Assembly: GCF_003382365.1 (NCBI RefSeq)
Contig: NZ_QTSU01000003.1
Location: forward strand, 1 to 64,000
Source: Lysobacter silvisoli
Lineage (GTDB): Bacteria; Pseudomonadota; Gammaproteobacteria; Xanthomonadales; Xanthomonadaceae
DNA length: 64,000 nucleotides
Direction of reading: 5' to 3'
Under the pieces are notes generated by a model. It was not told the DNA's origin. It worked only from the letters and a program-made list of their open reading frames with translations, and made no database searches. A program made the position numbers and the translations under genes. Shown here in pieces: positions 1 through 64,000 of this stretch (the stretch's first letter is position 1; the number at the start of each line of letters is the position of its first letter).

Positions 1-1386
1 GCTGCCGGCAGTGTTACCCGACGGCGTACCCGCCGTCTTGTCGACGGTCAGCGCAGGCGCCGGAGCGATCGGCGTGGCCGTGGTGTCCGGCGGGCTGGTG
101 GTGGTGCCGCCGCCCGGCGGCGTGCCGGTCACGGTGGCGCTGTTGTTCACCGTGCCCGCGTCGATCTCGGCCTGCGTGATGGTGTGCGTGCCGGTGCAGG
201 TGGTCGTCGCACCCGGAGCCAAGGTCGTGACCGGGCACACGGCCGCCGCATCCAGCTGCGCGTCGTTCACGGCGATGCCGGTGATCGTCACGTTGCCGGT
301 GTTGGTCACCAGGAAGGTGTAGGCGATGGTGCTGCCCGCAGTGTTACCCGACGGCGTACTCGCCGTCTTATCGACGGTCAGCGCCGGCGCCGACGTGATC
401 GGCGTGGTGGTCGTATCCGGCGGGCTGGTGGTGGTGCCGCCGGTCGGATCGGTGCCGCTGGCCGTCGCGCTGTTGTTCGAAGTGCCGGCGTCGACTTCCG
501 CCTGGGTGACGGTATGGGTGCCGGTGCAGGTGGTGCTCGCGCCTGGAGCCAACGTGGTCGCCGGACAGGTGGCGGCGGCATCCAGCTGCGCGTCGTTTAC
601 CGCGATACCGTCGATCGTCACGTTGCCGGTGTTGGTCACCAGGAAGGTGTAGGCAATGGTGCTGCCCGCGGCGTTGCCCGAAGGCGTGCCGGCGGTCTTG
701 TCGACAGTCAACGCCGGAGCAGGCGTGATCGGCGTCGTCGTGGTATCCGGCGGACTCGTGGTCGTGCCGCCACCCGGCGGCGTGCCGGTCACGGTGGCGC
801 TGTTGTTCACCGTGCCCGCGTCGATTTCGGCCTGGGTGATGGTGTGCGTACCGGTGCAGGTGGTGCTCGCACCCGGAGCCAGCGTGGTCGCAGGGCACAC
901 GGCCGCCGCGTCCAGCTGCGCGTCGTTGACCGCGATGCCGGTCACGGTCACGTTTCCGGTGTTGGTGACCAGGAAGGTGTAGGCAATGGTGCTGCCGGCG
1001 GTGTTACCCGACGGCGTGCCCGCCGTCTTGTCGACGGTCAGCGCAGGCGCCGGAACGATCGGCGTGGTCGTGGTGTCCGGCGGACTGGTGGTGGTGCCGC
1101 CGCCCGGCGGCGTGCCGGTCACAGTCGCACTGTTGTTAACCGTACCGGCGTCAACTTCCGCCTGAGTGATGGTGTGGGTGCCAGTGCAGGTAGTGCTCGC
1201 ACCCGGCGCCAGCGTGGTCACAGGACAGGTCGCGGCCGCGTCCAACTGCGCGTCATTCACGGCAATACCGGTGATCGTCACGTTGCCGGTGTTGGTCACC
1301 AGGAAGGTGTATGCGATGGTGCTGCCGGCGGTGTTGCCCGAAGGCGTACCCGCCGTCTTGTCGACGGTCAGCGCCGGCGCGGGCTG
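1..1386 (-). repeat. 330-bp in-frame tandem repeats (DUF7507-type modules)
   Basis: The coding sequence repeats with a 330-bp period; the same sequence recurs at about 326, 656, 986 and 1316. Each unit encodes one 110-residue module from AYTFLVTNTGNVT to the next VDKTAG. Units differ mostly at scattered, often synonymous positions. Confidence 0.85.
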
Positions 1387-2805
1387 GAAGGTGTTGGTGA
1401 TGGTGCAGGTCGCGGTCTGTCCGAGATCCAGCGCCAGACTGTTGCCCGAGAGGTCGCCTGCGGTGCAAACCCAGCTGCCCGCGGCGTAGTCGGCGGGACC
1501 ACCGCTTTCCGACAAGTTGTAGGTACCGCGCGAGACAGTGCGGTTGGTGATCGCCGCCTGACCTTCGGTGCCGGTGACGCCGGTGGTGGGGCCGGTCGCG
1601 GTCAACGTCCAGGCGGTGTCGACGGCGGTGCCGCCGTTGTCGTTGACCACCGTCTTCAGCAGGGTCAGCGTGGCAGCCTGATCGTCGTTGGTGATGGTGC
1701 ACGATGCGGTCTGGCCGTTGGCCAGGACCAGGCTGTTGCCGGTCAGCGTGCCTGCGGTGCAGGTCCAGGCGCCGGCGGTGTAGCCGGCCGGGCCGCCCGC
1801 TTCCGTCAGCGTGTAGGTGCCGGCCGAGACGGCACGGTTGGTGATCGCCGCCTGGCCCTCGGTGCCGGTGACGCCCGTGGTGGGGCCGGTCGCGGTCAAC
1901 GTCCACGCCGTGTCGATCGCGGTGCCGCCGTTGTCGTTGACCACCGTCTTCAGCAGGGTCAGCGTGGCGGCCTGATCGTCGTTGGTGATGGTGCACGATG
2001 CGGTCTGGCCGTTGGCCAGGACCAGGCTGTTGCCGGTCAGCGTGCCTGCGGTGCAGGTCCAGGCGCCGGCGGTGTAGCCGGCCGGGCCGCCCGCTTCCGT
2101 CAGCGTGTAGGTGCCGGCCGAGACGGCACGGTTGGTGATCGCCGCCTGGCCCTCGGTGCCGGTGACGCCCGTGGTGGGGCCGGTCGCGGTCAACGTCCAG
2201 GCGGTGTCGACGGCGGTGCCGCCGTTGTCGTTGACCACTGTCTTCAGCAGGGTCAGCGTAGCGGCCTGGTCGTCGTTGGTGATGGTGCAGGTGGCGACGT
2301 CGCCCGCGGCCAGGGTCAGGCTGTTGCCGACCACCGCGGCGCCGCCGTTGACCACGCAGCTGTAATTCGAAGCGGTGTAGCCCGCCGGCCCGCCGCTCTC
2401 GCTGAGGGTGTAGGTGCCGACCGGCACCGAAGCATTGGTGATGGCCGCGGCGCCCTCGGTGCCGCTGATGGTGGCCGGGCCGGTTGCGGTCAAGGTCCAG
2501 GCGGTGTCGAGGGCGGTGCCGCCGTTGTCGTTGGCGACGGTCTTGAGCAGGGTCAGGCGCGGCTGGATGGGATCGCTGTCGATCGCGGTGCAGACGCCGG
2601 TGGTGGCGTTGTAATTAGCCGCACCGTTGGTGGAGGTGCAGGTGGTGCCGGTGTTCTGCACGCCCGTCGGCGGCGTCACCGTGGTGGTGTTCACCGCGTT
2701 TTGAGCCGTGGCCGGCAGCGCGATCGCTCCCAGGGCCAGCAACGCGAAGGTCAGGCATAGGCGGCGACCGGCCGAAGCCAGCGTGAGTCGGATGTCTGCA
2801 GCCAC
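1..2805 (-). CDS. Large secreted tandem-repeat (prealbumin-like / DUF7507-type) surface protein, 3' end outside window
   Basis: The frame stays open from a GTG at 2805 to the window edge. AGGGGA lies 9 nt before the GTG. The product starts with a signal peptide (hydrophobic run ending ALPATAQN) and a short Cys/Thr/Asn-rich stretch. Four prealbumin/SpaA-like modules of 98-100 residues follow, each with TLLKTVVNDNGGTA, AGTYTLTEAGGPAGYT and CTITNDDQ. Then come at least four 110-residue DUF11/DUF7507-like modules with AYTFLVTNTGNVT and LTVDKTAGTPSGNTAGS. Such beta-sandwich arrays usually form extracellular stalks or adhesins; that role here is inference. The C terminus, with any sorting or anchoring domain, is not visible. 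Large open frames on the other strand are high-GC shadows. Confidence 0.85.
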   Translation of the reverse strand, partial: MAADIRLTLASAGRRLCLTFALLALGAIALPATAQNAVNTTTVTPPTGVQNTGTTCTSTNGAANYNATTGVCTAIDSDPIQPRLTLLKTVANDNGGTALDTAWTLTATGPATISGTEGAAAITNASVPVGTYTLSESGGPAGYTASNYSCVVNGGAAVVGNSLTLAAGDVATCTITNDDQAATLTLLKTVVNDNGGTAVDTAWTLTATGPTTGVTGTEGQAAITNRAVSAGTYTLTEAGGPAGYTAGAWTCTAGTLTGNSLVLANGQTASCTITNDDQAATLTLLKTVVNDNGGTAIDTAWTLTATGPTTGVTGTEGQAAITNRAVSAGTYTLTEAGGPAGYTAGAWTCTAGTLTGNSLVLANGQTASCTITNDDQAATLTLLKTVVNDNGGTAVDTAWTLTATGPTTGVTGTEGQAAITNRTVSRGTYNLSESGGPADYAAGSWVCTAGDLSGNSLALDLGQTATCTITNTFQPAPALTVDKTAGTPSGNTAGSTIAYTFLVTNTGNVTITGIAVNDAQLDAAATCPVTTLAPGASTTCTGTHTITQAEVDAGTVNNSATVTGTPPGGGTTTSPPDTTTTPIVPAPALTVDKTAGTPSGNTAGSTIAYTFLVTNTGNVTVTGIAVNDAQLDAAAVCPATTLAPGASTTCTGTHTITQAEIDAGTVNNSATVTGTPPGGGTTTSPPDTTTTPITPAPALTVDKTAGTPSGNAAGSTIAYTFLVTNTGNVTIDGIAVNDAQLDAAATCPATTLAPGASTTCTGTHTVTQAEVDAGTSNNSATASGTDPTGGTTTSPPDTTTTPITSAPALTVDKTASTPSGNTAGSTIAYTFLVTNTGNVTITGIAVNDAQLDAAAVCPVTTLAPGATTTCTGTHTITQAEIDAGTVNNSATVTGTPPGGGTTTSPPDTTATPIAPAPALTVDKTAGTPSGNTAGS
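1387..2580 (-). repeat. 294-300-bp in-frame tandem repeats (prealbumin-like modules)
   Basis: Equivalent positions fall at 1627, 1921, 2215 and 2515, giving periods of 294, 294 and 300 bp. The two central units (about 1681-1974 and 1975-2268) are almost identical in DNA, which suggests recent duplication or gene conversion. Confidence 0.85.
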
Positions 2806-3393
2806 GTGTTGCGCTCCCCTGAACCTTATCGACCGCCGCCTGGGGCGCCGACCGTGTAATGGATCCCGATTCGTCGCTTATCGACCTAAACGGAATATTA
2901 ATTTCATGTAGGCAACTATCGTGCCATTTGGAAAACACCCCAAACCTGCGTTTGCGCCGCGTTCGCAACTCATGCCACGAAGAGAACGACCCAATCAGTC
3001 ACATTAGGACGTAAATGGTCCAATCGTAGAATTTGTCTGCAATCAGCACCCGGCCTTTCGAGCACGTCGCAGCCTGGCTGCAGCGATCGCCCGCGGGATT
3101 TCGCATCGGTGCTCGCCGCTGGCCGAATCGCCAAGCCGGCCGTACTCCAGACTCGTCCTTAGTGACTGGGATCGCGAAACCACGCCCAGTGAGGACATCG
3201 CGCGCTACAAATGGGTGGCCCGGCCCCCGGATGGACGCGGCCAGGCAGGCTGGGTGGCATACCCTGGATGCCGCCATTTGCGCTGAGCGGCGCGCCTTCA
3301 CACGCTCCTGTGCCCCCGCCTAACGGCTTGGAGCACGCCTATGGCACACAAAGCACTTGAGCTGCGAGCGCGTTAGCTGAACAATGCCCGGCG
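2806..3393. other. Intergenic region upstream of the repeat protein
   Basis: No convincing gene is seen. The stretch next to the repeat-protein start has an AT-rich patch (about 2870-2945) likely to hold its promoter, but no clear -35/-10 pair can be assigned. A 100-codon minus-strand frame at 2999-3301 has no good ribosome site or recognisable domain. Confidence 0.5.
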
Positions 3394-3471
3394 CCTTGCC
3401 CGAATGGAAAATCTCGACCGGGCAAGGAGTTAGGCTGACTTTTTGCACCAGTCTTGTGTATTTTTCACAAG
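3394..3471 (+). promoter_or_regulatory. Palindromes and putative promoter upstream of XRE/cupin regulator
   Basis: A 9-bp inverted repeat CCTTGCCCG (3394-3402) / CGGGCAAGG (3419-3427) is followed by a weak promoter: CTGACT at 3435-3440, an 18-bp spacer, and TATTTT at 3459-3464. A second palindrome, CTTGTG-N7-CACAAG (3453-3471), overlaps the -10 box. A third half-site CCTTGCCCG follows near 3478. This layout fits an autoregulatory operator for the downstream HTH protein. That is inference from position and symmetry. Confidence 0.4.
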
Positions 3472-3562
3472 CTGACGCCTTGCCCGCCGCGGACGCTGCC
3501 TCCAGGTCCCCTGCTCTTTCCGGGTAATGACACCGTTTTCAAGCCTGCGGAGACCCTATCCC

Positions 3563-4189
3563 ATGAAGTCGTCTCACCCGACCATCGGCGGCCTGCTGCG
3601 CTCCCTGCGCGCGCGCAACAAGTGGACGCTGAAGCAGATGAGCGAACGCTCGGGGATCCCGCTTTCCACGCTGTCCAAGATCGAACACGACCGCCTGTCG
3701 CTGACCTACGACAAGCTGCAACAGCTCAGCGAGCGCTTGAACATCCGCATGTCGGAGTTGTTCGCCGAGAGCGAAGACGCGAACACGCCGGCGGTGACGG
3801 CGCGGCGCAGCGTGGGCCGGCTGAAGGACTCGCAGCGCGTGGAAACGCGCAATTACGACAATCATTACCTGTGCATCGAATTGCGCCGCAAGCGTATGAT
3901 TCCGGCAGTGACGCAGCTGCGCGCGCGCACCCTGGAAGAGTTCGGCCGCTTCTTCAGCCACCCGGGCGAGGAGTTCGTCTACGTGCTGGAAGGCGCGGTG
4001 GTGCTGCACACCGAGTTCTACGATCCGCTGACCCTGCAGCAGGGCGAGTCGGTCTACATCGACTCCAACATGGGCCATGCCTACCTGATCGCACCCGGGC
4101 ACGAAGCGGCGACGATCTTGGGCGTGAGCGCCAGCGACGGCGACGAAGGCGCGCTGGACGCGCTGCTGGCCGCGCACGACGCGAGCTGA
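3563..4189 (+). CDS. XRE-family transcriptional regulator with C-terminal cupin
   Basis: A 208-residue protein with an N-terminal helix-turn-helix (about residues 8-66, including SGIPLSTLSKIEHDRLSLTY) and a C-terminal cupin_2 barrel (about 120-190, with GEEFVYVLEGAVVL and DSNMGHAYL). Proteins of this plan repress or activate metabolic genes in response to a small ligand bound by the cupin. The ligand cannot be told from sequence. I chose the ATG at 3563 over the upstream in-frame ATG at 3527 because GGAGACC lies just before it and family members start near the HTH. A close paralogue lies at 55471-56148. Palindromes upstream may be its own operator. Confidence 0.85.
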   Translation: MKSSHPTIGGLLRSLRARNKWTLKQMSERSGIPLSTLSKIEHDRLSLTYDKLQQLSERLNIRMSELFAESEDANTPAVTARRSVGRLKDSQRVETRNYDNHYLCIELRRKRMIPAVTQLRARTLEEFGRFFSHPGEEFVYVLEGAVVLHTEFYDPLTLQQGESVYIDSNMGHAYLIAPGHEAATILGVSASDGDEGALDALLAAHDAS

Positions 4190-4301
4190 AAAAGCGCGCT
4201 CTGCAGCGCGCTAGCCGGAACCCGACCGAAGGCACACTTTGCGCCAACTCTGGGCGTGAACCCTATTGCAATTCTCCAATCAGGACAAATATCCTGATTC
4301 C

Positions 4302-4418
4302 GAAAGCCCGCGCGCCGGGCTGCCCCCATGACGACGCCCGCCCCGCGGCCCGTCGTCCCGGTCTCGAGCTGGAGTAGCGGTCTTTTGCGCCTCGCCCATC
4401 GGTCGAGGCTCTTTTTTT
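4302..4418 (+). ncRNA. Candidate small RNA with three stem-loops and an intrinsic terminator
   Basis: Between the convergent XRE and ung genes lie a 6-bp hairpin (AGCCCG 4305-4310 / CGGGCT 4316-4321), a 7-bp hairpin (GACGACG 4330-4336 / CGTCGTC 4351-4357) with a C-rich loop, and a terminator. A possible promoter is TTGCAA (4266-4271), 18-bp spacer, TATCCT (4290-4295). An 8-bp hairpin at 4278-4299 overlaps this promoter. The segment could equally be the structured 3' end of the regulator mRNA. No family was recognised. Confidence 0.35.
4389..4418 (+). terminator. Rho-independent terminator
   Basis: Stem GCCTCG (4389-4394) / CGAGGC (4404-4409), 9-nt loop, followed by a seven-T run (4412-4418). 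It ends transcription coming from the XRE side just before the ung stop codon. The minus strand has no matching U tract. Confidence 0.8.
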
Positions 4419-4436
4419 GCCGGCGCCGGCAGCGCC

Positions 4437-5144
4437 TCAGAGCTCGCTGCGCGGCGGCAGCGACCAGTCGATCGGCGCCTGCCCCTGACGGGCCAAATAC
4501 TCGTTGGCGGCGGAGAAGTGGCCGCAGCCGATGAAGCCGCGATGCGCCGACAACGGCGAGGGGTGCGGCGCCTTGAGCACGCGATGGCGGCGCGGGTCGA
4601 TAACCTTGCCCTTGGCCTGGGCATAGCTGCCCCAGAGCAGGAACACCAGGCCTTCGCGCTCGCGGTTGAGGGTGTCGACTACATGGTCGGTGAAGCCTTC
4701 CCAACCCTTGCCCTGGTGCGCACCGGCGCGGCCCTCCTCGACCGTGAGCACGGCGTTGAGCAGGAGCACTCCCTGGCGCGCCCAGGCCATCAGATAGCCG
4801 TGATCCGGGCGCGGCAGGCCCAGGTCGCGGTGGATTTCCTTATAGATATTGTCCAGCGACGGCGGCACCGGCACGCCCGGCAGCACCGAGAAGCACAGGC
4901 CATGGGCCTGGCCGTAGCCGTGGTAGGGGTCCTGCCCCAGCACCACCACCTTGACCTGTTCGAACGGGGTGGCATCGAAGGCCGAGAAGATCTGCGGGCC
5001 GGGCGGGAAGATGCGGGCGCCGCCGTTCTTGCGCTCGCGCAGGAACGCGCCCAGCGCGCGCATGTCCTCGCGCGCGAACCAGTCGCCCACGCGCGCCTTC
5101 CACGACGGCTCCAGCTTCAGGCGCTCGTCGCCGTCGCCGGTCAT
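4437..5144 (-). CDS. ung: Uracil-DNA glycosylase (family 1)
   Basis: 235 residues, the usual length. It removes uracil from DNA to start base-excision repair. The water-activating loop [18 protein letters not shown] (around residues 71-88, catalytic Asp72) and the C-terminal [18 protein letters not shown] loop with the catalytic His are both intact, and [17 protein letters not shown] is also family-typical. The start overlaps the stop of the upstream response-regulator gene by 4 bp (ATGA), so the two are probably co-transcribed and translationally coupled. No function links them obviously. Confidence 0.97.
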
Positions 5145-5974
5145 GCGGCGCGCTCGGGCAGCCGCGCCAGGCGCAGCTGGAACAGGGTCTTGGTCACCAG
5201 CAGGCGCTCTTCGATCGGCTTGAGCACCAGGTCGTTGGCGCCGGCGCGCAGCAGCTCGCTCTGGTTGTCCTGGTTGGCGTCGCCGGTCATCACCAGCACC
5301 GGCAGGCGGCGCTTGCCGTAGCCGAAATCGCGGCGCAGGCGTTCGAGCAGGTCGTTGCCGCTAAGCGCGCCCTTCAGATAGACGTCGGTGAGCACCAGGT
5401 CGGCGCCCACGTCGTCGGCGCCGCGATGGGTTTCCAGGTACTCCAGCGCTTCTTCCACGCCGATGAAGTGCAGCACCTGCAGACCGTGGCGTTCGAGCAT
5501 GCGCTTGGTCGCCACCGCGACCACGCGGCTGTCCTCGACGTAGAGCACGCGCGCGCCCGGGATCGGTTCGGGCTGGACGTAGCCGCGGATGAAGGCGGCC
5601 AGGGCGCTGTGGCCTAGCGACTTGTCGAAATAGTCGGTGACGTCTTCGGTGAAGCGGCGCGATTCCAGGTGCGATTGGGCATCGCCGGAAACCACGATCA
5701 CCGGCACGTAGGCCTGGCCGCCGGCTTCGCGCACGCTGCGCGCCAGGCCGATGCCGTCGCCGTCGGGCAGCACCAGCGAGGTGGTGACCAGGTCCACCGC
5801 GCCCACGCCCAGCGCGGCACGCGCCTCGGAGATGCTGCCGCAGGGGACCACTTCGACGTTCGGCAGTTCGCGCGCGAGTACGTCGCCGATCAGCTTGCGC
5901 ACCAGCTTGGAACCGTCGACGACCATCACCCGGGGCGCGGCATTGTCGAAATGGCGTAGATCGTGACTGTGCAT
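5141..5974 (-). CDS. Tandem two-receiver response regulator without output domain
   Basis: 277 residues made of two CheY-like receiver domains (about 15-130 and 142-270) and nothing else recognisable. The second domain is complete: VLYVEDSR acidic patch, phosphoacceptor Asp197 in [10 protein letters not shown], Thr230 in LVMTGD and Lys252 in LVLKP. The first domain has Ser66 where the phosphoacceptor Asp should be ([14 protein letters not shown]) but keeps Asp20 and Lys118, so it looks like a pseudo-receiver. Such proteins act as phosphate sinks or adaptors. No kinase gene is adjacent. It overlaps ung by 4 bp. Confidence 0.85.
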
Positions 5975-6067
5975 GCGGGCGGATGGGACGGGCGGCGCGG
6001 AGACCGGAGTGTAGGCAGGAACCGGCGACGAATCCGAGCGGCCGGTTCCGTCCTGCGGGGTTAGCGA

Positions 6068-7012
6068 TCAGGTGTCGGTGGGCCGGGTCTGGCGCAGGTA
6101 ATGGCCGGCGACCAGGCCTGCGCCCAGCCAGCCCAGCACGCCGGCGCCGGCCACGATCGCCGCGGCGTAGAGCGGGTCGAAGCCCTGCAGGGCGAAGCCG
6201 CTGCCGTAGCTGCGCGCCAGCTCGGCCAGCGGCTGGCGCAAGGCGACATCGGCCGCGGTGAGCAGGCCCAGCGCGAGCGCGCCGGCGGCCAGCCCGTAGC
6301 AGGCGCCCAGGTACAGGAAGGGGCGGCGGATGAAGCCGTCGGTGGCGCCGAGCAATTGCAGCACACCGATCTCCTCACGCCGCGACTGGATGTCCAGGCG
6401 CACGGTGTTGCCGACCACCAGCAACGCGCCCAGGCCCAGCAGCGCGGCCAGCACCCAGGCCAGGCGCGTGCCGAAGCGCAGCCAGCCGTCCAGGCGCTGG
6501 CGCCAGCCGGCGTCGTGCTGGACCAGGTCGGCCTCGCTCAGGCCCTTCAGCGATTCGGCCAGCAGCAATTCGTCGCCCTTGGGCACGATCAGCAGCACGG
6601 CCGGCAGCGGATTGCCTTCCAGCGTGCCGATGGCTTCGTCCAGGCCGCTCTTCTCGCGCAGCTCGGCCAGGCCCTGCTCGGGCGTGCGCAGTTCGACGGC
6701 GGCGATGTCCTTGCGCGCGCGCAGCTCCTCGGCCAGGGCGCGGCTGCGTTCGGCGGCCAGTTCGGGTTTCAGGAACACCGCGATTTGGCGCGAGCGCTCG
6801 ACGTCGCCGCTGAAGCGTTCGATGTTGGCCAGCGCGGCCCACAGGCCCACCGGCAGGGCCAGGGCCACAGCCATCACGCCGATGGTCAGCGCGCTGGCCC
6901 AGGGCTTGCCCAACAGACGGCCCAGGCTGGCGACCAGGCTGTAGACATGATGGTCGAACCAGGTGCCCAGGCGCGAGCGCGAATCGGCGGGGGCGGCGGA
7001 CTTGGCATTCAT
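6068..7012 (-). CDS. ftsX: Cell division protein FtsX
   Basis: 314-residue inner-membrane subunit of the FtsEX complex that controls septal cell-wall hydrolases. One N-terminal membrane segment (ALTIGVMAVALALPVGLWAAL) is followed by the large extracytoplasmic loop (SGDVERSRQIAVFLKPELA) and three C-terminal membrane segments, the normal FtsX plan. RREEIGVLQLLGATDGFIRRPFLYLG is the typical cytoplasmic loop. The start overlaps the ftsE stop by 4 bp, the standard ftsE-ftsX arrangement. Confidence 0.95.
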   Translation of the reverse strand: MNAKSAAPADSRSRLGTWFDHHVYSLVASLGRLLGKPWASALTIGVMAVALALPVGLWAALANIERFSGDVERSRQIAVFLKPELAAERSRALAEELRARKDIAAVELRTPEQGLAELREKSGLDEAIGTLEGNPLPAVLLIVPKGDELLLAESLKGLSEADLVQHDAGWRQRLDGWLRFGTRLAWVLAALLGLGALLVVGNTVRLDIQSRREEIGVLQLLGATDGFIRRPFLYLGACYGLAAGALALGLLTAADVALRQPLAELARSYGSGFALQGFDPLYAAAIVAGAGVLGWLGAGLVAGHYLRQTRPTDT

Positions 7013-7695
7013 TCGGCCAGATCCTCCGGCGAGATGTCGTCGACCAGGCGGCCCTGGTTGAGCACCAGCACGCGCTTGCGCATGCGCTTGACCAGGGCCA
7101 GATCGTGGCTGGCCACCAGCACGCTGGTGCCGCGCTCGGGCAGCGAGGCGAACAGGGCCAGGATCTCGGCCGACAAGGTCGGGTCGAGGTTGCCGGTGGG
7201 TTCGTCGGCCACCAGCAGGCGCGGCTCGCCGACGATGGCGCGGGCGATGCCCACGCGCTGTTGTTCGCCGGCCGAGAGCTGGCCGGGCAGCGCGTTCGCG
7301 CGCGCGCCCAGGCTCACCCGGTCCAACACCGCACGCACGCGCTTGGCGATGTCGCCGCGGCGCAGGCCGCGCAGCAGCAGGGGCAGACCGACGTTGTCGG
7401 CCACGCTGCGATCGGCGAGCAGGCGATGGTCCTGATAGACCACGCCGACCTCGCGCCGGTGCAGGGCGACGCGGCGGCCGCGCACCTTGAGCAGGTTCTT
7501 GTCGCCGAACAGCACCGCGCCGCGGCTGGGGCGCTCGCTGAGGTGGATGAGCTTGAGCAGGGTGCTCTTGCCGGCACCGGAGTGGCCGGTGACGAACAGC
7601 ATCTCGCCGGGGGCCACGTCGAAGCTGACTTCGCTCAGCGCCTCGTGGCCGCTGCTGTAGCGTTTGCTGACGTTATCGAAGCGCAGGACGGTCAT
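7009..7695 (-). CDS. ftsE: Cell division ATP-binding protein FtsE
   Basis: 228-residue ABC ATPase. Walker A GHSGAGKS (residues 37-44), signature LSAGEQQRVGIARAI, Walker B LLVADEPTGN and the H-loop SHD are all present. It powers FtsX at the divisome. The start MTVLRFDNVSKRY was chosen because family members begin there; an upstream in-frame ATG at 7737 would add an unlikely 14-residue extension. It forms an operon with ftsX by a 4-bp overlap. Confidence 0.95.
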   Translation of the reverse strand: MTVLRFDNVSKRYSSGHEALSEVSFDVAPGEMLFVTGHSGAGKSTLLKLIHLSERPSRGAVLFGDKNLLKVRGRRVALHRREVGVVYQDHRLLADRSVADNVGLPLLLRGLRRGDIAKRVRAVLDRVSLGARANALPGQLSAGEQQRVGIARAIVGEPRLLVADEPTGNLDPTLSAEILALFASLPERGTSVLVASHDLALVKRMRKRVLVLNQGRLVDDISPEDLAE

Positions 7696-8001
7696 GGCCG
7701 GAGTATCGCAGATGCGCGATTGTCGAGAACACATCACGTTTCCGCCGACGCGCTTGCACTAGCGTGACCCTGCGGTCGGCATGGACGACGGTCGCAGCAC
7801 GGGGCCGACGCGCCCCGCAACCCCGACCCTTACTCCAGCCACCGCGGGCGCTGCGCGCCGGTGGCCGGCCGAGCTCGGCCTACGGCGCAATGCCGCGTCC
7901 TGACCGCAGGCATCAAGGAAGGCTCCACGATCCAGCCGCCGCCCGCAGGACGATAGGGCGGGTGCGCGGTATCCCGGTTTTTCATCCTTAAGGAGAAGGT
8001 T
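7696..8001. other. Divergent intergenic region between ftsE and a secreted-protein gene
   Basis: It should hold the promoters of ftsE (minus) and of the gene at 8002 (plus). I see no strong sigma-70 boxes, palindrome or small gene. The plus-strand gene has a clear AAGGAGAAGG ribosome site at the right edge. Confidence 0.5.
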
Positions 8002-8439
8002 ATGGGAACCACCCGTTTGCAAGTCGCGCTCGCCTTGGGCCTGGCCCTGGGCCTGCATGCCCACAGCGCCAGCGCCGAGCAGTACGACCCGCCGATCGCC
8101 ATCGGCAGCATCGCCTGTCCGGCCGGCTCCACCGGCTACGGCAACGCGCGCTTCATCGTGTTTCCGTCCTGGGCCAGCGCGCCGCCGAACTGGCGCCTGA
8201 CCATCTGGTGCAACGCGGCCGGCGCCGGTCGCCGCACCCATTTCGAACCTGGCGGCGGCGGCGTGTTCGCGCCCTGGCCGAACCTGGGCGGCGCCTTCGG
8301 CGTGGGCTGGCCGCCGCCGCCCAGCTACGGCAACCAGTTCCAGCAGCTGGACGTGGACAGCGACGGCGACCTGGACGTGCTGCAGCTGCTGGAAACCGCA
8401 CCCAACACCTGGACGGTGTTCCTCAACCGGGCGCTGTGA
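8002..8439 (+). CDS. Small secreted protein of unknown function with a VCBS/FG-GAP-like motif
   Basis: 145 residues with a clear signal peptide (LQVALALGLALGLHAHSASA). The mature part is rich in Gly, Pro and Trp. Near the C terminus it carries QQLDVDSDGDLDVLQLLE, which resembles the calcium-binding core of one FG-GAP/VCBS beta-propeller blade. Two Cys (in SIACPAG and TIWCNAAG) could form a disulfide. A strong ribosome site (AAGGAGAAGG) precedes the ATG. The gene stands alone and convergent with rhlB, sharing a hairpin terminator. Function is unknown. Confidence 0.75.
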   Translation: MGTTRLQVALALGLALGLHAHSASAEQYDPPIAIGSIACPAGSTGYGNARFIVFPSWASAPPNWRLTIWCNAAGAGRRTHFEPGGGGVFAPWPNLGGAFGVGWPPPPSYGNQFQQLDVDSDGDLDVLQLLETAPNTWTVFLNRAL

Positions 8440-8484
8440 GGCGCATTCGGCGCGGCACGCGACCGCGCTGGAGACGAAAGGACG

Positions 8485-8514
8485 AAACGAAAACGGGCGC
8501 CCAAGGGCGCCCGT
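8485..8514 (-). terminator. Intrinsic terminator downstream of rhlB
   Basis: Perfect 10-bp inverted repeat ACGGGCGCCC (8493-8502) / GGGCGCCCGT (8505-8514). On the minus strand it runs into TTTTCGTTTCG, so it terminates rhlB. The hairpin may also slow plus-strand readthrough from the secreted-protein gene. Confidence 0.75.
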
Positions 8515-8550
8515 ATCGTGTCGCGCGGGCGGGCACCGGGCCCGCGCGCG

Positions 8551-10290
8551 TCAGTGCTGCGAACGCGGCGCGCGCGTGACCAGCGACTTCAGGCCGCGGC
8601 CGATGCGGCTGAGCAGGCCGGGCTTGGCCTCGCCGGACGCGGCCGGCGCCGGCTTGGCGGCGGCAGGCTTGCCGGCCGACGGCGCGGCGGCATTGGCCGC
8701 GGTCTGCACGCTGGCGCCCTCGGCGCCTTCGACGCGGCGACCGCCACGACGGCGACGGCGCTTGCGCGGCGCGCGCTCGCCTTCCACGGCCGGCGTGGCG
8801 GCGGCAGCGGCGGCAATGGGTGCCTCGCCTTCGACGCGCGGCTTGCGCTCGCGCGGCGGACGCGGCGCGGCGCCTTCGGCCGGTGCGGCATCGCCGGCTT
8901 CGCGGCGCGGGCGCTCGCTGCGCGAACCTTCACGGCGCGGACCGCCCTCGCGGCGACCGCCGTCGCGCGAACCGCCGCTGCGGCTGCGACCGCCGCCACC
9001 GCGGCGCGCGTCGTCGGCGGCGCGCTGCTCGCGCGCCTCCTTGAAGATCGCGCCGATGCTTTCGTTCTCTTCGCCTTCCTCGCCCGCCGGCACCTCGCGC
9101 GGAGCGCGCGGCAGCGCCACCAGCAGGTCGGCGTCGACCGTGGCCACCGGCAGCTTCTGCTCGATGTAGGACTCGATGTCCGGCAGGCTCATCGCGTAGC
9201 GCTCGCAGGCGAAGCTGATCGCGTCGCCCTCGGCGCCCAGGCGCGCGGTGCGGCCGATGCGGTGGACGTAGTCCTCGGCATCGAACGGCAGGTCGTAGTT
9301 GTAGACGTGGCTGACGCCGTCGATGTGCAGGCCGCGGGCGGCCACGTCGGTGGCGACCAGGATTTCCAGCTGGCCCTTCTGGAACTTGTTGAGCAGCGAC
9401 TCGCGCTTCTTCTGCGGCACGTCGCCCGAGAGCACGCCCACGCGGTAACCGCCGCGTTCCAGCGCGCGCGCCACGCGCTCGACCCAGGCCTTGGTGTTGA
9501 CGAACACCATGGTGCGCGCGCCCTCGCTGCGCGAGAGCAGGCCCAGCAGCAGCGGGATCTTCTCTTCGTCGGCCGGGAAGTAGACCTTCTGCCGGACCTT
9601 GGCCGCGGTGATGAACTCGGTCTCCACCACGACCTTCTCGGGCTCGTTCATGTGCTCGTAGGCCAGCTCCAGCACGCGGTGGCTGAGGGTGGCCGAGAAC
9701 AGCAGGGTCTGGCGCTCGGTGCGGATCGGCATGCGCCGCAGCAGGAAGCGGATGTCCTTGATGAAACCCAGGTCGAACATGCGGTCGGCTTCGTCCAGCA
9801 CGCACATCTCGCAGGCGTGCAGGCTGACCACCTTGTGCTGCTTGACGTAGTCGATCAGGCGGCCGGGCGTGGCGATGATCACGTCGGCGCCCTTCTGCAG
9901 CAGTTCGCGCTGCTTGTCGTAGTCCACGCCGCCGTAGACCAGGGCGAACTTCAGGCCCAGGTCGGAGCCGAACTTCACCGCGTCCTTATGGATCTGGATC
10001 GCCAGCTCGCGGGTCGGCGCCAGGATCAGGGCGCGCGGGTCCTCGGGCTTGCGCTCGGCCAGGGCCGGGCGGGTCAGCAGGCGGTTCATCACCGCGACCA
10101 GGAAGGCCAGGGTCTTGCCGGTGCCGGTCTGGGCCTGGCCGGCGACGTCGCGTCCGGTCAGGGCGATGGGCAGGGTCAGCGCCTGGATCGGCGTGCAGCG
10201 CGAGAAGCCGGCGGCTTCGAGGCCGGCGAGCAGGCTGGGATGCAGGTCGAACGAGGAAAACGTTACGTCGGTTAAGGGCTTGTCGCTCAT
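8551..10290 (-). CDS. rhlB: DEAD-box ATP-dependent RNA helicase RhlB
   Basis: 579 residues. The helicase core (about 1-400) has the Q motif with upstream Phe, Walker [19 protein letters not shown] ([12 protein letters not shown]), SAT, and [14 protein letters not shown] with [10 protein letters not shown]. Residues from about 390 form a long basic, Arg/Gly/Ala-rich disordered tail ([31 protein letters not shown]), as in xanthomonad RhlB. It unwinds structured RNA during mRNA decay. The start [18 protein letters not shown] at 10290 matches family members; the open frame upstream of it is not coding. Confidence 0.95.
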
Positions 10291-10508
10291 ACTTCTTCTA
10301 AAGGGTCCGCGCGCAGGGCTGCGCTTGCGTGGGTGGCGTCGGCGAAGCAGACTGCCGGGGCCGGGCTGACCGCCCACAGGCGTGGGGCCGATCCGGCGTT
10401 CTGCCTCTCCATGAGGCCGTGGCGCAGCCCTTGAAGGTGCCGCGAAACGCCCCAGTTTACCGTAAGGCCCCGCCCGGCATGGCCCGCCCGGGGTTCCATT
10501 CAAGAATT

Positions 10509-10525
10509 GCCCGTTCCGTACGGGC
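10509..10525 (+). promoter_or_regulatory. Small hairpin in the trxA leader
   Basis: GCCCGT (10509-10514) / ACGGGC (10520-10525) forms a 6-bp stem about 20 nt before the trxA start codon. It may affect translation. Sequence symmetry is the only evidence. Confidence 0.25.
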
Positions 10526-10545
10526 GAGTACCGCAGGAGATCCCC

Positions 10546-10878
10546 GTGAGCGAGAAAGTTGTGCATGCTGGCGCTTCCGATTTCGACGCCACCGTGCTGC
10601 AGTCGTCCGAACCCGTCCTGGTCGATTTCTGGGCCCCGTGGTGCGGCCCGTGCAAGGCGATCGGGCCGATCGTCGAGCAGCTGGCCGACCAGTACGAGGG
10701 CAAGGCCAAGGTGGTCAAGGTCGACGTGCAGGAACACCCCGCTCTGGGCGTGCGCTTCAACGTGCGCAGCATCCCCATGCTGCTGATGTTCAAGGACGGC
10801 CAGGTCCATTCCAGCCAGATGGGCGCCCCGCCGAACATCAAGTCGATCCTGACCCAGATGATCGACCGCGCGATCTGA
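10546..10878 (+). CDS. trxA: Thioredoxin
   Basis: 110 residues, normal thioredoxin length. The active site WCGPCK has redox Cys33 and Cys36, and the cis-proline loop [11 protein letters not shown] is present. It reduces protein disulfides in the cytoplasm. The GTG at 10546 is preferred over the upstream ATG at 10507 because AGGAG lies 6 nt before it and the resulting N terminus (MSEKVVHAG) matches family members. It is divergent from rhlB and upstream of rho, a neighbourhood common in gammaproteobacteria. Confidence 0.95.
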
Positions 10879-10888
10879 TCCCGCGCTC

Positions 10889-10920
10889 CGGCCTGTGCCC
10901 CGCACCGCGGGCGCAGGCCG
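10889..10920 (+). terminator. GC-rich hairpin after trxA
   Basis: 12-bp stem CGGCCTGTGCCC (10889-10900) / GGGCGCAGGCCG (10909-10920) with one G-U pair and an 8-nt loop, ten bases after the trxA stop. There is no U tract, so termination would be inefficient. It could instead be a processing or attenuation element before rho. Confidence 0.4.
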
Positions 10921-11118
10921 CCGGGCCCGGTCCGGCAACGTGAACGGCAAGCCCCGCAACGCTTGCCGCCACGCAACAGCAGTGCTAGTTTCGCCATACC
11001 CGGCGCGCACCCGCAGTACGGCAGCGCCGCACCCCTTCTAGCAACTCATCATCCACCCACGTCCCCGACGTCCCGCTCGCCGCCTGCGAGCGCTCGCCCC
11101 TTAGCGAGGATTCCCTGC

Positions 11119-12816
11119 TTGTCCGATAACACCCCCGACGCTGGCGATACCGCCGAAAAGCGCGTGCGCAAGTCGCGTGTCGCCAAAGCCGACGCCGCTC
11201 CCGCCGCCAGCCAGCCCGCTCCCGTAACCCCCGCCGCCGCTCCGGCTCCGGCACCGGCGCCCAGCGCGCCCCCCGCACCTCCCGCTCCTTCCGCAGGCGA
11301 GTCCGCACCGGCCCCGGCCGCTGCCGAGAGCGCGCCGCAGGGCGGCGGCGACGGCAACCCGAATTCGAACAACCCGCAGCGCGACGGCGGCGGCAACTAC
11401 GAAGGCCGCGGCAACCGTCGCGACCGTTTCCGCAACCGCCGCGACCGCGATCGCGACCGTGGCGGCCGCCCGCGCGACGACGGCATGAACGACAACGGCA
11501 ACGGCGAGAACTTCGTCCCGCGCCCGCACCCGCAGGTGCCCGAGGGCTTCCCGCAGTACTCGCTGGGCGACCTCAAGCGCATGCCGGCGCCCAAGCTGCT
11601 GGACCTGGCCGACCAGCTGAGCATCCAGGAAGGCGTGGCCCGCGCGCGCAAGCAGGACGTGATCTTCGCCCTGCTCAAGGTGCTCACCCGCCACGGCGAA
11701 GGCGTGGCCGCCGACGGCGTGCTGGAAATCCTGCCCGACGGCTTCGGCTTCCTGCGCGCGGCCGAGGCCAGCTACCTGGCCGGCCCGGACGACACCTACA
11801 TCTCGCCCAGCCAGATCCGTCGCTTCAACCTGCGCACCGGCGACCACCTGTCCGGCCGCATCCGCTTCCCCAAGGACGGCGAGCGCTACTTCGCCCTGTC
11901 GGTGGTGGACAGCATCAACGGCGAGCCGCTGGAAGCGTCCAAGAACAAGGTCCTGTTCGAGAACCTGACCCCGCTGTTCCCGCGCAAGCGCTTCCGCCTG
12001 GAACGCGGCGACGGCTCCACCGAAGACATCACCGGCCGCATCCTGGATCTGATGGCGCCGCAGGGCAAGGGCCAGCGCGCCCTGATCGTCTCGCCGCCCA
12101 AGGCCGGCAAGACGATGATGATGCAGCAGGTGGCCACGGCCATCACCACCAACCACCCGGACGTGCACCTGATCGTGCTGCTGGTGGACGAGCGCCCGGA
12201 AGAAGTGACCGAAATGCAGCGCACCGTGCGCGGCGAAGTGGTCAGCTCCACCTTCGACGAACCCGCCGGCCGCCACGTCCAGGTCGCCGAGATGGTGATC
12301 GAGCGCGCCAAGCGCCTGGTCGAACACAAGAAGGACGTGGTGATCCTGCTCGACTCGATCACCCGCCTGGCCCGCGCCTACAACAACGTGGTGCCGTCCT
12401 CGGGCAAGGTGCTCACCGGCGGCGTCGACGCCAACGCCCTGCACCGCCCCAAGCGCTTCTTCGGCGCCGCGCGCAACGTCGAGGAAGGCGGCTCGCTGAC
12501 CATCATCGCCACGGCGCTGATCGACACCGGCAGCAAGATGGACGAGGTGATCTACGAAGAGTTCAAGGGCACCGGCAACTCCGAAGTGCACCTGGACCGC
12601 CGCATCGCCGAAAAGCGCGTCTACCCCGCGATCAACATCAACCGCTCCGGCACCCGCCGCGAGGACCTGCTGATCGAGCCGGAACTGCTGCAGAAGATCT
12701 GGATCCTGCGCAAGCTGCTGCACGGCATGGACGAGATCGGCGCGATGGAGTTCCTGCTGGACAAGATGAAGACGACCAAGAGCAACGACGAGTTCTTCAG
12801 CTCGATGAAGCGCTGA
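11119..12816 (+). CDS. rho: Transcription termination factor Rho
   Basis: 565 residues, hexameric RNA-dependent ATPase. The C-terminal part has the RNA-binding domain ([19 protein letters not shown]), Walker [12 protein letters not shown], Walker [17 protein letters not shown] and the R-loop. The N terminus carries an extra disordered segment of about 130 residues, first Ala/Pro-rich and then Arg/Asp-rich ([16 protein letters not shown]), as in xanthomonads and longer than the 419-residue E. coli form. A TTG start at 11119 is inferred: GAGGA sits 8 nt upstream and the product then begins [10 protein letters not shown]. The frame is open further upstream, but that part shows no ribosome site. 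Confidence 0.95.
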
Positions 12817-12839
12817 GGTTCGCCTCGCCCTTGTCGCGA

Positions 12840-12871
12840 AACGCCCCGCCTTGTGCGGGGCGTTTTGTTTT
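12840..12871 (+). terminator. Rho-independent terminator of rho
   Basis: 10-bp stem AACGCCCCGC (12840-12849) / GCGGGGCGTT (12855-12864) with loop CTTGT, followed by TTGTTTTG. It lies 23 bases after the rho stop codon. Confidence 0.85.
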
Positions 12872-12886
12872 GGGGTGGTTGCGGGC

Positions 12887-13369
12887 TGCCCTCACCCCAA
12901 CCCCTCTCCCGCAAGCGGGAGAGGGGCTAAAGCAAAGCGGCATCGGATCTGTCCCCTCTCCCGCTTGCGGGAGAGGGCTAGGGTGAGGGGATGAGCGCAA
13001 CGCGCGAATGCTCTTGATCCTCGCTCGGGCACCGAACTCGCCGTCCAATGGAAGACCCGGAGGGCGGCGCACAGGACGTGCGCCGTTTTCCGCTCGGGCA
13101 GGAGGCCCGATCGGAAAATCCCCGCGCACGCTCCGCTCCCGCACGGGAGCTCTGGGGCAGCGTTTTTCTTTGGTTACTTTCTCTTGACGCTTATCAAAAG
13201 AAAGTGACCCGGCCGCTTGCGGACAGAAGCTGTTGCTGTTGCTTCGACCAACACACCCACACACCTTCGCGAGTTCGGAGCTGATCGCGGCTCACGCCGC
13301 TCCTACAGAAAGCAGAAAGCTGCGCCGAAGTTGCGGGTTCGCGGTCGCAGCTTGCGCAGCTCCTACAGG
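12887..13369. repeat. Composite interspersed intergenic repeat, copy A
   Basis: First of three related copies in the window. Parts in order: an inverted pair of CTCTCCCGC/GCGGGAGAG hairpins bounded by CCCTCACCCC and GGGTGAGGGG; a segment ending in a gcgccgtttt motif; a hairpin GGTTACTTTC...GAAAGTGACC (13172-13187 / 13194-13209) with a 6-nt loop; and terminal GTAG-REP-like units (GCGGCTCACGCCGCTCCTAC near 13284 and a diverged one near 13341). Short open frames inside it are not credible genes. It lies between the convergent rho and effector genes. Confidence 0.8.
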
Positions 13370-13382
13370 AAGCGATTGGGGC

Positions 13383-13414
13383 AAAAAGAAACGCCCCGCG
13401 ATGCGGGGCGTTTC
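13383..13414 (-). terminator. Rho-independent terminator of the XVIPCD gene
   Basis: 12-bp stem GAAACGCCCCGC (13388-13399) / GCGGGGCGTTTC (13403-13414), loop GAT, with five T on the minus strand (13383-13387). It lies 20 bases past the stop of the minus-strand gene. Confidence 0.85.
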
Positions 13415-13433
13415 GGTGGCGCGGGTTGCCGAC

Positions 13434-15230
13434 TCAGAACCCGCGGCCGGCACCCTGCGTCGTCTGCTGCGTCGGCGCGTCGCCGGCGGCCATGTTGCGC
13501 GCCGCCAGCTGGCTGCTGACTTCCAGGCTCTGGCTAGAGCCGGCGGCCACGTCGATCGAGACCATGCGTCGGTTGGCCGAGGCGGGATCGCCCTGCACCG
13601 CGAACAGTTTGCTGCCGTCCTTGCTCGCGAACAGATGGTCGACCTGGGTCAGGCCGCCGTCGCGGCTGACCGGCACCAGCGCCGCGGCCAGGTTCTTCTG
13701 CTGCTGCTCGTCCAGCTTGGCCGCGCCCGTATCCACGCCCTTCACCTTGTCCAGCATGTCCTTGTACATGCCGTTGAGCGAGTTGGCGCTGCTGCTGAGG
13801 ATGCCGGCCACGCGCAGGCCTTCGTCCAGCGCGCCGCCGAGCTTGTTGGTGTTGCGGTTGGCCGCTTCCTGCTGCGCGGGCGGCAGCAGATAGGTGCCGC
13901 GCTCGCGGTCGCCATCGCGGTCTCGCACGTAGCGCTTCACGTCCTGCAGTTCCAGGTCCAGGAACTCCTTGGACGAGCCCTTGGCCGCACGCGCCAGCTC
14001 CATGGCCTGCTGCGCGGTCAGGCGCTCCAGGCCCTGGCCGGAGGCGAGCACGTCCACCAGCGACTCGGGCTGCACCTTCTGCTTGAGGAAGGCCAGGAAG
14101 CGCTCGCGCGTTTCCGCGTTTTCGCCCATGGCGTCGAGCACGCGGGTGGCGGTGGACAGGGCGTTGCCGGCGTCGGTGGGCATGCCCGAGATCTGGCGCA
14201 TGATGCCGTTGATCGCCTTGCGCGGTTCCAGGCCTTCGGCGAACGGGAAACGCTCGCGGAACTCGTCCCAGCGCGGCGCCAGCAGGGCTTCGCGCGCGCG
14301 CTTGATCAGCTCGTAAGCGCCCGCGGCGAAGGCGACGATGGCCACGCCGGCCGGGGCCACGCCGATCAGGCCGGTGACCAGCGGGCTGCGGATGCCCATC
14401 ATCATCGCGGTGCTGCCGATGTTGCCGGCCAGCTTGAAGCCGTTGCTGAGCAGGTCGAACGCGGCGTCCACGCGCTGGTCGGTGTCCAGCGGTTTGCGCG
14501 TGATCGGGTCGCGGCCGTTGAACACGCGGGTGGCGTCGCGACCGATGGCCTTGGCATCAGTGGCCACGCCCTTGACCGCGGTGTAGCGCTCCAGGATCTT
14601 GGCCGCCTCGCGTTCGCGGCCGCTCTTGAGCGCGAACTCCAGCACCGCGGCCATCGCCACCGCGTCCACCGGCTTGCCGGCCTGGCTGGCGGCGCTGCCG
14701 GCCTTGATCGCCGCTTCCAGCGCTTCCAGGGTCTGCGCCACGTCGCCGTGGCCGCCGCTGCGCGCCAGCTGCTTGAGCTGTTCGATCGAGGCATCGACCG
14801 GCGCTTCGGGCGCGGCGTCGCGCTGCGCCGACCAGGTCTTGGCATAACCGACCAGCGCGGCCTGGGTGGCGGCGGGCACCTCCACCGCGTAACCGTGGAA
14901 CGGCGGCGCCATGCGGCCGTCGCTGCGCGATTCGCCGGGGTTGAGTTTCCACACCAAGGGCGTTTGCGCGAGCGCGCCGCCGGGCCCCGATACCGAGGCG
15001 ATGGTCGCCTCCAGGGTGTCTTCGTCGACGACCTGGCCGTTGCGTTGCAAGGCGTCGGCGACCACCGCGCGCAGGATGTTGCCGCGCGACCATTCTTCGT
15101 CGGCCGGCAACAGCGCGGTGTAGTTGAGCGCGCGCTCCTGCGGCGCGCCTTGTCCTGCGTACCAGCGTCGGGCGGCGAATCCCGCCCGCGCGTCCCCCTC
15201 ATGAGGGGTCGTATCGACCACTGCATTCAT
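13434..15230 (-). CDS. Putative type IV secretion effector with C-terminal XVIPCD
   Basis: 598 residues. The last 90 or so match the XVIPCD recruitment tail of Xanthomonadales T4SS antibacterial effectors: GLTQVDHLFASKDGSKLFAVQG (526-547 region), PASANRRMVSIDV and a Gln-rich end (QQTTQ). There is no signal peptide, as expected for T4SS cargo. Residues 1-500 match no toxin domain I know. They are largely helical, with a hydrophobic stretch at about 273-306 (SPLVTGLIGVAPAGVAIVAF) that may insert into membranes. The ATG at 15230 follows GGAG by 8 nt. No toxin activity can be assigned from sequence. Confidence 0.7.
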   Translation of the reverse strand: MNAVVDTTPHEGDARAGFAARRWYAGQGAPQERALNYTALLPADEEWSRGNILRAVVADALQRNGQVVDEDTLEATIASVSGPGGALAQTPLVWKLNPGESRSDGRMAPPFHGYAVEVPAATQAALVGYAKTWSAQRDAAPEAPVDASIEQLKQLARSGGHGDVAQTLEALEAAIKAGSAASQAGKPVDAVAMAAVLEFALKSGREREAAKILERYTAVKGVATDAKAIGRDATRVFNGRDPITRKPLDTDQRVDAAFDLLSNGFKLAGNIGSTAMMMGIRSPLVTGLIGVAPAGVAIVAFAAGAYELIKRAREALLAPRWDEFRERFPFAEGLEPRKAINGIMRQISGMPTDAGNALSTATRVLDAMGENAETRERFLAFLKQKVQPESLVDVLASGQGLERLTAQQAMELARAAKGSSKEFLDLELQDVKRYVRDRDGDRERGTYLLPPAQQEAANRNTNKLGGALDEGLRVAGILSSSANSLNGMYKDMLDKVKGVDTGAAKLDEQQQKNLAAALVPVSRDGGLTQVDHLFASKDGSKLFAVQGDPASANRRMVSIDVAAGSSQSLEVSSQLAARNMAAGDAPTQQTTQGAGRGF

Positions 15231-15381
15231 TGCACTTACTCCATGTCCGGTGAGATAGCTCCTGGGTACACCAACCCCTGGCGCTCCGGCCGGGGGTCGA
15301 GTCCGCATCATGCGCCGGTCGGGGAGCGGGGGCAATTCGGGGGCGAATGGAGCCCTGTTCAGGAGCAGGAGTTAGTGGGTA

Positions 15382-15435
15382 GGAGTTAGGAGTTAGCCAA
15401 ATCCAGCGGACCCGCTTCCGCTGACTCCTAACTCC
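15382..15435 (-). terminator. Long imperfect hairpin between two minus-strand genes
   Basis: GGAGTTAGGAGTTAG (15382-15396) pairs with CTGACTCCTAACTCC (15421-15435) with one G-U pair. A second possible stem AGCGGA (15405-15410) / TCCGCT (15417-15422) lies inside. It comes after the stop of the gene at 15457 and before the XVIPCD gene. It lacks a U tract, so its role is uncertain. Confidence 0.35.
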
Positions 15436-15456
15436 CACCCTCTATTTTCTAAAGCC

Positions 15457-16281
15457 CTACTCCACACTCTCCAGGTCCGACTCCACCCGATGCCAGCCGC
15501 TGGCGTCGCGGCGCATCAGCACGCGGCCGCGGCGGCGGATCTCGTCGCGGTCCACGCCTTCGACCCAGAGCACGACCTCGTCGCCGTGCTGGCGGCCGCG
15601 GGCGATCACGGCCTGCACCGGTTCGCCGTCGCGCAGCGACTTCAGCGACTCCTTGACCGTGCCGGGGTCGTCTTCGGGGAAGCGCCAGCGCGCGTCCTCG
15701 CCGCCCATGCGCCGCAACGCGGCGACGTCGCCCTGGGCCAGCGCGGCCAGCCAGGCGCTGTAGGCCGCGCCCGGGGCGCCACCGCCGGCCGGCAAGGCGT
15801 TTCCTGGCGCGGGGACGACCGGCGCGTCGAAGCGCAGGTCGAAGTCGTAGGGCGTGCCGAGGAAGTCGCCTTCGGCCAGGGCCCAGCGCCCGGCGACGGC
15901 GGCGGCCTGGTGGCGCTGCAACTGCAGCTCGCCGTAGCCGCCGCTGTTGAAGCCTTCGGGCGAATAGAACAGGCCGCATTCGTTGCCGTCGGCGGTGATG
16001 CAGATGCGCACGAAACCGCCGGGCGGCGCCTGTTCGCGCACGGCATCGAGCGGGTCGAAGGCCGCGGCGATGCGCTGCGCGTCCAGCGGCGCGGCGCTGA
16101 GGAAGACCAGGGTGCGGCGCTGCTCGGCCAGGTCGGTGGGCTCTTCGGCGACCGCGACCGCATGCTGCACGGCCAGCCGCGCCGTACCGTAGCGGAAATG
16201 GCCGGAAGCCGACTGCGCCTGCGCGGCGCCCATGGCCAAGGCAGCCAGGGCGGCGGCGAGGCATCGCGAATGCAAGGTCAT
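15457..16281 (-). CDS. Secreted protein of unknown function
   Basis: 274 residues with a signal peptide (CLAAALAALAMGAAQAQS) and no lipobox. I recognise no domain over the first 160 mature residues. The C-terminal 100 residues (AAYSAWLAALAQGDVAALRRM followed by strand-rich sequence) look like the NTF2-like fold seen in many periplasmic proteins, but that is weak. AGGAG lies 7 nt before the ATG. It lies upstream of, and in the same direction as, the XVIPCD effector gene, 226 bases away, so an immunity role is possible but unsupported. An alternative is a partner of the TonB-like protein just upstream. Confidence 0.75.
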   Translation of the reverse strand: MTLHSRCLAAALAALAMGAAQAQSASGHFRYGTARLAVQHAVAVAEEPTDLAEQRRTLVFLSAAPLDAQRIAAAFDPLDAVREQAPPGGFVRICITADGNECGLFYSPEGFNSGGYGELQLQRHQAAAVAGRWALAEGDFLGTPYDFDLRFDAPVVPAPGNALPAGGGAPGAAYSAWLAALAQGDVAALRRMGGEDARWRFPEDDPGTVKESLKSLRDGEPVQAVIARGRQHGDEVVLWVEGVDRDEIRRRGRVLMRRDASGWHRVESDLESVE

Positions 16282-16342
16282 GGCGGCGCTCCTGTCGCGG
16301 GGTCCTGCCCTAGCGGACGTAAGCGCGGCGCGGCGGCGGACA

Positions 16343-16371
16343 ACGGCCGCCGGGATGGGCCCGGCGGCCGT
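16343..16371 (-). terminator. GC-rich hairpin downstream of the TonB-domain gene
   Basis: 12-bp stem ACGGCCGCCGGG (16343-16354) / CCCGGCGGCCGT (16360-16371) with a 5-nt loop, about 10 bases after the stop of the minus-strand gene. No U run follows. Confidence 0.4.
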
Positions 16372-16382
16372 CGCGGCTTCGC

Positions 16383-17273
16383 TTACAGGGCGACGCCCTT
16401 CACTTCGCTGGTCAGGCGCACGGCGCTGGCCAGGGGCAGCAGGTCGCCCGAGTCCAGGTCGGACACGCCGATGCGCTGGGCCTGCGCGTCGCCGCGCAGC
16501 CAGGCGGCCTCGCGGCGCTCGCCGCGGACCTCGGTGCGCCACTGGCCGGGGCGGGTCTCGCGGTGGCCGGGGGCGTGGTATTCCACCGGCATGCTCACGG
16601 TCAGGTCGCGCGCGTTGGGCGTGGCGCCGGCGAGCACCTGCACGTCGAATTGCCATTCGCGCGCGGCGCGCACGCTGGACTGCTCGAAGGCCTTCACGCC
16701 CTGGGCCAGGGTCTGCGCGCTGCCCTGAGCGTTGAACAGGCTGGTCTGCACCGGCACGGCCTCGAGCACGCGGCCTTCGGGCGACAGGCGCAGGTACAGC
16801 AGGACCATGCCGCTGACGCCGGCGCGCGCCAGCGACATCGGGTAGCCCGGCGCGCCGATCTTGCGCGAGGCGATGGTCGCCGCAGCCGGCGGCGCATCGG
16901 GCATCACGGCCTGGTTGTTGGCGGGGAAGGTGACGTTGTCCACCGACACCGCGTATTGCTCGTTGCCCAGGTCGCGCGCGGCCAGGGTCACGCGCATGCG
17001 TGCGCGGGCCGTGACCGGCTGGCCCTGCACCAGCACCGGCTCGAAACGCCAGCTGCGCACCTGCTTTTCCAGGCTGACGCGCACGTTGTCGGGCAAGGGG
17101 GTTTCGCTGCGGTAGTCGAGCAAGGCGCCGCTGGGGTCGATCTTGATCTCGCTGTCCACGCGCGTGGTCATCAGGCTGTTGACCGCCGGGGACGGCGGCG
17201 CCTGCGCCGACGCCGGCAGGGCGAAGGCGATGGCCAGGCCGCACGCGGCCAGGCGGAGGGAGTTTCCTTGCAT
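16383..17273 (-). CDS. Secreted protein with a TonB-type C-terminal domain
   Basis: 296 residues. A signal peptide (LRLAACGLAIAFALPASA) is followed by a domain of about 120 residues and then a TonB_C-like domain: GAPGYPMSLARAGVSGMVLLYLRLSPEGRV and AAREWQF are the usual landmarks. True TonB proteins have an uncleaved membrane anchor and a Pro-rich spacer, both missing here, so it is probably a periplasmic stand-alone domain rather than an energy transducer. The ATG at 17273 follows AGGAG by 7 nt; an upstream ATG at 17354 gives no signal peptide at the N terminus. Confidence 0.8.
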   Translation of the reverse strand: MQGNSLRLAACGLAIAFALPASAQAPPSPAVNSLMTTRVDSEIKIDPSGALLDYRSETPLPDNVRVSLEKQVRSWRFEPVLVQGQPVTARARMRVTLAARDLGNEQYAVSVDNVTFPANNQAVMPDAPPAAATIASRKIGAPGYPMSLARAGVSGMVLLYLRLSPEGRVLEAVPVQTSLFNAQGSAQTLAQGVKAFEQSSVRAAREWQFDVQVLAGATPNARDLTVSMPVEYHAPGHRETRPGQWRTEVRGERREAAWLRGDAQAQRIGVSDLDSGDLLPLASAVRLTSEVKGVAL

Positions 17274-17539
17274 GTTGTAGCTCCTGTGATTGTGCTGAGT
17301 CCGCGCGGCCGCCGGCATCCGGCCGGTCGGCGCGCGCGGGGTGCAGCTTAACAACGCGCGCGGCGCGGCGGCGTGGCCGCCGCACCGTTTTGGCGCATGT
17401 CTTGGGCGTGTTGCGGCGCCGCATGCGGCGATTGGACCGCCACGGCGGAAGCTGTTTCCCGTCAGCGCGCCCCCACCGCGGCGGGTGCGCTGGGTAAGAT
17501 GGAAGCGCGCGCATCCGGCGCGAGCGAATGGGTCGATGC

Positions 17540-19378
17540 ATGCATAGCGGTGGTCTGGAACTTGCGCTGGTCTTCCTGCTGGCCGCGGTGATCGCGGTGC
17601 CGGTGTTCCGCAAGTTCGGCCTGGGCGCGGTGCTGGGCTATCTGGCCGCGGGCGTGGTGCTGGGGCCCTACGGGGTCAAGGTGATCCGCAACGCCGAGCC
17701 GGTGTTGGCCGCGTCGGAAATCGGCGTGGTCATGATGCTGTTCGTGATCGGCCTGGAGCTGTCGCCCTCGCGGCTGCGGGTGATGCGTAAGCCGGTGTTC
17801 GGCGCCGGCGGGCTGCAGGTGCTGCTGTCGGGCCTGGCCCTGGGCGCGATCGCGATGTTCGGCGGCGGCCTGGGCTGGAAGGCGGCGCTGGTGGTGGGCG
17901 TGGGCCTGGCCCTGTCGTCCACCGCGGTCTGCCTGCAGTTGATGTCCGAGCGCAAGGAACTGACCAGCGACTACGGCCGGCTGGCCTTCGCGATCCTGCT
18001 GTTCCAGGACCTGGCCGCGATCCCGCTGCTGGCGGCGATCCCGCTGCTGGGCAAGGCCGCGGCGGTGCAAGGCGGCGGCCTGGAATGGATGGCCATCGCC
18101 AAGGCGGTGGGCGCGATCGGCGCGGTGATCTTCGGCGGCCGGGTGCTGCTGCGGCACGTGTTCCGGATCGTCGCGCGCACGCAGATGCCGGAGGTGTTCA
18201 CCGGCGCGGCGCTGCTGACCGTGCTGGGCGCGGCCTGGGTGATGCAGATCGCCGGGCTGTCGGCGGGCCTGGGCGCCTTCATCGCCGGCGTGCTGCTGGC
18301 CGATTCGGAATTCCGCCACGAACTGGAATCGCAGATCGATCCGTTCAAGGGCCTGCTGCTGGGCCTGTTCTTCATGGCCGTGGGCATGAGCATCGACCTG
18401 CAGCGGGTGATGTCCGAGCCGGCGATGATCGCGGCCATGGTGCTGGCGCTGATGTCGGTGAAGTTCGCCCTGCTGTTCGGCATCGGCCTGCATCCGGGCG
18501 GACTGGACAAGCGCGAATCGGTGCAACTGGCCGCGGTGCTGGCGCTGGGCGGCGAGTTCGCCTTCATCGTGTTCAACGAAGCGGTCAACGCCGGCCTGCT
18601 CGACGACCCCTCGCGCGACCGCCTGATCGCCGCGGTCGGCGTGTCGATGGCGCTGACGCCGCTGCTGCTGATCGCGGTCTCGCGCGCGCTGTCGGCCGCG
18701 CCCAAGGCCAAGCCCAAGCGCGAGTTCGACCAGATCCCCGACAACCACCCCAAGGTGATGATCGCGGGCATGGGCCGCTTCGGCCAGATCGTGGCGCGCC
18801 TGCTGCTGGCGCACAAGGTGCCTTTCATCGCGATCGAGAACAGCGCCGAGCAGGTCGACTTCATGCGCCGCTTCGGCAACATGGTCTATTACGGCGACCC
18901 GGCGCGGCCGGAGCTGCTGCGCTCGGCCGGCGCGGCCCAGGTCGACGTGTTCGTGATCGCCATCGACGATCTGGAAGGCAACATCCGCACCGTGCGCACC
19001 CTGCGCCGGCTGTACCCGCGGGCCAAGGTGTTCGCGCGCGCGCGCGACCGCCGGCATGCCTGGCAGCTGATGGACCTGGGCGCCGAGCCGATCCGCGAGA
19101 CCTTCCACTCCAGCCTCAAGCTGGGCGAGGAAGTGCTGATGGCGCTGGGCGTGGCGCCGGAGATCGCGCACGACCACGCCGAGCGGTTCCGCGACCACGA
19201 CGAACGCATGCTCAACGCCCAGTACCTGGTCCACGACGACGAAGCGGCGCTGCTGCAGTCGGCCAAGGACGCGCGCAAGGAACTGGAGGAGCTGTTCGAG
19301 GCCGACCAGGGCCAGGGCATCCTGGGCGAGATCAGCGCCGAGGCCGATGCCGCCGCGGAGCAGCGCTCCTTGCATTGA
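17540..19378 (+). CDS. CPA2-family monovalent cation:proton antiporter with TrkA-N domain (KefB/KefC-like)
   Basis: 612 residues from the ATG at 17540 (a second ATG at 17528 is in frame). About 12 membrane segments form the Na/H exchanger domain (residues 5-390). FVIGLELSPSRLRVMRK and ALSSTAVCLQLMSERKELTSDYGR are typical of KefB/KefC/YbaL. A cytoplasmic TrkA-N Rossmann domain follows, with nucleotide-binding GMGRFGQIVARLLLAHK. These proteins export K+ in exchange for H+. Glutathione gating cannot be judged, and no KefF/KefG-type quinone reductase gene is adjacent. Confidence 0.9.
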   Translation: MHSGGLELALVFLLAAVIAVPVFRKFGLGAVLGYLAAGVVLGPYGVKVIRNAEPVLAASEIGVVMMLFVIGLELSPSRLRVMRKPVFGAGGLQVLLSGLALGAIAMFGGGLGWKAALVVGVGLALSSTAVCLQLMSERKELTSDYGRLAFAILLFQDLAAIPLLAAIPLLGKAAAVQGGGLEWMAIAKAVGAIGAVIFGGRVLLRHVFRIVARTQMPEVFTGAALLTVLGAAWVMQIAGLSAGLGAFIAGVLLADSEFRHELESQIDPFKGLLLGLFFMAVGMSIDLQRVMSEPAMIAAMVLALMSVKFALLFGIGLHPGGLDKRESVQLAAVLALGGEFAFIVFNEAVNAGLLDDPSRDRLIAAVGVSMALTPLLLIAVSRALSAAPKAKPKREFDQIPDNHPKVMIAGMGRFGQIVARLLLAHKVPFIAIENSAEQVDFMRRFGNMVYYGDPARPELLRSAGAAQVDVFVIAIDDLEGNIRTVRTLRRLYPRAKVFARARDRRHAWQLMDLGAEPIRETFHSSLKLGEEVLMALGVAPEIAHDHAERFRDHDERMLNAQYLVHDDEAALLQSAKDARKELEELFEADQGQGILGEISAEADAAAEQRSLH

Positions 19379-19398
19379 GCGACGGCATCGATACGCAG

Positions 19399-19427
19399 GG
19401 TGCGGTGAGCCGTAGGCGAACCGCACC
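19399..19427. repeat. Short hairpin repeat between convergent genes
   Basis: GGTGCGGT (19399-19406) pairs perfectly with ACCGCACC (19420-19427) around a GAGCCGTAGGCGA loop. A diverged copy with the same loop pattern lies at 46445-46472, also between convergent genes. Probably a REP-like unit that can act as a bidirectional transcription barrier. Confidence 0.55.
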
Positions 19428-19490
19428 GTCGCCATCCGCCGAGCGCACGCGCCGATGCGGTCGTCGCCGCATCCCACTTACATACTTTGA

Positions 19491-22400
19491 TCAGCTCTCG
19501 CGCAGGAAGCGCGCCATCGACACGCCGTTGCCCGGCGCGGGCGGCGCGAATTCGGCGGCGATGTCGACGAAGCCGCGCATCACCGCGATCTCGCGCGGGG
19601 TGCGGTTGAGCGAGTCGCGCTGATCCGGATCGGCGCCGGCGCGCAGCAGGCGCTGGACCACGCGCAGCAGGCCGTGCAACGCGGCCAGGTGCAGCGGGCC
19701 GAAGCCGCGCGGGTCTTGCGCGTCGAGCGCGGCGTCGTGGTCCAGCAGCAGGTCCAGGCCGGCGATCAGCACGTCCTCGTCGGCGGCGGTGCCGGGCTCG
19801 GCGCGCGCGCCCAACAGCAGCAGCAGCGGCGTAGCGCCGGCGGCTGGGCGGTCGGCATCCACGCCGGCCAGCAGCAGGGTGTCGAACAGCGCGACCAGGC
19901 GGCTGCGCTCGCGCGCGGTGAAGCCGTACATGGCCGCGCAGTGCAGCGCCTGGCGGCCCTGCGCGTCCTGCGCGTGCACGTCGGCGCCGGCGGCGAGCAG
20001 GCGCGCGGCCAGGTCGGTCAGGCCCAGCGCGCAGGCCACCATCAGCACGGTCAGGCCGCCGGGCAGACGCTGTTCCAGCGAGGCGCCGGCGGCGACCAGG
20101 CGGTCGACGATGTCGGCGTGGCGCATGCTGACCGCGGCCGACAAGGGCGTGGCGCCGGAATGCGCGGGCAGCTGCGGATCGGCGCCGCGCGCCAGCAGCA
20201 GGTCGACCACGGCGCGATGGCCGCCGCCGGCCGCGCGCAGCAGCGCGCTGCAGCCCTGGCGGTCCAGCGCATCGACCGACAGGCCCAGGTCGAGCAGGCG
20301 GCGCACCGCGTCGGCGTCGCCGACGATGGCGGCGGCCGGTACGTCGAACGCCTGCAGCGGACGCTTGGGCAGCGGCCAGCCGCGCCAGTCCAGCCAGTCG
20401 GCCAGATCGCGGCGGCCCGAGGACAGGGCCACGCCCAGCGGGGTCTGGCCGTCGGCGGCGAGCAGGTCGGGCGAGGCGCCCTGCGCGACCAGGCGCTTGA
20501 GCATGGTCTCACGGCCCAGCGCGGCGGCCAGGTGCAAGGCGCTCATGCCGTGGCTGTCGCGGGTGTCCAGGGCCACGCCGATCGCGACCAGGCGGTCGAC
20601 CAGACGGGTCCAGCCCAGGCGCACCGCCAGCGCCAGCGGCGGGTCGCCGTTGCGCGCGGGCGCGAACGGGTCGGCGCCGCGCTCGATCAGTTCCAAAGTG
20701 AAGTGCTCCAGGCCGCGCGCGGCCTGTTCGGCGCTGGCGCAGGCGGCGAGGAAACGGGCCAGGCCACCGGCACCGGCCGGCGACACGCCGCGGCGCAGCA
20801 GCGCCTGCAGCGCGGGCACCGCGTCGGGGCCGCGGCCGAGCAGGGCGAACATCGGGGTGTCGCCGTGGACGTCGCGGGTTTCGGCGTCGGCGCCCTGCGC
20901 CAGCAACCAGCCGATGCGCTCGGGCGACAGCGCCTGTTCGTCGTCGTGCAGCTGCGCGCCCAGTTCGGCCGGGGTCAGCAGTTTGGCCAGGCCGCCCAGG
21001 TCGGCGGCGCGGCCTTCGCGCAGGCCGTCGCGCAGCAGGCTGGCGGGCATGCGGTCGGGCAGCGGCGCGTCGCCGTCTTCGTCGCTGACCGCGGCCGGCA
21101 GCGGATAGGCGCGGTCCAGCGCGGCCACCAGCGACCAGCGCCCGGATTCGGCCGCGCGATCCACCGCGCGCTTGCCCTGCGCGTCGCGCTGCTCGGGGTC
21201 CACGCCCAGGTCGAGCAGGCGCTGCACCAGCGCCGGGGTCGCGTTCTCGGCCATGCAGGCCAGGGCCAGGGCATTGCGGCCTTCGCCGTCGGTCATCGCC
21301 GCTTCGGCGGCGCCGCCGCGCGGCAGGTGTTCGAGCAGGCGGTCGAGCACGGCCAGGCGCGCGCCGCGCGCGGCCTCGAGCATCGGCGTGCGGTTGCGCG
21401 CGTCGATCGCGTTGGGATCGGCGCCGGCGCCGAGCAGCACGGTGACGATGTCCAGGTGGCCGGCGTAGGCGGCCTCGTGCAGGGCGCTGCGGCCCTGGCT
21501 GTCGCGCGCGTCGATCTTGGCCTTCTGCTTCAGCAGCAGGCTGACGCCGGCCGGGTCGTCCTCCTCGGTGCCGGCCGCGGCCAGCAGCACCGGCTGGCCG
21601 CCGGGCGGCTCGGGGCGCGCGCCGCGCTCGAGCAGGAACTTGGCCAGGCGCCAGTTGCCGCTGGCGCAGGCCACGCCCAGCGGCGACTGGCCGTCGCGGT
21701 TGAGCGGCTCCAGTTCGGCCTGGGCGTCGCGCAGCAGCGCGGCCACGCCGGGGTCGGAACTGCGCGCGGCGTGGTGCAGCGGGGTATTGCCGTCGCCGTC
21801 GGCCAGGCGCGGATCGGCGCCGTTGGCCAGCAGGGTCATGACCGCGTCGGGGCGGCCGTGCCAGCTGTCGCGGGTGGCGGCCAGCAGCGGGGTCATGCCG
21901 GCGACGGCGGCGTTGAGGTTCACGCCATGAGCGATCAGGGTGCGCAGCAGGCGCAGGTCCGGCAGCACCGCGGCCAGCACCGCCAGGCTGCGCTGGTCGC
22001 GCTCGTCGGCGGGCGGCGCGGCGTTGACGTCGGCGCCCAGCTCGATCAGCTCCAGCGCGCGCTCGACCCGGCCCGCGCGCGCGGCCGCATACAGCGCCGG
22101 CTCCAGCGGCTCGCCGCTGACCAGCGGCGCCTGGGTGGGATCGGGCAGTTCTTCGTCGGCGTCCAGCTCCAGACCCGGCAGCGGGTCGGCGGGCTCGATC
22201 CGCTGCAGCAGCCAGTGCAGCACCGGCGAAGCCAGCGCCAGCGCGACCGCCAGCGCCCAGCGAGCGCCGCCCGGCAGCAGGCCCGGCCAGGCCAGGGCCA
22301 GCACGGCCACGATCAGCGCGGCGACGATGGCCGCCACGCCCAGACCGCGCCAGGCGCCCAACTCCAGTTCGCCCAGCGACTGCCAGTACTCGCGCAGGCC

Positions 22401-22805
22401 GCCGCCGTCGCGCTCCAGTTCGTGCCACAGCGGCCACAGCCGCCACAGGCCGAGCAGGGCGATGCCGGCCACCGCGCTCAGGCCCAGCGCCGCCATCAGC
22501 GAACCGTTCTGCAACAGCGAGGACAGCGGCCAGGCCGCGACCAGAGCCATCAGGGCCACGCCCGCGCCCCACAGCGCGGCCAGCGCCGCGGCCTCACGCA
22601 GCCAGGCGGTGTGCGGCGGTTCGGCGCCGTTGCGCCACCAGCGCATGGCCAGCGCATAGGCCGGCTGCGCCAGGGTGCCGGCCAGCGCGGCCACGACCCC
22701 GCCGACACCGGCCAGCAAGGCCAGGACGAAGCCGGCGGCGGCGGTGCCGGCCAGGCGCAGGCGGGCGTGTTTCTGGGCGTTGGCGGGACTGCGGCGCTCA
22801 GCCAT
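19491..22805 (-). CDS. Large membrane-anchored ankyrin repeat protein
   Basis: 1104 residues. Four or five hydrophobic segments lie in the first 250 (LAGTAAAGFVLALLAGVGGV, LWGAGVALMALVAAW, LSAVAGIALLGLW, VAAIVAALIVAVLALAW). About 20 ankyrin repeats follow, from roughly residue 290 to the C terminus, with many copies of GADP and TPLHxAA patterns. Ankyrin arrays bind proteins, so this may be an inner-membrane scaffold; the partner is unknown. The ATG at 22805 overlaps the stop of the YcgL-family gene by 8 bp, so the two are probably co-expressed. It is far larger than typical bacterial ankyrin proteins of 150-400 residues. Confidence 0.9.
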   Translation of the reverse strand: MAERRSPANAQKHARLRLAGTAAAGFVLALLAGVGGVVAALAGTLAQPAYALAMRWWRNGAEPPHTAWLREAAALAALWGAGVALMALVAAWPLSSLLQNGSLMAALGLSAVAGIALLGLWRLWPLWHELERDGGGLREYWQSLGELELGAWRGLGVAAIVAALIVAVLALAWPGLLPGGARWALAVALALASPVLHWLLQRIEPADPLPGLELDADEELPDPTQAPLVSGEPLEPALYAAARAGRVERALELIELGADVNAAPPADERDQRSLAVLAAVLPDLRLLRTLIAHGVNLNAAVAGMTPLLAATRDSWHGRPDAVMTLLANGADPRLADGDGNTPLHHAARSSDPGVAALLRDAQAELEPLNRDGQSPLGVACASGNWRLAKFLLERGARPEPPGGQPVLLAAAGTEEDDPAGVSLLLKQKAKIDARDSQGRSALHEAAYAGHLDIVTVLLGAGADPNAIDARNRTPMLEAARGARLAVLDRLLEHLPRGGAAEAAMTDGEGRNALALACMAENATPALVQRLLDLGVDPEQRDAQGKRAVDRAAESGRWSLVAALDRAYPLPAAVSDEDGDAPLPDRMPASLLRDGLREGRAADLGGLAKLLTPAELGAQLHDDEQALSPERIGWLLAQGADAETRDVHGDTPMFALLGRGPDAVPALQALLRRGVSPAGAGGLARFLAACASAEQAARGLEHFTLELIERGADPFAPARNGDPPLALAVRLGWTRLVDRLVAIGVALDTRDSHGMSALHLAAALGRETMLKRLVAQGASPDLLAADGQTPLGVALSSGRRDLADWLDWRGWPLPKRPLQAFDVPAAAIVGDADAVRRLLDLGLSVDALDRQGCSALLRAAGGGHRAVVDLLLARGADPQLPAHSGATPLSAAVSMRHADIVDRLVAAGASLEQRLPGGLTVLMVACALGLTDLAARLLAAGADVHAQDAQGRQALHCAAMYGFTARERSRLVALFDTLLLAGVDADRPAAGATPLLLLLGARAEPGTAADEDVLIAGLDLLLDHDAALDAQDPRGFGPLHLAALHGLLRVVQRLLRAGADPDQRDSLNRTPREIAVMRGFVDIAAEFAPPAPGNGVSMARFLRES

Positions 22806-23052
22806 CGGTCCGCACTTCGCCGATCCGGGGCGGGAACTGAATATGGAAACCGCGCGAGGACAGGTTCTCGCGCACCACCGCGGCATCGCCCCGGGCCAAC
22901 TGGCGCTCGGGCGTCAGCGCCAGCTCCAGCACGAACTGCAGCCCCCCGAGCTGGGCGCGCAGGGGTTCGGGCAGCAGCGCGAACTCGTCGCGCGCGGCCA
23001 GGAAGACATAGGTGTCGTCCTTGCGGAGGCTCTTGTAGACGTAGGCTTGCAT
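22798..23052 (-). CDS. YcgL-domain protein
   Basis: 84 residues beginning MQAYVYKSLRKDDTYVFLA, the conserved start of the YcgL/UPF0745 family of small gammaproteobacterial proteins. Family function is not established as far as I know. The ATG at 23052 was chosen by homology: an upstream in-frame ATG at 23223 would add 57 residues of non-conserved sequence. The ribosome site is weak. The end overlaps the start of the ankyrin gene. Confidence 0.85.
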   Translation of the reverse strand: MQAYVYKSLRKDDTYVFLAARDEFALLPEPLRAQLGGLQFVLELALTPERQLARGDAAVVRENLSSRGFHIQFPPRIGEVRTDG

Positions 23053-23256
23053 GCGCTGGCGGGGCGGCCTTGCGGTCGATTTCGGCTGCAGGTTTGTGTG
23101 ACGCACAGCATACCTGCCCATACGCGTCACGCGAACACTGACGTTCAGCGTCAGGGCGGAAATTTCAGGGGGAACTCGACGGCTGGGCTCGGGCCGCGGG
23201 AGGCGCGATGGGCGGCCGGGCACCCGGCCGAACGCGCGCCGTGGCCCGAGGGCCGG

Positions 23257-23833
23257 CTGCCCTCACCCCAACCCCTCTCCCGCAAGCGGGAGAGGGGCTA
23301 AAGCAGCAGCATCGATTGCGTCCCCTCTCCCGCTTGCGGGAAAGGGCTAGGGTGAGGGGGTGAGCGCAGCGAATGCTCTTGATCCTCGCTCGGGCGCCGA
23401 ACTCGCCACGAAAACAGCAGACCCGGAGAGCCTGCCCCCGCGAAGGCGGGGGGCGGCGCACAGGAGGTGCGCCGTTTTTCGCTGGCACAGGGATGTGCCA
23501 TCGAAAAATCCCCGCGCAAACTCCGATCTCGCAAGGGAGCTCTGGCGTAGCGTTTTTCTTTGGTTACTTTCTTTTGACGCTTATCAAAAGAAAGTAACCC
23601 GGCCGCTTGCGGACGGAAGCTGTTGCTGTTGCTTCAACCAGCACACCCAAACACCTTCGCGAGTTCGGAGCAATCGCGGCTCACGCCGCTCCTACCCCAA
23701 GGCGCCAGAGGAGACCCCACGCCGACCGCAACTGCGGATTCGCGGTCGCAGCTTGCGCAGCTTCTACAGGGGCAATCGCGGCTTTCGTCGCAGATGAGAG
23801 GTCGCGGTCGCGGCTTACGCCGCTCCTACCCCA
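23257..23833. repeat. Composite interspersed intergenic repeat, copy B
   Basis: Same order of parts as copies A and C. The central hairpin is perfect here: GGTTACTTTCTTTTGA (23562-23577) / TCAAAAGAAAGTAACC (23584-23599), loop CGCTTA. The start has the paired CTCTCCCGC/GCGGGAGAG hairpins, and the end carries three GTAG-REP-like units ending CTCCTACCCC or CTTCTACAGG. It fills the gap between cydB and the YcgL gene. I see no gene in it. Confidence 0.85.
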
Positions 23834-23845
23834 AAGCGGAGGCGG

Positions 23846-24853
23846 TCAGTGGTAGCCCACGTCGGCCGCAATCTTGCCCTTGAATACGCTGTACGACCAG
23901 TAGGTGTAGCCCAGGATCGCCGGCAGCAACACCACCAGTCCCGTCAGCACGAAACCCTGCGACGACGGCGGCGAGGCTGCTTCCCAGATCGTCAGATCCG
24001 GCGGCACGATGTTCGGCCAGATCCCCAGCACCAAGCCAGCGAAGCCGAGCACGAAGAAGCACAGCGTCAGCACGAACGGCGCCGCATCGCGATCCTTGCG
24101 CATCGCCGCCCGCCACAACGCGAACGCGTTGGCCGCCACCAGCAGCGGCACCGGCGACAGCCACAGGAAATTCGCGCCCTCGAACCAGCGCGCCATGATC
24201 CGCGAGTCCAGGAACGGCAGCCACGCGCTGACCAGGCCCATGAACACCACCACCACCAGCACCAGCGGCCGCGTCAGCGTGCGCGCCACCTGCTGCATGC
24301 GGCCCTCGGTCTTCAGGATCAGCCAGGTCGAACCCAGCAACGCATAGCCGAACACCACCGCCGCGCCGGTCAGCATCGAGAACGGGCTGAACCATTCGAA
24401 CGCGCCGCCCACGTACTTGCCTTCCTGCAGCGGCATGCCTTCGACGATCGCGCCCAGGATCACGCCCTGGGCGAAGGCCGCGAACAGCGAGCCCAGCGCG
24501 AACGCCGCGCCCCAGGCGGGCTTGGCTCGGTGGGCCTTGAAGCGGAATTCGAAGGCCACGCCGCGGAACACCAGCGCGATCAGCATCAGCAGCACCGGCA
24601 GGTACAGCGCCGACAGCACCACCGCATAGACCTTGGGGAACGCCGCCAGCAGGCCGGCGCCGCCCAGCACCAGCCAGGTCTCGTTGCCGTCCCAGATCGG
24701 CGCGGCGGTGTTCATCATGTGATCGAGCTGGCCCTCGTCCTCGGCGAACGGCGCCAGGATGCCCAGGCCGAGCACGAAGCCGTCCAGCAGCACGTACATC
24801 AGCACGCCGAAGCCGATCACCCCGAACCATACGATTGGCAGCCAGTATTCCAT
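23846..24853 (-). CDS. cydB: Cytochrome bd-type quinol oxidase subunit II
   Basis: 335 residues, normal CydB length, with about eight membrane segments. It begins MEYWLPIVWFGVIGFGVLMYVLLDGFVLGLGIL and has WDGNETWLVLGGAGLLAAFPKVYA, the most conserved CydB region. It pairs with CydA to form the terminal oxidase that reduces oxygen with quinol, used under low oxygen or inhibitor stress. It lies 46 bases after cydA. No CydX-like small membrane protein follows; the downstream DNA is repeat. Confidence 0.95.
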   Translation of the reverse strand: MEYWLPIVWFGVIGFGVLMYVLLDGFVLGLGILAPFAEDEGQLDHMMNTAAPIWDGNETWLVLGGAGLLAAFPKVYAVVLSALYLPVLLMLIALVFRGVAFEFRFKAHRAKPAWGAAFALGSLFAAFAQGVILGAIVEGMPLQEGKYVGGAFEWFSPFSMLTGAAVVFGYALLGSTWLILKTEGRMQQVARTLTRPLVLVVVVFMGLVSAWLPFLDSRIMARWFEGANFLWLSPVPLLVAANAFALWRAAMRKDRDAAPFVLTLCFFVLGFAGLVLGIWPNIVPPDLTIWEAASPPSSQGFVLTGLVVLLPAILGYTYWSYSVFKGKIAADVGYH

Positions 24854-24899
24854 CGCACACCACCTTTGCTTCGCTCCCGCCGCGACGGGAATGATTCGA

Positions 24900-26315
24900 T
24901 CACGCGCCAGGTTCAGCCGGTTCGTCGGGCACCGACAACGGCCGCGCCGGCGTCTTGTCGCCCTGCCGCGGCCGCGGTGCCGGCTCGTGCGGATGCGGCC
25001 CCTTGCGGATCAGCTTGACCAGATAACCGATGCCCGCGCCGAACACGGTCAGGTACACCACCACGAACACGATCAGCGAAGTCAGCACGCTGCCCGCATT
25101 CACCGCGCTGACCGCATCGGCGGTGCGCAGCAAGCCGTAGATCACATAAGGCTGGCGGCCGATCTCGACCACGTACCAGCCAGCCAGGATCGCGACGAAG
25201 CCGCTCAGGGTCAGCGCGCGCCAGCCGTTCAACACCCAACGGCCCAGCGCGCTGTCGAGGTCGTACAAGCGTTTGCGCCGCCACGCCCACAGCGAGGCCA
25301 GCACCAGCAGCAGCATCGCCACGCCCAGGCCCACCATGAGCCGGAACGCGTAGAACACCGGCTTCACCGGCGGCCGCTCCTCGGGCGGCACCGAGGTCAG
25401 CGGCTGGATCTCGCCGTCCAGGCTGTGGGTCAGGATCAGGCTGCCCAGCCGCGGCACTGCGATCTCATAGTCGTTGCGCTCGGCGCGTTCGTTGGGCACC
25501 GCGAACAGCACCAGCGGCACGCCCTCGCCCTTGGGCTTGTGCTGCCAATGCGCTTCCATCGCCGCCACCTTGATCGGCTGATGCTCACGCGCGTTCAAGC
25601 CGTGCAGGTCGCCGACGAAGACCTGGGTGGGCACGGTGATCGCGGCGAAGATCACCGCCGCCTTGAGCATGCGCCGCGCCGCATCGACGTGGACGCCGCG
25701 GCGCAGATAGCCCGCCGCCACGCCGCCGATCACGAAGCAGGTGGTGATGAACGCCGCCAGCACCATGTGCGCCAGGCGGTAGGGGAAAGAGGGATTGAAC
25801 ACGATCGCCCACCAGCTCGCCGGCTCGAACACGCCGTCGACGATCTTGTAACCGGCAGGCGTCTGCATCCAGCTGTTGGCCGAGATGATCCAGAACGTGG
25901 AGATCAGCGTGCCCAGCGCGACCATGCAGGTCGCCAGGAAATGCATCTTCTCGTCGACCCGGTTCCAGCCGAACAGCATCACGCCCAGGAAGGTCGCTTC
26001 CAGGAAGAACGCGGTCAACACTTCGTAGGACAGCAGCGGGCCGAGGATGTTGCCGGCCTGCTCGCTGAGCACCGACCAGTTGGTGCCGAACTGGAAGCTC
26101 ATGACGATGCCGGACACCACGCCCATGCCGAAGGACACGGCGAAGACCTTGGTCCAGAAGAAGAACAGGTCGCGCCAGACCGTGTCGCGGGTGCGCAGCC
26201 AGCGCCATTCCACGAACGCCAGCCAGCTCGCCAATCCGATCGTGAAGGCCGGGAACAGGATATGAAACGAGATCACGAATCCGAACTGGATACGCGACAG
26301 CATCAATGCATCCAC
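24900..26315 (-). CDS. cydA: Cytochrome bd-type quinol oxidase subunit I
   Basis: 471 residues with nine or so membrane segments. Haem-binding positions are visible, including His18 in SFHILFPAF, and GRQPYVIYGLLRTADAVS is conserved. Compared with the 522-residue E. coli protein, the periplasmic Q loop is short, which is the pattern of the cyanide-insensitive (CioA-like) branch. The C-terminal tail is Pro-rich and cytoplasmic (EPAPRPRQGDKTPARP). No clear FNR or ArcA site lies upstream. Confidence 0.95.
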   Translation of the reverse strand: MDALMLSRIQFGFVISFHILFPAFTIGLASWLAFVEWRWLRTRDTVWRDLFFFWTKVFAVSFGMGVVSGIVMSFQFGTNWSVLSEQAGNILGPLLSYEVLTAFFLEATFLGVMLFGWNRVDEKMHFLATCMVALGTLISTFWIISANSWMQTPAGYKIVDGVFEPASWWAIVFNPSFPYRLAHMVLAAFITTCFVIGGVAAGYLRRGVHVDAARRMLKAAVIFAAITVPTQVFVGDLHGLNAREHQPIKVAAMEAHWQHKPKGEGVPLVLFAVPNERAERNDYEIAVPRLGSLILTHSLDGEIQPLTSVPPEERPPVKPVFYAFRLMVGLGVAMLLLVLASLWAWRRKRLYDLDSALGRWVLNGWRALTLSGFVAILAGWYVVEIGRQPYVIYGLLRTADAVSAVNAGSVLTSLIVFVVVYLTVFGAGIGYLVKLIRKGPHPHEPAPRPRQGDKTPARPLSVPDEPAEPGA

Positions 26316-26490
26316 GGCACGACTCCTGTGTTGCCTCGCGGTTCGCCGCGGGACTTCAGACTCGCCGGATCATTGTGCGCCGCGTCATCGGGCCGGTAAA
26401 GCACCGTGACGCATGGCCTAATCACGCAAACCATTGAGGCTGTTAACCTGCGTCAATTTGCCCACCCCAGACTTCCCATCAGGTCCGCCG

Positions 26491-28878
26491 ATGCGCCTAG
26501 TTCCCAACGCTCTGACCCTGTCGCTGGCCGCGCTGCTGCTGGCTCCCCACGCTTACGCCCAAGCGCCGATCACGCTCGCCCAGACCATGGCCGATCCCGA
26601 TTGGATCGGGCCGCCGGTCGAGCAGTTCTGGTGGAGCTGGGACAGCCGCCGCGCGCAGTACCAGCTGCGCCGCGAAGGCGCGAGCATCCGCGACACCTGG
26701 CAGGTCGGCGCCAGCGCCGACGCGGTGGCCGCCAAGATCGACGGCGCCGCGCGCGCCGACCTCGACGCCGCGCAGCCCGCGTACGACGCGCAACGCACGC
26801 GCATGGCCTATGTGCGCAACGGCGACGTGTTCGTGCGCGACCTGCGCAGCGGCGCGCTGACCCAGGTCACCCGCAGCAACGAAGCCGAAGCGCGTCCGCA
26901 GTTCGGCCGCGACGGCAACCTGGTCTTCCGCGTCGACAACAACTGGTACCAGTGGCGCGCCGGCCAGGGCGTGAGCCAGGCCGCGCAGCTCAAGGCCGAG
27001 AACGATCCGGCCAAGCCGCCCAAGGCCGACACCCTGCGCGACTACCAGCTCGCCACCATCCGCACCCTCAAGGACGACCGCGACCGCCGCGACGCCGCGC
27101 GCGCGCAGGACGAGCAGTGGCGCCGCGCCGACACCAGCCGCGCGCCCGCGCCGCTGTACCTGGGCAGCGATGTCGAGATCTCCGACAGCGCTCTCTCGCC
27201 CGACGGCCGCTGGATGCTGGCGGTGACCCAGGCCAAGGGCGGCGACGCCGGCCAGGGGGGCAAAATGCCCAAGTACGTGACCGAATCGGGTTACGAGGAA
27301 TTCGAGGAAGTGCGCACCCGCGTGGGCCGCAACGCGCCGCTGCCGCAGAAGCTGTGGCTGATCGACGTGGCCTCGGGCAAGGTCAGCGAACTCAAGTACG
27401 ACCGCCTGCCCGGCATCGCCGAAGACCCGCTGGCGGCCATGCGCAAGGCGGCCAAGAAGGAACCGCTCAAGGGCGACCGCGTGGTGCGCATCGAAACCGA
27501 TGGCGACGGCAGCGGCCCGGCGATCCGCTGGAGCGACGACGGCCGCCAGGCCGCGGTGCTGGTGCGCGCGGTCGACAACAAGGACCGCTGGCTGACCACG
27601 GTGGATCTGGCCAAGGCCGAACTGGTCTCGCGCCACCGCAGCAGCGACCCGGCCTGGGTGGGCTGGAACACCACCGACTTCGGCTGGCTGCCCGCCGCCG
27701 GCAACGGCGCCGCGTCGCTGTGGTGGGTGTCGGAGCAAACCGGCTACGCCCACCTGTACGTGAGCGACGGCGGCACCGGCCGCGCGATCACCTCCGGCCA
27801 ATGGGAAGTGTCCTCGCCTCAGGTCAGCGCCGACGGCCGCGGCTTCTACTTCCTGTGCAACCGCAAGTGGCCGGGCGACTACGAAGTCTGCGCCGTGGAC
27901 CGCAACGGCGGCAGCGTGCGCGAGATCACCTCGCTGGACGGCGTCGAAGACTACGCGCTTTCGCCCGACGGACGCCGCCTGCTGCTGCGTTACTCGGCCA
28001 GCTACCTGCCCGCGCAACTGGCCAGCATCGGCACCGACGGCGAAGGCCTGGCCAAGCTCACCGACACCCGCACCGCGCAGTTCAAGCAGCGCGAGTGGAT
28101 CCAGCCCGAATACGTGCAGGTGCCGTCCAAGCACGGCGCCGCGCCGATCTGGGGCAAGTTCTACGGGCCGAAGAACTACGAGCCGGGCAAGAAGTACCCG
28201 ATCGTGATGTTCGTCCACGGCGCCGGCTACCTGCAGAACGTCAGCGCGCGCTACCCCAACTATTTCCGCGAGCAGATGTTCCACAACCTGCTGGTGCAGC
28301 GGGGCTACGTGGTGCTGGACCTGGACTACCGCGCCAGCGCCGGCTACGGCCGCGACTGGCGCACCGCGATCTACCGGCAGATGGGCCACCCCGAGCTCGA
28401 GGATTACCTGGACGGCCTGGACTGGCTGGCCGAGCACAAGCAGGGCGACCGCGATCGCGCCGGCATCTACGGCGGTTCCTACGGCGGCTTCATGACCTTC
28501 ATGGCGCTGTTCCGCGCGCCGGGCAAGTTCAAGGCCGGCGCCGCCCTGCGCCCGGTCACCGACTGGTCGCAGTACAACCACGAATACACCTCCAACATCC
28601 TCAATACGCCGGAGCTGGATCCGGAGGCGTACAAGAAGTCCTCGCCGATCGAATTCGCCGACGGCCTGCAGGACCACCTGCTGATCGCCCACGGCATGAT
28701 CGACGACAACGTGTTCTTCAAGGACTCGGTGATGCTGTCGCAGCGCCTGATCGAGCTGCGCAAGGACAAGTGGGAACTGGCGCCCTACCCGCTCGAGCGC
28801 CACGGCTTCACCCATCCGGACAGCTGGTACGACGAATACCGCCGCATCTACGAGCTGTTCGAGCGCACGTTGAAGTAA
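26491..28878 (+). CDS. Secreted S9-family prolyl oligopeptidase/dipeptidyl peptidase
   Basis: 795 residues. The signal peptide (TLSLAALLLAPHAYA) is followed by a WD40-like beta-propeller (about 40-540) and an alpha/beta hydrolase domain. The catalytic triad is visible: nucleophile Ser663 in GGSYGGF, Asp738/739 in HGMIDDNV and His771 in ERHGFTHP. It should cleave short peptides in the periplasm or outside the cell, probably after Pro or Ala. The ATG at 26491 places the signal peptide at the N terminus; an upstream in-frame ATG at 26434 does not. A second S9 peptidase lies at 43365-45611. Confidence 0.92.
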   Translation: MRLVPNALTLSLAALLLAPHAYAQAPITLAQTMADPDWIGPPVEQFWWSWDSRRAQYQLRREGASIRDTWQVGASADAVAAKIDGAARADLDAAQPAYDAQRTRMAYVRNGDVFVRDLRSGALTQVTRSNEAEARPQFGRDGNLVFRVDNNWYQWRAGQGVSQAAQLKAENDPAKPPKADTLRDYQLATIRTLKDDRDRRDAARAQDEQWRRADTSRAPAPLYLGSDVEISDSALSPDGRWMLAVTQAKGGDAGQGGKMPKYVTESGYEEFEEVRTRVGRNAPLPQKLWLIDVASGKVSELKYDRLPGIAEDPLAAMRKAAKKEPLKGDRVVRIETDGDGSGPAIRWSDDGRQAAVLVRAVDNKDRWLTTVDLAKAELVSRHRSSDPAWVGWNTTDFGWLPAAGNGAASLWWVSEQTGYAHLYVSDGGTGRAITSGQWEVSSPQVSADGRGFYFLCNRKWPGDYEVCAVDRNGGSVREITSLDGVEDYALSPDGRRLLLRYSASYLPAQLASIGTDGEGLAKLTDTRTAQFKQREWIQPEYVQVPSKHGAAPIWGKFYGPKNYEPGKKYPIVMFVHGAGYLQNVSARYPNYFREQMFHNLLVQRGYVVLDLDYRASAGYGRDWRTAIYRQMGHPELEDYLDGLDWLAEHKQGDRDRAGIYGGSYGGFMTFMALFRAPGKFKAGAALRPVTDWSQYNHEYTSNILNTPELDPEAYKKSSPIEFADGLQDHLLIAHGMIDDNVFFKDSVMLSQRLIELRKDKWELAPYPLERHGFTHPDSWYDEYRRIYELFERTLK

Positions 28879-28985
28879 GACGAACGCGGCCCGCTGCGGC
28901 GCCAAGGCGCGCCGTGGCGGGCCACCGTCACGTTTCGCCATCGCGCGCTGCTAGCATCGTGCCGATCCCGCCATCGAGGCCGCCG

Positions 28986-29660
28986 ATGCGTACCCTGCCT
29001 ATTCTCGCCGCCGCGCTGCTGCTGCCGGCCGTCGCCGCCGCCCAGGCGCCCGGGGCCAAGCAGCCCAGTCACCAGGAACAGGTGGCGCTGCGCGACTACA
29101 CGACCGCGCTGATGAACGAGGCCATCGTCGGCGAGTGCGATGCGCAGCGTTATTCCGGCGGCGGCCAGCTGCGTCAGGCCTACGCCAAGTGGCGCGCGCC
29201 GCGCGAGGTATCCATCGCCACCGGCGGCCAGCTCGCGCTGACCCGTTACCCCAGCCTGGGCGGCAGCGCCGCCGCGCAGCGCAGCAACTTCCGCAAGCAG
29301 TTCGAGACCAGCCTGAAGCCGGGCATCGATGCGGCGCCGGAGCGCGCCTGCGCCGCGGCGCTGGCCACGCTGTCCACCGGCCTGCCGATCCCGTTTTCCG
29401 GCACCACCCGGACCACGGCCGAGCTGCGCTTCGACATCTACAAGCAGGCCATCGTCGCCGGCAGCGCCGCCAGCAACTGCCTGGAGTTCGACGCCATCGA
29501 AGCCAGCGTGACCGAGGCCTCCGCCACCGACACCGGCGCCACCGAGCGCTGGGTGCTCAAGGGCTGCGGCCAGGAGGTTGCGCTGAGCGTGAAGCACCAA
29601 CCCTCGGCCAAGGGCGGTTCGGACTTCGTGATCTCCATGGCGCCGGCCGCCGCGCCCTGA
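28986..29660 (+). CDS. Secreted protein of unknown function
   Basis: 224 residues with a clear signal peptide ([18 protein letters not shown]). The mature part has four Cys, which could form two disulfides, and no domain I recognise. It lies 107 bases after the S9 peptidase, with its own start context, and 55 bases before hemF in the same direction. It may be co-transcribed with either. Confidence 0.75.
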
Positions 29661-29715
29661 CTCCGCTGGGCCCGGCCAGCACGACCCCGCGCGCGCGGCC
29701 GGTAGAATGCGCGCC

Positions 29716-30624
29716 ATGAGCGATTTCGACCGCGTACGCGACTACCTCACCGGCCTGCAGGACCGTATCTGCGCCGCCATCGAACAGGCCGACGGCGGCG
29801 CCCGCTTCGTCGAGGACCGCTGGCAGCGCGCCGAAGGCGGGGGCGGGCGTACCCGCGTGCTGCGCGACGGCGCGGTGTTCGAGCAGGCCGGTATCGGCTT
29901 TTCCGATGTGTCGGGCACGAAGCTGCCGCCCTCGGCCAGCGCGGCGCGGCCGGAACTGGCCGGAGCGTCCTGGCGTGCGGTCGGGGTGTCGCTGGTGTTC
30001 CACCCGCGCAATCCCTACCTGCCCACCACCCACGCCAACGTGCGCCACTTCCGCGCCATGCGCGACGGCGAGACCGTGGCCTGGTGGTTCGGCGGCGGCT
30101 TCGACCTGACCCCGTTCTATCCCTACGACGAGGACGTGCGGCATTGGCACGGCACCGCTCGCGCGCTGTGCGAGCCTTTCGGAGGCGAGGAGCGCTATCA
30201 GGCGCACAAGCGCTGGTGCGACGAATACTTCTTCCTCAAGCACCGCAACGAAACCCGCGGCGTCGGCGGCTTGTTCTTCGACGACCTGCACGAGGACTTC
30301 GAGCGCGACTTCGCCTATCAGCGTGCGGTCGGCGACGGCTTCCTGGACGCCTATCTGCCGCTGGTGCAACGCCGACGCGACCTGCCCTATGGCGAGCGTG
30401 AGCGCCAGTTCCAACTTTATCGTCGCGGTCGCTACGTCGAGTTCAATCTGGTGTTCGACCGCGGCACCCTGTTCGGCCTGCAGTCGGGCGGGCGGACCGA
30501 GTCGATCCTGATGAGCCTGCCGCCGCTGGTACGCTGGGAGTACGGATATCAGCCGGAGGCCGAGAGCGACGAGGCGCGGCTGGCGCAGTATCTGGTACCG
30601 CGGGATTGGCTGGGCGAGGGCTGA
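29716..30624 (+). CDS. hemF: Oxygen-dependent coproporphyrinogen III oxidase
   Basis: 302 residues, the expected length. It decarboxylates coproporphyrinogen III to protoporphyrinogen IX using oxygen in haem synthesis. Family signatures include [51 protein letters not shown] and [34 protein letters not shown] chose the ATG at 29716; another three codons upstream (29707) is less likely. Transcription probably ends in the REP cluster just downstream. Confidence 0.97.
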
Positions 30625-30653
30625 AACCCGCCCGCTGTCGCTTTTGGCTTTCT

Positions 30654-30930
30654 GTGGGAGCGGCATGAGCCGCGATCGCGACACCCAGATTCGACGCGAC
30701 CTGCACCCCTGCGGTCGCGGCTCACGCCGCTCCTACCCCGAAGCCCGGCAGATTGCGTAGCTGACGCGGCATTTGCACCTGCGCAATCGCGGCTCACGCC
30801 GCTCCCACAGAAAGCAATGCGCGAGGCGGCAACGGTAGCCCCTGTAGGAGCGGCGCGAGCCGCGACCGCGAAGTCGCAAGTCGCGTCGTATATGTGGTGT
30901 CGCGGTCGCGGCTCGCGCCGCTCCTACCCT
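30654..30930. repeat. Cluster of five GTAG-type REP elements
   Basis: Five copies of a 22-27-bp unit of the form GTAGGAGCGGCGCGAGCCGC: forward at about 30654 and 30844, inverted at about 30711-30736, 30783-30808 and 30901-30928. Each can fold into a hairpin, and opposed pairs can form larger structures. They resemble the SMAG (GTAG) REPs of Stenotrophomonas and sit between convergent hemF and the DUF421 gene. No REP-associated transposase gene is in the window. Confidence 0.8.
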
Positions 30931-30939
30931 GCGAATCCT

Positions 30940-31416
30940 TCAGCTACCGCGCTTCAACAGCGTGATATGCCCATTGGTCTCCAGCATCGCCAGCGCGATG
31001 TGGTCGACGTCGGCGCAATCGTTCTCGCGCATGGCCTTGTGGAAATCGGCGCGGCTGACCAGTTCGCGGCGCAGCACTTCGTGGAATACATGGCCATCGC
31101 GCGCCAGCACCACCGGCACGCCTTCCAGCGCGCGTTCGATGCGGTCGTTGCGCGCGGTCACGAAACCGATGCCCCAGTTCAACGCCATCAGCGTGCCGGC
31201 CAGCAGCAGGCCGCCGCCGATGGAGGTGTCGGTGCCCAGCAACGCGTTCTGCACCGCGTTGCCCAGCAGCACGATCAGCAGCATGTCGAAGGAGGTGAAC
31301 TGGCCCATGGTGCGCTTGCCCGACACCCGGATCATCGCCAGCAGCACGAAATACACCACGCAGGCGCGCAGCACGTACTGCCACCAGGGCATGGACAGGT
31401 CGAAGGCCTCGGACAT
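30940..31416 (-). CDS. DUF421 (YetF-like) membrane protein
   Basis: 158 residues with three N-terminal membrane segments and a cytoplasmic domain. RVSGKRTMGQFTSFDMLLIVLLGNAVQNALL is the DUF421 signature, followed by RIERALEGVPVVLARDG. Function of the family is poorly known. The ATG at 31416 follows GGAG by 6 nt; the longer open frame upstream runs through the polA-downstream region and is not coding. It ends in the REP cluster. Confidence 0.88.
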   Translation of the reverse strand: MSEAFDLSMPWWQYVLRACVVYFVLLAMIRVSGKRTMGQFTSFDMLLIVLLGNAVQNALLGTDTSIGGGLLLAGTLMALNWGIGFVTARNDRIERALEGVPVVLARDGHVFHEVLRRELVSRADFHKAMRENDCADVDHIALAMLETNGHITLLKRGS

Positions 31417-31543
31417 CGCACGCTCCGCTGGTTGGCGGCCCGGTGCCGCGCCGGCGATTGTCCAACGCCGCCCCGCCACCGCGCACGCGCCGTCGCGATG
31501 CCCATGGCGCGGCAGAAACTCCGAAGTAAATATCGCGGGCAAT

Positions 31544-31578
31544 AAAAAGCCCCGCTGGCAGGGGGGGCCGGCGGGGCT
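31544..31578 (-). terminator. Rho-independent terminator of the sX13-like RNA
   Basis: Stem AGCCCCGC / GCGGGGCT (31578-31571 and 31555-31548 on the minus strand), C-rich loop, then five T (31548-31544) and ATT. Confidence 0.85.
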
Positions 31579-31665
31579 GGGGAGCGGGACCTGGGGAGGG
31601 GCCTTCGCTCCGGGGATCACTCCAGGGGAGGGAGAGATCGGCGACAGACGTTGCATCTGTCGCGA
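31544..31665 (-). ncRNA. sX13-like small RNA downstream of polA
   Basis: The 370-base gap after polA holds a compact structured segment on the minus strand. In order: an 8-bp hairpin GCGACAGA/TCTGTCGC (31663-31641); C-rich single-stranded stretches; a stem GGAGCG/CGCTCC (31611-31606 / 31586-31581) enclosing CCTCCCCAGG; and an intrinsic terminator. TATAGG at 31671-31666 could be a -10 box; no good -35 is seen. Xanthomonas sX13, as I recall, is encoded just after polA and exposes CCCC loops that pair with G-rich mRNA leaders, so position and composition both fit. The exact 5' end is uncertain. Confidence 0.6.
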
Positions 31666-31787
31666 CCTATATGACCACCCTGCACATGGATAGTTCGTGA
31701 AGATCGAAGTTAATAAATTGTTGGATTCAGGACCGATTCATTCTGCCAAATCCAGCAATCACAAGCATTTACGATTATTAATGAAAA

Positions 31788-34559
31788 TTAATGCGCCTGG
31801 TCCCAATTGTCGCCGACGCCGCTGTCGACGACCAGCGGTACCCGCAGCTCTGCCGCGGCCGACATACGGTCGGTGACCTGCGCCAGCAGGGTGTCGACGA
31901 AGCCGGCGTCGACCTCGAAGACCAGTTCGTCGTGGACCTGCAGGATCATCTTGGCGCGCTCGGCATGGCCGGCCAGCCAGGCGTCGATGGAGATCATCGC
32001 CCGCTTGATGATGTCGGCCGCGGTGCCCTGCATGGGCGCGTTGATCGCCGCGCGCTCGGCGCCCGCGCGCAGGCCCTGGTTGGAGGCCTTGATGTTGTCC
32101 AGGTACAGGCGGCGGCCGAACACGGTTTCCACGTAGCCCTTGTCGCGCGCGTCCTGGCGGGTGCGCTCCATGAAGTCGCGCACGCCCGGGTAGCGGCTGA
32201 AGTACAGGGCGATGTAATCCTGCGCCTCGCCACGGCCGATGCCGAGCTGGCGGGCCAGGCCGAATGCGCTCATGCCGTACATCAGGCCGAAGTTGATCGC
32301 CTTGGCCGCGCGGCGCTCGTTGCCCTCGACCTGGTCGATGGCCTTGCCGAACACCTCGGCGGCGGTGGCGCGGTGGATGTCGGCGCCGGAGGCGAACGCG
32401 CGCAGCAGGCCTTCGTCCTCGGACAGGTGGGCCATGATCCGCAGCTCGATCTGCGAGTAGTCGCAGGCCACCAGCTTGCGCCCGGCCGGAGCGACGAAGG
32501 CGCGGCGGATGCGGCGGCCGTCGTCGGTGCGGATCGGGATGTTCTGCAGGTTGGGGTCGCTGGAGGCGAGCCGGCCGGTGGCCGCGCCGGCCTGGTGGTA
32601 ACTGGTGTGCACGCGGCCGGTGTCGGGATTGACGATCTCCGACAGCTTGTCGGTGTAGGTGCTGCGCAGCTTGGCCAGGCCGCGGTATTCCAGGATCACC
32701 CGCGGCAGCTCGTGCTGGTCGGCGATGGCCTCCAGCGCCTCTTCGTTGGTGCTGGGCTGGCCGGTGGGCGTCTTGATCAGCGCCGGCAGCTTGAGTTCGT
32801 CGAACAGCAGCGCCTGCAGCTGCTTGGGCGAGTCCAGGTTGAAGGTGCGGCCGGCCAGCTCGGTGGCCTGCTGCTGCGCGGCCAGCATGCGCTTGGCCAG
32901 GTCCTGCGACTGCCGGCGCAGCTCATCGGCGTCGATCATCACGCCGTTGGCCTCGACCCGCGCCAGCACCGGCACCAGCGGCATTTCGATCTCGCGGTAC
33001 ACGCGCTCCAGCGCCGGCTCGGCGGCCAGCCGGGCGCCCAGCACGCGGTGCAGGCGCAGGGTCACGTCGGCGTCCTCGGCGGCGTAGCGGGTGGCGTCGT
33101 CCAGCGCCACCTGCGAGAACGAAATCGCCTTGGCGCCCTTGCCGGTCACGTCGGCGTACTTGACGGTGTCGTAGCCGAGGTAGCGCTTGGCCAGCGAGTC
33201 CATGTCGTGGCGGCTGGCGGTGGCGTTGTAGACGAAGCTCTCCAGCATGGTGTCGTCGGCGTAGCCGTCCACCTCCACGCCGCAGCGGCGCAGCACGTGC
33301 AGGTCGTACTTGCCGTGCTGGCCGAGCTTGCGCCGCGCCGGGTCGGCGAACACCGGGCGCAACGCGGCCAGCACCGTCTCGCGGTCCAGTTGCGCCGGCG
33401 CGCCGGGGTAATCGTGGCCCAGCGGCAGGTACCAGGCGCGGCCGGGCTCGATGGCGAAGCTCAGACCGACCAGGTTGGCGCGCATGGGGTCCAGCGAATC
33501 GGTTTCGCTGTCGAAGGCGAACTCCTCGGCCGCCGACAGCGCCGCGACCAGCGCGTCCAGCTGCGGCTGGGTCAGCACGGTCTCGTACTCGCCCTTGGCC
33601 GACAGTGCGGCGTCCGGGGCCTCGGCCGGCGCCGAGGAGCGGGCGTGGCCGGCCGCGGTCGCGCGCAGGCCGGCTCGGTCGGAGGCGGCGTCCAGCTCGG
33701 CCGACGCCGCCGCGCCGCCTTCCAGCTCGCGCAACGCCTGCTTGAAGCCATAGCGTGCGTACAGGCCGCGCAGCGATTCGGCGTGGCGCTCGCGCAAGGC
33801 CAGGTCGGTGGGGCCCTTGTCCAGCGCCACGTCGGTCTTGATCGTGGCCAGCTGGCGGTTCAGCGGCAGGCGCGGCAGCGCGGCGCGCAGGTTGTCGCCG
33901 ATCTTGCCCTTGATCTGCGCGGCGTTGGCGATCACCCCGTCCAGGCTGTCGTACTCGGCCAGCCACTTGGCCGCGGTCTTGGGCCCGCACTTCTCCACGC
34001 CGGGAATGTTGTCGACGCTGTCGCCCATCAGCGAGAGCAGGTCGATGACCTGGTTGGGGCGCACGCCGAACTTGGCGAACACGCTCTCGTCGCTGTCCAT
34101 GCGGCTGCCGCTCATGGTGTTGACCAGGGCCACGTGCGGGCGCACCAGCTGGGCGAAGTCCTTGTCGCCGGTGGAAATGGTCACGTCGATGCCGTCGGCG
34201 GCCGCGCTCAGGGCCAGGGTGCCGATCACGTCGTCGGCTTCCACGCCCTCGATGCGCAGGATCGGAATGCCCAGCGCCTCGACGATCTCGCACATCGGCA
34301 GCACCTGCGCGCGCAGGTCGTCGGGCATGGGCGGGCGGTTGGCCTTGTACTGCGGGTCCAGGTCGTCGCGGAAGGTCTTGCCGGGCGCGTCGACCACGAA
34401 GGCCACGTAGTCCGGGCGTTCGTTCAAGGTCGCGCGCAGCATGTTGACCACGCCGAACAGAGCGCCGGTGGGCTCGCCGGCGTCGTTGCTCAGCGGCGGC
34501 AGCGCATGGAAGGCGCGGTAGAGGTAGCTGGAACCATCGATCAGGACGAGTCGTTTCAT
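31788..34559 (-). CDS. polA: DNA polymerase I
   Basis: 923 residues with all three domains: 5'-3' exonuclease (1 to about 290, MKRLVLIDGSSYLYRAFHALP, ISTGDKDFAQLV), 3'-5' proofreading exonuclease (about 320-510, FDSETDSLDPMRANLVGLSF) and polymerase (about 530-923, VACDYSQIELRIMAHLSEDEGL and VHDELVFEV). It fills gaps in repair and removes RNA primers. A non-conserved linker (about 285-320, Ala/Ser-rich) separates the first two domains. It is divergent from the DUF2782 lipoprotein gene, a common neighbour. Confidence 0.98.
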   Translation of the reverse strand: MKRLVLIDGSSYLYRAFHALPPLSNDAGEPTGALFGVVNMLRATLNERPDYVAFVVDAPGKTFRDDLDPQYKANRPPMPDDLRAQVLPMCEIVEALGIPILRIEGVEADDVIGTLALSAAADGIDVTISTGDKDFAQLVRPHVALVNTMSGSRMDSDESVFAKFGVRPNQVIDLLSLMGDSVDNIPGVEKCGPKTAAKWLAEYDSLDGVIANAAQIKGKIGDNLRAALPRLPLNRQLATIKTDVALDKGPTDLALRERHAESLRGLYARYGFKQALRELEGGAAASAELDAASDRAGLRATAAGHARSSAPAEAPDAALSAKGEYETVLTQPQLDALVAALSAAEEFAFDSETDSLDPMRANLVGLSFAIEPGRAWYLPLGHDYPGAPAQLDRETVLAALRPVFADPARRKLGQHGKYDLHVLRRCGVEVDGYADDTMLESFVYNATASRHDMDSLAKRYLGYDTVKYADVTGKGAKAISFSQVALDDATRYAAEDADVTLRLHRVLGARLAAEPALERVYREIEMPLVPVLARVEANGVMIDADELRRQSQDLAKRMLAAQQQATELAGRTFNLDSPKQLQALLFDELKLPALIKTPTGQPSTNEEALEAIADQHELPRVILEYRGLAKLRSTYTDKLSEIVNPDTGRVHTSYHQAGAATGRLASSDPNLQNIPIRTDDGRRIRRAFVAPAGRKLVACDYSQIELRIMAHLSEDEGLLRAFASGADIHRATAAEVFGKAIDQVEGNERRAAKAINFGLMYGMSAFGLARQLGIGRGEAQDYIALYFSRYPGVRDFMERTRQDARDKGYVETVFGRRLYLDNIKASNQGLRAGAERAAINAPMQGTAADIIKRAMISIDAWLAGHAERAKMILQVHDELVFEVDAGFVDTLLAQVTDRMSAAAELRVPLVVDSGVGDNWDQAH

Positions 34560-34667
34560 GTCCGCGATTCTACGCCCGGCGGTCGCCGCCGCCGCGACCG
34601 TGACGCCGATGCGGCCGCTTCACGCCGGCCGGAGGTATGCTGGGCCTCTGACCTACGGAGTACCGCC

Positions 34668-34964
34668 ATGCGTCCCCTCACCGCATCGCTCGCCCCGCTG
34701 CTGCTGGCCCTGGCCGGCTGCGCCACCATGGGCGGCGGCGATCCCACCTCGGGCCTGGACGGCGCCGAGGTCACCCGACGCGCGACCCAGGACGGCGACA
34801 GCGTCGAGGAATACCGCGTGGCCGGCCAGCTGCGCGTGGTCAAGATCACCCCGCTGCGCGGCCCGGTCTATTACCTGGTCGACAGCGACGGCGACGGCAC
34901 CCTGGACAGCAGCAAGGGCGAAGGCCCGATCTCGCCGGTGCAGTACAAGCTGTTCAGCTGGTAA
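34668..34964 (+). CDS. DUF2782 family lipoprotein
   Basis: 98 residues. The signal peptide ends in the lipobox LAGC, so Cys18 should be lipidated. The remainder (EEYRVAGQLRVVKITPLRGPVYYLVDSDGDG) matches the small DUF2782 proteins that are encoded next to polA in many gammaproteobacteria; function unknown. The ATG at 34668 is the only start giving a signal peptide. The stop is three bases before the next ATG, so it is probably co-transcribed with the acetyltransferase. Confidence 0.85.
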   Translation: MRPLTASLAPLLLALAGCATMGGGDPTSGLDGAEVTRRATQDGDSVEEYRVAGQLRVVKITPLRGPVYYLVDSDGDGTLDSSKGEGPISPVQYKLFSW

Positions 34965-34966
34965 GC

Positions 34967-35407
34967 ATGGCCACCGCGCACGACATCCGCACGCTCACCG
35001 GCGAGGACGAGCTGCGCGCGGTGTGGCCGCTGGTCTCGCAGCTGCGTCCGGAGTTCGACGAGGACCGCTTCGTCGCCCAGATGCACCGTCAGATCGCCCA
35101 GGGCTGCCGCGCCACCGTGCTCTACGACGCGCAAGGCGTGCCGCGCGCGTTCGCCTGCTGGCGGGTGATGGAGATGCTGGCTGTGGGCGTGCATCTGTAC
35201 GTCGACGATCTGGTTACCGATCAGGCCGCGCGCAGCCGCGGCCACGGCAAGGCGATGCTGGACTGGCTCAAGGCAGAAGCGCGGCGCCTGGGCTGCGCGC
35301 GCCTGCAGCTGGATTCGGGCACCCAGCGCCAGCACGCGCATGCGTTCTACATGCGCGAAGGCCTGCGCATCGAGGCCCTGCATTTCGGCATCGCCCTGGG
35401 CGACTGA
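34967..35407 (+). CDS. GNAT-family N-acetyltransferase
   Basis: 146 residues with the GNAT fold. The acetyl-CoA loop is DQAARSRGHGKAMLDWL (Q/RxxGxG/A type), and the C-terminal FYMREGLRIEALHF matches motif B. Members with this plan acetylate amines, small molecules or proteins; the substrate is not evident. It follows the DUF2782 gene by two bases, so translation is probably coupled. Confidence 0.9.
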   Translation: MATAHDIRTLTGEDELRAVWPLVSQLRPEFDEDRFVAQMHRQIAQGCRATVLYDAQGVPRAFACWRVMEMLAVGVHLYVDDLVTDQAARSRGHGKAMLDWLKAEARRLGCARLQLDSGTQRQHAHAFYMREGLRIEALHFGIALGD

Positions 35408-35634
35408 TAGCGCACAACCGCGCCGATACAGCGTGAGGGCGCGCTACCGTTCTTGGCATCGGCGCCGCGAAATGGGCATTCGCGCACGTCCGCGCGCGGG
35501 CGCCGGTCACGGTACCGCCCACTCGCCCCTCTTTTGCAACCCAGGGCTGCGTTAATCGCTCAGCCGGCGTGGAATGCCGCGCGCCGGTCCGGTCCAGACG
35601 ACCGGTCCCGAGGTTCAACAAGGAGGTTTACCCG

Positions 35635-37359
35635 ATGCTTAGGCTCACGCCGCGCAGTCTGTCTGCGCTGATCGCCCTGACCCTGACCGCGCCCGCCGCT
35701 CTGGCGGCCCCGACCTGTCCCAGCAACGTCCTCGCCCAGCCGAAGACGAACTACCTGTACGTGTTCTTCCCGACCGCGACCGCGCCGTTCCCGACCATCG
35801 GCCCGTCCAGTTCGGCCGCGCCGTTCAACGTCGCCGACCTGGACCCGGTGGTCGGCTCCACCGCCACGTTGCGCAACCGCATCTTCGACTTCGTGGTCGA
35901 CGACTACTGCGAGTTCAACCTGCAGGTGAACCAGACCACCACCCTGCCCAGCCCGACGGTGCCGCGCTGGCAGATCGTAGCGGTGGGTTCGGACACCGCC
36001 GGCAGCCTGTTCGGCCAGGCCCAGGCCGTGGACACCAACGACGCCGATCCGCAGGACTACGCGCGGGTCTGGGCCAAGTCGTTCAAGGACACCTACGGCG
36101 CCGCCGGCCAGCCGCTCAACGGCGTGGGCTCCACCCTGGAGCGCTGGTCCACCGCGATCGGCACCACCACCTCGCATGAGGCCGCGCACAACTACGGCGC
36201 CGCCCATGGCCATTCCGCGCCGCGCCCGACCGAAGACGCGCAGAACTGGCACATCATGGCCACCGGCTCCACCGGCCTGACCGGCGAAATGCGCGCCGCG
36301 CGCAACCGCCACTTCAGCGACACCGAGTACGAAATCCTCGGCCACAACATCGGCCTGAACACCAAGACCCTGCACAACTGGGATTTCGTCAATCCCAACA
36401 ACACCAACGCCAACAAGATGCGGATCAAGCTGCTGAGCACCAGCAACAGCCTGAGCATCAACTGGTGGTACAACGGCTCTGCCAGTCCGTGGCAGAACCC
36501 CACGGTGAGCTACACCGGCAGCACCCAGAACTTCCAGGGCAACGTGTACTACGTGCACAACCTGGACTTCGCCACCGCCAAGCCCTGGAGCGGACCCAGC
36601 CCCGGCATCGTGATGCCGGCCGCGCCGTTCCACACCGGCGCCAGCTTCGCCGGCAGCGCCACGGTGATCGTGTTCGACGTGCAGCTTTTCAACGGCGCCA
36701 CCCTGCTGCCGCTGGCGCCGCGCCTGGCCGGCTACGACGCCGGCGACATCGATGCGGACACCGGCGCGTTCACCCTCAACTTCTTCAACACCAACCCCGG
36801 CGCCGGCGCGCTGGAACTGTCGGAAGTGCAGATCTTCCGCTCGCCGCGCATGCTCGACATCTCGGCGATGATGCGCGACGGCCGCCCGGTGGACGTGCGC
36901 GGGCAGCCGGTGTCGTTCCATTCCAGCAGCGTGATCCGCAAGCAGTCGGTGGCCGAGCGCCTGGAACTGCCGCTGGCCAAGATGACCGACCCGCGCACGG
37001 TGGACATCGTCTACAAGCCCGAGGACTGCCCGCAAGGTTCCAAGGGCGCCAACGGCCCGGGCGACCACGCCACCGGCGAGATCCGCTACTGCCACAAGGG
37101 CAATGCGCTGAGCCTGTTCCCGAACACCTACACCTACCTGATCGCCAACGTGGTCGATCCCAACGCGACCTATTGGGATCCGCAGCTGCGCAAGTTCGTG
37201 CAGGGCCCGCTGCAGAACACGATCTATTACCAGGTGGGCGGCGTGGTGCCGGATCTGAACCGCAACGGCCAGGACGACCTGCTCGACATCCGCAGCGGCC
37301 GCTCCAAGGACGAAGACCGCAACGGCGTGCCCGACGAGGCACAGCAGCAACAGCGTTGA
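35635..37359 (+). CDS. Secreted metzincin-type zinc metalloprotease
   Basis: 574 residues. A signal peptide (ALIALTLTAPAALA) is followed by a zinc site HEAAHNYGAAH at residues 181-191 (HExxHxxGxxH, with His181, Glu182, His185, His191) and a likely Met-turn IMATG at 207-211, the hallmark of metzincins. The C-terminal end DLNRNGQDDLLDIRSGRSKDEDRNGVPDE resembles paired calcium-binding loops of the dockerin or thrombospondin type-3 kind. AAGGAGG precedes the ATG by 7 nt. The middle region has no domain I recognise. Probably an exported protease; the subfamily is not one I can name. Confidence 0.85.
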   Translation: MLRLTPRSLSALIALTLTAPAALAAPTCPSNVLAQPKTNYLYVFFPTATAPFPTIGPSSSAAPFNVADLDPVVGSTATLRNRIFDFVVDDYCEFNLQVNQTTTLPSPTVPRWQIVAVGSDTAGSLFGQAQAVDTNDADPQDYARVWAKSFKDTYGAAGQPLNGVGSTLERWSTAIGTTTSHEAAHNYGAAHGHSAPRPTEDAQNWHIMATGSTGLTGEMRAARNRHFSDTEYEILGHNIGLNTKTLHNWDFVNPNNTNANKMRIKLLSTSNSLSINWWYNGSASPWQNPTVSYTGSTQNFQGNVYYVHNLDFATAKPWSGPSPGIVMPAAPFHTGASFAGSATVIVFDVQLFNGATLLPLAPRLAGYDAGDIDADTGAFTLNFFNTNPGAGALELSEVQIFRSPRMLDISAMMRDGRPVDVRGQPVSFHSSSVIRKQSVAERLELPLAKMTDPRTVDIVYKPEDCPQGSKGANGPGDHATGEIRYCHKGNALSLFPNTYTYLIANVVDPNATYWDPQLRKFVQGPLQNTIYYQVGGVVPDLNRNGQDDLLDIRSGRSKDEDRNGVPDEAQQQQR

Positions 37360-37422
37360 AGCGATGGCTGCGGTGCGCCCGGTCCCTGCCGGGCGCATCG
37401 CGGCTCATCGATAGAGCAGAGC

Positions 37423-38086
37423 CTGCCCTCACCCCAACCCGCATCCCGGCCCGACCGCATAGCGGTCGGGCGTTCGGTGCAGCGCGAGCCAATGGCTCGC
37501 AAGCGCTGCCCCTCACCCCGCGAGCGGGAGAGGGGCTAAAGCAGCAAGCGGCGTCGGATGCATCCCCTCTCCCGCTTGCGGGAGAGGGTTAGGGTGAGGG
37601 GGTGAGCGCAGCGAATGCTCTTGACCCTCGCTCGGGCACCGAACTCGCCGTACCAATAGAAGACCCGGAGAGCCTGCCCCCGCGAAGGCGGGGGGCGGCG
37701 CACAGGAGGTGCGCCGTTTTTCGCTGGCACAGGGATGTGCCATCGAAAAATCCCGGCGCAAACTCCGATCTCGCACGGGAGCTCTGGCCAAGCCTTTTTC
37801 TTTGGCTACTTTCTTTTGACGCTTATCAAAAGAAAGTGACCCGGCCGCTTGCGGACGGAAGCTGTTGTTGTCGCTTCAACCAGCACACCTAAACACCTTC
37901 GCGAGTTCGGAGCTGGTCGCGGCTCACGCCGCTCCTACCCCAAGGCGTCAGAGCAGACCCCACGCCGACCGAGGGCTTGGTCGTAACTGTGGATTCGCGG
38001 TCGCAGCTTGCGCAGCTCCTACGGGGGAACCGAGGCTTTCGCCATGAGGCGGGTTCGCGATCGCGACTCAGGACGCTCCTACCCCA
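37423..38086. repeat. Composite interspersed intergenic repeat, copy C
   Basis: Third copy, between the convergent metalloprotease and uvrD genes. It shares the CTCTCCCGC/GCGGGAGAG hairpins, the gcgccgtttttcgctggcac segment, the central hairpin GGCTACTTTCTTTTGA (37804-37819) / TCAAAAGAAAGTGACC (37826-37841) and GTAG-REP-like units at the end. Relative to copy B it has an extra stretch early on with a GCCCGACCGCATAGCGGTCGGGC hairpin (about 37450-37472). No credible gene lies in it. Confidence 0.85.
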
Positions 38087-38096
38087 AGGCTAAGCG

Positions 38097-40277
<2,181 letters not shown>

Positions 40278-40337
40278 CCTTGTATTGTAACGGCCGCACC
40301 CGCGGGAACCTTGCCCGGGCCTGGACATCCAATACGC

Positions 40338-41297
40338 ATGCGCCGCCCGCCCCGCTTGTTCACGATCGCCTGCGCGCTGGCCCTGTTGGCCGGTCCGCGC
40401 GCCCATGCCGACGACGCCGGTCCGGCGCGCACCCTGCACAGCGGCGGCAACGTCTTGCAGGTCAGCGTGGAAGGCGTGTCCGATCCCGAACGCGTGACCC
40501 TGCTGCAGCGCTGGCTGGCCGAATGCGCGGACGCCAGCCTGACCGCGTTCGGGCGCTATCCGCTGCGCACGGCGCGGGTGCGCATCCGCGAGATCGACAG
40601 CCGCGATCCCAGCCCGGTGCCCTGGGGCCAGACCCGCCGCGGCGACGGCGTGGCGGTGCTGCTGTACGTGCGCCGCGGCGCCAGCCTGGAACAACTGCGC
40701 GCCGACTGGACCGCGGTGCACGAGCTGTCGCACCTGTTCCACCCCTACCTGGGCCGCGAAGGCCGCTGGATGGCCGAGGGCCTGGCCAGCTACTACCAGA
40801 ACGTGTTGCGCGCACGCGCCGGCTTGCTCACGCCGGAGCAGGCCTGGCGCCAGCTCGATGCCGGCTTCGGCCGCGGCCGCCGGGTCGGCGCGGGCGCGCC
40901 GCTGGACGAGCTGGGCCGCGGCGGCACCATGCGCGTGTACTGGGCGGGCGCGGCCTATTGGCTGGAGGCCGACCTGGCCCTGCGCGCGCGCGGACTGGAC
41001 CTGGACACGCTGCTGTCGCGCTACGCCGCCTGCTGCCTGGACGCGACGGCCGACGACATGGACGCGATGACGCCGCAGCGCTTCGCCGCCGAACTCGACC
41101 GCCTGGGCGGCGACGGCGTGTTCGTGCGGCTGTATCGGCGCTATGCGAGCGCGCGCGAGTTTCCGGATCTGAGCGCGGCCTATGCCGCGCTGGGCCTGGA
41201 CACCGACGCGGGTGGTTTGCGCTACTCGCCCGAGGCCGACGCGGTGCGCTTGCGCACGGCGATCATGGGGCCCAGGGCCAGCCGCGAACGGCGTTGA
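40338..41297 (+). CDS. Secreted gluzincin-like metallopeptidase
   Basis: 319 residues with an N-terminal signal peptide (LFTIACALALLAGPRAHA). A zinc site HELSH (residues 128-132) is followed by Glu147 in MAEGLASYYQN, the HExxH + E pattern of M1/M61-type gluzincins. The C-terminal helical part (about 190-300) resembles the thumb of M61-like peptidases. Only the core catalytic segment is present, and it is much shorter than typical M61 proteins. Substrate unknown. It is divergent from uvrD. Confidence 0.8.
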   Translation: MRRPPRLFTIACALALLAGPRAHADDAGPARTLHSGGNVLQVSVEGVSDPERVTLLQRWLAECADASLTAFGRYPLRTARVRIREIDSRDPSPVPWGQTRRGDGVAVLLYVRRGASLEQLRADWTAVHELSHLFHPYLGREGRWMAEGLASYYQNVLRARAGLLTPEQAWRQLDAGFGRGRRVGAGAPLDELGRGGTMRVYWAGAAYWLEADLALRARGLDLDTLLSRYAACCLDATADDMDAMTPQRFAAELDRLGGDGVFVRLYRRYASAREFPDLSAAYAALGLDTDAGGLRYSPEADAVRLRTAIMGPRASRERR

Positions 41298-41566
41298 AAG
41301 CGCTGCGCGTAGCGGCGCCAGCATACGCACGAGTATCGCCGCGCGGCCGCGATGCGGTTCGCCTTTGCGCGCGCCGGGAGCGGTGTGCCGAGTGTGCCGA
41401 GGGTCTCAGCCCGGTTCGGCGCAAGCTCGCATCCGACGGCGCCGACGCGCGCGCGGCGGTGATAGATTGCAACGGTAGATGCGCTAGGCCATGGATTCGG
41501 CAGAGACGCCGCTGGCTGCCGGAACTGTCCACCACCCATAGCGGCATAGGACAAGGAGAGTTACAG

Positions 41567-41797
41567 ATGCACAAGATCTTGCTCGGCGCGGCGATCGCAC
41601 TGCTCGGCCTGGGAATGAGCTCCAGCGCGAACGCATGGCCGCCGCCGACCTACCCCTGCAACGCCAGCAACCAGGGCGCGCAGACCGCCACGCCGTTCGG
41701 CTCGGGCTACATCGTGTGGGAATGCGACGGCCAGAACTGGCAGTTCATGCTGCAGTACGTCTGCGATTCGCAGGGCAACAACTGCATTCCGCTGTAA
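41567..41797 (+). CDS. Small secreted four-cysteine protein
   Basis: 76 residues: a signal peptide (ILLGAAIALLGLGMSSSANA) and a mature part of about 53 residues with four Cys (31, 53, 66, 73) that could form two disulfides. The rest is rich in aromatic and polar residues (WPPPTYP, YIVWECDGQNWQFMLQY). AAGGAGAG lies 7 nt before the ATG, a strong start. It stands alone and matches no family I know. A small exported structural, inhibitory or toxin-like peptide is possible; nothing in the sequence decides it. Confidence 0.75.
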   Translation: MHKILLGAAIALLGLGMSSSANAWPPPTYPCNASNQGAQTATPFGSGYIVWECDGQNWQFMLQYVCDSQGNNCIPL

Positions 41798-41853
41798 GGC
41801 GGCGCCGGACGCAGAGGCCCGCGCCTCTGCGTCTTCGCTTGGGCCCGGGCGAC

Positions 41854-42492
41854 TCAGTGCGCCTTGGCCGCCTTGGGCGCGTGCGCCATGACCTTGTCGG
41901 TCATCGCGATGCCGATCGCCGAAAGAATGAAGACCGTGTGGATGATGGTCTGCCACATCACGCCCAGCGAGCTGGACTTGGTGCAGGCCGCACCCAGGCC
42001 GGTCACGCCGGCGGCGGTCGCGTCGGCCACCATCTTCATCGCGGCCAGGCCTTCGGGGCTGCTGCACATCGGCAGGCCCAGATCGCCGGCGGCGATGAAG
42101 GTCTTGAGCAGGTGGATCGAGGAGATGCCGATGATCGCCATCGCCAGCTTGACCTTGAGCACCGAGGCGTTGACGTGGCTCAGCCACTCCGGCTGGTCCG
42201 GGTGCCCTTCCAGGCGCAGGCGCGAAACGAAGGTCTCGTAGCCGCCCACGATCACCATCACCAGCAGGTTGGAGATCATGACCACGTCGATCAGGCCCAG
42301 CACGATCAGCATGATCCCCTGCTCGTTCAGGGTGTTGGCGCCACCGATCAGATGCCACAGCTCCTTGAGGAACAGGAACACGTAAACGCCTTGGGCCACG
42401 ATCAGGCCCAGGTACAGCGGCAGCTGCAGCCAGCGCGAACTGAAGATCAGGGCGGGCAGCGGATTGAGGCGTTCGGTACGCTCGATGGTCAT
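41854..42492 (-). CDS. UPF0114/YqhA family membrane protein (TIGR00645)
   Basis: 212 residues with four membrane segments. IFSSRWLQLPLYLGLIVAQGVYVFLFLKELWHL, MLIVLGLIDVVMISNLLVMVIVGGYETFVSRL and IGISSIHLLKTFI are diagnostic of the family. Function is uncertain. The usual YqhA protein is about 165 residues; the extra part here is a loop with two Cys (MCSSPEG and GAACTKSS) before the last segment. It is convergent with the small secreted gene and divergent from the GST gene. Confidence 0.9.
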   Translation of the reverse strand: MTIERTERLNPLPALIFSSRWLQLPLYLGLIVAQGVYVFLFLKELWHLIGGANTLNEQGIMLIVLGLIDVVMISNLLVMVIVGGYETFVSRLRLEGHPDQPEWLSHVNASVLKVKLAMAIIGISSIHLLKTFIAAGDLGLPMCSSPEGLAAMKMVADATAAGVTGLGAACTKSSSLGVMWQTIIHTVFILSAIGIAMTDKVMAHAPKAAKAH

Positions 42493-42569
42493 GCGATGGC
42501 CTGGCGGGCGGGCTTAAAAGGCCGTCCAGGGTAACGGCGCGCCCATGACCGCGCCAAGTCGGGGCCTGA

Positions 42570-46444
<3,875 letters not shown>

Positions 46445-46472
46445 GGTGTGGCGAGCCGAAGGCGAACGCACC
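46445..46472. repeat. Short hairpin repeat between convergent genes, second copy
   Basis: GGTGTG (46445-46450) pairs with CGCACC (46467-46472) with one G-U pair, around a GAGCCGAAGGCGA loop. It is a diverged copy of the element at 19399 and begins just after the stop of the transglutaminase-like gene. Confidence 0.45.
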
Positions 46473-46519
46473 GCCGCGCATGCTTCGCAAGCACGCGATG
46501 GTGCGCCTGTCACCGCATC

Positions 46520-47038
46520 CTATTGCTCGGGCGTTGCGTTCCGTTCGACCGAGGCGATCGCGGACTCCAAAGCATTCGCATCGCGCTGCGGTAGCTCAGG
46601 CAAATCGCGGTCGTCGGCCCACTGCGCATCGCCCGGGTCGCTGACGCCGCCCATGACCAAAATCTCGTGCAACTCCTCGGGCTCGCATTCCTTGCCCTGC
46701 TGTTCTGCCGGCAGCAAGGATGCGGCCGGCACCGGCGAGGCATTCGCCTCGGTCGCCAACGGCAACGCCGGCGGATCGGCCGCGAACGCACCGCCCGAGA
46801 CCAGGGTGGCGGCGATGGCGATGCCGAAACCCACGCCGCGGCGCGCGGCTGGTGCGGGGCGCTTGTAGGACACGCAGATCTTGCCGCTGGCGCTGTCCAG
46901 CAGCGCGCGGCGCTGCGCATCGTCCAGCGCGTCCAGGGCGTGGACGTGGCGTTCGCAATGACCGCAGTAGCCGGACAGCCGGCGCTGCTCGTCGATGCCC
47001 AGTGGGCAAGGCGTGTCGATCCTAGGCACCAGCGCCAT
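46520..47038 (-). CDS. Membrane protein with N-terminal four-cysteine (zinc-finger-like) cluster
   Basis: 172 residues. The N terminus has Cys11, Cys25, Cys28 and Cys55 (RIDTPCPLGIDEQRR, SGYCGHCERHVHALDAL, GKICVSY), a layout like the small metal-binding N-terminal domain found on various envelope proteins of Bacteroidetes and Proteobacteria. One membrane segment follows (GFGIAIAATLVSGGAFA, about 71-86), then an acidic, Pro-rich tail of about 85 residues probably outside the membrane. A strong AAGGGGA precedes the ATG at 47038. Function unknown; it may pass a cytoplasmic metal or redox signal across the membrane. Confidence 0.75.
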   Translation of the reverse strand: MALVPRIDTPCPLGIDEQRRLSGYCGHCERHVHALDALDDAQRRALLDSASGKICVSYKRPAPAARRGVGFGIAIAATLVSGGAFAADPPALPLATEANASPVPAASLLPAEQQGKECEPEELHEILVMGGVSDPGDAQWADDRDLPELPQRDANALESAIASVERNATPEQ

Positions 47039-47171
47039 GGCGTTCCCCTTGTCGGCCTGCGTGTCGGCCTGTGCCGCCGTTGTAGCACGCGGCCGGCCGC
47101 CGCGCGACGCGTGCTTGGCGGCGGCGACAGCGCCGCCGATACTGGCCGTACCCGTCCCGCCGGAAACCGCC

Positions 47172-47690
47172 ATGACCGCCGTGCCGCCGCCGCTGCCCCA
47201 ACGCGACTGGGCGCAACGCAACCGCGCCTGGTTCCTGCCGCTGCTGGTGGTGCTGGGCCTGGCGCTGACGGTGGGCTTCGTCTACGGCATCTTCTCGCTG
47301 GTGGTCGGGCAGATGAAGTCGCACCCGGCCTATATCGAGGCCCTGGCGCGCACCCGCGGCAATGCGCAGGCGGTGGCCGCGCTGGGGCTGCCGATCGAGG
47401 AACCATGGATGGTCATGGGCAGCGTGGCGGGCGGCGCCAAGCGCGGCTCGGCCCACCTGCAGATCCCGCTGACCGGGCCCAAGGGCGCGGGCACGGTGTA
47501 CGTGGACGCCACGCGCGAAAGCGGCGCCGACTGGGTCTACCACCGCATGGACCTGCGCCTGAAGGACGGCCGCGAGATCGTGCTGATCAAGCCTGCGCCG
47601 GAGACCGAAGGCGAGGACGAAGAGACCGCGGCCGGCTGCGAGGACCCGCGTTTGGACGACGAGACCGCGACCGCCGCCTCGGGCTCGTGA
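47172..47690 (+). CDS. Coa1-family protein (cytochrome oxidase assembly factor 1-like)
   Basis: 172 residues. One N-terminal membrane segment (FLPLLVVLGLALTVGFVYGIFSLV) is followed by the compact Coa1/Tim21-like domain, with SAHLQIPLTGPKGAGTVYVDATRESGADWVYHRMDL as the most conserved part. The tail is acidic. In mitochondria Coa1 helps assemble cytochrome oxidase; a role here is not demonstrated, and no cytochrome c oxidase gene is adjacent. The ATG at 47172 places the membrane segment near the N terminus. Confidence 0.8.
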   Translation: MTAVPPPLPQRDWAQRNRAWFLPLLVVLGLALTVGFVYGIFSLVVGQMKSHPAYIEALARTRGNAQAVAALGLPIEEPWMVMGSVAGGAKRGSAHLQIPLTGPKGAGTVYVDATRESGADWVYHRMDLRLKDGREIVLIKPAPETEGEDEETAAGCEDPRLDDETATAASGS

Positions 47691-47760
47691 CCTACGGCGC
47701 ATGCCCGCCCCCGGCCGGGCGCCTAAGGTCGGCGGACCTCCCAGCCACCGACCCGGACCG

Positions 47761-49563
47761 ATGAAGACCCTCGCCCTAGCGATTTCCCTGGCGCTGCTCG
47801 CGCCCAGCGCGGCGTTCGCCGCCCAGGCCGCGGCCAAGCCCGCCGCCGCGACCACCCGCCCGGTACCGGCGTGGGTGACCCAGAGCAATGAGTACGCGCA
47901 CATCCTGCTCAAGGCGCAGGGCGAGTTCGCGCCCGAGACCATGTCCTTCTTCGGCGTGCCCGGCTTCGACGAGCGGGTGACCGACCTGGGCCCGGACAAC
48001 GGCGCGCGTTTCCGCGCCGCCATGGCCAAGGGCCGCGACGCGCTGCGCGAGAAGCTGCAGTTGGAGCGCGATCCCAACGTGCGCCAGGACCTGGAGATCA
48101 TGATCGCCGCCGCCGACCAGAACATCGCCGGCAGCGAACTCAACGAACGCCTGACCCTGCCCTGGACCGACGCGCCGCAGCTGGTGTTCCAGGGCATGCG
48201 CGGCCTGCTCTCCGACCAGACCCCGCCGGAGCGCCGCGCGCGCGCGCTGCAGCGCCTGAAGAACTACGTGGGCCAGGGCGCCGGCGGCACCCCGATCACC
48301 GTGCTCGCGCGCCAGCGCTACGAGGAGCGCGCCACCGACCCGGCCAAGCTGCGCCCGACCAAGCTGGAAGTGGAGCAGGCGCTGGGCAACATCGAGACCT
48401 ACTCGGCCGGCATCCGCAAACTGTTCGAGAAGTACAAGATCGCCGGCGCCGAGCCGGCGCTGGCGGCCATGGACCAGCAGTTCAAGGACTACGCCGCCTG
48501 GGCCCGCGCCCAGGTGCTGCCGCAGGCGCGCACCGACAACCGCCTGCCGCCGGAGCTGTACGCCTTCGGCCTGCAGCAGTTCGGCATCGACATCGACCCG
48601 CAGCTGCTGATCCGCCGCGCCCAGGTCGAATTCATGGAAACCCGCGCGGCCATGCGCCAGCTCGCGCCGCTGGTGGCGCAGGCCAAGGGCCTGAACGTGG
48701 CCGACCCGCACGACTACGTGGCGGTGATCCGCGCGCTCAAGCTCAAGTCGATTCCCAACGACCAGCTCGAAGCGCGCTACCGCACCGTGATCGACGCGAT
48801 CGACCCGATCATCCGCAAGGAGAAGATCGTCGACGTGCCGCAGCGGCCGATGATCATGCGCCTGGGCACCGAGGCCGAATCGGCCGCGCAGCCGGCGCCG
48901 CACTTCCTGCCCGCGCCGCTGGTGGGCAACACCGGCCAGCAGGGCCAGTTCGTGCTGCCCATCGCCGTGCCCAACCCCGACGGCAGCGCGCTGCAGTACG
49001 ACGACTTCAACTTCGACTCGGTGGCCTGGACCCTGTCGGCGCACGAAGGCCGCCCCGGCCACGAACTGCAGTTCACCGCCATGGTCGAGCGCGGCATCTC
49101 GCTGGCCCGCACCATGTTCGCGTTCAACTCGGTCAACGTCGAAGGCTGGGCGCTGTACGCCGAGGCCGAGATGGTTCCCTACGAGCCGCTGGACGGCCAG
49201 CTGATCGCGCTGCAGTTCCGCCTGATGCGCGCCGCGCGCGCCATGCTCGATCCCATGCTCAACCTGGGCCTCACCGACCGCGACCGCGCCGGCAAGGTGC
49301 TGACCGAACAGGTCGGCCTGTCGCCGGCGATGACCAAGCAGGAGCTGGACCGCTACACCTTCAACTCTCCCGGCCAGGCCGGCAGCTACTTCTACGGCTA
49401 CAGCCGGATCCTGGAGCTGCGCATGGAAACCGAGCTGGCGCTGGGCGACCGGTTCGACCGCCTGGCGTTCAACAACTTCCTGCTCGACCAGGGCCTGCTG
49501 CCGCCCGACCAGCTGGCCAAGGCGGTGCGCGAGGTGTTCGTTCCGGCGCAGCGCAAGCGCTGA
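47761..49563 (+). CDS. Secreted DUF885 family peptidase
   Basis: 600 residues with a signal peptide (LALAISLALLAPSAAFA). The DUF885 metal site HEGRPGH (residues 428-434) and Glu461 in VNVEGWALYAEAEM form an HExxxGH-type zinc centre like that of M32-family enzymes. Members are carboxypeptidase-like or unknown hydrolases. It is one of several exported hydrolases in the window. The ATG at 47761 gives the signal peptide. Confidence 0.9.
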   Translation: MKTLALAISLALLAPSAAFAAQAAAKPAAATTRPVPAWVTQSNEYAHILLKAQGEFAPETMSFFGVPGFDERVTDLGPDNGARFRAAMAKGRDALREKLQLERDPNVRQDLEIMIAAADQNIAGSELNERLTLPWTDAPQLVFQGMRGLLSDQTPPERRARALQRLKNYVGQGAGGTPITVLARQRYEERATDPAKLRPTKLEVEQALGNIETYSAGIRKLFEKYKIAGAEPALAAMDQQFKDYAAWARAQVLPQARTDNRLPPELYAFGLQQFGIDIDPQLLIRRAQVEFMETRAAMRQLAPLVAQAKGLNVADPHDYVAVIRALKLKSIPNDQLEARYRTVIDAIDPIIRKEKIVDVPQRPMIMRLGTEAESAAQPAPHFLPAPLVGNTGQQGQFVLPIAVPNPDGSALQYDDFNFDSVAWTLSAHEGRPGHELQFTAMVERGISLARTMFAFNSVNVEGWALYAEAEMVPYEPLDGQLIALQFRLMRAARAMLDPMLNLGLTDRDRAGKVLTEQVGLSPAMTKQELDRYTFNSPGQAGSYFYGYSRILELRMETELALGDRFDRLAFNNFLLDQGLLPPDQLAKAVREVFVPAQRKR

Positions 49564-49577
49564 TCGCCCGCGATGAC

Positions 49578-49617
49578 GACGGGCCGGAGCGCTGCGCTCC
49601 GGCCCGTCTTGCTTTCA
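49578..49617 (+). terminator. Intrinsic terminator between convergent genes
   Basis: Very stable stem GACGGGCCGGAGCGC (49578-49592) / GCGCTCCGGCCCGTC (49594-49608), effective loop GCTGC, followed by TTGCTTTC. It ends the DUF885 transcript, and the hairpin may also serve the convergent macroglobulin gene, whose stop lies at 49615. Confidence 0.75.
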
Positions 49618-52600
49618 AGGTGGTGCGGGCGCCTCGATGCGCACGCGCGCGGCGTCGGTATTGGCGCGGGTGGCCGCACCGTACATCAGTTCCAGCCGCG
49701 CCGGCGCGGCCAGATAGTCGCCGCCGTTGCCGGCCACGGCGAAGTAATGCAGCTCGTGCCGCCCCGGCGGCAGTTCTTCGGCGTAGAAGCGCGGGCTGCG
49801 CGGGTCCAGGCGGCGGGTACCGAACCAATAACTGCCTTCGTCGGACACTTGCTCGAGATCCAGCCCGGCCACGCCGTTAAGGCGCAGATCGGTGGGACGC
49901 AGGCCGCCGGGCACCTCGTCGGTGATGGCGACGAAATGGCGCGTGGCGCTGTTGTGCACGACCAGGGTGATGCGCACCCAATCACCGGCGCGCAGCGACG
50001 ATTGCGCCAGCGGCCGCCACTGGCCGCCACGCAAGACCGCGTAACGCCGATCCAGGCCCAGACCGACAGCGGCGGCGCGGGCGACACGCGCGTCTTCGCG
50101 GTACTCGACGCTGGCCACGTAGCTCACCGGCGTAGCGTCCTGGGCGCCGCCCACCAGGCGCAGCTGCGCGCCGGCGGGAGCAGGCGCCGACCACTGCGTC
50201 TGCGTGTCGCCCGCCGCCATCCGCAGCTCGCCGCGCTCGGCCCCTACGCTGGCGGCGACCGCGTAGGCCTGCGCCGGCGGCGAGCCGGCCGGTTCGTGCA
50301 AGGCGATCAGGCAAGTGGCGCCGCTCTGGGTGTCCAAGGCGTCCGACCCTCCGGCATGCAGATCGGTAAGACCGGCGATCAGCTCGCGCCGCACCGCCGG
50401 CGCGGCCAGGTCCGGGTGGTCGCGCAGCAGTTCGATCAACGCGCATTGCTCGCGCTGGTCGGAACTCATCCAGCGGTCATAGGCGCCGGCGTGGACCTTG
50501 CGTGCCGATCCGCGCGCAGGCGCCAGGCTCAGCACCCGGGTCATCGCTTCCTTGGCCTGCGGCCGGCGCTGCTGCGCCAAGCCGCGCAGCAGGGCGATCT
50601 GCGCCGGCGGCGACAAGTCCTGCCAGCGCACCCATAAGGCATCCAGGTCCACGCCGCGCACCTTGGCGCCCGCGCCGGCGGCGAACGCGGCACGGTTCGC
50701 CGCTTCGTTGAGGTCGGCGCTGGAGGACTTGGCGCCATGTTGCGCGGCCTGCTGGCTCAAGAAATCCTGCGCGCTGTCCAGCAGCCGCGGCGACACCGCG
50801 TAGCCCAATGCCTGCAGACGTTGCAGCGCCTCCACGCTGTATGCGGTCAGCGCGACCTGCGGACGCGCGGCGGGATCGTCTTCCAGGTTCAGGCTATAGC
50901 GCTCCGGATTCTCGGTGAAGTAGCGGAAACCGCCGTCGCCGTTCTGGAACACGGCGGCATTGTCCAGCGCTTCGCGCACCACGGCCTGGGCCTGCGGCCA
51001 TTGCGCGCCGCCGTCGCGCTCCAGGGCCAGGGCGGCGGCGACGGCGCGGCTGAGGATCTGCTCCCAGCAGCGGTGCGGGTAGTCGCGCAGGTCCGCCGTC
51101 CAGCGCTCGAGCAGGGCACCGTTGCCGCGATGCAGGTTCAGGCGCAGCGTGGCGTCGCGAGCGCTCGGCGGCAGCGTGGGCAACGGCAGATTCGATTCGC
51201 CTGCGCCGATCCAACCGGTTTGCATGCGCCGCCCCGGAATCCAGGGCGAGGCCACCTCGATCTGGGCGGCGACCGCGTCGTGCTGCTCGCCTGCCTCGAC
51301 CTCGGCCGTGGCCAGCACTGGACTGGGCTCGCTCGCGGCGATCTCCATCGACAGGCCCGCTTCGCCGCGCGGCGCGAGCGCGATGCCACGCTCGACCTGC
51401 TGGCTGCGATCGCCTTGCGTTTTCAAGCGGGCGATCGCCCGCAGCGACTGCACGCCGGTCTGGCGCAGATTGGCGCCCAGGCGCGCGCGGTCGCCGGGAT
51501 AGAGTCGTACGGGCGCTTGCACACGCGCCTCCAACGGCAGGCCGGCTTCCAGCGTGGCCTGCGCCATCTGGAAATCGTGGTCCTCACCCGCGCTCCAGGC
51601 CACCGCGCGCCAGCGGGTCAGGTTGTCCGGCAGGCTCAGTTCGATCCGGCGGCTCTCGCCGGGTGCCAGCATCAGGGAAGGCTGCCAGATCACGGTATCG
51701 GCGAAGCGCGTGCGCACCCGCGCGATGGTGCGCGCCAGATTCTGCGCGGCCTGGCGCGCGCCGACATCGGCCCGGCCTTGGCCGCTGCTGAAGATATCGG
51801 CCAGGTTGATGCGCGAGCCGGTGACCTCGATGCGGTCCAGAGCCGTTCCTTCCGCCTCTCCGTTCCGCGAGTAGGCGATTTCGAAAAAGTCCCGCCCCTT
51901 CGGCTCATCAGCACCAGGTGCATCCGATTCTTGCGGCCAAGGCAGATGGAAGCTCCAGGCGTGAGCGCTCCAGTTCATGAAGGACGCCAGCGACAGGCCT
52001 TCCCGCACTGCGTCCAAGCCACCGAGCCAGCGCTTGCCTTGCGGGTCGAAACCGCTCCATTCCTCGCCGGCCAAGGCGCGCAGCGCGTCGTCCAGGACCG
52101 TTAACGTGGCCACCCGTGCTTGCGCGCTGTCGTTGCGCAGCATCAGGGCGACCGCCTGGCCGGGGCGCGCCGCATCGCGCTCGAAATGCAGCGACAGCGC
52201 GGGCGCGGGCGCAGGCGGCACAGGCAGGTCGACCTCCGCGTGCGCGGTCGTGCGTGCCGGCGGGTGGCGATAACCGTCTTCGACCCGCCCCGCACTCTCC
52301 GTCGCGTCCAGCAGATGAGCGGTGACCTGCACATTGGCGACGCCGCTGTCGCCCACGGCCACGCTCAACACGCCTTCCGGCTCGTCCATGCGCTGCACGC
52401 GATGGCTGAGGATGCGGTCTCCGTCGTGCACGACCAGCAGCACCTGGGCGCTACGGTAGGGTTGGCTCAGTTGCAGCTGCGCGTTGGCGTCCGATCCGTC
52501 CGGCGGTTGCGCCAGGCGCAACTCCGCTTTCGGCGGCGATTCGGTGTCGGCGTACGCCCCGCTCCACACATAGCGCCGCAACTCGGCCGGCGCCGCATCG

Positions 52601-55299
52601 CCGCTGCGCGCGAGCAGGCGATAGACGCCACGTCGCTTATGTTCGAAATCGCAAACCGCGGAACGGCGAACGCTCAGGCTGCAGCGGTGCAGCACCGGCG
52701 CATCGGCGGCCTCGCCGTAGCGCACTTCGACCTCGATAGGCGCATCGGCGAGCTCGCGGCCTTCGGCATCGATCACCACGCCCTCCAGCTTCACTGGCGT
52801 ATTCGGGTCCAGCGACCAGGTCGAGTCGGTGCGCAAGCCGACGTAGCGGGCGTAATGCGCATAGCGCGCTTCGACCGCATTGCTGGCCGTGCCTTCGCGC
52901 TCGCTGGGATATACGCCGGCGGTAAGCCGGAAGCGACCGAACGCCGGTAGCCGGTCGGTCTCGGGATCGCGCAAATCGAAATTCGCCGGAACGCGCAGGC
53001 GTAACCGTCCCTGCGCATCGGTACGCCCATGCACGGGACGGTCGCCCTGACCGACCAGGCCGATGCCGCCGTCGGCGGCGTCCGTGTGCACGTCGACGAA
53101 CCGGTAGCCGCCGTATTGGGGATAGGCTTGTTCCAGCGGCAGCGCCGTCAGCATGCCGACGACGTCGCGCACCTGCGCGCCCACCGCGACCCCGCCGGAG
53201 TAGTACCCGGCCTCGAGCTCGACCTCGAATACCGAGCCGTCGCGCAGCACCCGGTCCTCGGCCTTGGCCTGAGCCCACAGGTCCTGCGCACGGTAGGTGC
53301 CGACGAAGAAGCACGCGCCCTGCCCGGTGCCGCCGCCGTAACGTTCGGGCACACCGATGCAGTAGTAGTCGTCGGGCAGGTGCACCGGCAACACCAATTC
53401 CCCCTGATAGGCGCCGTCCGCTTCCGGCCTGAGCTCCCAGTCCAGCACCGTTTGCAAGCCGGAGCCCAACTGCAATCGTTGCGGCACCGGCGCCGTGTCG
53501 CGCAGCACCGTGCCGTCCAGTTCGCGCGCCCAGATCCGATAGCGCACGGTCTCGCCAGCGCGGTACAGCGGCTTGTCGGCCACGCCCCAAAGCCGGCGTT
53601 GTGCGGGCAGGCCCAGCCGCTGGTACCAGCCGCTCGTCTCGCCCATCGGCAACACCGCGCGCGTCGCGGTGCGCCCGTCACCGTCGGTCGCGCGCACCCA
53701 CCAGCTGGCTGGATTGCCGGCGGAATCGCGTTCTTCCAGCCTTGTATCGCTGCGCAGGCGCAGGCGCACGGTGCCGTCGGCCGCGGCTGTGCCGGTCGCC
53801 ACCGCCCTCGGCTCAAGGCGGGCGCCTTGACTCAGCAGTAGCTCGACGCGGACGCCGGCGACCGGCTCGCCCCGATGCCAACGCGTGGCCCATACCAGGA
53901 CTTCGCGCCGGCCGGCGACCGCATACAAATCGAATGCCGGCGCCGCGAAGCTGGCCGATCCACTTCGGCCCGAGTCGGTGATTACCTGCCACTGAGTCCA
54001 ACCGCCCTGGGCCAGGACGCGCGAGGCCGATGCGGAGCGCATCGGCGACGATGCGTCGGCCCGCGCTGTAGGCATCGGCACGATCTGCGTGCCGGCCTCG
54101 TCTCCGATGGCCAGTACGCGTACCTGCGCCCGATCCGCGTTGGCGGCTTGAATCAAGTCGGGTGGCCGGCGGCCATCGGCGATCAGACCCAAACCGTAGC
54201 GCGCGTTCAGCGAAGGCCGATAGCCAAGCGTGCGGATGCGCAGTTGTACGGGTGGTAAAACGCTGCCATCGTCATCGGAACGTATCTGGTCCAGCGCGAT
54301 GGCGTATTCGCGGTGGGCGGCCGTCAACGCGAGGGCGGCCGCATGCCCCTGCCGGCGACGCGGCGCCGTAGGCCCGGCGTCGAATCGCGAGGCGCCGTGT
54401 TCGTATACCACTTCCAGTTCCGGAGCCGCGCTGGCCTGAGCCGGCAAGCGCGCCGACCAGGCCGTCAGGTCGACCTTCCGCCAGGGGTGCGAAAACACCA
54501 GCCTCACCGCCTCGTTGGGCAGGCATTCGATGTCCAACCGGCCGTCCTTGGGCACCGCCAGAGAGTTGCCATCAGGCCCGTTGCAGACCACGCCGCGCAA
54601 GCGGAAGGATTCGTTGAGCACTGCCCGCAGCAACTCCCGGCCCTGCTTACCGGCCAACGGCCCGCGCGGGCTGCGCAGGCCCTCGCGATAAGACAATTGC
54701 ACCAAGGCGTCGGGCGCGGTCACCGAAGACAGATCGAGCTCGTAGCGGTCGGCAGCCTCCGCGACCGGCCGCAGCGCCGGCAACGGCTGCGGCCGCCCGT
54801 CCACTCGCAGTTCCAGCACCTGCGCCACTTGCTGCGCGGTGCTGCCGGCGTTGACGCGGAGCGTGACTTTGAAGCCATCCTCGTGCCATTGCCCGGAGTC
54901 GCTACTCAAGTTGGGCCGCTCGTATTCGACGTCCAGCGCCTGCGCCGCCAGTCGATCGCCGTCCTCGGTGCGCAGACCGGCACCAATGCGAACGCGGTAG
55001 GCGGTGGCTTCCGTGGGCTTGTGGCCGTCCAGAAACCGGCAGGCGATCGTTGCACTCCCGCCCCAAGCGCAGCGCATCGGCAGAGCCGGCTCGATCGACA
55101 CCTGATCGCCGGGCACCGCGTTCTCCCAGTTCTGCATGGTCCGGTCGAAGTCGATCAGCAGTTCGTCTTCGTCGATCTCGGCCTCGATCTCGACCGGTTC
55201 CGGCCCTTCCGCGGCGCTCCCCCGGGCATGGGCGGCCCACGCCGTAGCGGCCATGAGCGCGATCACCAGCCACCGCACCGCCGTCCCGTACTTGCGCAT
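49615..55299 (-). CDS. Secreted alpha-2-macroglobulin family protein with thioester motif
   Basis: 1894 residues, the largest gene here. A signal peptide (AVRWLVIALMAATAWAAHARG, no lipobox) is followed by a series of MG-type beta-sandwich domains, then the A2M domain (VIWQPSLMLAPGESRRIELSLPDNLTRWRAVAW) and a thioester domain with CWEQ at residues 1411-1414. The C-terminal receptor-like domain has GDWVRITLVVHNSATRHFVAITDEVPGG. Bacterial macroglobulins trap attacking proteases in the periplasm. Type I A2Ms usually neighbour pbpC; none is here, so it looks like the stand-alone YfaS-like branch with a thioester retained. Confidence 0.92.
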   Translation of the reverse strand: MRKYGTAVRWLVIALMAATAWAAHARGSAAEGPEPVEIEAEIDEDELLIDFDRTMQNWENAVPGDQVSIEPALPMRCAWGGSATIACRFLDGHKPTEATAYRVRIGAGLRTEDGDRLAAQALDVEYERPNLSSDSGQWHEDGFKVTLRVNAGSTAQQVAQVLELRVDGRPQPLPALRPVAEAADRYELDLSSVTAPDALVQLSYREGLRSPRGPLAGKQGRELLRAVLNESFRLRGVVCNGPDGNSLAVPKDGRLDIECLPNEAVRLVFSHPWRKVDLTAWSARLPAQASAAPELEVVYEHGASRFDAGPTAPRRRQGHAAALALTAAHREYAIALDQIRSDDDGSVLPPVQLRIRTLGYRPSLNARYGLGLIADGRRPPDLIQAANADRAQVRVLAIGDEAGTQIVPMPTARADASSPMRSASASRVLAQGGWTQWQVITDSGRSGSASFAAPAFDLYAVAGRREVLVWATRWHRGEPVAGVRVELLLSQGARLEPRAVATGTAAADGTVRLRLRSDTRLEERDSAGNPASWWVRATDGDGRTATRAVLPMGETSGWYQRLGLPAQRRLWGVADKPLYRAGETVRYRIWARELDGTVLRDTAPVPQRLQLGSGLQTVLDWELRPEADGAYQGELVLPVHLPDDYYCIGVPERYGGGTGQGACFFVGTYRAQDLWAQAKAEDRVLRDGSVFEVELEAGYYSGGVAVGAQVRDVVGMLTALPLEQAYPQYGGYRFVDVHTDAADGGIGLVGQGDRPVHGRTDAQGRLRLRVPANFDLRDPETDRLPAFGRFRLTAGVYPSEREGTASNAVEARYAHYARYVGLRTDSTWSLDPNTPVKLEGVVIDAEGRELADAPIEVEVRYGEAADAPVLHRCSLSVRRSAVCDFEHKRRGVYRLLARSGDAAPAELRRYVWSGAYADTESPPKAELRLAQPPDGSDANAQLQLSQPYRSAQVLLVVHDGDRILSHRVQRMDEPEGVLSVAVGDSGVANVQVTAHLLDATESAGRVEDGYRHPPARTTAHAEVDLPVPPAPAPALSLHFERDAARPGQAVALMLRNDSAQARVATLTVLDDALRALAGEEWSGFDPQGKRWLGGLDAVREGLSLASFMNWSAHAWSFHLPWPQESDAPGADEPKGRDFFEIAYSRNGEAEGTALDRIEVTGSRINLADIFSSGQGRADVGARQAAQNLARTIARVRTRFADTVIWQPSLMLAPGESRRIELSLPDNLTRWRAVAWSAGEDHDFQMAQATLEAGLPLEARVQAPVRLYPGDRARLGANLRQTGVQSLRAIARLKTQGDRSQQVERGIALAPRGEAGLSMEIAASEPSPVLATAEVEAGEQHDAVAAQIEVASPWIPGRRMQTGWIGAGESNLPLPTLPPSARDATLRLNLHRGNGALLERWTADLRDYPHRCWEQILSRAVAAALALERDGGAQWPQAQAVVREALDNAAVFQNGDGGFRYFTENPERYSLNLEDDPAARPQVALTAYSVEALQRLQALGYAVSPRLLDSAQDFLSQQAAQHGAKSSSADLNEAANRAAFAAGAGAKVRGVDLDALWVRWQDLSPPAQIALLRGLAQQRRPQAKEAMTRVLSLAPARGSARKVHAGAYDRWMSSDQREQCALIELLRDHPDLAAPAVRRELIAGLTDLHAGGSDALDTQSGATCLIALHEPAGSPPAQAYAVAASVGAERGELRMAAGDTQTQWSAPAPAGAQLRLVGGAQDATPVSYVASVEYREDARVARAAAVGLGLDRRYAVLRGGQWRPLAQSSLRAGDWVRITLVVHNSATRHFVAITDEVPGGLRPTDLRLNGVAGLDLEQVSDEGSYWFGTRRLDPRSPRFYAEELPPGRHELHYFAVAGNGGDYLAAPARLELMYGAATRANTDAARVRIEAPAPP

Positions 55300-55470
55300 G
55301 CCTTACTCCCCCAGGTTCGCCGGCATGATGGTTGGGAACGTCCGGGCTTGCCAATCGGGGCTAGGGTTCCTGCGCCAGGACGGGGCCATGCGGCGACGAC
55401 GCCGCGATGGCGATACCGCGACCGTCGTCGCGACTTGGCGCGCTCCCCGGTCTGGGCCTAAAGTGGGGGG

Positions 55471-56148
55471 ATGACCGCCAATACACGTTCGGCCCGCCCC
55501 AAGCGCGTGGCCGCCGCCGACGCCTCGGCCCTGCCGGCCCAACCCGGCGACACCCTGCGCGCGCTGCGGGCGCGGCGCGGCTGGACCCTGGCGGAACTCA
55601 GCGAACGCACCGGCCTGCCGATTTCGACCCTGTCCAAGGTCGAGAACAACCGCATGTCGTTGACCTACGACAAGCTCAGCCGCATCAGCCGCGGGCTGGA
55701 AGTGGACATCGCCGACCTGTTCGGTTCGCCCGCGCAGGCCTCGGCCAAGCAGGAGCCCACCGGCCGCCGCAGCATCACCCGCGCCGGCGAGGGCTATGCG
55801 CTGGAGAGCGCGAACTACGGCCATCTGTTCCCGGCCGCGGAACTGCGGCAGAAGCGCTTCACTCCGATCGTGGCCGAGGTGCGCGCGCGTTCGATCAAGG
55901 AATTCGGCGAGCTGGTGCGCCACACCGGCGAGGAATTCGCGCTGGTGCTGGAAGGCACGCTGGAACTGCACAGCGACCTGTACGCGCCGGCGCGGCTGGA
56001 AGTGGGCGACTCGATCTACTTCGACAGCAGCATGGGCCACGCCTACATCAACGCCGGCGACGGCCCCTGCCGGGTGCTGTCGGTGTGCACCGAGGCCGAG
56101 GCGCCGTTCGCGGTGCAGGCGCCGGCGGCGCGCAAACGCAACAACTGA
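55471..56148 (+). CDS. XRE-family transcriptional regulator with C-terminal cupin (paralogue)
   Basis: 225 residues, the same plan as the protein at 3563: HTH (about 26-90, with LSERTGLPISTLSKVENNRMSLTYDKL) and cupin (GEEFALVLEGTLELHSDLYAP, DSSMGHAYINAGDGPCRVLSV). It has an N-terminal tail of about 25 residues not present in the other. The two share most of the HTH and cupin motifs and are paralogues. It is divergent from the macroglobulin gene across a 171-base gap, so it may regulate that gene; the palindromes found near 3400-3470 are not repeated here. Confidence 0.85.
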   Translation: MTANTRSARPKRVAAADASALPAQPGDTLRALRARRGWTLAELSERTGLPISTLSKVENNRMSLTYDKLSRISRGLEVDIADLFGSPAQASAKQEPTGRRSITRAGEGYALESANYGHLFPAAELRQKRFTPIVAEVRARSIKEFGELVRHTGEEFALVLEGTLELHSDLYAPARLEVGDSIYFDSSMGHAYINAGDGPCRVLSVCTEAEAPFAVQAPAARKRNN

Positions 56149-56173
56149 GCGGGCGCGCGGCGCGCGGCGCCGC

Positions 56174-56857
56174 TCAACTCACCCGCGACAGCATGCGGCG
56201 GTGGCCGATCAGCCGCGCCCAGCGCGCGCCGATGTCGCTCATGCACACGTAGGCCGCCTCGCCGGCCAGCCGCCACAGCATGGCCGGGCCCAGGCGCAGG
56301 CGCGGTTCGGCCGCGCACAGCTCCCAGTCGAAGCCCAGCTGGCGCGCGAACAGCGCGCAGCGCGCCAGGTGGTAGCGGCTGCTGAGCAGGGTCACGCGCG
56401 AACGCATGCCCTCGCCCAGCAATAGGCGCGCGTTGCGCAGGTTCTGCAGGGTGTCGCGCGATTGCGCTTCCAGGCGCAGCGGCGCGTCGGGCGACAGGCC
56501 GCGCGCGAGCAGGGCGCCGCGCGCCACTTCGGCCTCGCTGGGTTCGTTGGGCGCGCCGCCGCCCAGCAGCACCACGCTGCGCGGCGGGCGTTCCCGCCAC
56601 AGCGACACCGCGCGATCCAGGCGCGCTTCGAAATCGCGGTCGATGCGGCCCTGCGGCGCGTGCTTGCCGAACAGCAGCACGCATTCGCCGCGCTCGGGCG
56701 AGCACGGCGCGTTGCGCGCCACCCGCAGCACGTGGACGAAGTAGCCCACGTAGACCAGGCCGGCGCTGAGCGCGCAGACCGCGCCGGCCACGGCGCAGGC
56801 GTGCAGCACGTCGCGGTCGCCGAACAGGGACAGGCGATGGGCGGTGCGACTGGACAT
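56174..56857 (-). CDS. YdcF/SanA-like DUF218 membrane protein
   Basis: 227 residues. One N-terminal membrane segment (HACAVAGAVCALSAGLVYVGYFVHVL) and a DUF218 domain with VLLFGKHA, VVLLGGGAPNEPSEAEVARGALLARG, AQSRDTLQNLRNARLLL and RVTLLSSRYHLARCALFAR. Family members (YdcF, SanA, ElyC) act in envelope or peptidoglycan precursor homeostasis; the exact substrate is unknown. The ATG at 56857 gives the correct membrane segment. It is convergent with the XRE gene and divergent from the aryl polyene genes. Confidence 0.88.
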   Translation of the reverse strand: MSSRTAHRLSLFGDRDVLHACAVAGAVCALSAGLVYVGYFVHVLRVARNAPCSPERGECVLLFGKHAPQGRIDRDFEARLDRAVSLWRERPPRSVVLLGGGAPNEPSEAEVARGALLARGLSPDAPLRLEAQSRDTLQNLRNARLLLGEGMRSRVTLLSSRYHLARCALFARQLGFDWELCAAEPRLRLGPAMLWRLAGEAAYVCMSDIGARWARLIGHRRMLSRVS

Positions 56858-57001
56858 GCGTGGGCGCGGAGACGGCCGGGAGGATGCGCAGTCTACGCCG
56901 CGGCGCGCATCCGCGCGGGCCGCGCGGCCAGCTGAATGCGCGCTGCGGCCAGACCACGCCGCCGTGGCTATACTCCGGGGCCGTACCGCCCGGAGTCCTG
57001 C

Positions 57002-58216
57002 GTGCCGCCAGCGCCGTTGCCGCCACCACCGATGCCTGCATTGGCGATCCGCGCCTACACCGCGACCACCGCCCTGGGGCGCGGCCGCGAGGCCCAGGCC
57101 CAGGCGCTGCGCGAGGGCCGCAGCGGCTTGCGCCGCAACGACTTCGGCGCCCACCCGCTGGACTGCTGGATCGGCCGCGTCGACGGCCTGGAAGACGCGC
57201 CGCTGCCTCCGGCGTACGCCGACTGGGACTGCCGCAACAACCGCCTGGCCTGGCTGGCGCTGAACCAGGACGGGCTGCTGCCCACGCTGGCGGCGCTGGT
57301 CGAACGCCGCGGCGCCGCGCGCGTGGCCCTGGTGCTGGGCACCTCCACCGCCAGCATCGGCGCCACCGAGGAAGGCTATGCGCGCCTGCAGGATGGCCGC
57401 TTTCCCGCCGAGCTCGCGCACGCGCGCATCCATCAGCCGCATTCGCTGGCCGGCTTCGTCCAACAGGTCACCGGCCTGCGCGGGCCCTGCGTGACCGTGG
57501 CCACGGCCTGCTCGTCCAGCGCCAAGGTCTTCGCCCAGGCCGCGCGCCTGATCGCCGCCGGTTACGCCGACGCGGCCCTGGTCGGCGGCGTGGATACCCT
57601 GTGCGGCAGCGTGCTGTTCGGCTTCAACTCGCTGCAGCTGGTGGCGGCCGAGCCCTGCCGTCCGTTCGACGCGACGCGCAACGGCCTGTCGCTGGGCGAA
57701 GCCGGCGGCTATGCCCTGCTCGAACGCATCGACGCAGGCGACGCGCCGGGCGCGCTGCAGCTGCGTGGCTACGGCGAGACCAGCGACGCCCACCACATGT
57801 CCGCGCCGCACCCGCAGGGCCTGGGCGCGCAACTGGCCATGCGCGACGCGCTCGCGCGCGCCGGCATCGGCGCTGGCGACGTCGGTTACCTCAATCTGCA
57901 CGGCACCGCCACGCCGGCCAACGACCTGGCCGAAGCCCAGGCGATATCGGCGCTGTTCCCCGACCGCCTGCACGCCAGTTCCACCAAGGGCTGGACCGGC
58001 CACACCCTGGGCGCGGCCGGCATCGTCGAATCCACCGTGGCGCTGCTGGCGTTGGAGCGCGGCGAACTGCCGGGCACGCTCAACAGCCAGTCGCCCGATC
58101 CCGCCTGCGGGCCGCAGATCCGCTTCGCACCCGCGCGCGCCGAGATCCGTTACGCGATGAACAATTCCTTCGGCTTCGGCGGCAACAACTGCTCGCTGGT
58201 GTTCGCGCGCGCATGA
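57002..58216 (+). CDS. Beta-ketoacyl-ACP synthase of the aryl polyene (xanthomonadin-type) cluster
   Basis: About 404 residues, thiolase fold. The active site is complete: nucleophile Cys in VTVATACSSSAKVFAQ (Cys170 from the GTG), His in LNLHGTATPAND and His in STKGWTGHTLGAAG. The sequence is of the FabF/FabB-like type used for aryl polyene chain extension. Its stop overlaps the next gene by 4 bp (ATGA), as expected for a KS/chain-length-factor pair. The start is a GTG at 57002 with GGAG 6 nt upstream; an ATG ten codons later (57032) lacks a ribosome site but is also possible. Confidence 0.88.
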   Translation: MPPAPLPPPPMPALAIRAYTATTALGRGREAQAQALREGRSGLRRNDFGAHPLDCWIGRVDGLEDAPLPPAYADWDCRNNRLAWLALNQDGLLPTLAALVERRGAARVALVLGTSTASIGATEEGYARLQDGRFPAELAHARIHQPHSLAGFVQQVTGLRGPCVTVATACSSSAKVFAQAARLIAAGYADAALVGGVDTLCGSVLFGFNSLQLVAAEPCRPFDATRNGLSLGEAGGYALLERIDAGDAPGALQLRGYGETSDAHHMSAPHPQGLGAQLAMRDALARAGIGAGDVGYLNLHGTATPANDLAEAQAISALFPDRLHASSTKGWTGHTLGAAGIVESTVALLALERGELPGTLNSQSPDPACGPQIRFAPARAEIRYAMNNSFGFGGNNCSLVFARA

Positions 58217-58995
58217 GCGGCCACGACGTCGCCATCGCCGGCATCGCCTATTGGAGCCGTGGCCTGCCCTCGTGGGCGGCCGCGCGCGACTACGCGCTGG
58301 GCGGCGAAGCCGTCGCCGACGCGCCCGCACGCCCGTCGCCGCAGCTGCTGCCGGCCAACGAACGCCGGCGCGCGCCGGAGACCGTGGCGGTAGCGCTGGA
58401 CGTGGCCCTGGCCGCGTGCCAGGCCGCCGATCGCGACCCGGCCGAGTTGCCTTCGGTGTTCGCATCCGCGCACGGCGACATGGCCATCACCGACTACATG
58501 TGCCAGACCCTGGCCGCCGATCCGCGCGCGCTCTCGCCCATCCGCTTCCACAACTCGGTGCACAACGCCGCGGCCGGCTACTGGACCATCGGCGCCGGCT
58601 GCATGCGCGCGGCCACCGCGATCTGCGCCGAGCGCGCGAGCTTCGCCCAGGGTCTGATCGAAGCGCTGGCGCAACTGGCCGAAGGCTCCGAAGCGGTGTT
58701 GCTGGTCGGCTACGACGGCCCGTCCGCGGGCCCCTTGAGTGCGATCACGCCCAGCGAGGATCTGCTCGGCGGGGCCTTGCTGCTGTCGCGCGCGGCCAAC
58801 ACGAGCGCGCCGCGCCTGCGCGCGCGCCTGGACGAAGGCGCGGCCGATGCCGGCGGCGCGCTGACCCGGCGCCTGAGCGGCAATGCCATGGCGACCATGC
58901 TGCCGCTGTTCGATGCCTTGGCCACCGGCGCGGCGCAGGTGCGCCTGGACGCCGGCAGCGGGCGCGCCTTGGTGGTGGAGCTCACGCATGGCTGA
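58213..58995 (+). CDS. Beta-ketoacyl synthase-like chain length factor of the aryl polyene cluster
   Basis: 260 residues, a short ketosynthase-like fold (PF13723-type) without an evident catalytic Cys-His-His set. VFASAHGDMAITDYMCQTLAADPRALSPIRFHNSVHNAAAGYW is characteristic. It should pair with the upstream synthase and set polyene length. The start overlaps the synthase stop by 4 bp and the end overlaps the glycosyltransferase start by 8 bp, so the three genes form one operon. Confidence 0.88.
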   Translation: MSGHDVAIAGIAYWSRGLPSWAAARDYALGGEAVADAPARPSPQLLPANERRRAPETVAVALDVALAACQAADRDPAELPSVFASAHGDMAITDYMCQTLAADPRALSPIRFHNSVHNAAAGYWTIGAGCMRAATAICAERASFAQGLIEALAQLAEGSEAVLLVGYDGPSAGPLSAITPSEDLLGGALLLSRAANTSAPRLRARLDEGAADAGGALTRRLSGNAMATMLPLFDALATGAAQVRLDAGSGRALVVELTHG

Positions 58996-59812
58996 GCCGC
59001 GCCCGGAACGCGACACCGTCGCGGTGGTGATTCCGGCGCTGAACGAGGCGCTGCGCATCCGCGAGGTGGTGCTGGGCGCGCTCGCCCATTGCCCCAACGT
59101 GATCGTGGTCGACGACGGTTCCGACGACGGCACCGCCGACTGCATCGCCGACCTGCCGGCCACCGTGCTGCGCCATGCGCGGCGCCAGGGCAAGGGCGCC
59201 AGCCTGCGCGACGGGTTCGCCGAAGCCCTGCGCCGCGGTTATGCCGGCGTGCTGACCATGGACGGCGACGGCCAGCACGACCCCGCCGACCTGCCGCGGC
59301 TGCTGGCCAGCGCACAGCGCCATCCGCGCTGCATCGTGATCGGCGCGCGCCTGCGCAAGCGCGCGGCGCAACCGGGCTACCGCCGGTTGGCCAACGAGTT
59401 CGGCGATTGGGGCATAGGCTGGGGCTGCGGTTACCGCATCGCCGACAGCCAGAGCGGCCAGCGTTACTACCCCGCCGCGGTGTGCGCCCTGGACGACGTG
59501 CCCGGCGAGGACTTCGTGTTCGAAGCGCAGATCCTGATCTCGGCCGCGCGCCGCCTGGGCACGGGCGTGATCTCGGTGCCGATCGAGTCGCGCTATCAGC
59601 CGGCCGACGACGGCCAGGCCTTCCGCAAGAGCCACTTCCGCCCGCTGCGCGATCTGTACCGCATCACCTCGCACGTGGTCGGCCAGGTCTGGGGCCGCGG
59701 CGACGTGATCGCCGAGTACCGGCGCACGCGCGCCAACCCGCCCGCCATCGACGATCCCAGCGGCGAATTCGCCGCCGCGGCACGGCGCGACGCGCCTGTC
59801 GAGCCGCGCTGA
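58988..59812 (+). CDS. Family 2 glycosyltransferase
   Basis: 274 residues, DPM1-like GT-A fold. VAVVIPALNEALRI, VIVVDDGSDDGT, MDGDGQHDP and FVFEAQILI are the usual nucleotide-sugar, metal and acceptor motifs. It has no membrane segments, so it works in the cytoplasm or at the membrane surface. In aryl polyene clusters a GT2 enzyme often modifies the head group or lipid anchor, and the 8-bp overlap with the chain length factor supports that role. The acceptor is not known. Confidence 0.88.
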   Translation: MAEPRPERDTVAVVIPALNEALRIREVVLGALAHCPNVIVVDDGSDDGTADCIADLPATVLRHARRQGKGASLRDGFAEALRRGYAGVLTMDGDGQHDPADLPRLLASAQRHPRCIVIGARLRKRAAQPGYRRLANEFGDWGIGWGCGYRIADSQSGQRYYPAAVCALDDVPGEDFVFEAQILISAARRLGTGVISVPIESRYQPADDGQAFRKSHFRPLRDLYRITSHVVGQVWGRGDVIAEYRRTRANPPAIDDPSGEFAAAARRDAPVEPR

Positions 59813-59833
59813 GCCGATCTTTCCGGAGCTTCC

Positions 59834-61087
59834 ATGGTCCACGCGCTGCTGCTGCAGATGCTGGTCATCCTGGCCACCGCGCGCGCCTGTGGCCTGCTGC
59901 TGCGCCACCTGGGCCAGCCGGCCGTGGTCGGCGAGATGGCCGCCGGCTTCGTGCTCGGGCCGGTAGTGTTCGGCGCGCTGTTCCCGCAATGGCATGCGCA
60001 GCTGTTCGCCGCCGACAGCCTGCCGGCCTTGAGTTCGCTGTCGACCCTGGGCCTGGTGCTGTTCATGTTCATCGTCGGCGCCGAGCTGCGCGCGCCCGAC
60101 GGCGTGCGCGCGCAACTGCGCGAAGCCGGCGCGGTCGGCGCGCTGGGCGTGCTGTTGCCGATGGTGCTCGGGCTGGCGGTGTCGCCCTGGCTGCATCCGC
60201 TGGCGCCGGCGGGCGTGGGCTTCTGGCCGTTCGCCTTGTTCATGGCCGCGGCCATGTCGATCACCGCCTTCCCGGTAATGGCGCGCATCCTCAAGGACCG
60301 CGGCATGTCGCAGACCCGGCTGGGTCGGCTGGCGTTGGGCTCGGCGGCGATCGCCGACGTGTTCGCCTGGATCGTGCTGGCCCTGGTGGTGGCGCTGACC
60401 GGCGCCGGCGAAGGCGCCTGGGGCCTGGCCAAGACCACGCTGGGCCTGGTCGCGCTGATGGCGCTGGCCTTCGGCCTGCTCAAGCCGCTGTACGCCTGGC
60501 TGCTGCGCCGTTATGCCGCCGACGGGCTGCCCTCGGTCAACGTGCTCGCGGCGTTGATGATCGGCCTGCTGGCCTGCGCCGCGCTGACCGAATGGCTGGG
60601 CCTGCACGCGGTGTTCGGCGCCTTCGTGTTCGGCGCCTGCCTGCCGCGCGACGACCATCTGCTGCGCACGCTGACCGAGCGCCTGGAGTACGCGTCGGTG
60701 GTGATCCTGATGCCGATCTTCTTCGCCCTCGCCGGGCTCAACACCCGCGCCGACGCCTTCGTCGGCGCCGGCCTGGGCGCGCTGGCGCTGATCCTGGCGG
60801 TGGCGGTGGTGGGCAAGGTCGTCGGCGGCGCGCTGGGCGCGCGCATCGCCGGCTACGGCTGGCGCGACAGCATGGCCGCCGGCGCGCTGATGAACGCGCG
60901 CGGGCTGATGGAGTTGATCGTGATGAAGGTGGGCCTGGACGCCGGCCTGATCGGACCCGAGCTGTTCACCATGCTGCTGGTGATGGCCATCGTGACCACG
61001 GTGATGACCTCGCCGCTGCTGAGCCTGTTCGCAGGCCGCGCCGCGGCCGGCGACGCGCCGCATACGCGCGGCGCGCGCTCGCCCTAG
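59834..61087 (+). CDS. CPA2-family cation:proton antiporter without TrkA-N domain
   Basis: 417 residues and about 12 membrane segments, Na/H exchanger domain only. GQPAVVGEMAAGFVLGPVVFG, AAMSITAFPVMARILKDRGM and MNARGLMELIVMKVGLDAGLI are KefB/CPA2 motifs. It lacks the cytoplasmic nucleotide-binding domain of the antiporter at 17540. It follows the glycosyltransferase by 21 bases, so it may be read with the pigment genes. Its stop lies only three bases from the end of the convergent lipoprotein gene. Confidence 0.9.
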   Translation: MVHALLLQMLVILATARACGLLLRHLGQPAVVGEMAAGFVLGPVVFGALFPQWHAQLFAADSLPALSSLSTLGLVLFMFIVGAELRAPDGVRAQLREAGAVGALGVLLPMVLGLAVSPWLHPLAPAGVGFWPFALFMAAAMSITAFPVMARILKDRGMSQTRLGRLALGSAAIADVFAWIVLALVVALTGAGEGAWGLAKTTLGLVALMALAFGLLKPLYAWLLRRYAADGLPSVNVLAALMIGLLACAALTEWLGLHAVFGAFVFGACLPRDDHLLRTLTERLEYASVVILMPIFFALAGLNTRADAFVGAGLGALALILAVAVVGKVVGGALGARIAGYGWRDSMAAGALMNARGLMELIVMKVGLDAGLIGPELFTMLLVMAIVTTVMTSPLLSLFAGRAAAGDAPHTRGARSP

Positions 61088-61089
61088 CC

Positions 61090-61578
61090 TTAGTTGTTGC
61101 GCGGCGGGGCCGGAGGCGCCGGCGGTGCGGGCGGGGCCGGCACCGCGTCGGGCGGCGGCGGATTGGCCATCCAGATCGCCACGCCATGGCCATACTTCTG
61201 CCGCGGGCTGATGTCGATGCCCACGCCGCCGGAACTGAAGCTGCGGCCGCCGTAACGGCCGCCGCCGGCGCCGACGCTGACTCCGCCGCCGCCGTAGCCG
61301 TCCTCGGTGCCCTGGAACAGCACGCCGTTGGCGCCGAGCTTGGCCGCCTCGTTGCGCAGCTTGGTGATCACCGAGTTCATCTTGTTCTGTTCGCCGTAGG
61401 TGAACGCGCCGCTGTTGCTCTGGAGCATGGCGATCTGCTCGTAGCCGCCGGCGGGCGGGGCGAAGTACACCCGCACCTGGGCGGGATCGATCGGCGGCCG
61501 CGGCGAGCCGACCAGCACGTGCGAGCTGGCGCAGGCGGCCAGCAACGGCAGCAGCAAGGCGAGGGCATAACGGCGCAT
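61090..61578 (-). CDS. Lipoprotein with Gly- and Pro/Ala-rich tail
   Basis: 162 residues. The signal peptide ends in LLAAC, so the Cys should be lipidated. The N-terminal half (VRVYFAPPAGGYEQIAMLQSNSG, NSVITKLRNEAAKLGANGVLFQG) resembles the DUF4156-type small lipoproteins with a SHOCT-like helix. A Gly-rich segment then a Pro/Ala tail ([13 protein letters not shown]) follow. Function unknown. GGAG lies 7 nt before the ATG. Confidence 0.8.
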   Translation of the reverse strand: MRRYALALLLPLLAACASSHVLVGSPRPPIDPAQVRVYFAPPAGGYEQIAMLQSNSGAFTYGEQNKMNSVITKLRNEAAKLGANGVLFQGTEDGYGGGGVSVGAGGGRYGGRSFSSGGVGIDISPRQKYGHGVAIWMANPPPPDAVPAPPAPPAPPAPPRNN

Positions 61579-61688
61579 GGCAGGACTCCGCTGCGGTGGT
61601 GGTTGCATGCTACCGCCGCCCCGGCCAGGCCGCGTGAGCGCACGCCGAACGGGCGCGGCGGCCCGACGGAAGGCCGCCGGGGCGGGGC

Positions 61689-62429
61689 CTAGCCCATACC
61701 GCCGTTGACCCCGATCACCTGGCCGTTGATGTAGCCGGCCAGGTCCGAACACAGGAAGCCGACCAGGGCCGCCACCTCCTCGGGCTTGCCGGCGCGGCCG
61801 GCGGGCACCAGCTGGCGCAGGGTTTCGGGCGGGAAGGTGTCGGCGGTCATGCGGCCCTCGATCACGCCCGGCGCGACCACGTTGACGGTGATGCCGCGCG
61901 AGGCCATCTCGCGCGACAGCGACATCGAGGCGCCGTGCAGCCCGGCCTTGGCCGCGGCGTAGTTGGTCTGGCCGCGATTGCCCAGCACCGCCGCCACCGA
62001 CGACACGCTGACGATGCGGCCCCAGCGCGTGCGCGCCATCGGCAGCAGCAGCGGCTGGGTGACGTGGAAGAAGCCGTGCAGCGACACGTCGACGACCCGC
62101 TTCCACTGCCGCTCGCTCATGCCCGCCATCGGCGCGTCGTCGTGCACGCCGGCGTTGTTGATCACGGCCTGGATCGGCCCGTCGGCCAGCAGCGCTTCCA
62201 ATGCCTGGCGCGCGGCCTCGCCGTCGGCCACGTCGAAGGCGCAGGCCTGGGCGCGGCCGCCGTCGGCGCGGATCGCCGCGGCCACCGCTTCGGCGCGTTC
62301 CAGGTGGGCGTTGGCATGCACGATGGTGTCGAAGCCGTCCGCGGCCAGGCGCCGGCAGATCGCGCCGCCCAAATCGCCGCTGCCGCCGGTGACCAGGGCG
62401 CGGCGGACGGTGGAGGACGGCTGGCTCAT
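61689..62429 (-). CDS. FabG-like 3-oxoacyl-ACP reductase of the aryl polyene cluster
   Basis: 246 residues, short-chain dehydrogenase. Rossmann motif TGGSGDLGGAI, NNAG, catalytic Ser in SVSSVAAVLG, YxxxK in NYAAAKAGLHG, and GYINGQVIGVNGGMG at the end. It should reduce the keto group in each chain extension cycle, after the ketosynthase and before the dehydratase encoded nearby. A start at 62429 (MSQPSSTVRRALVTGG) is preferred to the upstream ATG at 62504. Confidence 0.9.
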   Translation of the reverse strand: MSQPSSTVRRALVTGGSGDLGGAICRRLAADGFDTIVHANAHLERAEAVAAAIRADGGRAQACAFDVADGEAARQALEALLADGPIQAVINNAGVHDDAPMAGMSERQWKRVVDVSLHGFFHVTQPLLLPMARTRWGRIVSVSSVAAVLGNRGQTNYAAAKAGLHGASMSLSREMASRGITVNVVAPGVIEGRMTADTFPPETLRQLVPAGRAGKPEEVAALVGFLCSDLAGYINGQVIGVNGGMG

Positions 62430-62532
62430 GCGGCGGACTCGAGGCAACGGAAACCACGATTGTCCCCGCAGCGCGGTCACGGCGGAAGCGGCCCGCGCGC
62501 GCATGGCGAACCTCCGGCCGCGCCGCGGCGCT

Positions 62533-63018
62533 TCAGTACGGCGAGAACCCCTCGGGGTACGGCGGCTCGCCGTCGTCGCCGTGGTCGCGCCCGGTCTGCT
62601 CCAGGGTCTGGGTGACGATGGCGCCGGTGTCGCTGCAGGCCAGCTGCTGGATGCCCTGCCATACCGCCCAGTCCTCGCCGTTGCCGTCCAGCGCCACGAT
62701 CCAGAACTGCAGCGTGCGCCGCGCGTAGGGCTCCTCGCGGATCGAGGGCGGATCGACGAACGTCACCAGGGTCGCGCCGCTGTCGTCCTGGCTCTCGTTC
62801 CAGCCGTTGAACACCCGCGACTGGCCGTGCACCAGCTGGAACAGGTCGGTCCAGGTGTCGGGCTCCATACCTTCGACGTAGGGCCGGTCGGTACGCTCGA
62901 TCCAGTTCAGGCGCGCGTTGTCGCGCTCTTCCAGGGCCAGACGCAGGGTGAAGCGATGGCCGAACTGGCCGTCCTCCCGATAAGGCACGACGCTTACTAA
63001 CTCGAACGCGATGGGCAC
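62533..63018 (-). CDS. Protein of unknown function within the aryl polyene cluster
   Basis: 161 residues, cytoplasmic, no signal peptide or membrane segment. Rich in Trp, Asp and Glu: LNWIERTDRPYVEGMEPD, FNGWNESQDDSG, WIVALDGNGEDWAVWQGI. No domain I recognise. A GTG start at 63018 is chosen because GGAG lies 7 nt upstream; an upstream ATG at 63045 has no ribosome site. It lies between the dehydratase and FabG genes in the same direction, so a pigment-related role is possible. A chance insertion into the cluster is the alternative. Confidence 0.65.
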   Translation of the reverse strand: MPIAFELVSVVPYREDGQFGHRFTLRLALEERDNARLNWIERTDRPYVEGMEPDTWTDLFQLVHGQSRVFNGWNESQDDSGATLVTFVDPPSIREEPYARRTLQFWIVALDGNGEDWAVWQGIQQLACSDTGAIVTQTLEQTGRDHGDDGEPPYPEGFSPY

Positions 63019-63094
63019 GGCGGCTCTCCGGTGGCGTGGGCGCATGCGCGCGCGACACCTACCAGGAACGCGGCGCCGACAGCGCCGTGAACGC

Positions 63095-63529
63095 TCAGCC
63101 TTCCGGGCGCAGCATCACCGCGGCACGGCCTTGCGCGAGCAGCTCGCCTTCGTGACGCAAGGCGAACTCGTACTGCCAGCTGTCGCCGCCATCGACGAGC
63201 TTGCGCGCCTGCGCCCGGATCGCGCCGGGCAGGTCGTCGATGCGCGCGGTGTGCAGCTCCACGCCGCGCAGCGCCACCAGCAAACCCGGCCGCGCCGCAC
63301 CATCGGCCTGCTGCGCCAGCAGGCCGCCGTGCACCGCCATCGCCTGCGCGCCGTATTCGCACAGATGCACCGCGTGCAGGCGGTCGCCGCTGCGCAGCGG
63401 GTGCGCGGGATCGCGGTGGCCGTGGCTGCGCAGTTCGATGCTGTCCTGGTCCCAGGCCAGCACTTCTTCCCACAGGCACATCAGGCCCTGGTGCGGGATC
63501 AGCGCGGCGATGGCCTCACGCGTGCGCAT
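63095..63529 (-). CDS. Hotdog-fold 3-hydroxyacyl-ACP dehydratase of the aryl polyene cluster
   Basis: 144 residues. IPHQGLMCLWEEVLAWDQDSI at the N terminus resembles the IPH motif and following strand of ApeI/ApeP and FabZ-like dehydratases, and LHAVHLCEYGAQAMAVHGGLL is the helix of the hotdog fold. It should remove water to create each double bond of the polyene. The ATG at 63529 follows GGAGG by 7 nt and overlaps the MMPL gene end by 14 bp. Confidence 0.82.
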   Translation of the reverse strand: MRTREAIAALIPHQGLMCLWEEVLAWDQDSIELRSHGHRDPAHPLRSGDRLHAVHLCEYGAQAMAVHGGLLAQQADGAARPGLLVALRGVELHTARIDDLPGAIRAQARKLVDGGDSWQYEFALRHEGELLAQGRAAVMLRPEG

Positions 63530-64000
63530 CGACGCCTCCGCGCGAGGCGGGCGCACGCACGATCAGCAGCGCCATGACGAAGTTGAAGGCCACGCCCAGG
63601 GCCACGGTCAGGCCGATCGCGCGCAGCACCGGAATCGACGACAGCGCCAGCAGCGCGAACACCAGCAAGGTGGTCAGGCTGCAGACGATCACCGCGTGCA
63701 GGGTGCGCAGCTGCTCGGCGTAGTCGTCGCTGGCATGGTCGAAGAACAGCGCGTAGTCCAGGCCCAGGCCGGCGGCCAGGATCAGCGCGACCAGGTGGAA
63801 CAGGTTGAGCTCCACGCCCAGGCCGCGCAGCACGGCCAGGATCAGCAGCGTGGTCAGCGCCATCGGCGCCAGCACCCGCAGCACCCGGCGCGGCGAGCGC
63901 AGCGCGATCCAGACCGTGCCCGCCAGCAGCACCGCGGCGATCGCCAGCGCCAGCAGCACGCGGCCGCGGTAGGCGGCCACCAGCGACTCGGACGCCTGCT
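63516..64000 (-). CDS. MMPL/RND-type exporter, C-terminal part (continues beyond window)
   Basis: About 161 residues are visible at the C terminus. Five membrane segments occur (LALAIAAVLLAGTVWIAL, ALTTLLILAVLRGLG, LVALILAAGLGLDYALFF, LTTLLVFALLALSS, AIGLTVALGVAFNFVMALLIV). GLGLDYALFFDHASDD is the conserved MMPL motif in the fourth membrane helix of each half. In aryl polyene clusters an MMPL protein exports the polyene-lipid to the outer membrane. The 5' part lies outside the window. Confidence 0.85.
   Translation of the reverse strand, partial: QASESLVAAYRGRVLLALAIAAVLLAGTVWIALRSPRRVLRVLAPMALTTLLILAVLRGLGVELNLFHLVALILAAGLGLDYALFFDHASDDYAEQLRTLHAVIVCSLTTLLVFALLALSSIPVLRAIGLTVALGVAFNFVMALLIVRAPASRGGVDAHA

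Follow-up and report, generated by a model that had tools for sequence, protein, structure and literature searches.

The region downstream of polA in Lysobacter silvisoli raises a question in three parts: does it encode a regulatory RNA, what drives the synthesis of such an RNA, and upon which messengers does it act? We considered this question in a stretch of 64,000 nucleotides (contig NZ_QTSU01000003.1, positions 1 to 64,000), to which we refer as a whole as the window. A preliminary description, made from the letters alone, had placed at 31544-31665 a compact RNA-like segment with hairpins, C-rich loops and a strong terminator, and had proposed that it is sX13, a small RNA known from Xanthomonas.

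An sX13 RNA downstream of polA

A scan against Rfam (cmscan) yielded a full-length match to RF02232 (sX13) on the minus strand at 31652-31543, which covers model positions 1-115 and scores 71.7 bits (E = 2.1e-11), the curated gathering threshold being 50 bits. The 4.5-Mb genome holds a single copy, with no second RF02232 match. The RNA begins some 135 nt past the end of polA and runs in the same direction. The features of the locus are the following:

31788..34559, minus strand: polA, which encodes DNA polymerase I and is conserved as the upstream neighbour (Pfam DNA_pol_A, 527 bits)
31543..31652, minus strand: sX13 small RNA as delimited by Rfam RF02232 (cmscan), 110 nt here
31615..31639, minus strand: hairpin 1, loop CUCCCCU at 31630-31624 (from the fold; a C-rich loop 1 is found in nearly all homologues)
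31581..31611, minus strand: hairpin 2, loop CCUCCCCA at 31599-31592 (from the fold, covariation and pairing with hfq)
31543..31578, minus strand: hairpin 3, the intrinsic terminator, loop CCCCCCU at 31566-31560, followed by a U-run (from the fold and a terminator scan)
30940..31416, minus strand: DUF421/YetF family membrane-protein gene, downstream of sX13 (Pfam PF04239, 43.3 bits, cut-off 23.6)

The minus strand from 31665 to 31540 folds into four hairpins with an energy of -62.7 kcal/mol (z = -7.1 versus dinucleotide shuffles), which none of 200 such shuffles matched. Three of the stems are stable and carry C-rich (4C/5C) apical loops. In a wider set of homologues, 93% and 85% of cells are paired in the two helices of hairpin 2, and 97% in hairpin 3; the latter leads into the U-run and is the sole terminator-like site that the scan detected in 31400-31830. 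As the hairpins are near-palindromic, the plus strand of the segment folds as well; the RF02232 match, the U-run terminator and polA are all on the minus strand, which is the functional one. From its sequence, the RNA of this locus is almost certainly the sX13 of Lysobacter.

The preliminary description is thus borne out on several counts. The fold, its z-score and the U-run hairpin agree with the RNA-like segment that it saw; the curated model and synteny agree with the identity and the polA-downstream site that it proposed; and the covariance comparison with sX13 that it had put forward as a check gave a full-model match above the cut-off. Its limits nearly coincide with those of our extended model R1 (31543-31665), because they include a 5' hairpin that Rfam omits. 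It had named no strand, which we assign here as minus. It had also held the presence of the RNA in a Lysobacter-like genome to be worth documenting: the RNA is present, but this is unremarkable, since it is general in Lysobacter, an exact 22-mer of the sX13 core occurring in 43 stretches, most of them from this genus. Among 59 other genomes of the same genus or family, all but three (G033, G052 and G059) contain an RF02232 match (E <= 0.001), and in nearly all family loci examined in full polA stands on the same strand, 106-360 nt upstream, the exceptions being the two-copy genomes G021 and G023 and a few distant ones. Judged by sequence, the window RNA adds one more ordinary member to a family already described; the result itself amounts to ordinary annotation, and its surroundings matter more.

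Duplicated copies, in tandem or on separate contigs, were observed at L034 (genome G040), L247/L259 (G367), L011 and L031 (G021), and L032 and L033 (G023). Some of them stand away from polA, and they offer a starting point to study division of labour.

A covarying hairpin at the 5' end

The annotated 5' end of the RNA, position 1 of the Rfam model (31652), falls in the middle of a palindrome, GCGACAGATG-CAA-CGTCTGTCGC, that is, in the loop of a hairpin that we term P0:

31641..31663, minus strand: P0, a 10-bp 5' hairpin, GCGACAGAUG-CAA-CGUCUGUCGC (from the fold and covariation)
31543..31663, minus strand: predicted primary transcript with the 5' hairpin (start derived from promoter spacing and the end of the stem; model R1 covers 31543-31665)

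We assessed P0 on 35 distinct homologues anchored without gaps on the annotated 5' base. Over its ten pairs, 92.6% of cells are paired and both-side changes occur in nine of the ten, values that 0 of 500 shuffles reached; once the partner is shifted by one to three columns, only 22-52% of cells remain paired. In 65 distinct homologues, whose alignment is model-fitted and leans towards the model, 92.2% of cells are paired and all nine pairs considered (9/9) show both-side changes. The arms vary between AU, GC, CG and UA (columns 6-8) while a GCAA-type loop stays, a pattern that speaks for an RNA hairpin over a protein-binding site. The 5' region of sX13 would be unpaired if the RNA started at 31652, and paired in P0 if it started near 31663; covariation favours the latter. 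As the annotated end lies in the loop of a covarying hairpin, the primary RNA probably starts near 31663, with P0 included.

The palindrome could also be read as a DNA operator for a transcription factor at the start site, with transcription beginning at 31652. A symmetric operator would likewise yield paired arms, and the published Xanthomonas RNA starts at the equivalent base (RF02232 position 1; 115 nt, PMC3771888). However, the arms show all Watson-Crick pair types and yet stay paired, which one DNA-binding protein would not tolerate; the conserved GCAA loop is asymmetric; P0 persists in far relatives; and a start at 31652 is without a -10 element at the right distance, whereas the sigma-E-type site described below places the predicted start at the stem's foot. 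We regard an operator as unlikely.

Our preferred reading, an RNA that begins with P0, is in conflict with one published observation if the mature RNA keeps the hairpin: sX13 of Xanthomonas was described as a 115-nt RNA with an unstructured 5' region (PMC3771888). An unstructured end is what would be expected if the probed RNA held only the right arm of P0. The published Xanthomonas 5' end may correspond to a cut in the P0 loop, to a different or second start, or to a mapping artefact; the published end and structure may thus be incomplete. Since a Xanthomonas sX13 with a 14-nt 5' deletion remained active (PMC3771888), P0 would be dispensable for action on targets. That it protects the 5' end is our guess.

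A promoter of the sigma-E type

Across homologues, a second conserved block is found upstream of P0. At this place the window contains a -35/-10 pair of the sigma-E type, at correct spacing before the predicted start, which coincides with the foot of P0:

31691..31697, minus strand: sigma-E-type -35 element CGAACTA (rpoE-promoter matrix; same place in most homologues)
31670..31675, minus strand: sigma-E-type -10 element GTCATA, 15 nt after the -35 element

A score such as that of the window site, CGAACTA-N15-GTCATA (31697-31670), arises by chance in 0.7% of shuffled regions, a figure that holds for this locus alone, and the -35 element differs from the GAACTT core of rpoE promoters by one mismatch. 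A loose pattern, GAACTT-N15-17-TCNNA, is not enriched genome-wide (30 occurrences vs 26 in a reversed control). As single matches to a pattern no commoner than its control prove nothing, we used instead a fixed position, a matrix derived from rpoE promoters, and recurrence across species.

The rpoE genes were identified by NCBIfam TIGR02939, all far above the cut-off. Upstream of 28 of 30 such genes in relatives, including that of the window genome, we found xGAACTT-N15/16-GTC; the rpoE promoter site of the window genome itself is GAACTTTCGCCCACCAGGGCTGTCCCA, 45 nt before the RpoE match. A sigma-E matrix made of 13 rpoE promoters, one per genus and none from an sX13 locus, was run on 51 sX13 upstream regions, and in 40 of them the best site has a -10 element that ends -19 to -14 from the annotated start, mostly at -17. 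In the Xanthomonas-like loci L002, L004, L005 and L007 the site is degenerate, and sigma-E control can therefore not be asserted for the best-studied member of the family. On this evidence a sigma-E promoter is likely for sX13 of Lysobacter and of most other branches, and sigma-E control is doubtful in Xanthomonas.

Transcription from a housekeeping sigma-70 promoter, with a constitutive RNA and an incidental likeness to sigma-E sites, would fit the abundance of sX13 in unstressed Xanthomonas (PMC3771888) and the degenerate motif of the Xanthomonas-like loci, and CATATA resembles a -10 hexamer. Yet our scan detected no sigma-70-like site for sX13, and the -35 is unfit in spacing and sequence: GAACTA, the hexamer found 17 nt upstream of CATATA, has one match to TTGACA. 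Moreover, a sigma-E-like site precedes the RNA in 26 of 35 held-out relatives (see below), against 0.26 expected. Constitutive sigma-70 transcription thus appears unlikely to us. In Xanthomonas, sX13 becomes more abundant at 37 C, under high salt and in minimal medium (PMC3771888); a sigma-E-type promoter would offer a testable reason for the increase with heat and salt, and a link to the envelope-stress response.

The promoter block also bears on whether the element is a mere polA terminator or a processed 3' UTR devoid of regulatory role. Its place directly after polA and its strong terminator would suit such an origin, but the RNA has a conserved promoter block of its own, its four hairpins and loops are conserved whereas the flanks are variable, some copies stand away from polA, and tandem copies exist. 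We find this explanation hardly credible.

Separately, the sigma-E site before rpoE is near-invariant across the family (L094 1430-1460, L099-L127), as in autoregulation, and is usable as a clade-specific sigma-E matrix.

hfq and other G-rich ribosome sites

In Xanthomonas, loop and GGGG mutants established that repression by sX13 requires both its C-rich loops and G-rich mRNA motifs; the motif shown to be targeted is GGGG close to the start codon, not GGAGG, and hfq is repressed via loop 2 (PMC3771888). Regulation did not return in complementary double mutants (PMC3771888), which leaves direct pairing short of formal proof in that organism too.

The ribosome site of hfq in the window genome is AGCUGGGGAACUACUGAUG, whose CUGGGGA is a perfect 7-nt complement of UCCCCAG in loop 2. 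The duplex of loop 2 with hfq has an energy of -18.2 kcal/mol, equalled by 0.1% of shuffles (1 in 1000), and TGGGG occurs at 0 of 63 sampled ribosome sites. These sequence features make hfq the best-supported predicted target of sX13 in the window genome. The gene also carries AAGGGG at codons 3-4; we discarded this AAGGGGC as a strong target sign, since it encodes a conserved Lys-Gly and is weak evidence, the UGGGGA of the ribosome site being better. The E. coli hfq presumably uses the same codons at Lys-Gly. Of 40 RF02232-positive genomes, 22 have GGGG in the ribosome region of hfq, vs 0 of 31 others, which use GGAG, a contrast confounded by ancestry and by divergent copies (detected with the wider model) in several of the 'negative' genomes. 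The site reads UGGGGA in Lysobacter and many relatives and GGAG elsewhere (L098, L128-L197), while the protein is unchanged.

GGGG was found at 3 of 63 ribosome sites sampled at unambiguous starts, no more than at control positions; lacking enrichment, a large GGGG regulon is unsupported by this test, which has a small sample. GGAG is enriched at the sampled sites (27% of 63) and loop 2 contains CCUCC, so that ordinary Shine-Dalgarno sites are possible targets. The CCUCC of loop 2 makes pairing with GGAG or GGAGG possible, as the preliminary description had suggested for the C-rich loops. Its bolder idea of a global translational regulator fares less evenly: the C-loops and CCUCC are in place, but a global role in Lysobacter would be an extrapolation, with GGGG at only 3/63 sites.

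Proposed mode of action

We consider it probable that Lysobacter sX13 is a trans-acting antisense regulator, transcribed by RpoE, whose C-loops act on G-rich start regions and include hfq among their targets. Envelope or heat stress would activate RpoE and lead to transcription of sX13 from about 31663; P0 would protect or tune the 5' end; the single-stranded loops UCCCC(A/U) would prevent translation by pairing with G-rich stretches located at start codons or close to them, as has been demonstrated in Xanthomonas; and loop 2 would cover the CUGGGGA of the hfq ribosome site. Membership in sX13, the polA site, three C-loops on covarying stems, the terminator, the 5' hairpin and a sigma-E-like promoter at a fixed place are all established at the sequence level. 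Stress induction, 5'-end protection and the blocking of mRNAs by the loops are what we infer for Lysobacter, antisense action of the C-loops being likely by analogy with the family.

As the three C-rich loops are nearly identical, sX13 might instead chiefly titrate or sequester the ribosome, Hfq or another binder of C-rich RNA; Schmidtke et al. allow that some unknown factor may act at G-rich motifs, and regulation was not regained in their compensatory mutants (PMC3771888). In Xanthomonas, however, single loops differ in target specificity, the GGGG of the mRNA is required, and sX13 acts without Hfq (PMC3771888). Titration as the main role is unlikely in our view.

Relatives across the Gammaproteobacteria

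Within the order, model R1, a covariance model of 32 homologues that includes P0, has matches in 139 of 250 genomes; a dozen genomes of other orders also match it. Many of the matches stand downstream of polA and show a -35 element of the GGAACTT type. A second model, R2, matches 139 of 369 genomes of the class at E <= 0.001; the E-values of both models are approximate, and the count of members is not exact. As a held-out check, we took 35 class matches not used in building R2, polA and the promoter being features outside the model. Same-strand polA is directly upstream in 23 of the 35, a sigma-E-like site just upstream in 26 (0.26 expected from shuffles), and the four-hairpin fold in all 35. 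Among 13 weak R2 matches outside the class (E 1e-6 to 1e-3), none has polA or a sigma-E site and four have four hairpins; we rejected them as relatives. Exactly four hairpins, with C-rich loops at positions 1-3, are found in 59 of the 65 distinct homologues. Synteny and promoter, as independent evidence, thus lend good support to a class-wide gammaproteobacterial family beside polA.

The 2013 study of sX13 asked whether polA loci elsewhere encode small RNAs that act like it (PMC3771888). Our results suggest that many gammaproteobacterial orders encode such an RNA at polA, with a four-hairpin plan and a sigma-E-type promoter; the 5' hairpin, the promoter and these relatives would go beyond the published picture. 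We lean towards a broader reading, in which sX13 represents, in the Xanthomonadaceae, a small RNA family that spans the class, is adjacent to polA and driven by sigma-E, and combines three C-rich loops with a 5' hairpin as a cap. Such a family could be the equal of MicA and RybB in enterics, and of ErsA in Pseudomonas, as an envelope-stress regulator that covers G-rich translation starts, with hfq as a recurrent target. Gains include a better covariance model and, in hfq, a concrete candidate target that is conserved.

Comparison with known small RNAs

The window RNA shares with sX13 of Xanthomonas campestris pv. vesicatoria (RF02232; PMC3771888) the full-length model, the polA-downstream site, the three C-loop stems and the terminator. 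It differs by its 5' hairpin and sigma-E-type promoter, whereas for the published RNA the 5' end is described as unstructured and no sigma factor is named; the 2013 paper does not mention Lysobacter (PMC3771888).

Other small RNAs are adjacent to polA. ErsA of Pseudomonas aeruginosa lies at polA-engB, measures 132 nt and strictly depends on sigma-22 (AlgT/U), the counterpart of sigma-E (PMC7565897, PMC8575079). Unlike sX13, it has two stem-loops split by a U-rich single strand, and acts on anr in an Hfq-dependent manner. Its position and sigma dependence, as given in these papers, make ErsA the obvious candidate for a counterpart of sX13. The alpha-r7 RNAs carry C-rich tips on their three stem-loops, and Spot 42 requires Hfq, unlike sX13; neither shows sequence similarity to sX13 (PMC3771888).

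Against Rfam, distant polA-linked relatives of the window RNA gave sub-threshold matches only. The divergent relative L250 matches ar7 at 28.4 bits (cut-off 60), and others match anti-hemB (RF02837) and ar14 (RF02344), apparently because of repeated C-rich hairpin loops; we claim no membership in these two families, all matches being below the curated cut-offs.

Copy number and architecture also vary. In two genomes, both of the same gammaproteobacterial family, polA is followed by four tandem sX13-like copies (L241, L253 and L254, G465:C33:13150-13904; and G572:C8:6559-7494), which diverge in sequence and keep their C-rich loops. A further and more divergent copy is present in many genomes of family f12, such as those of L230 (G122) and L232 (G282); both of the further copies examined in full lie away from polA, and their C-rich loop 1 is weaker. 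Finally, at L282 (G766; 1380-1700, minus strand) polA is followed by a shorter RNA. It has a sigma-E-like site, GTGGAACTGTTCC...TCTCTAA, and just two C-rich hairpins, whose loops contain CCCCC, and is possibly an intermediate towards ErsA-like forms.
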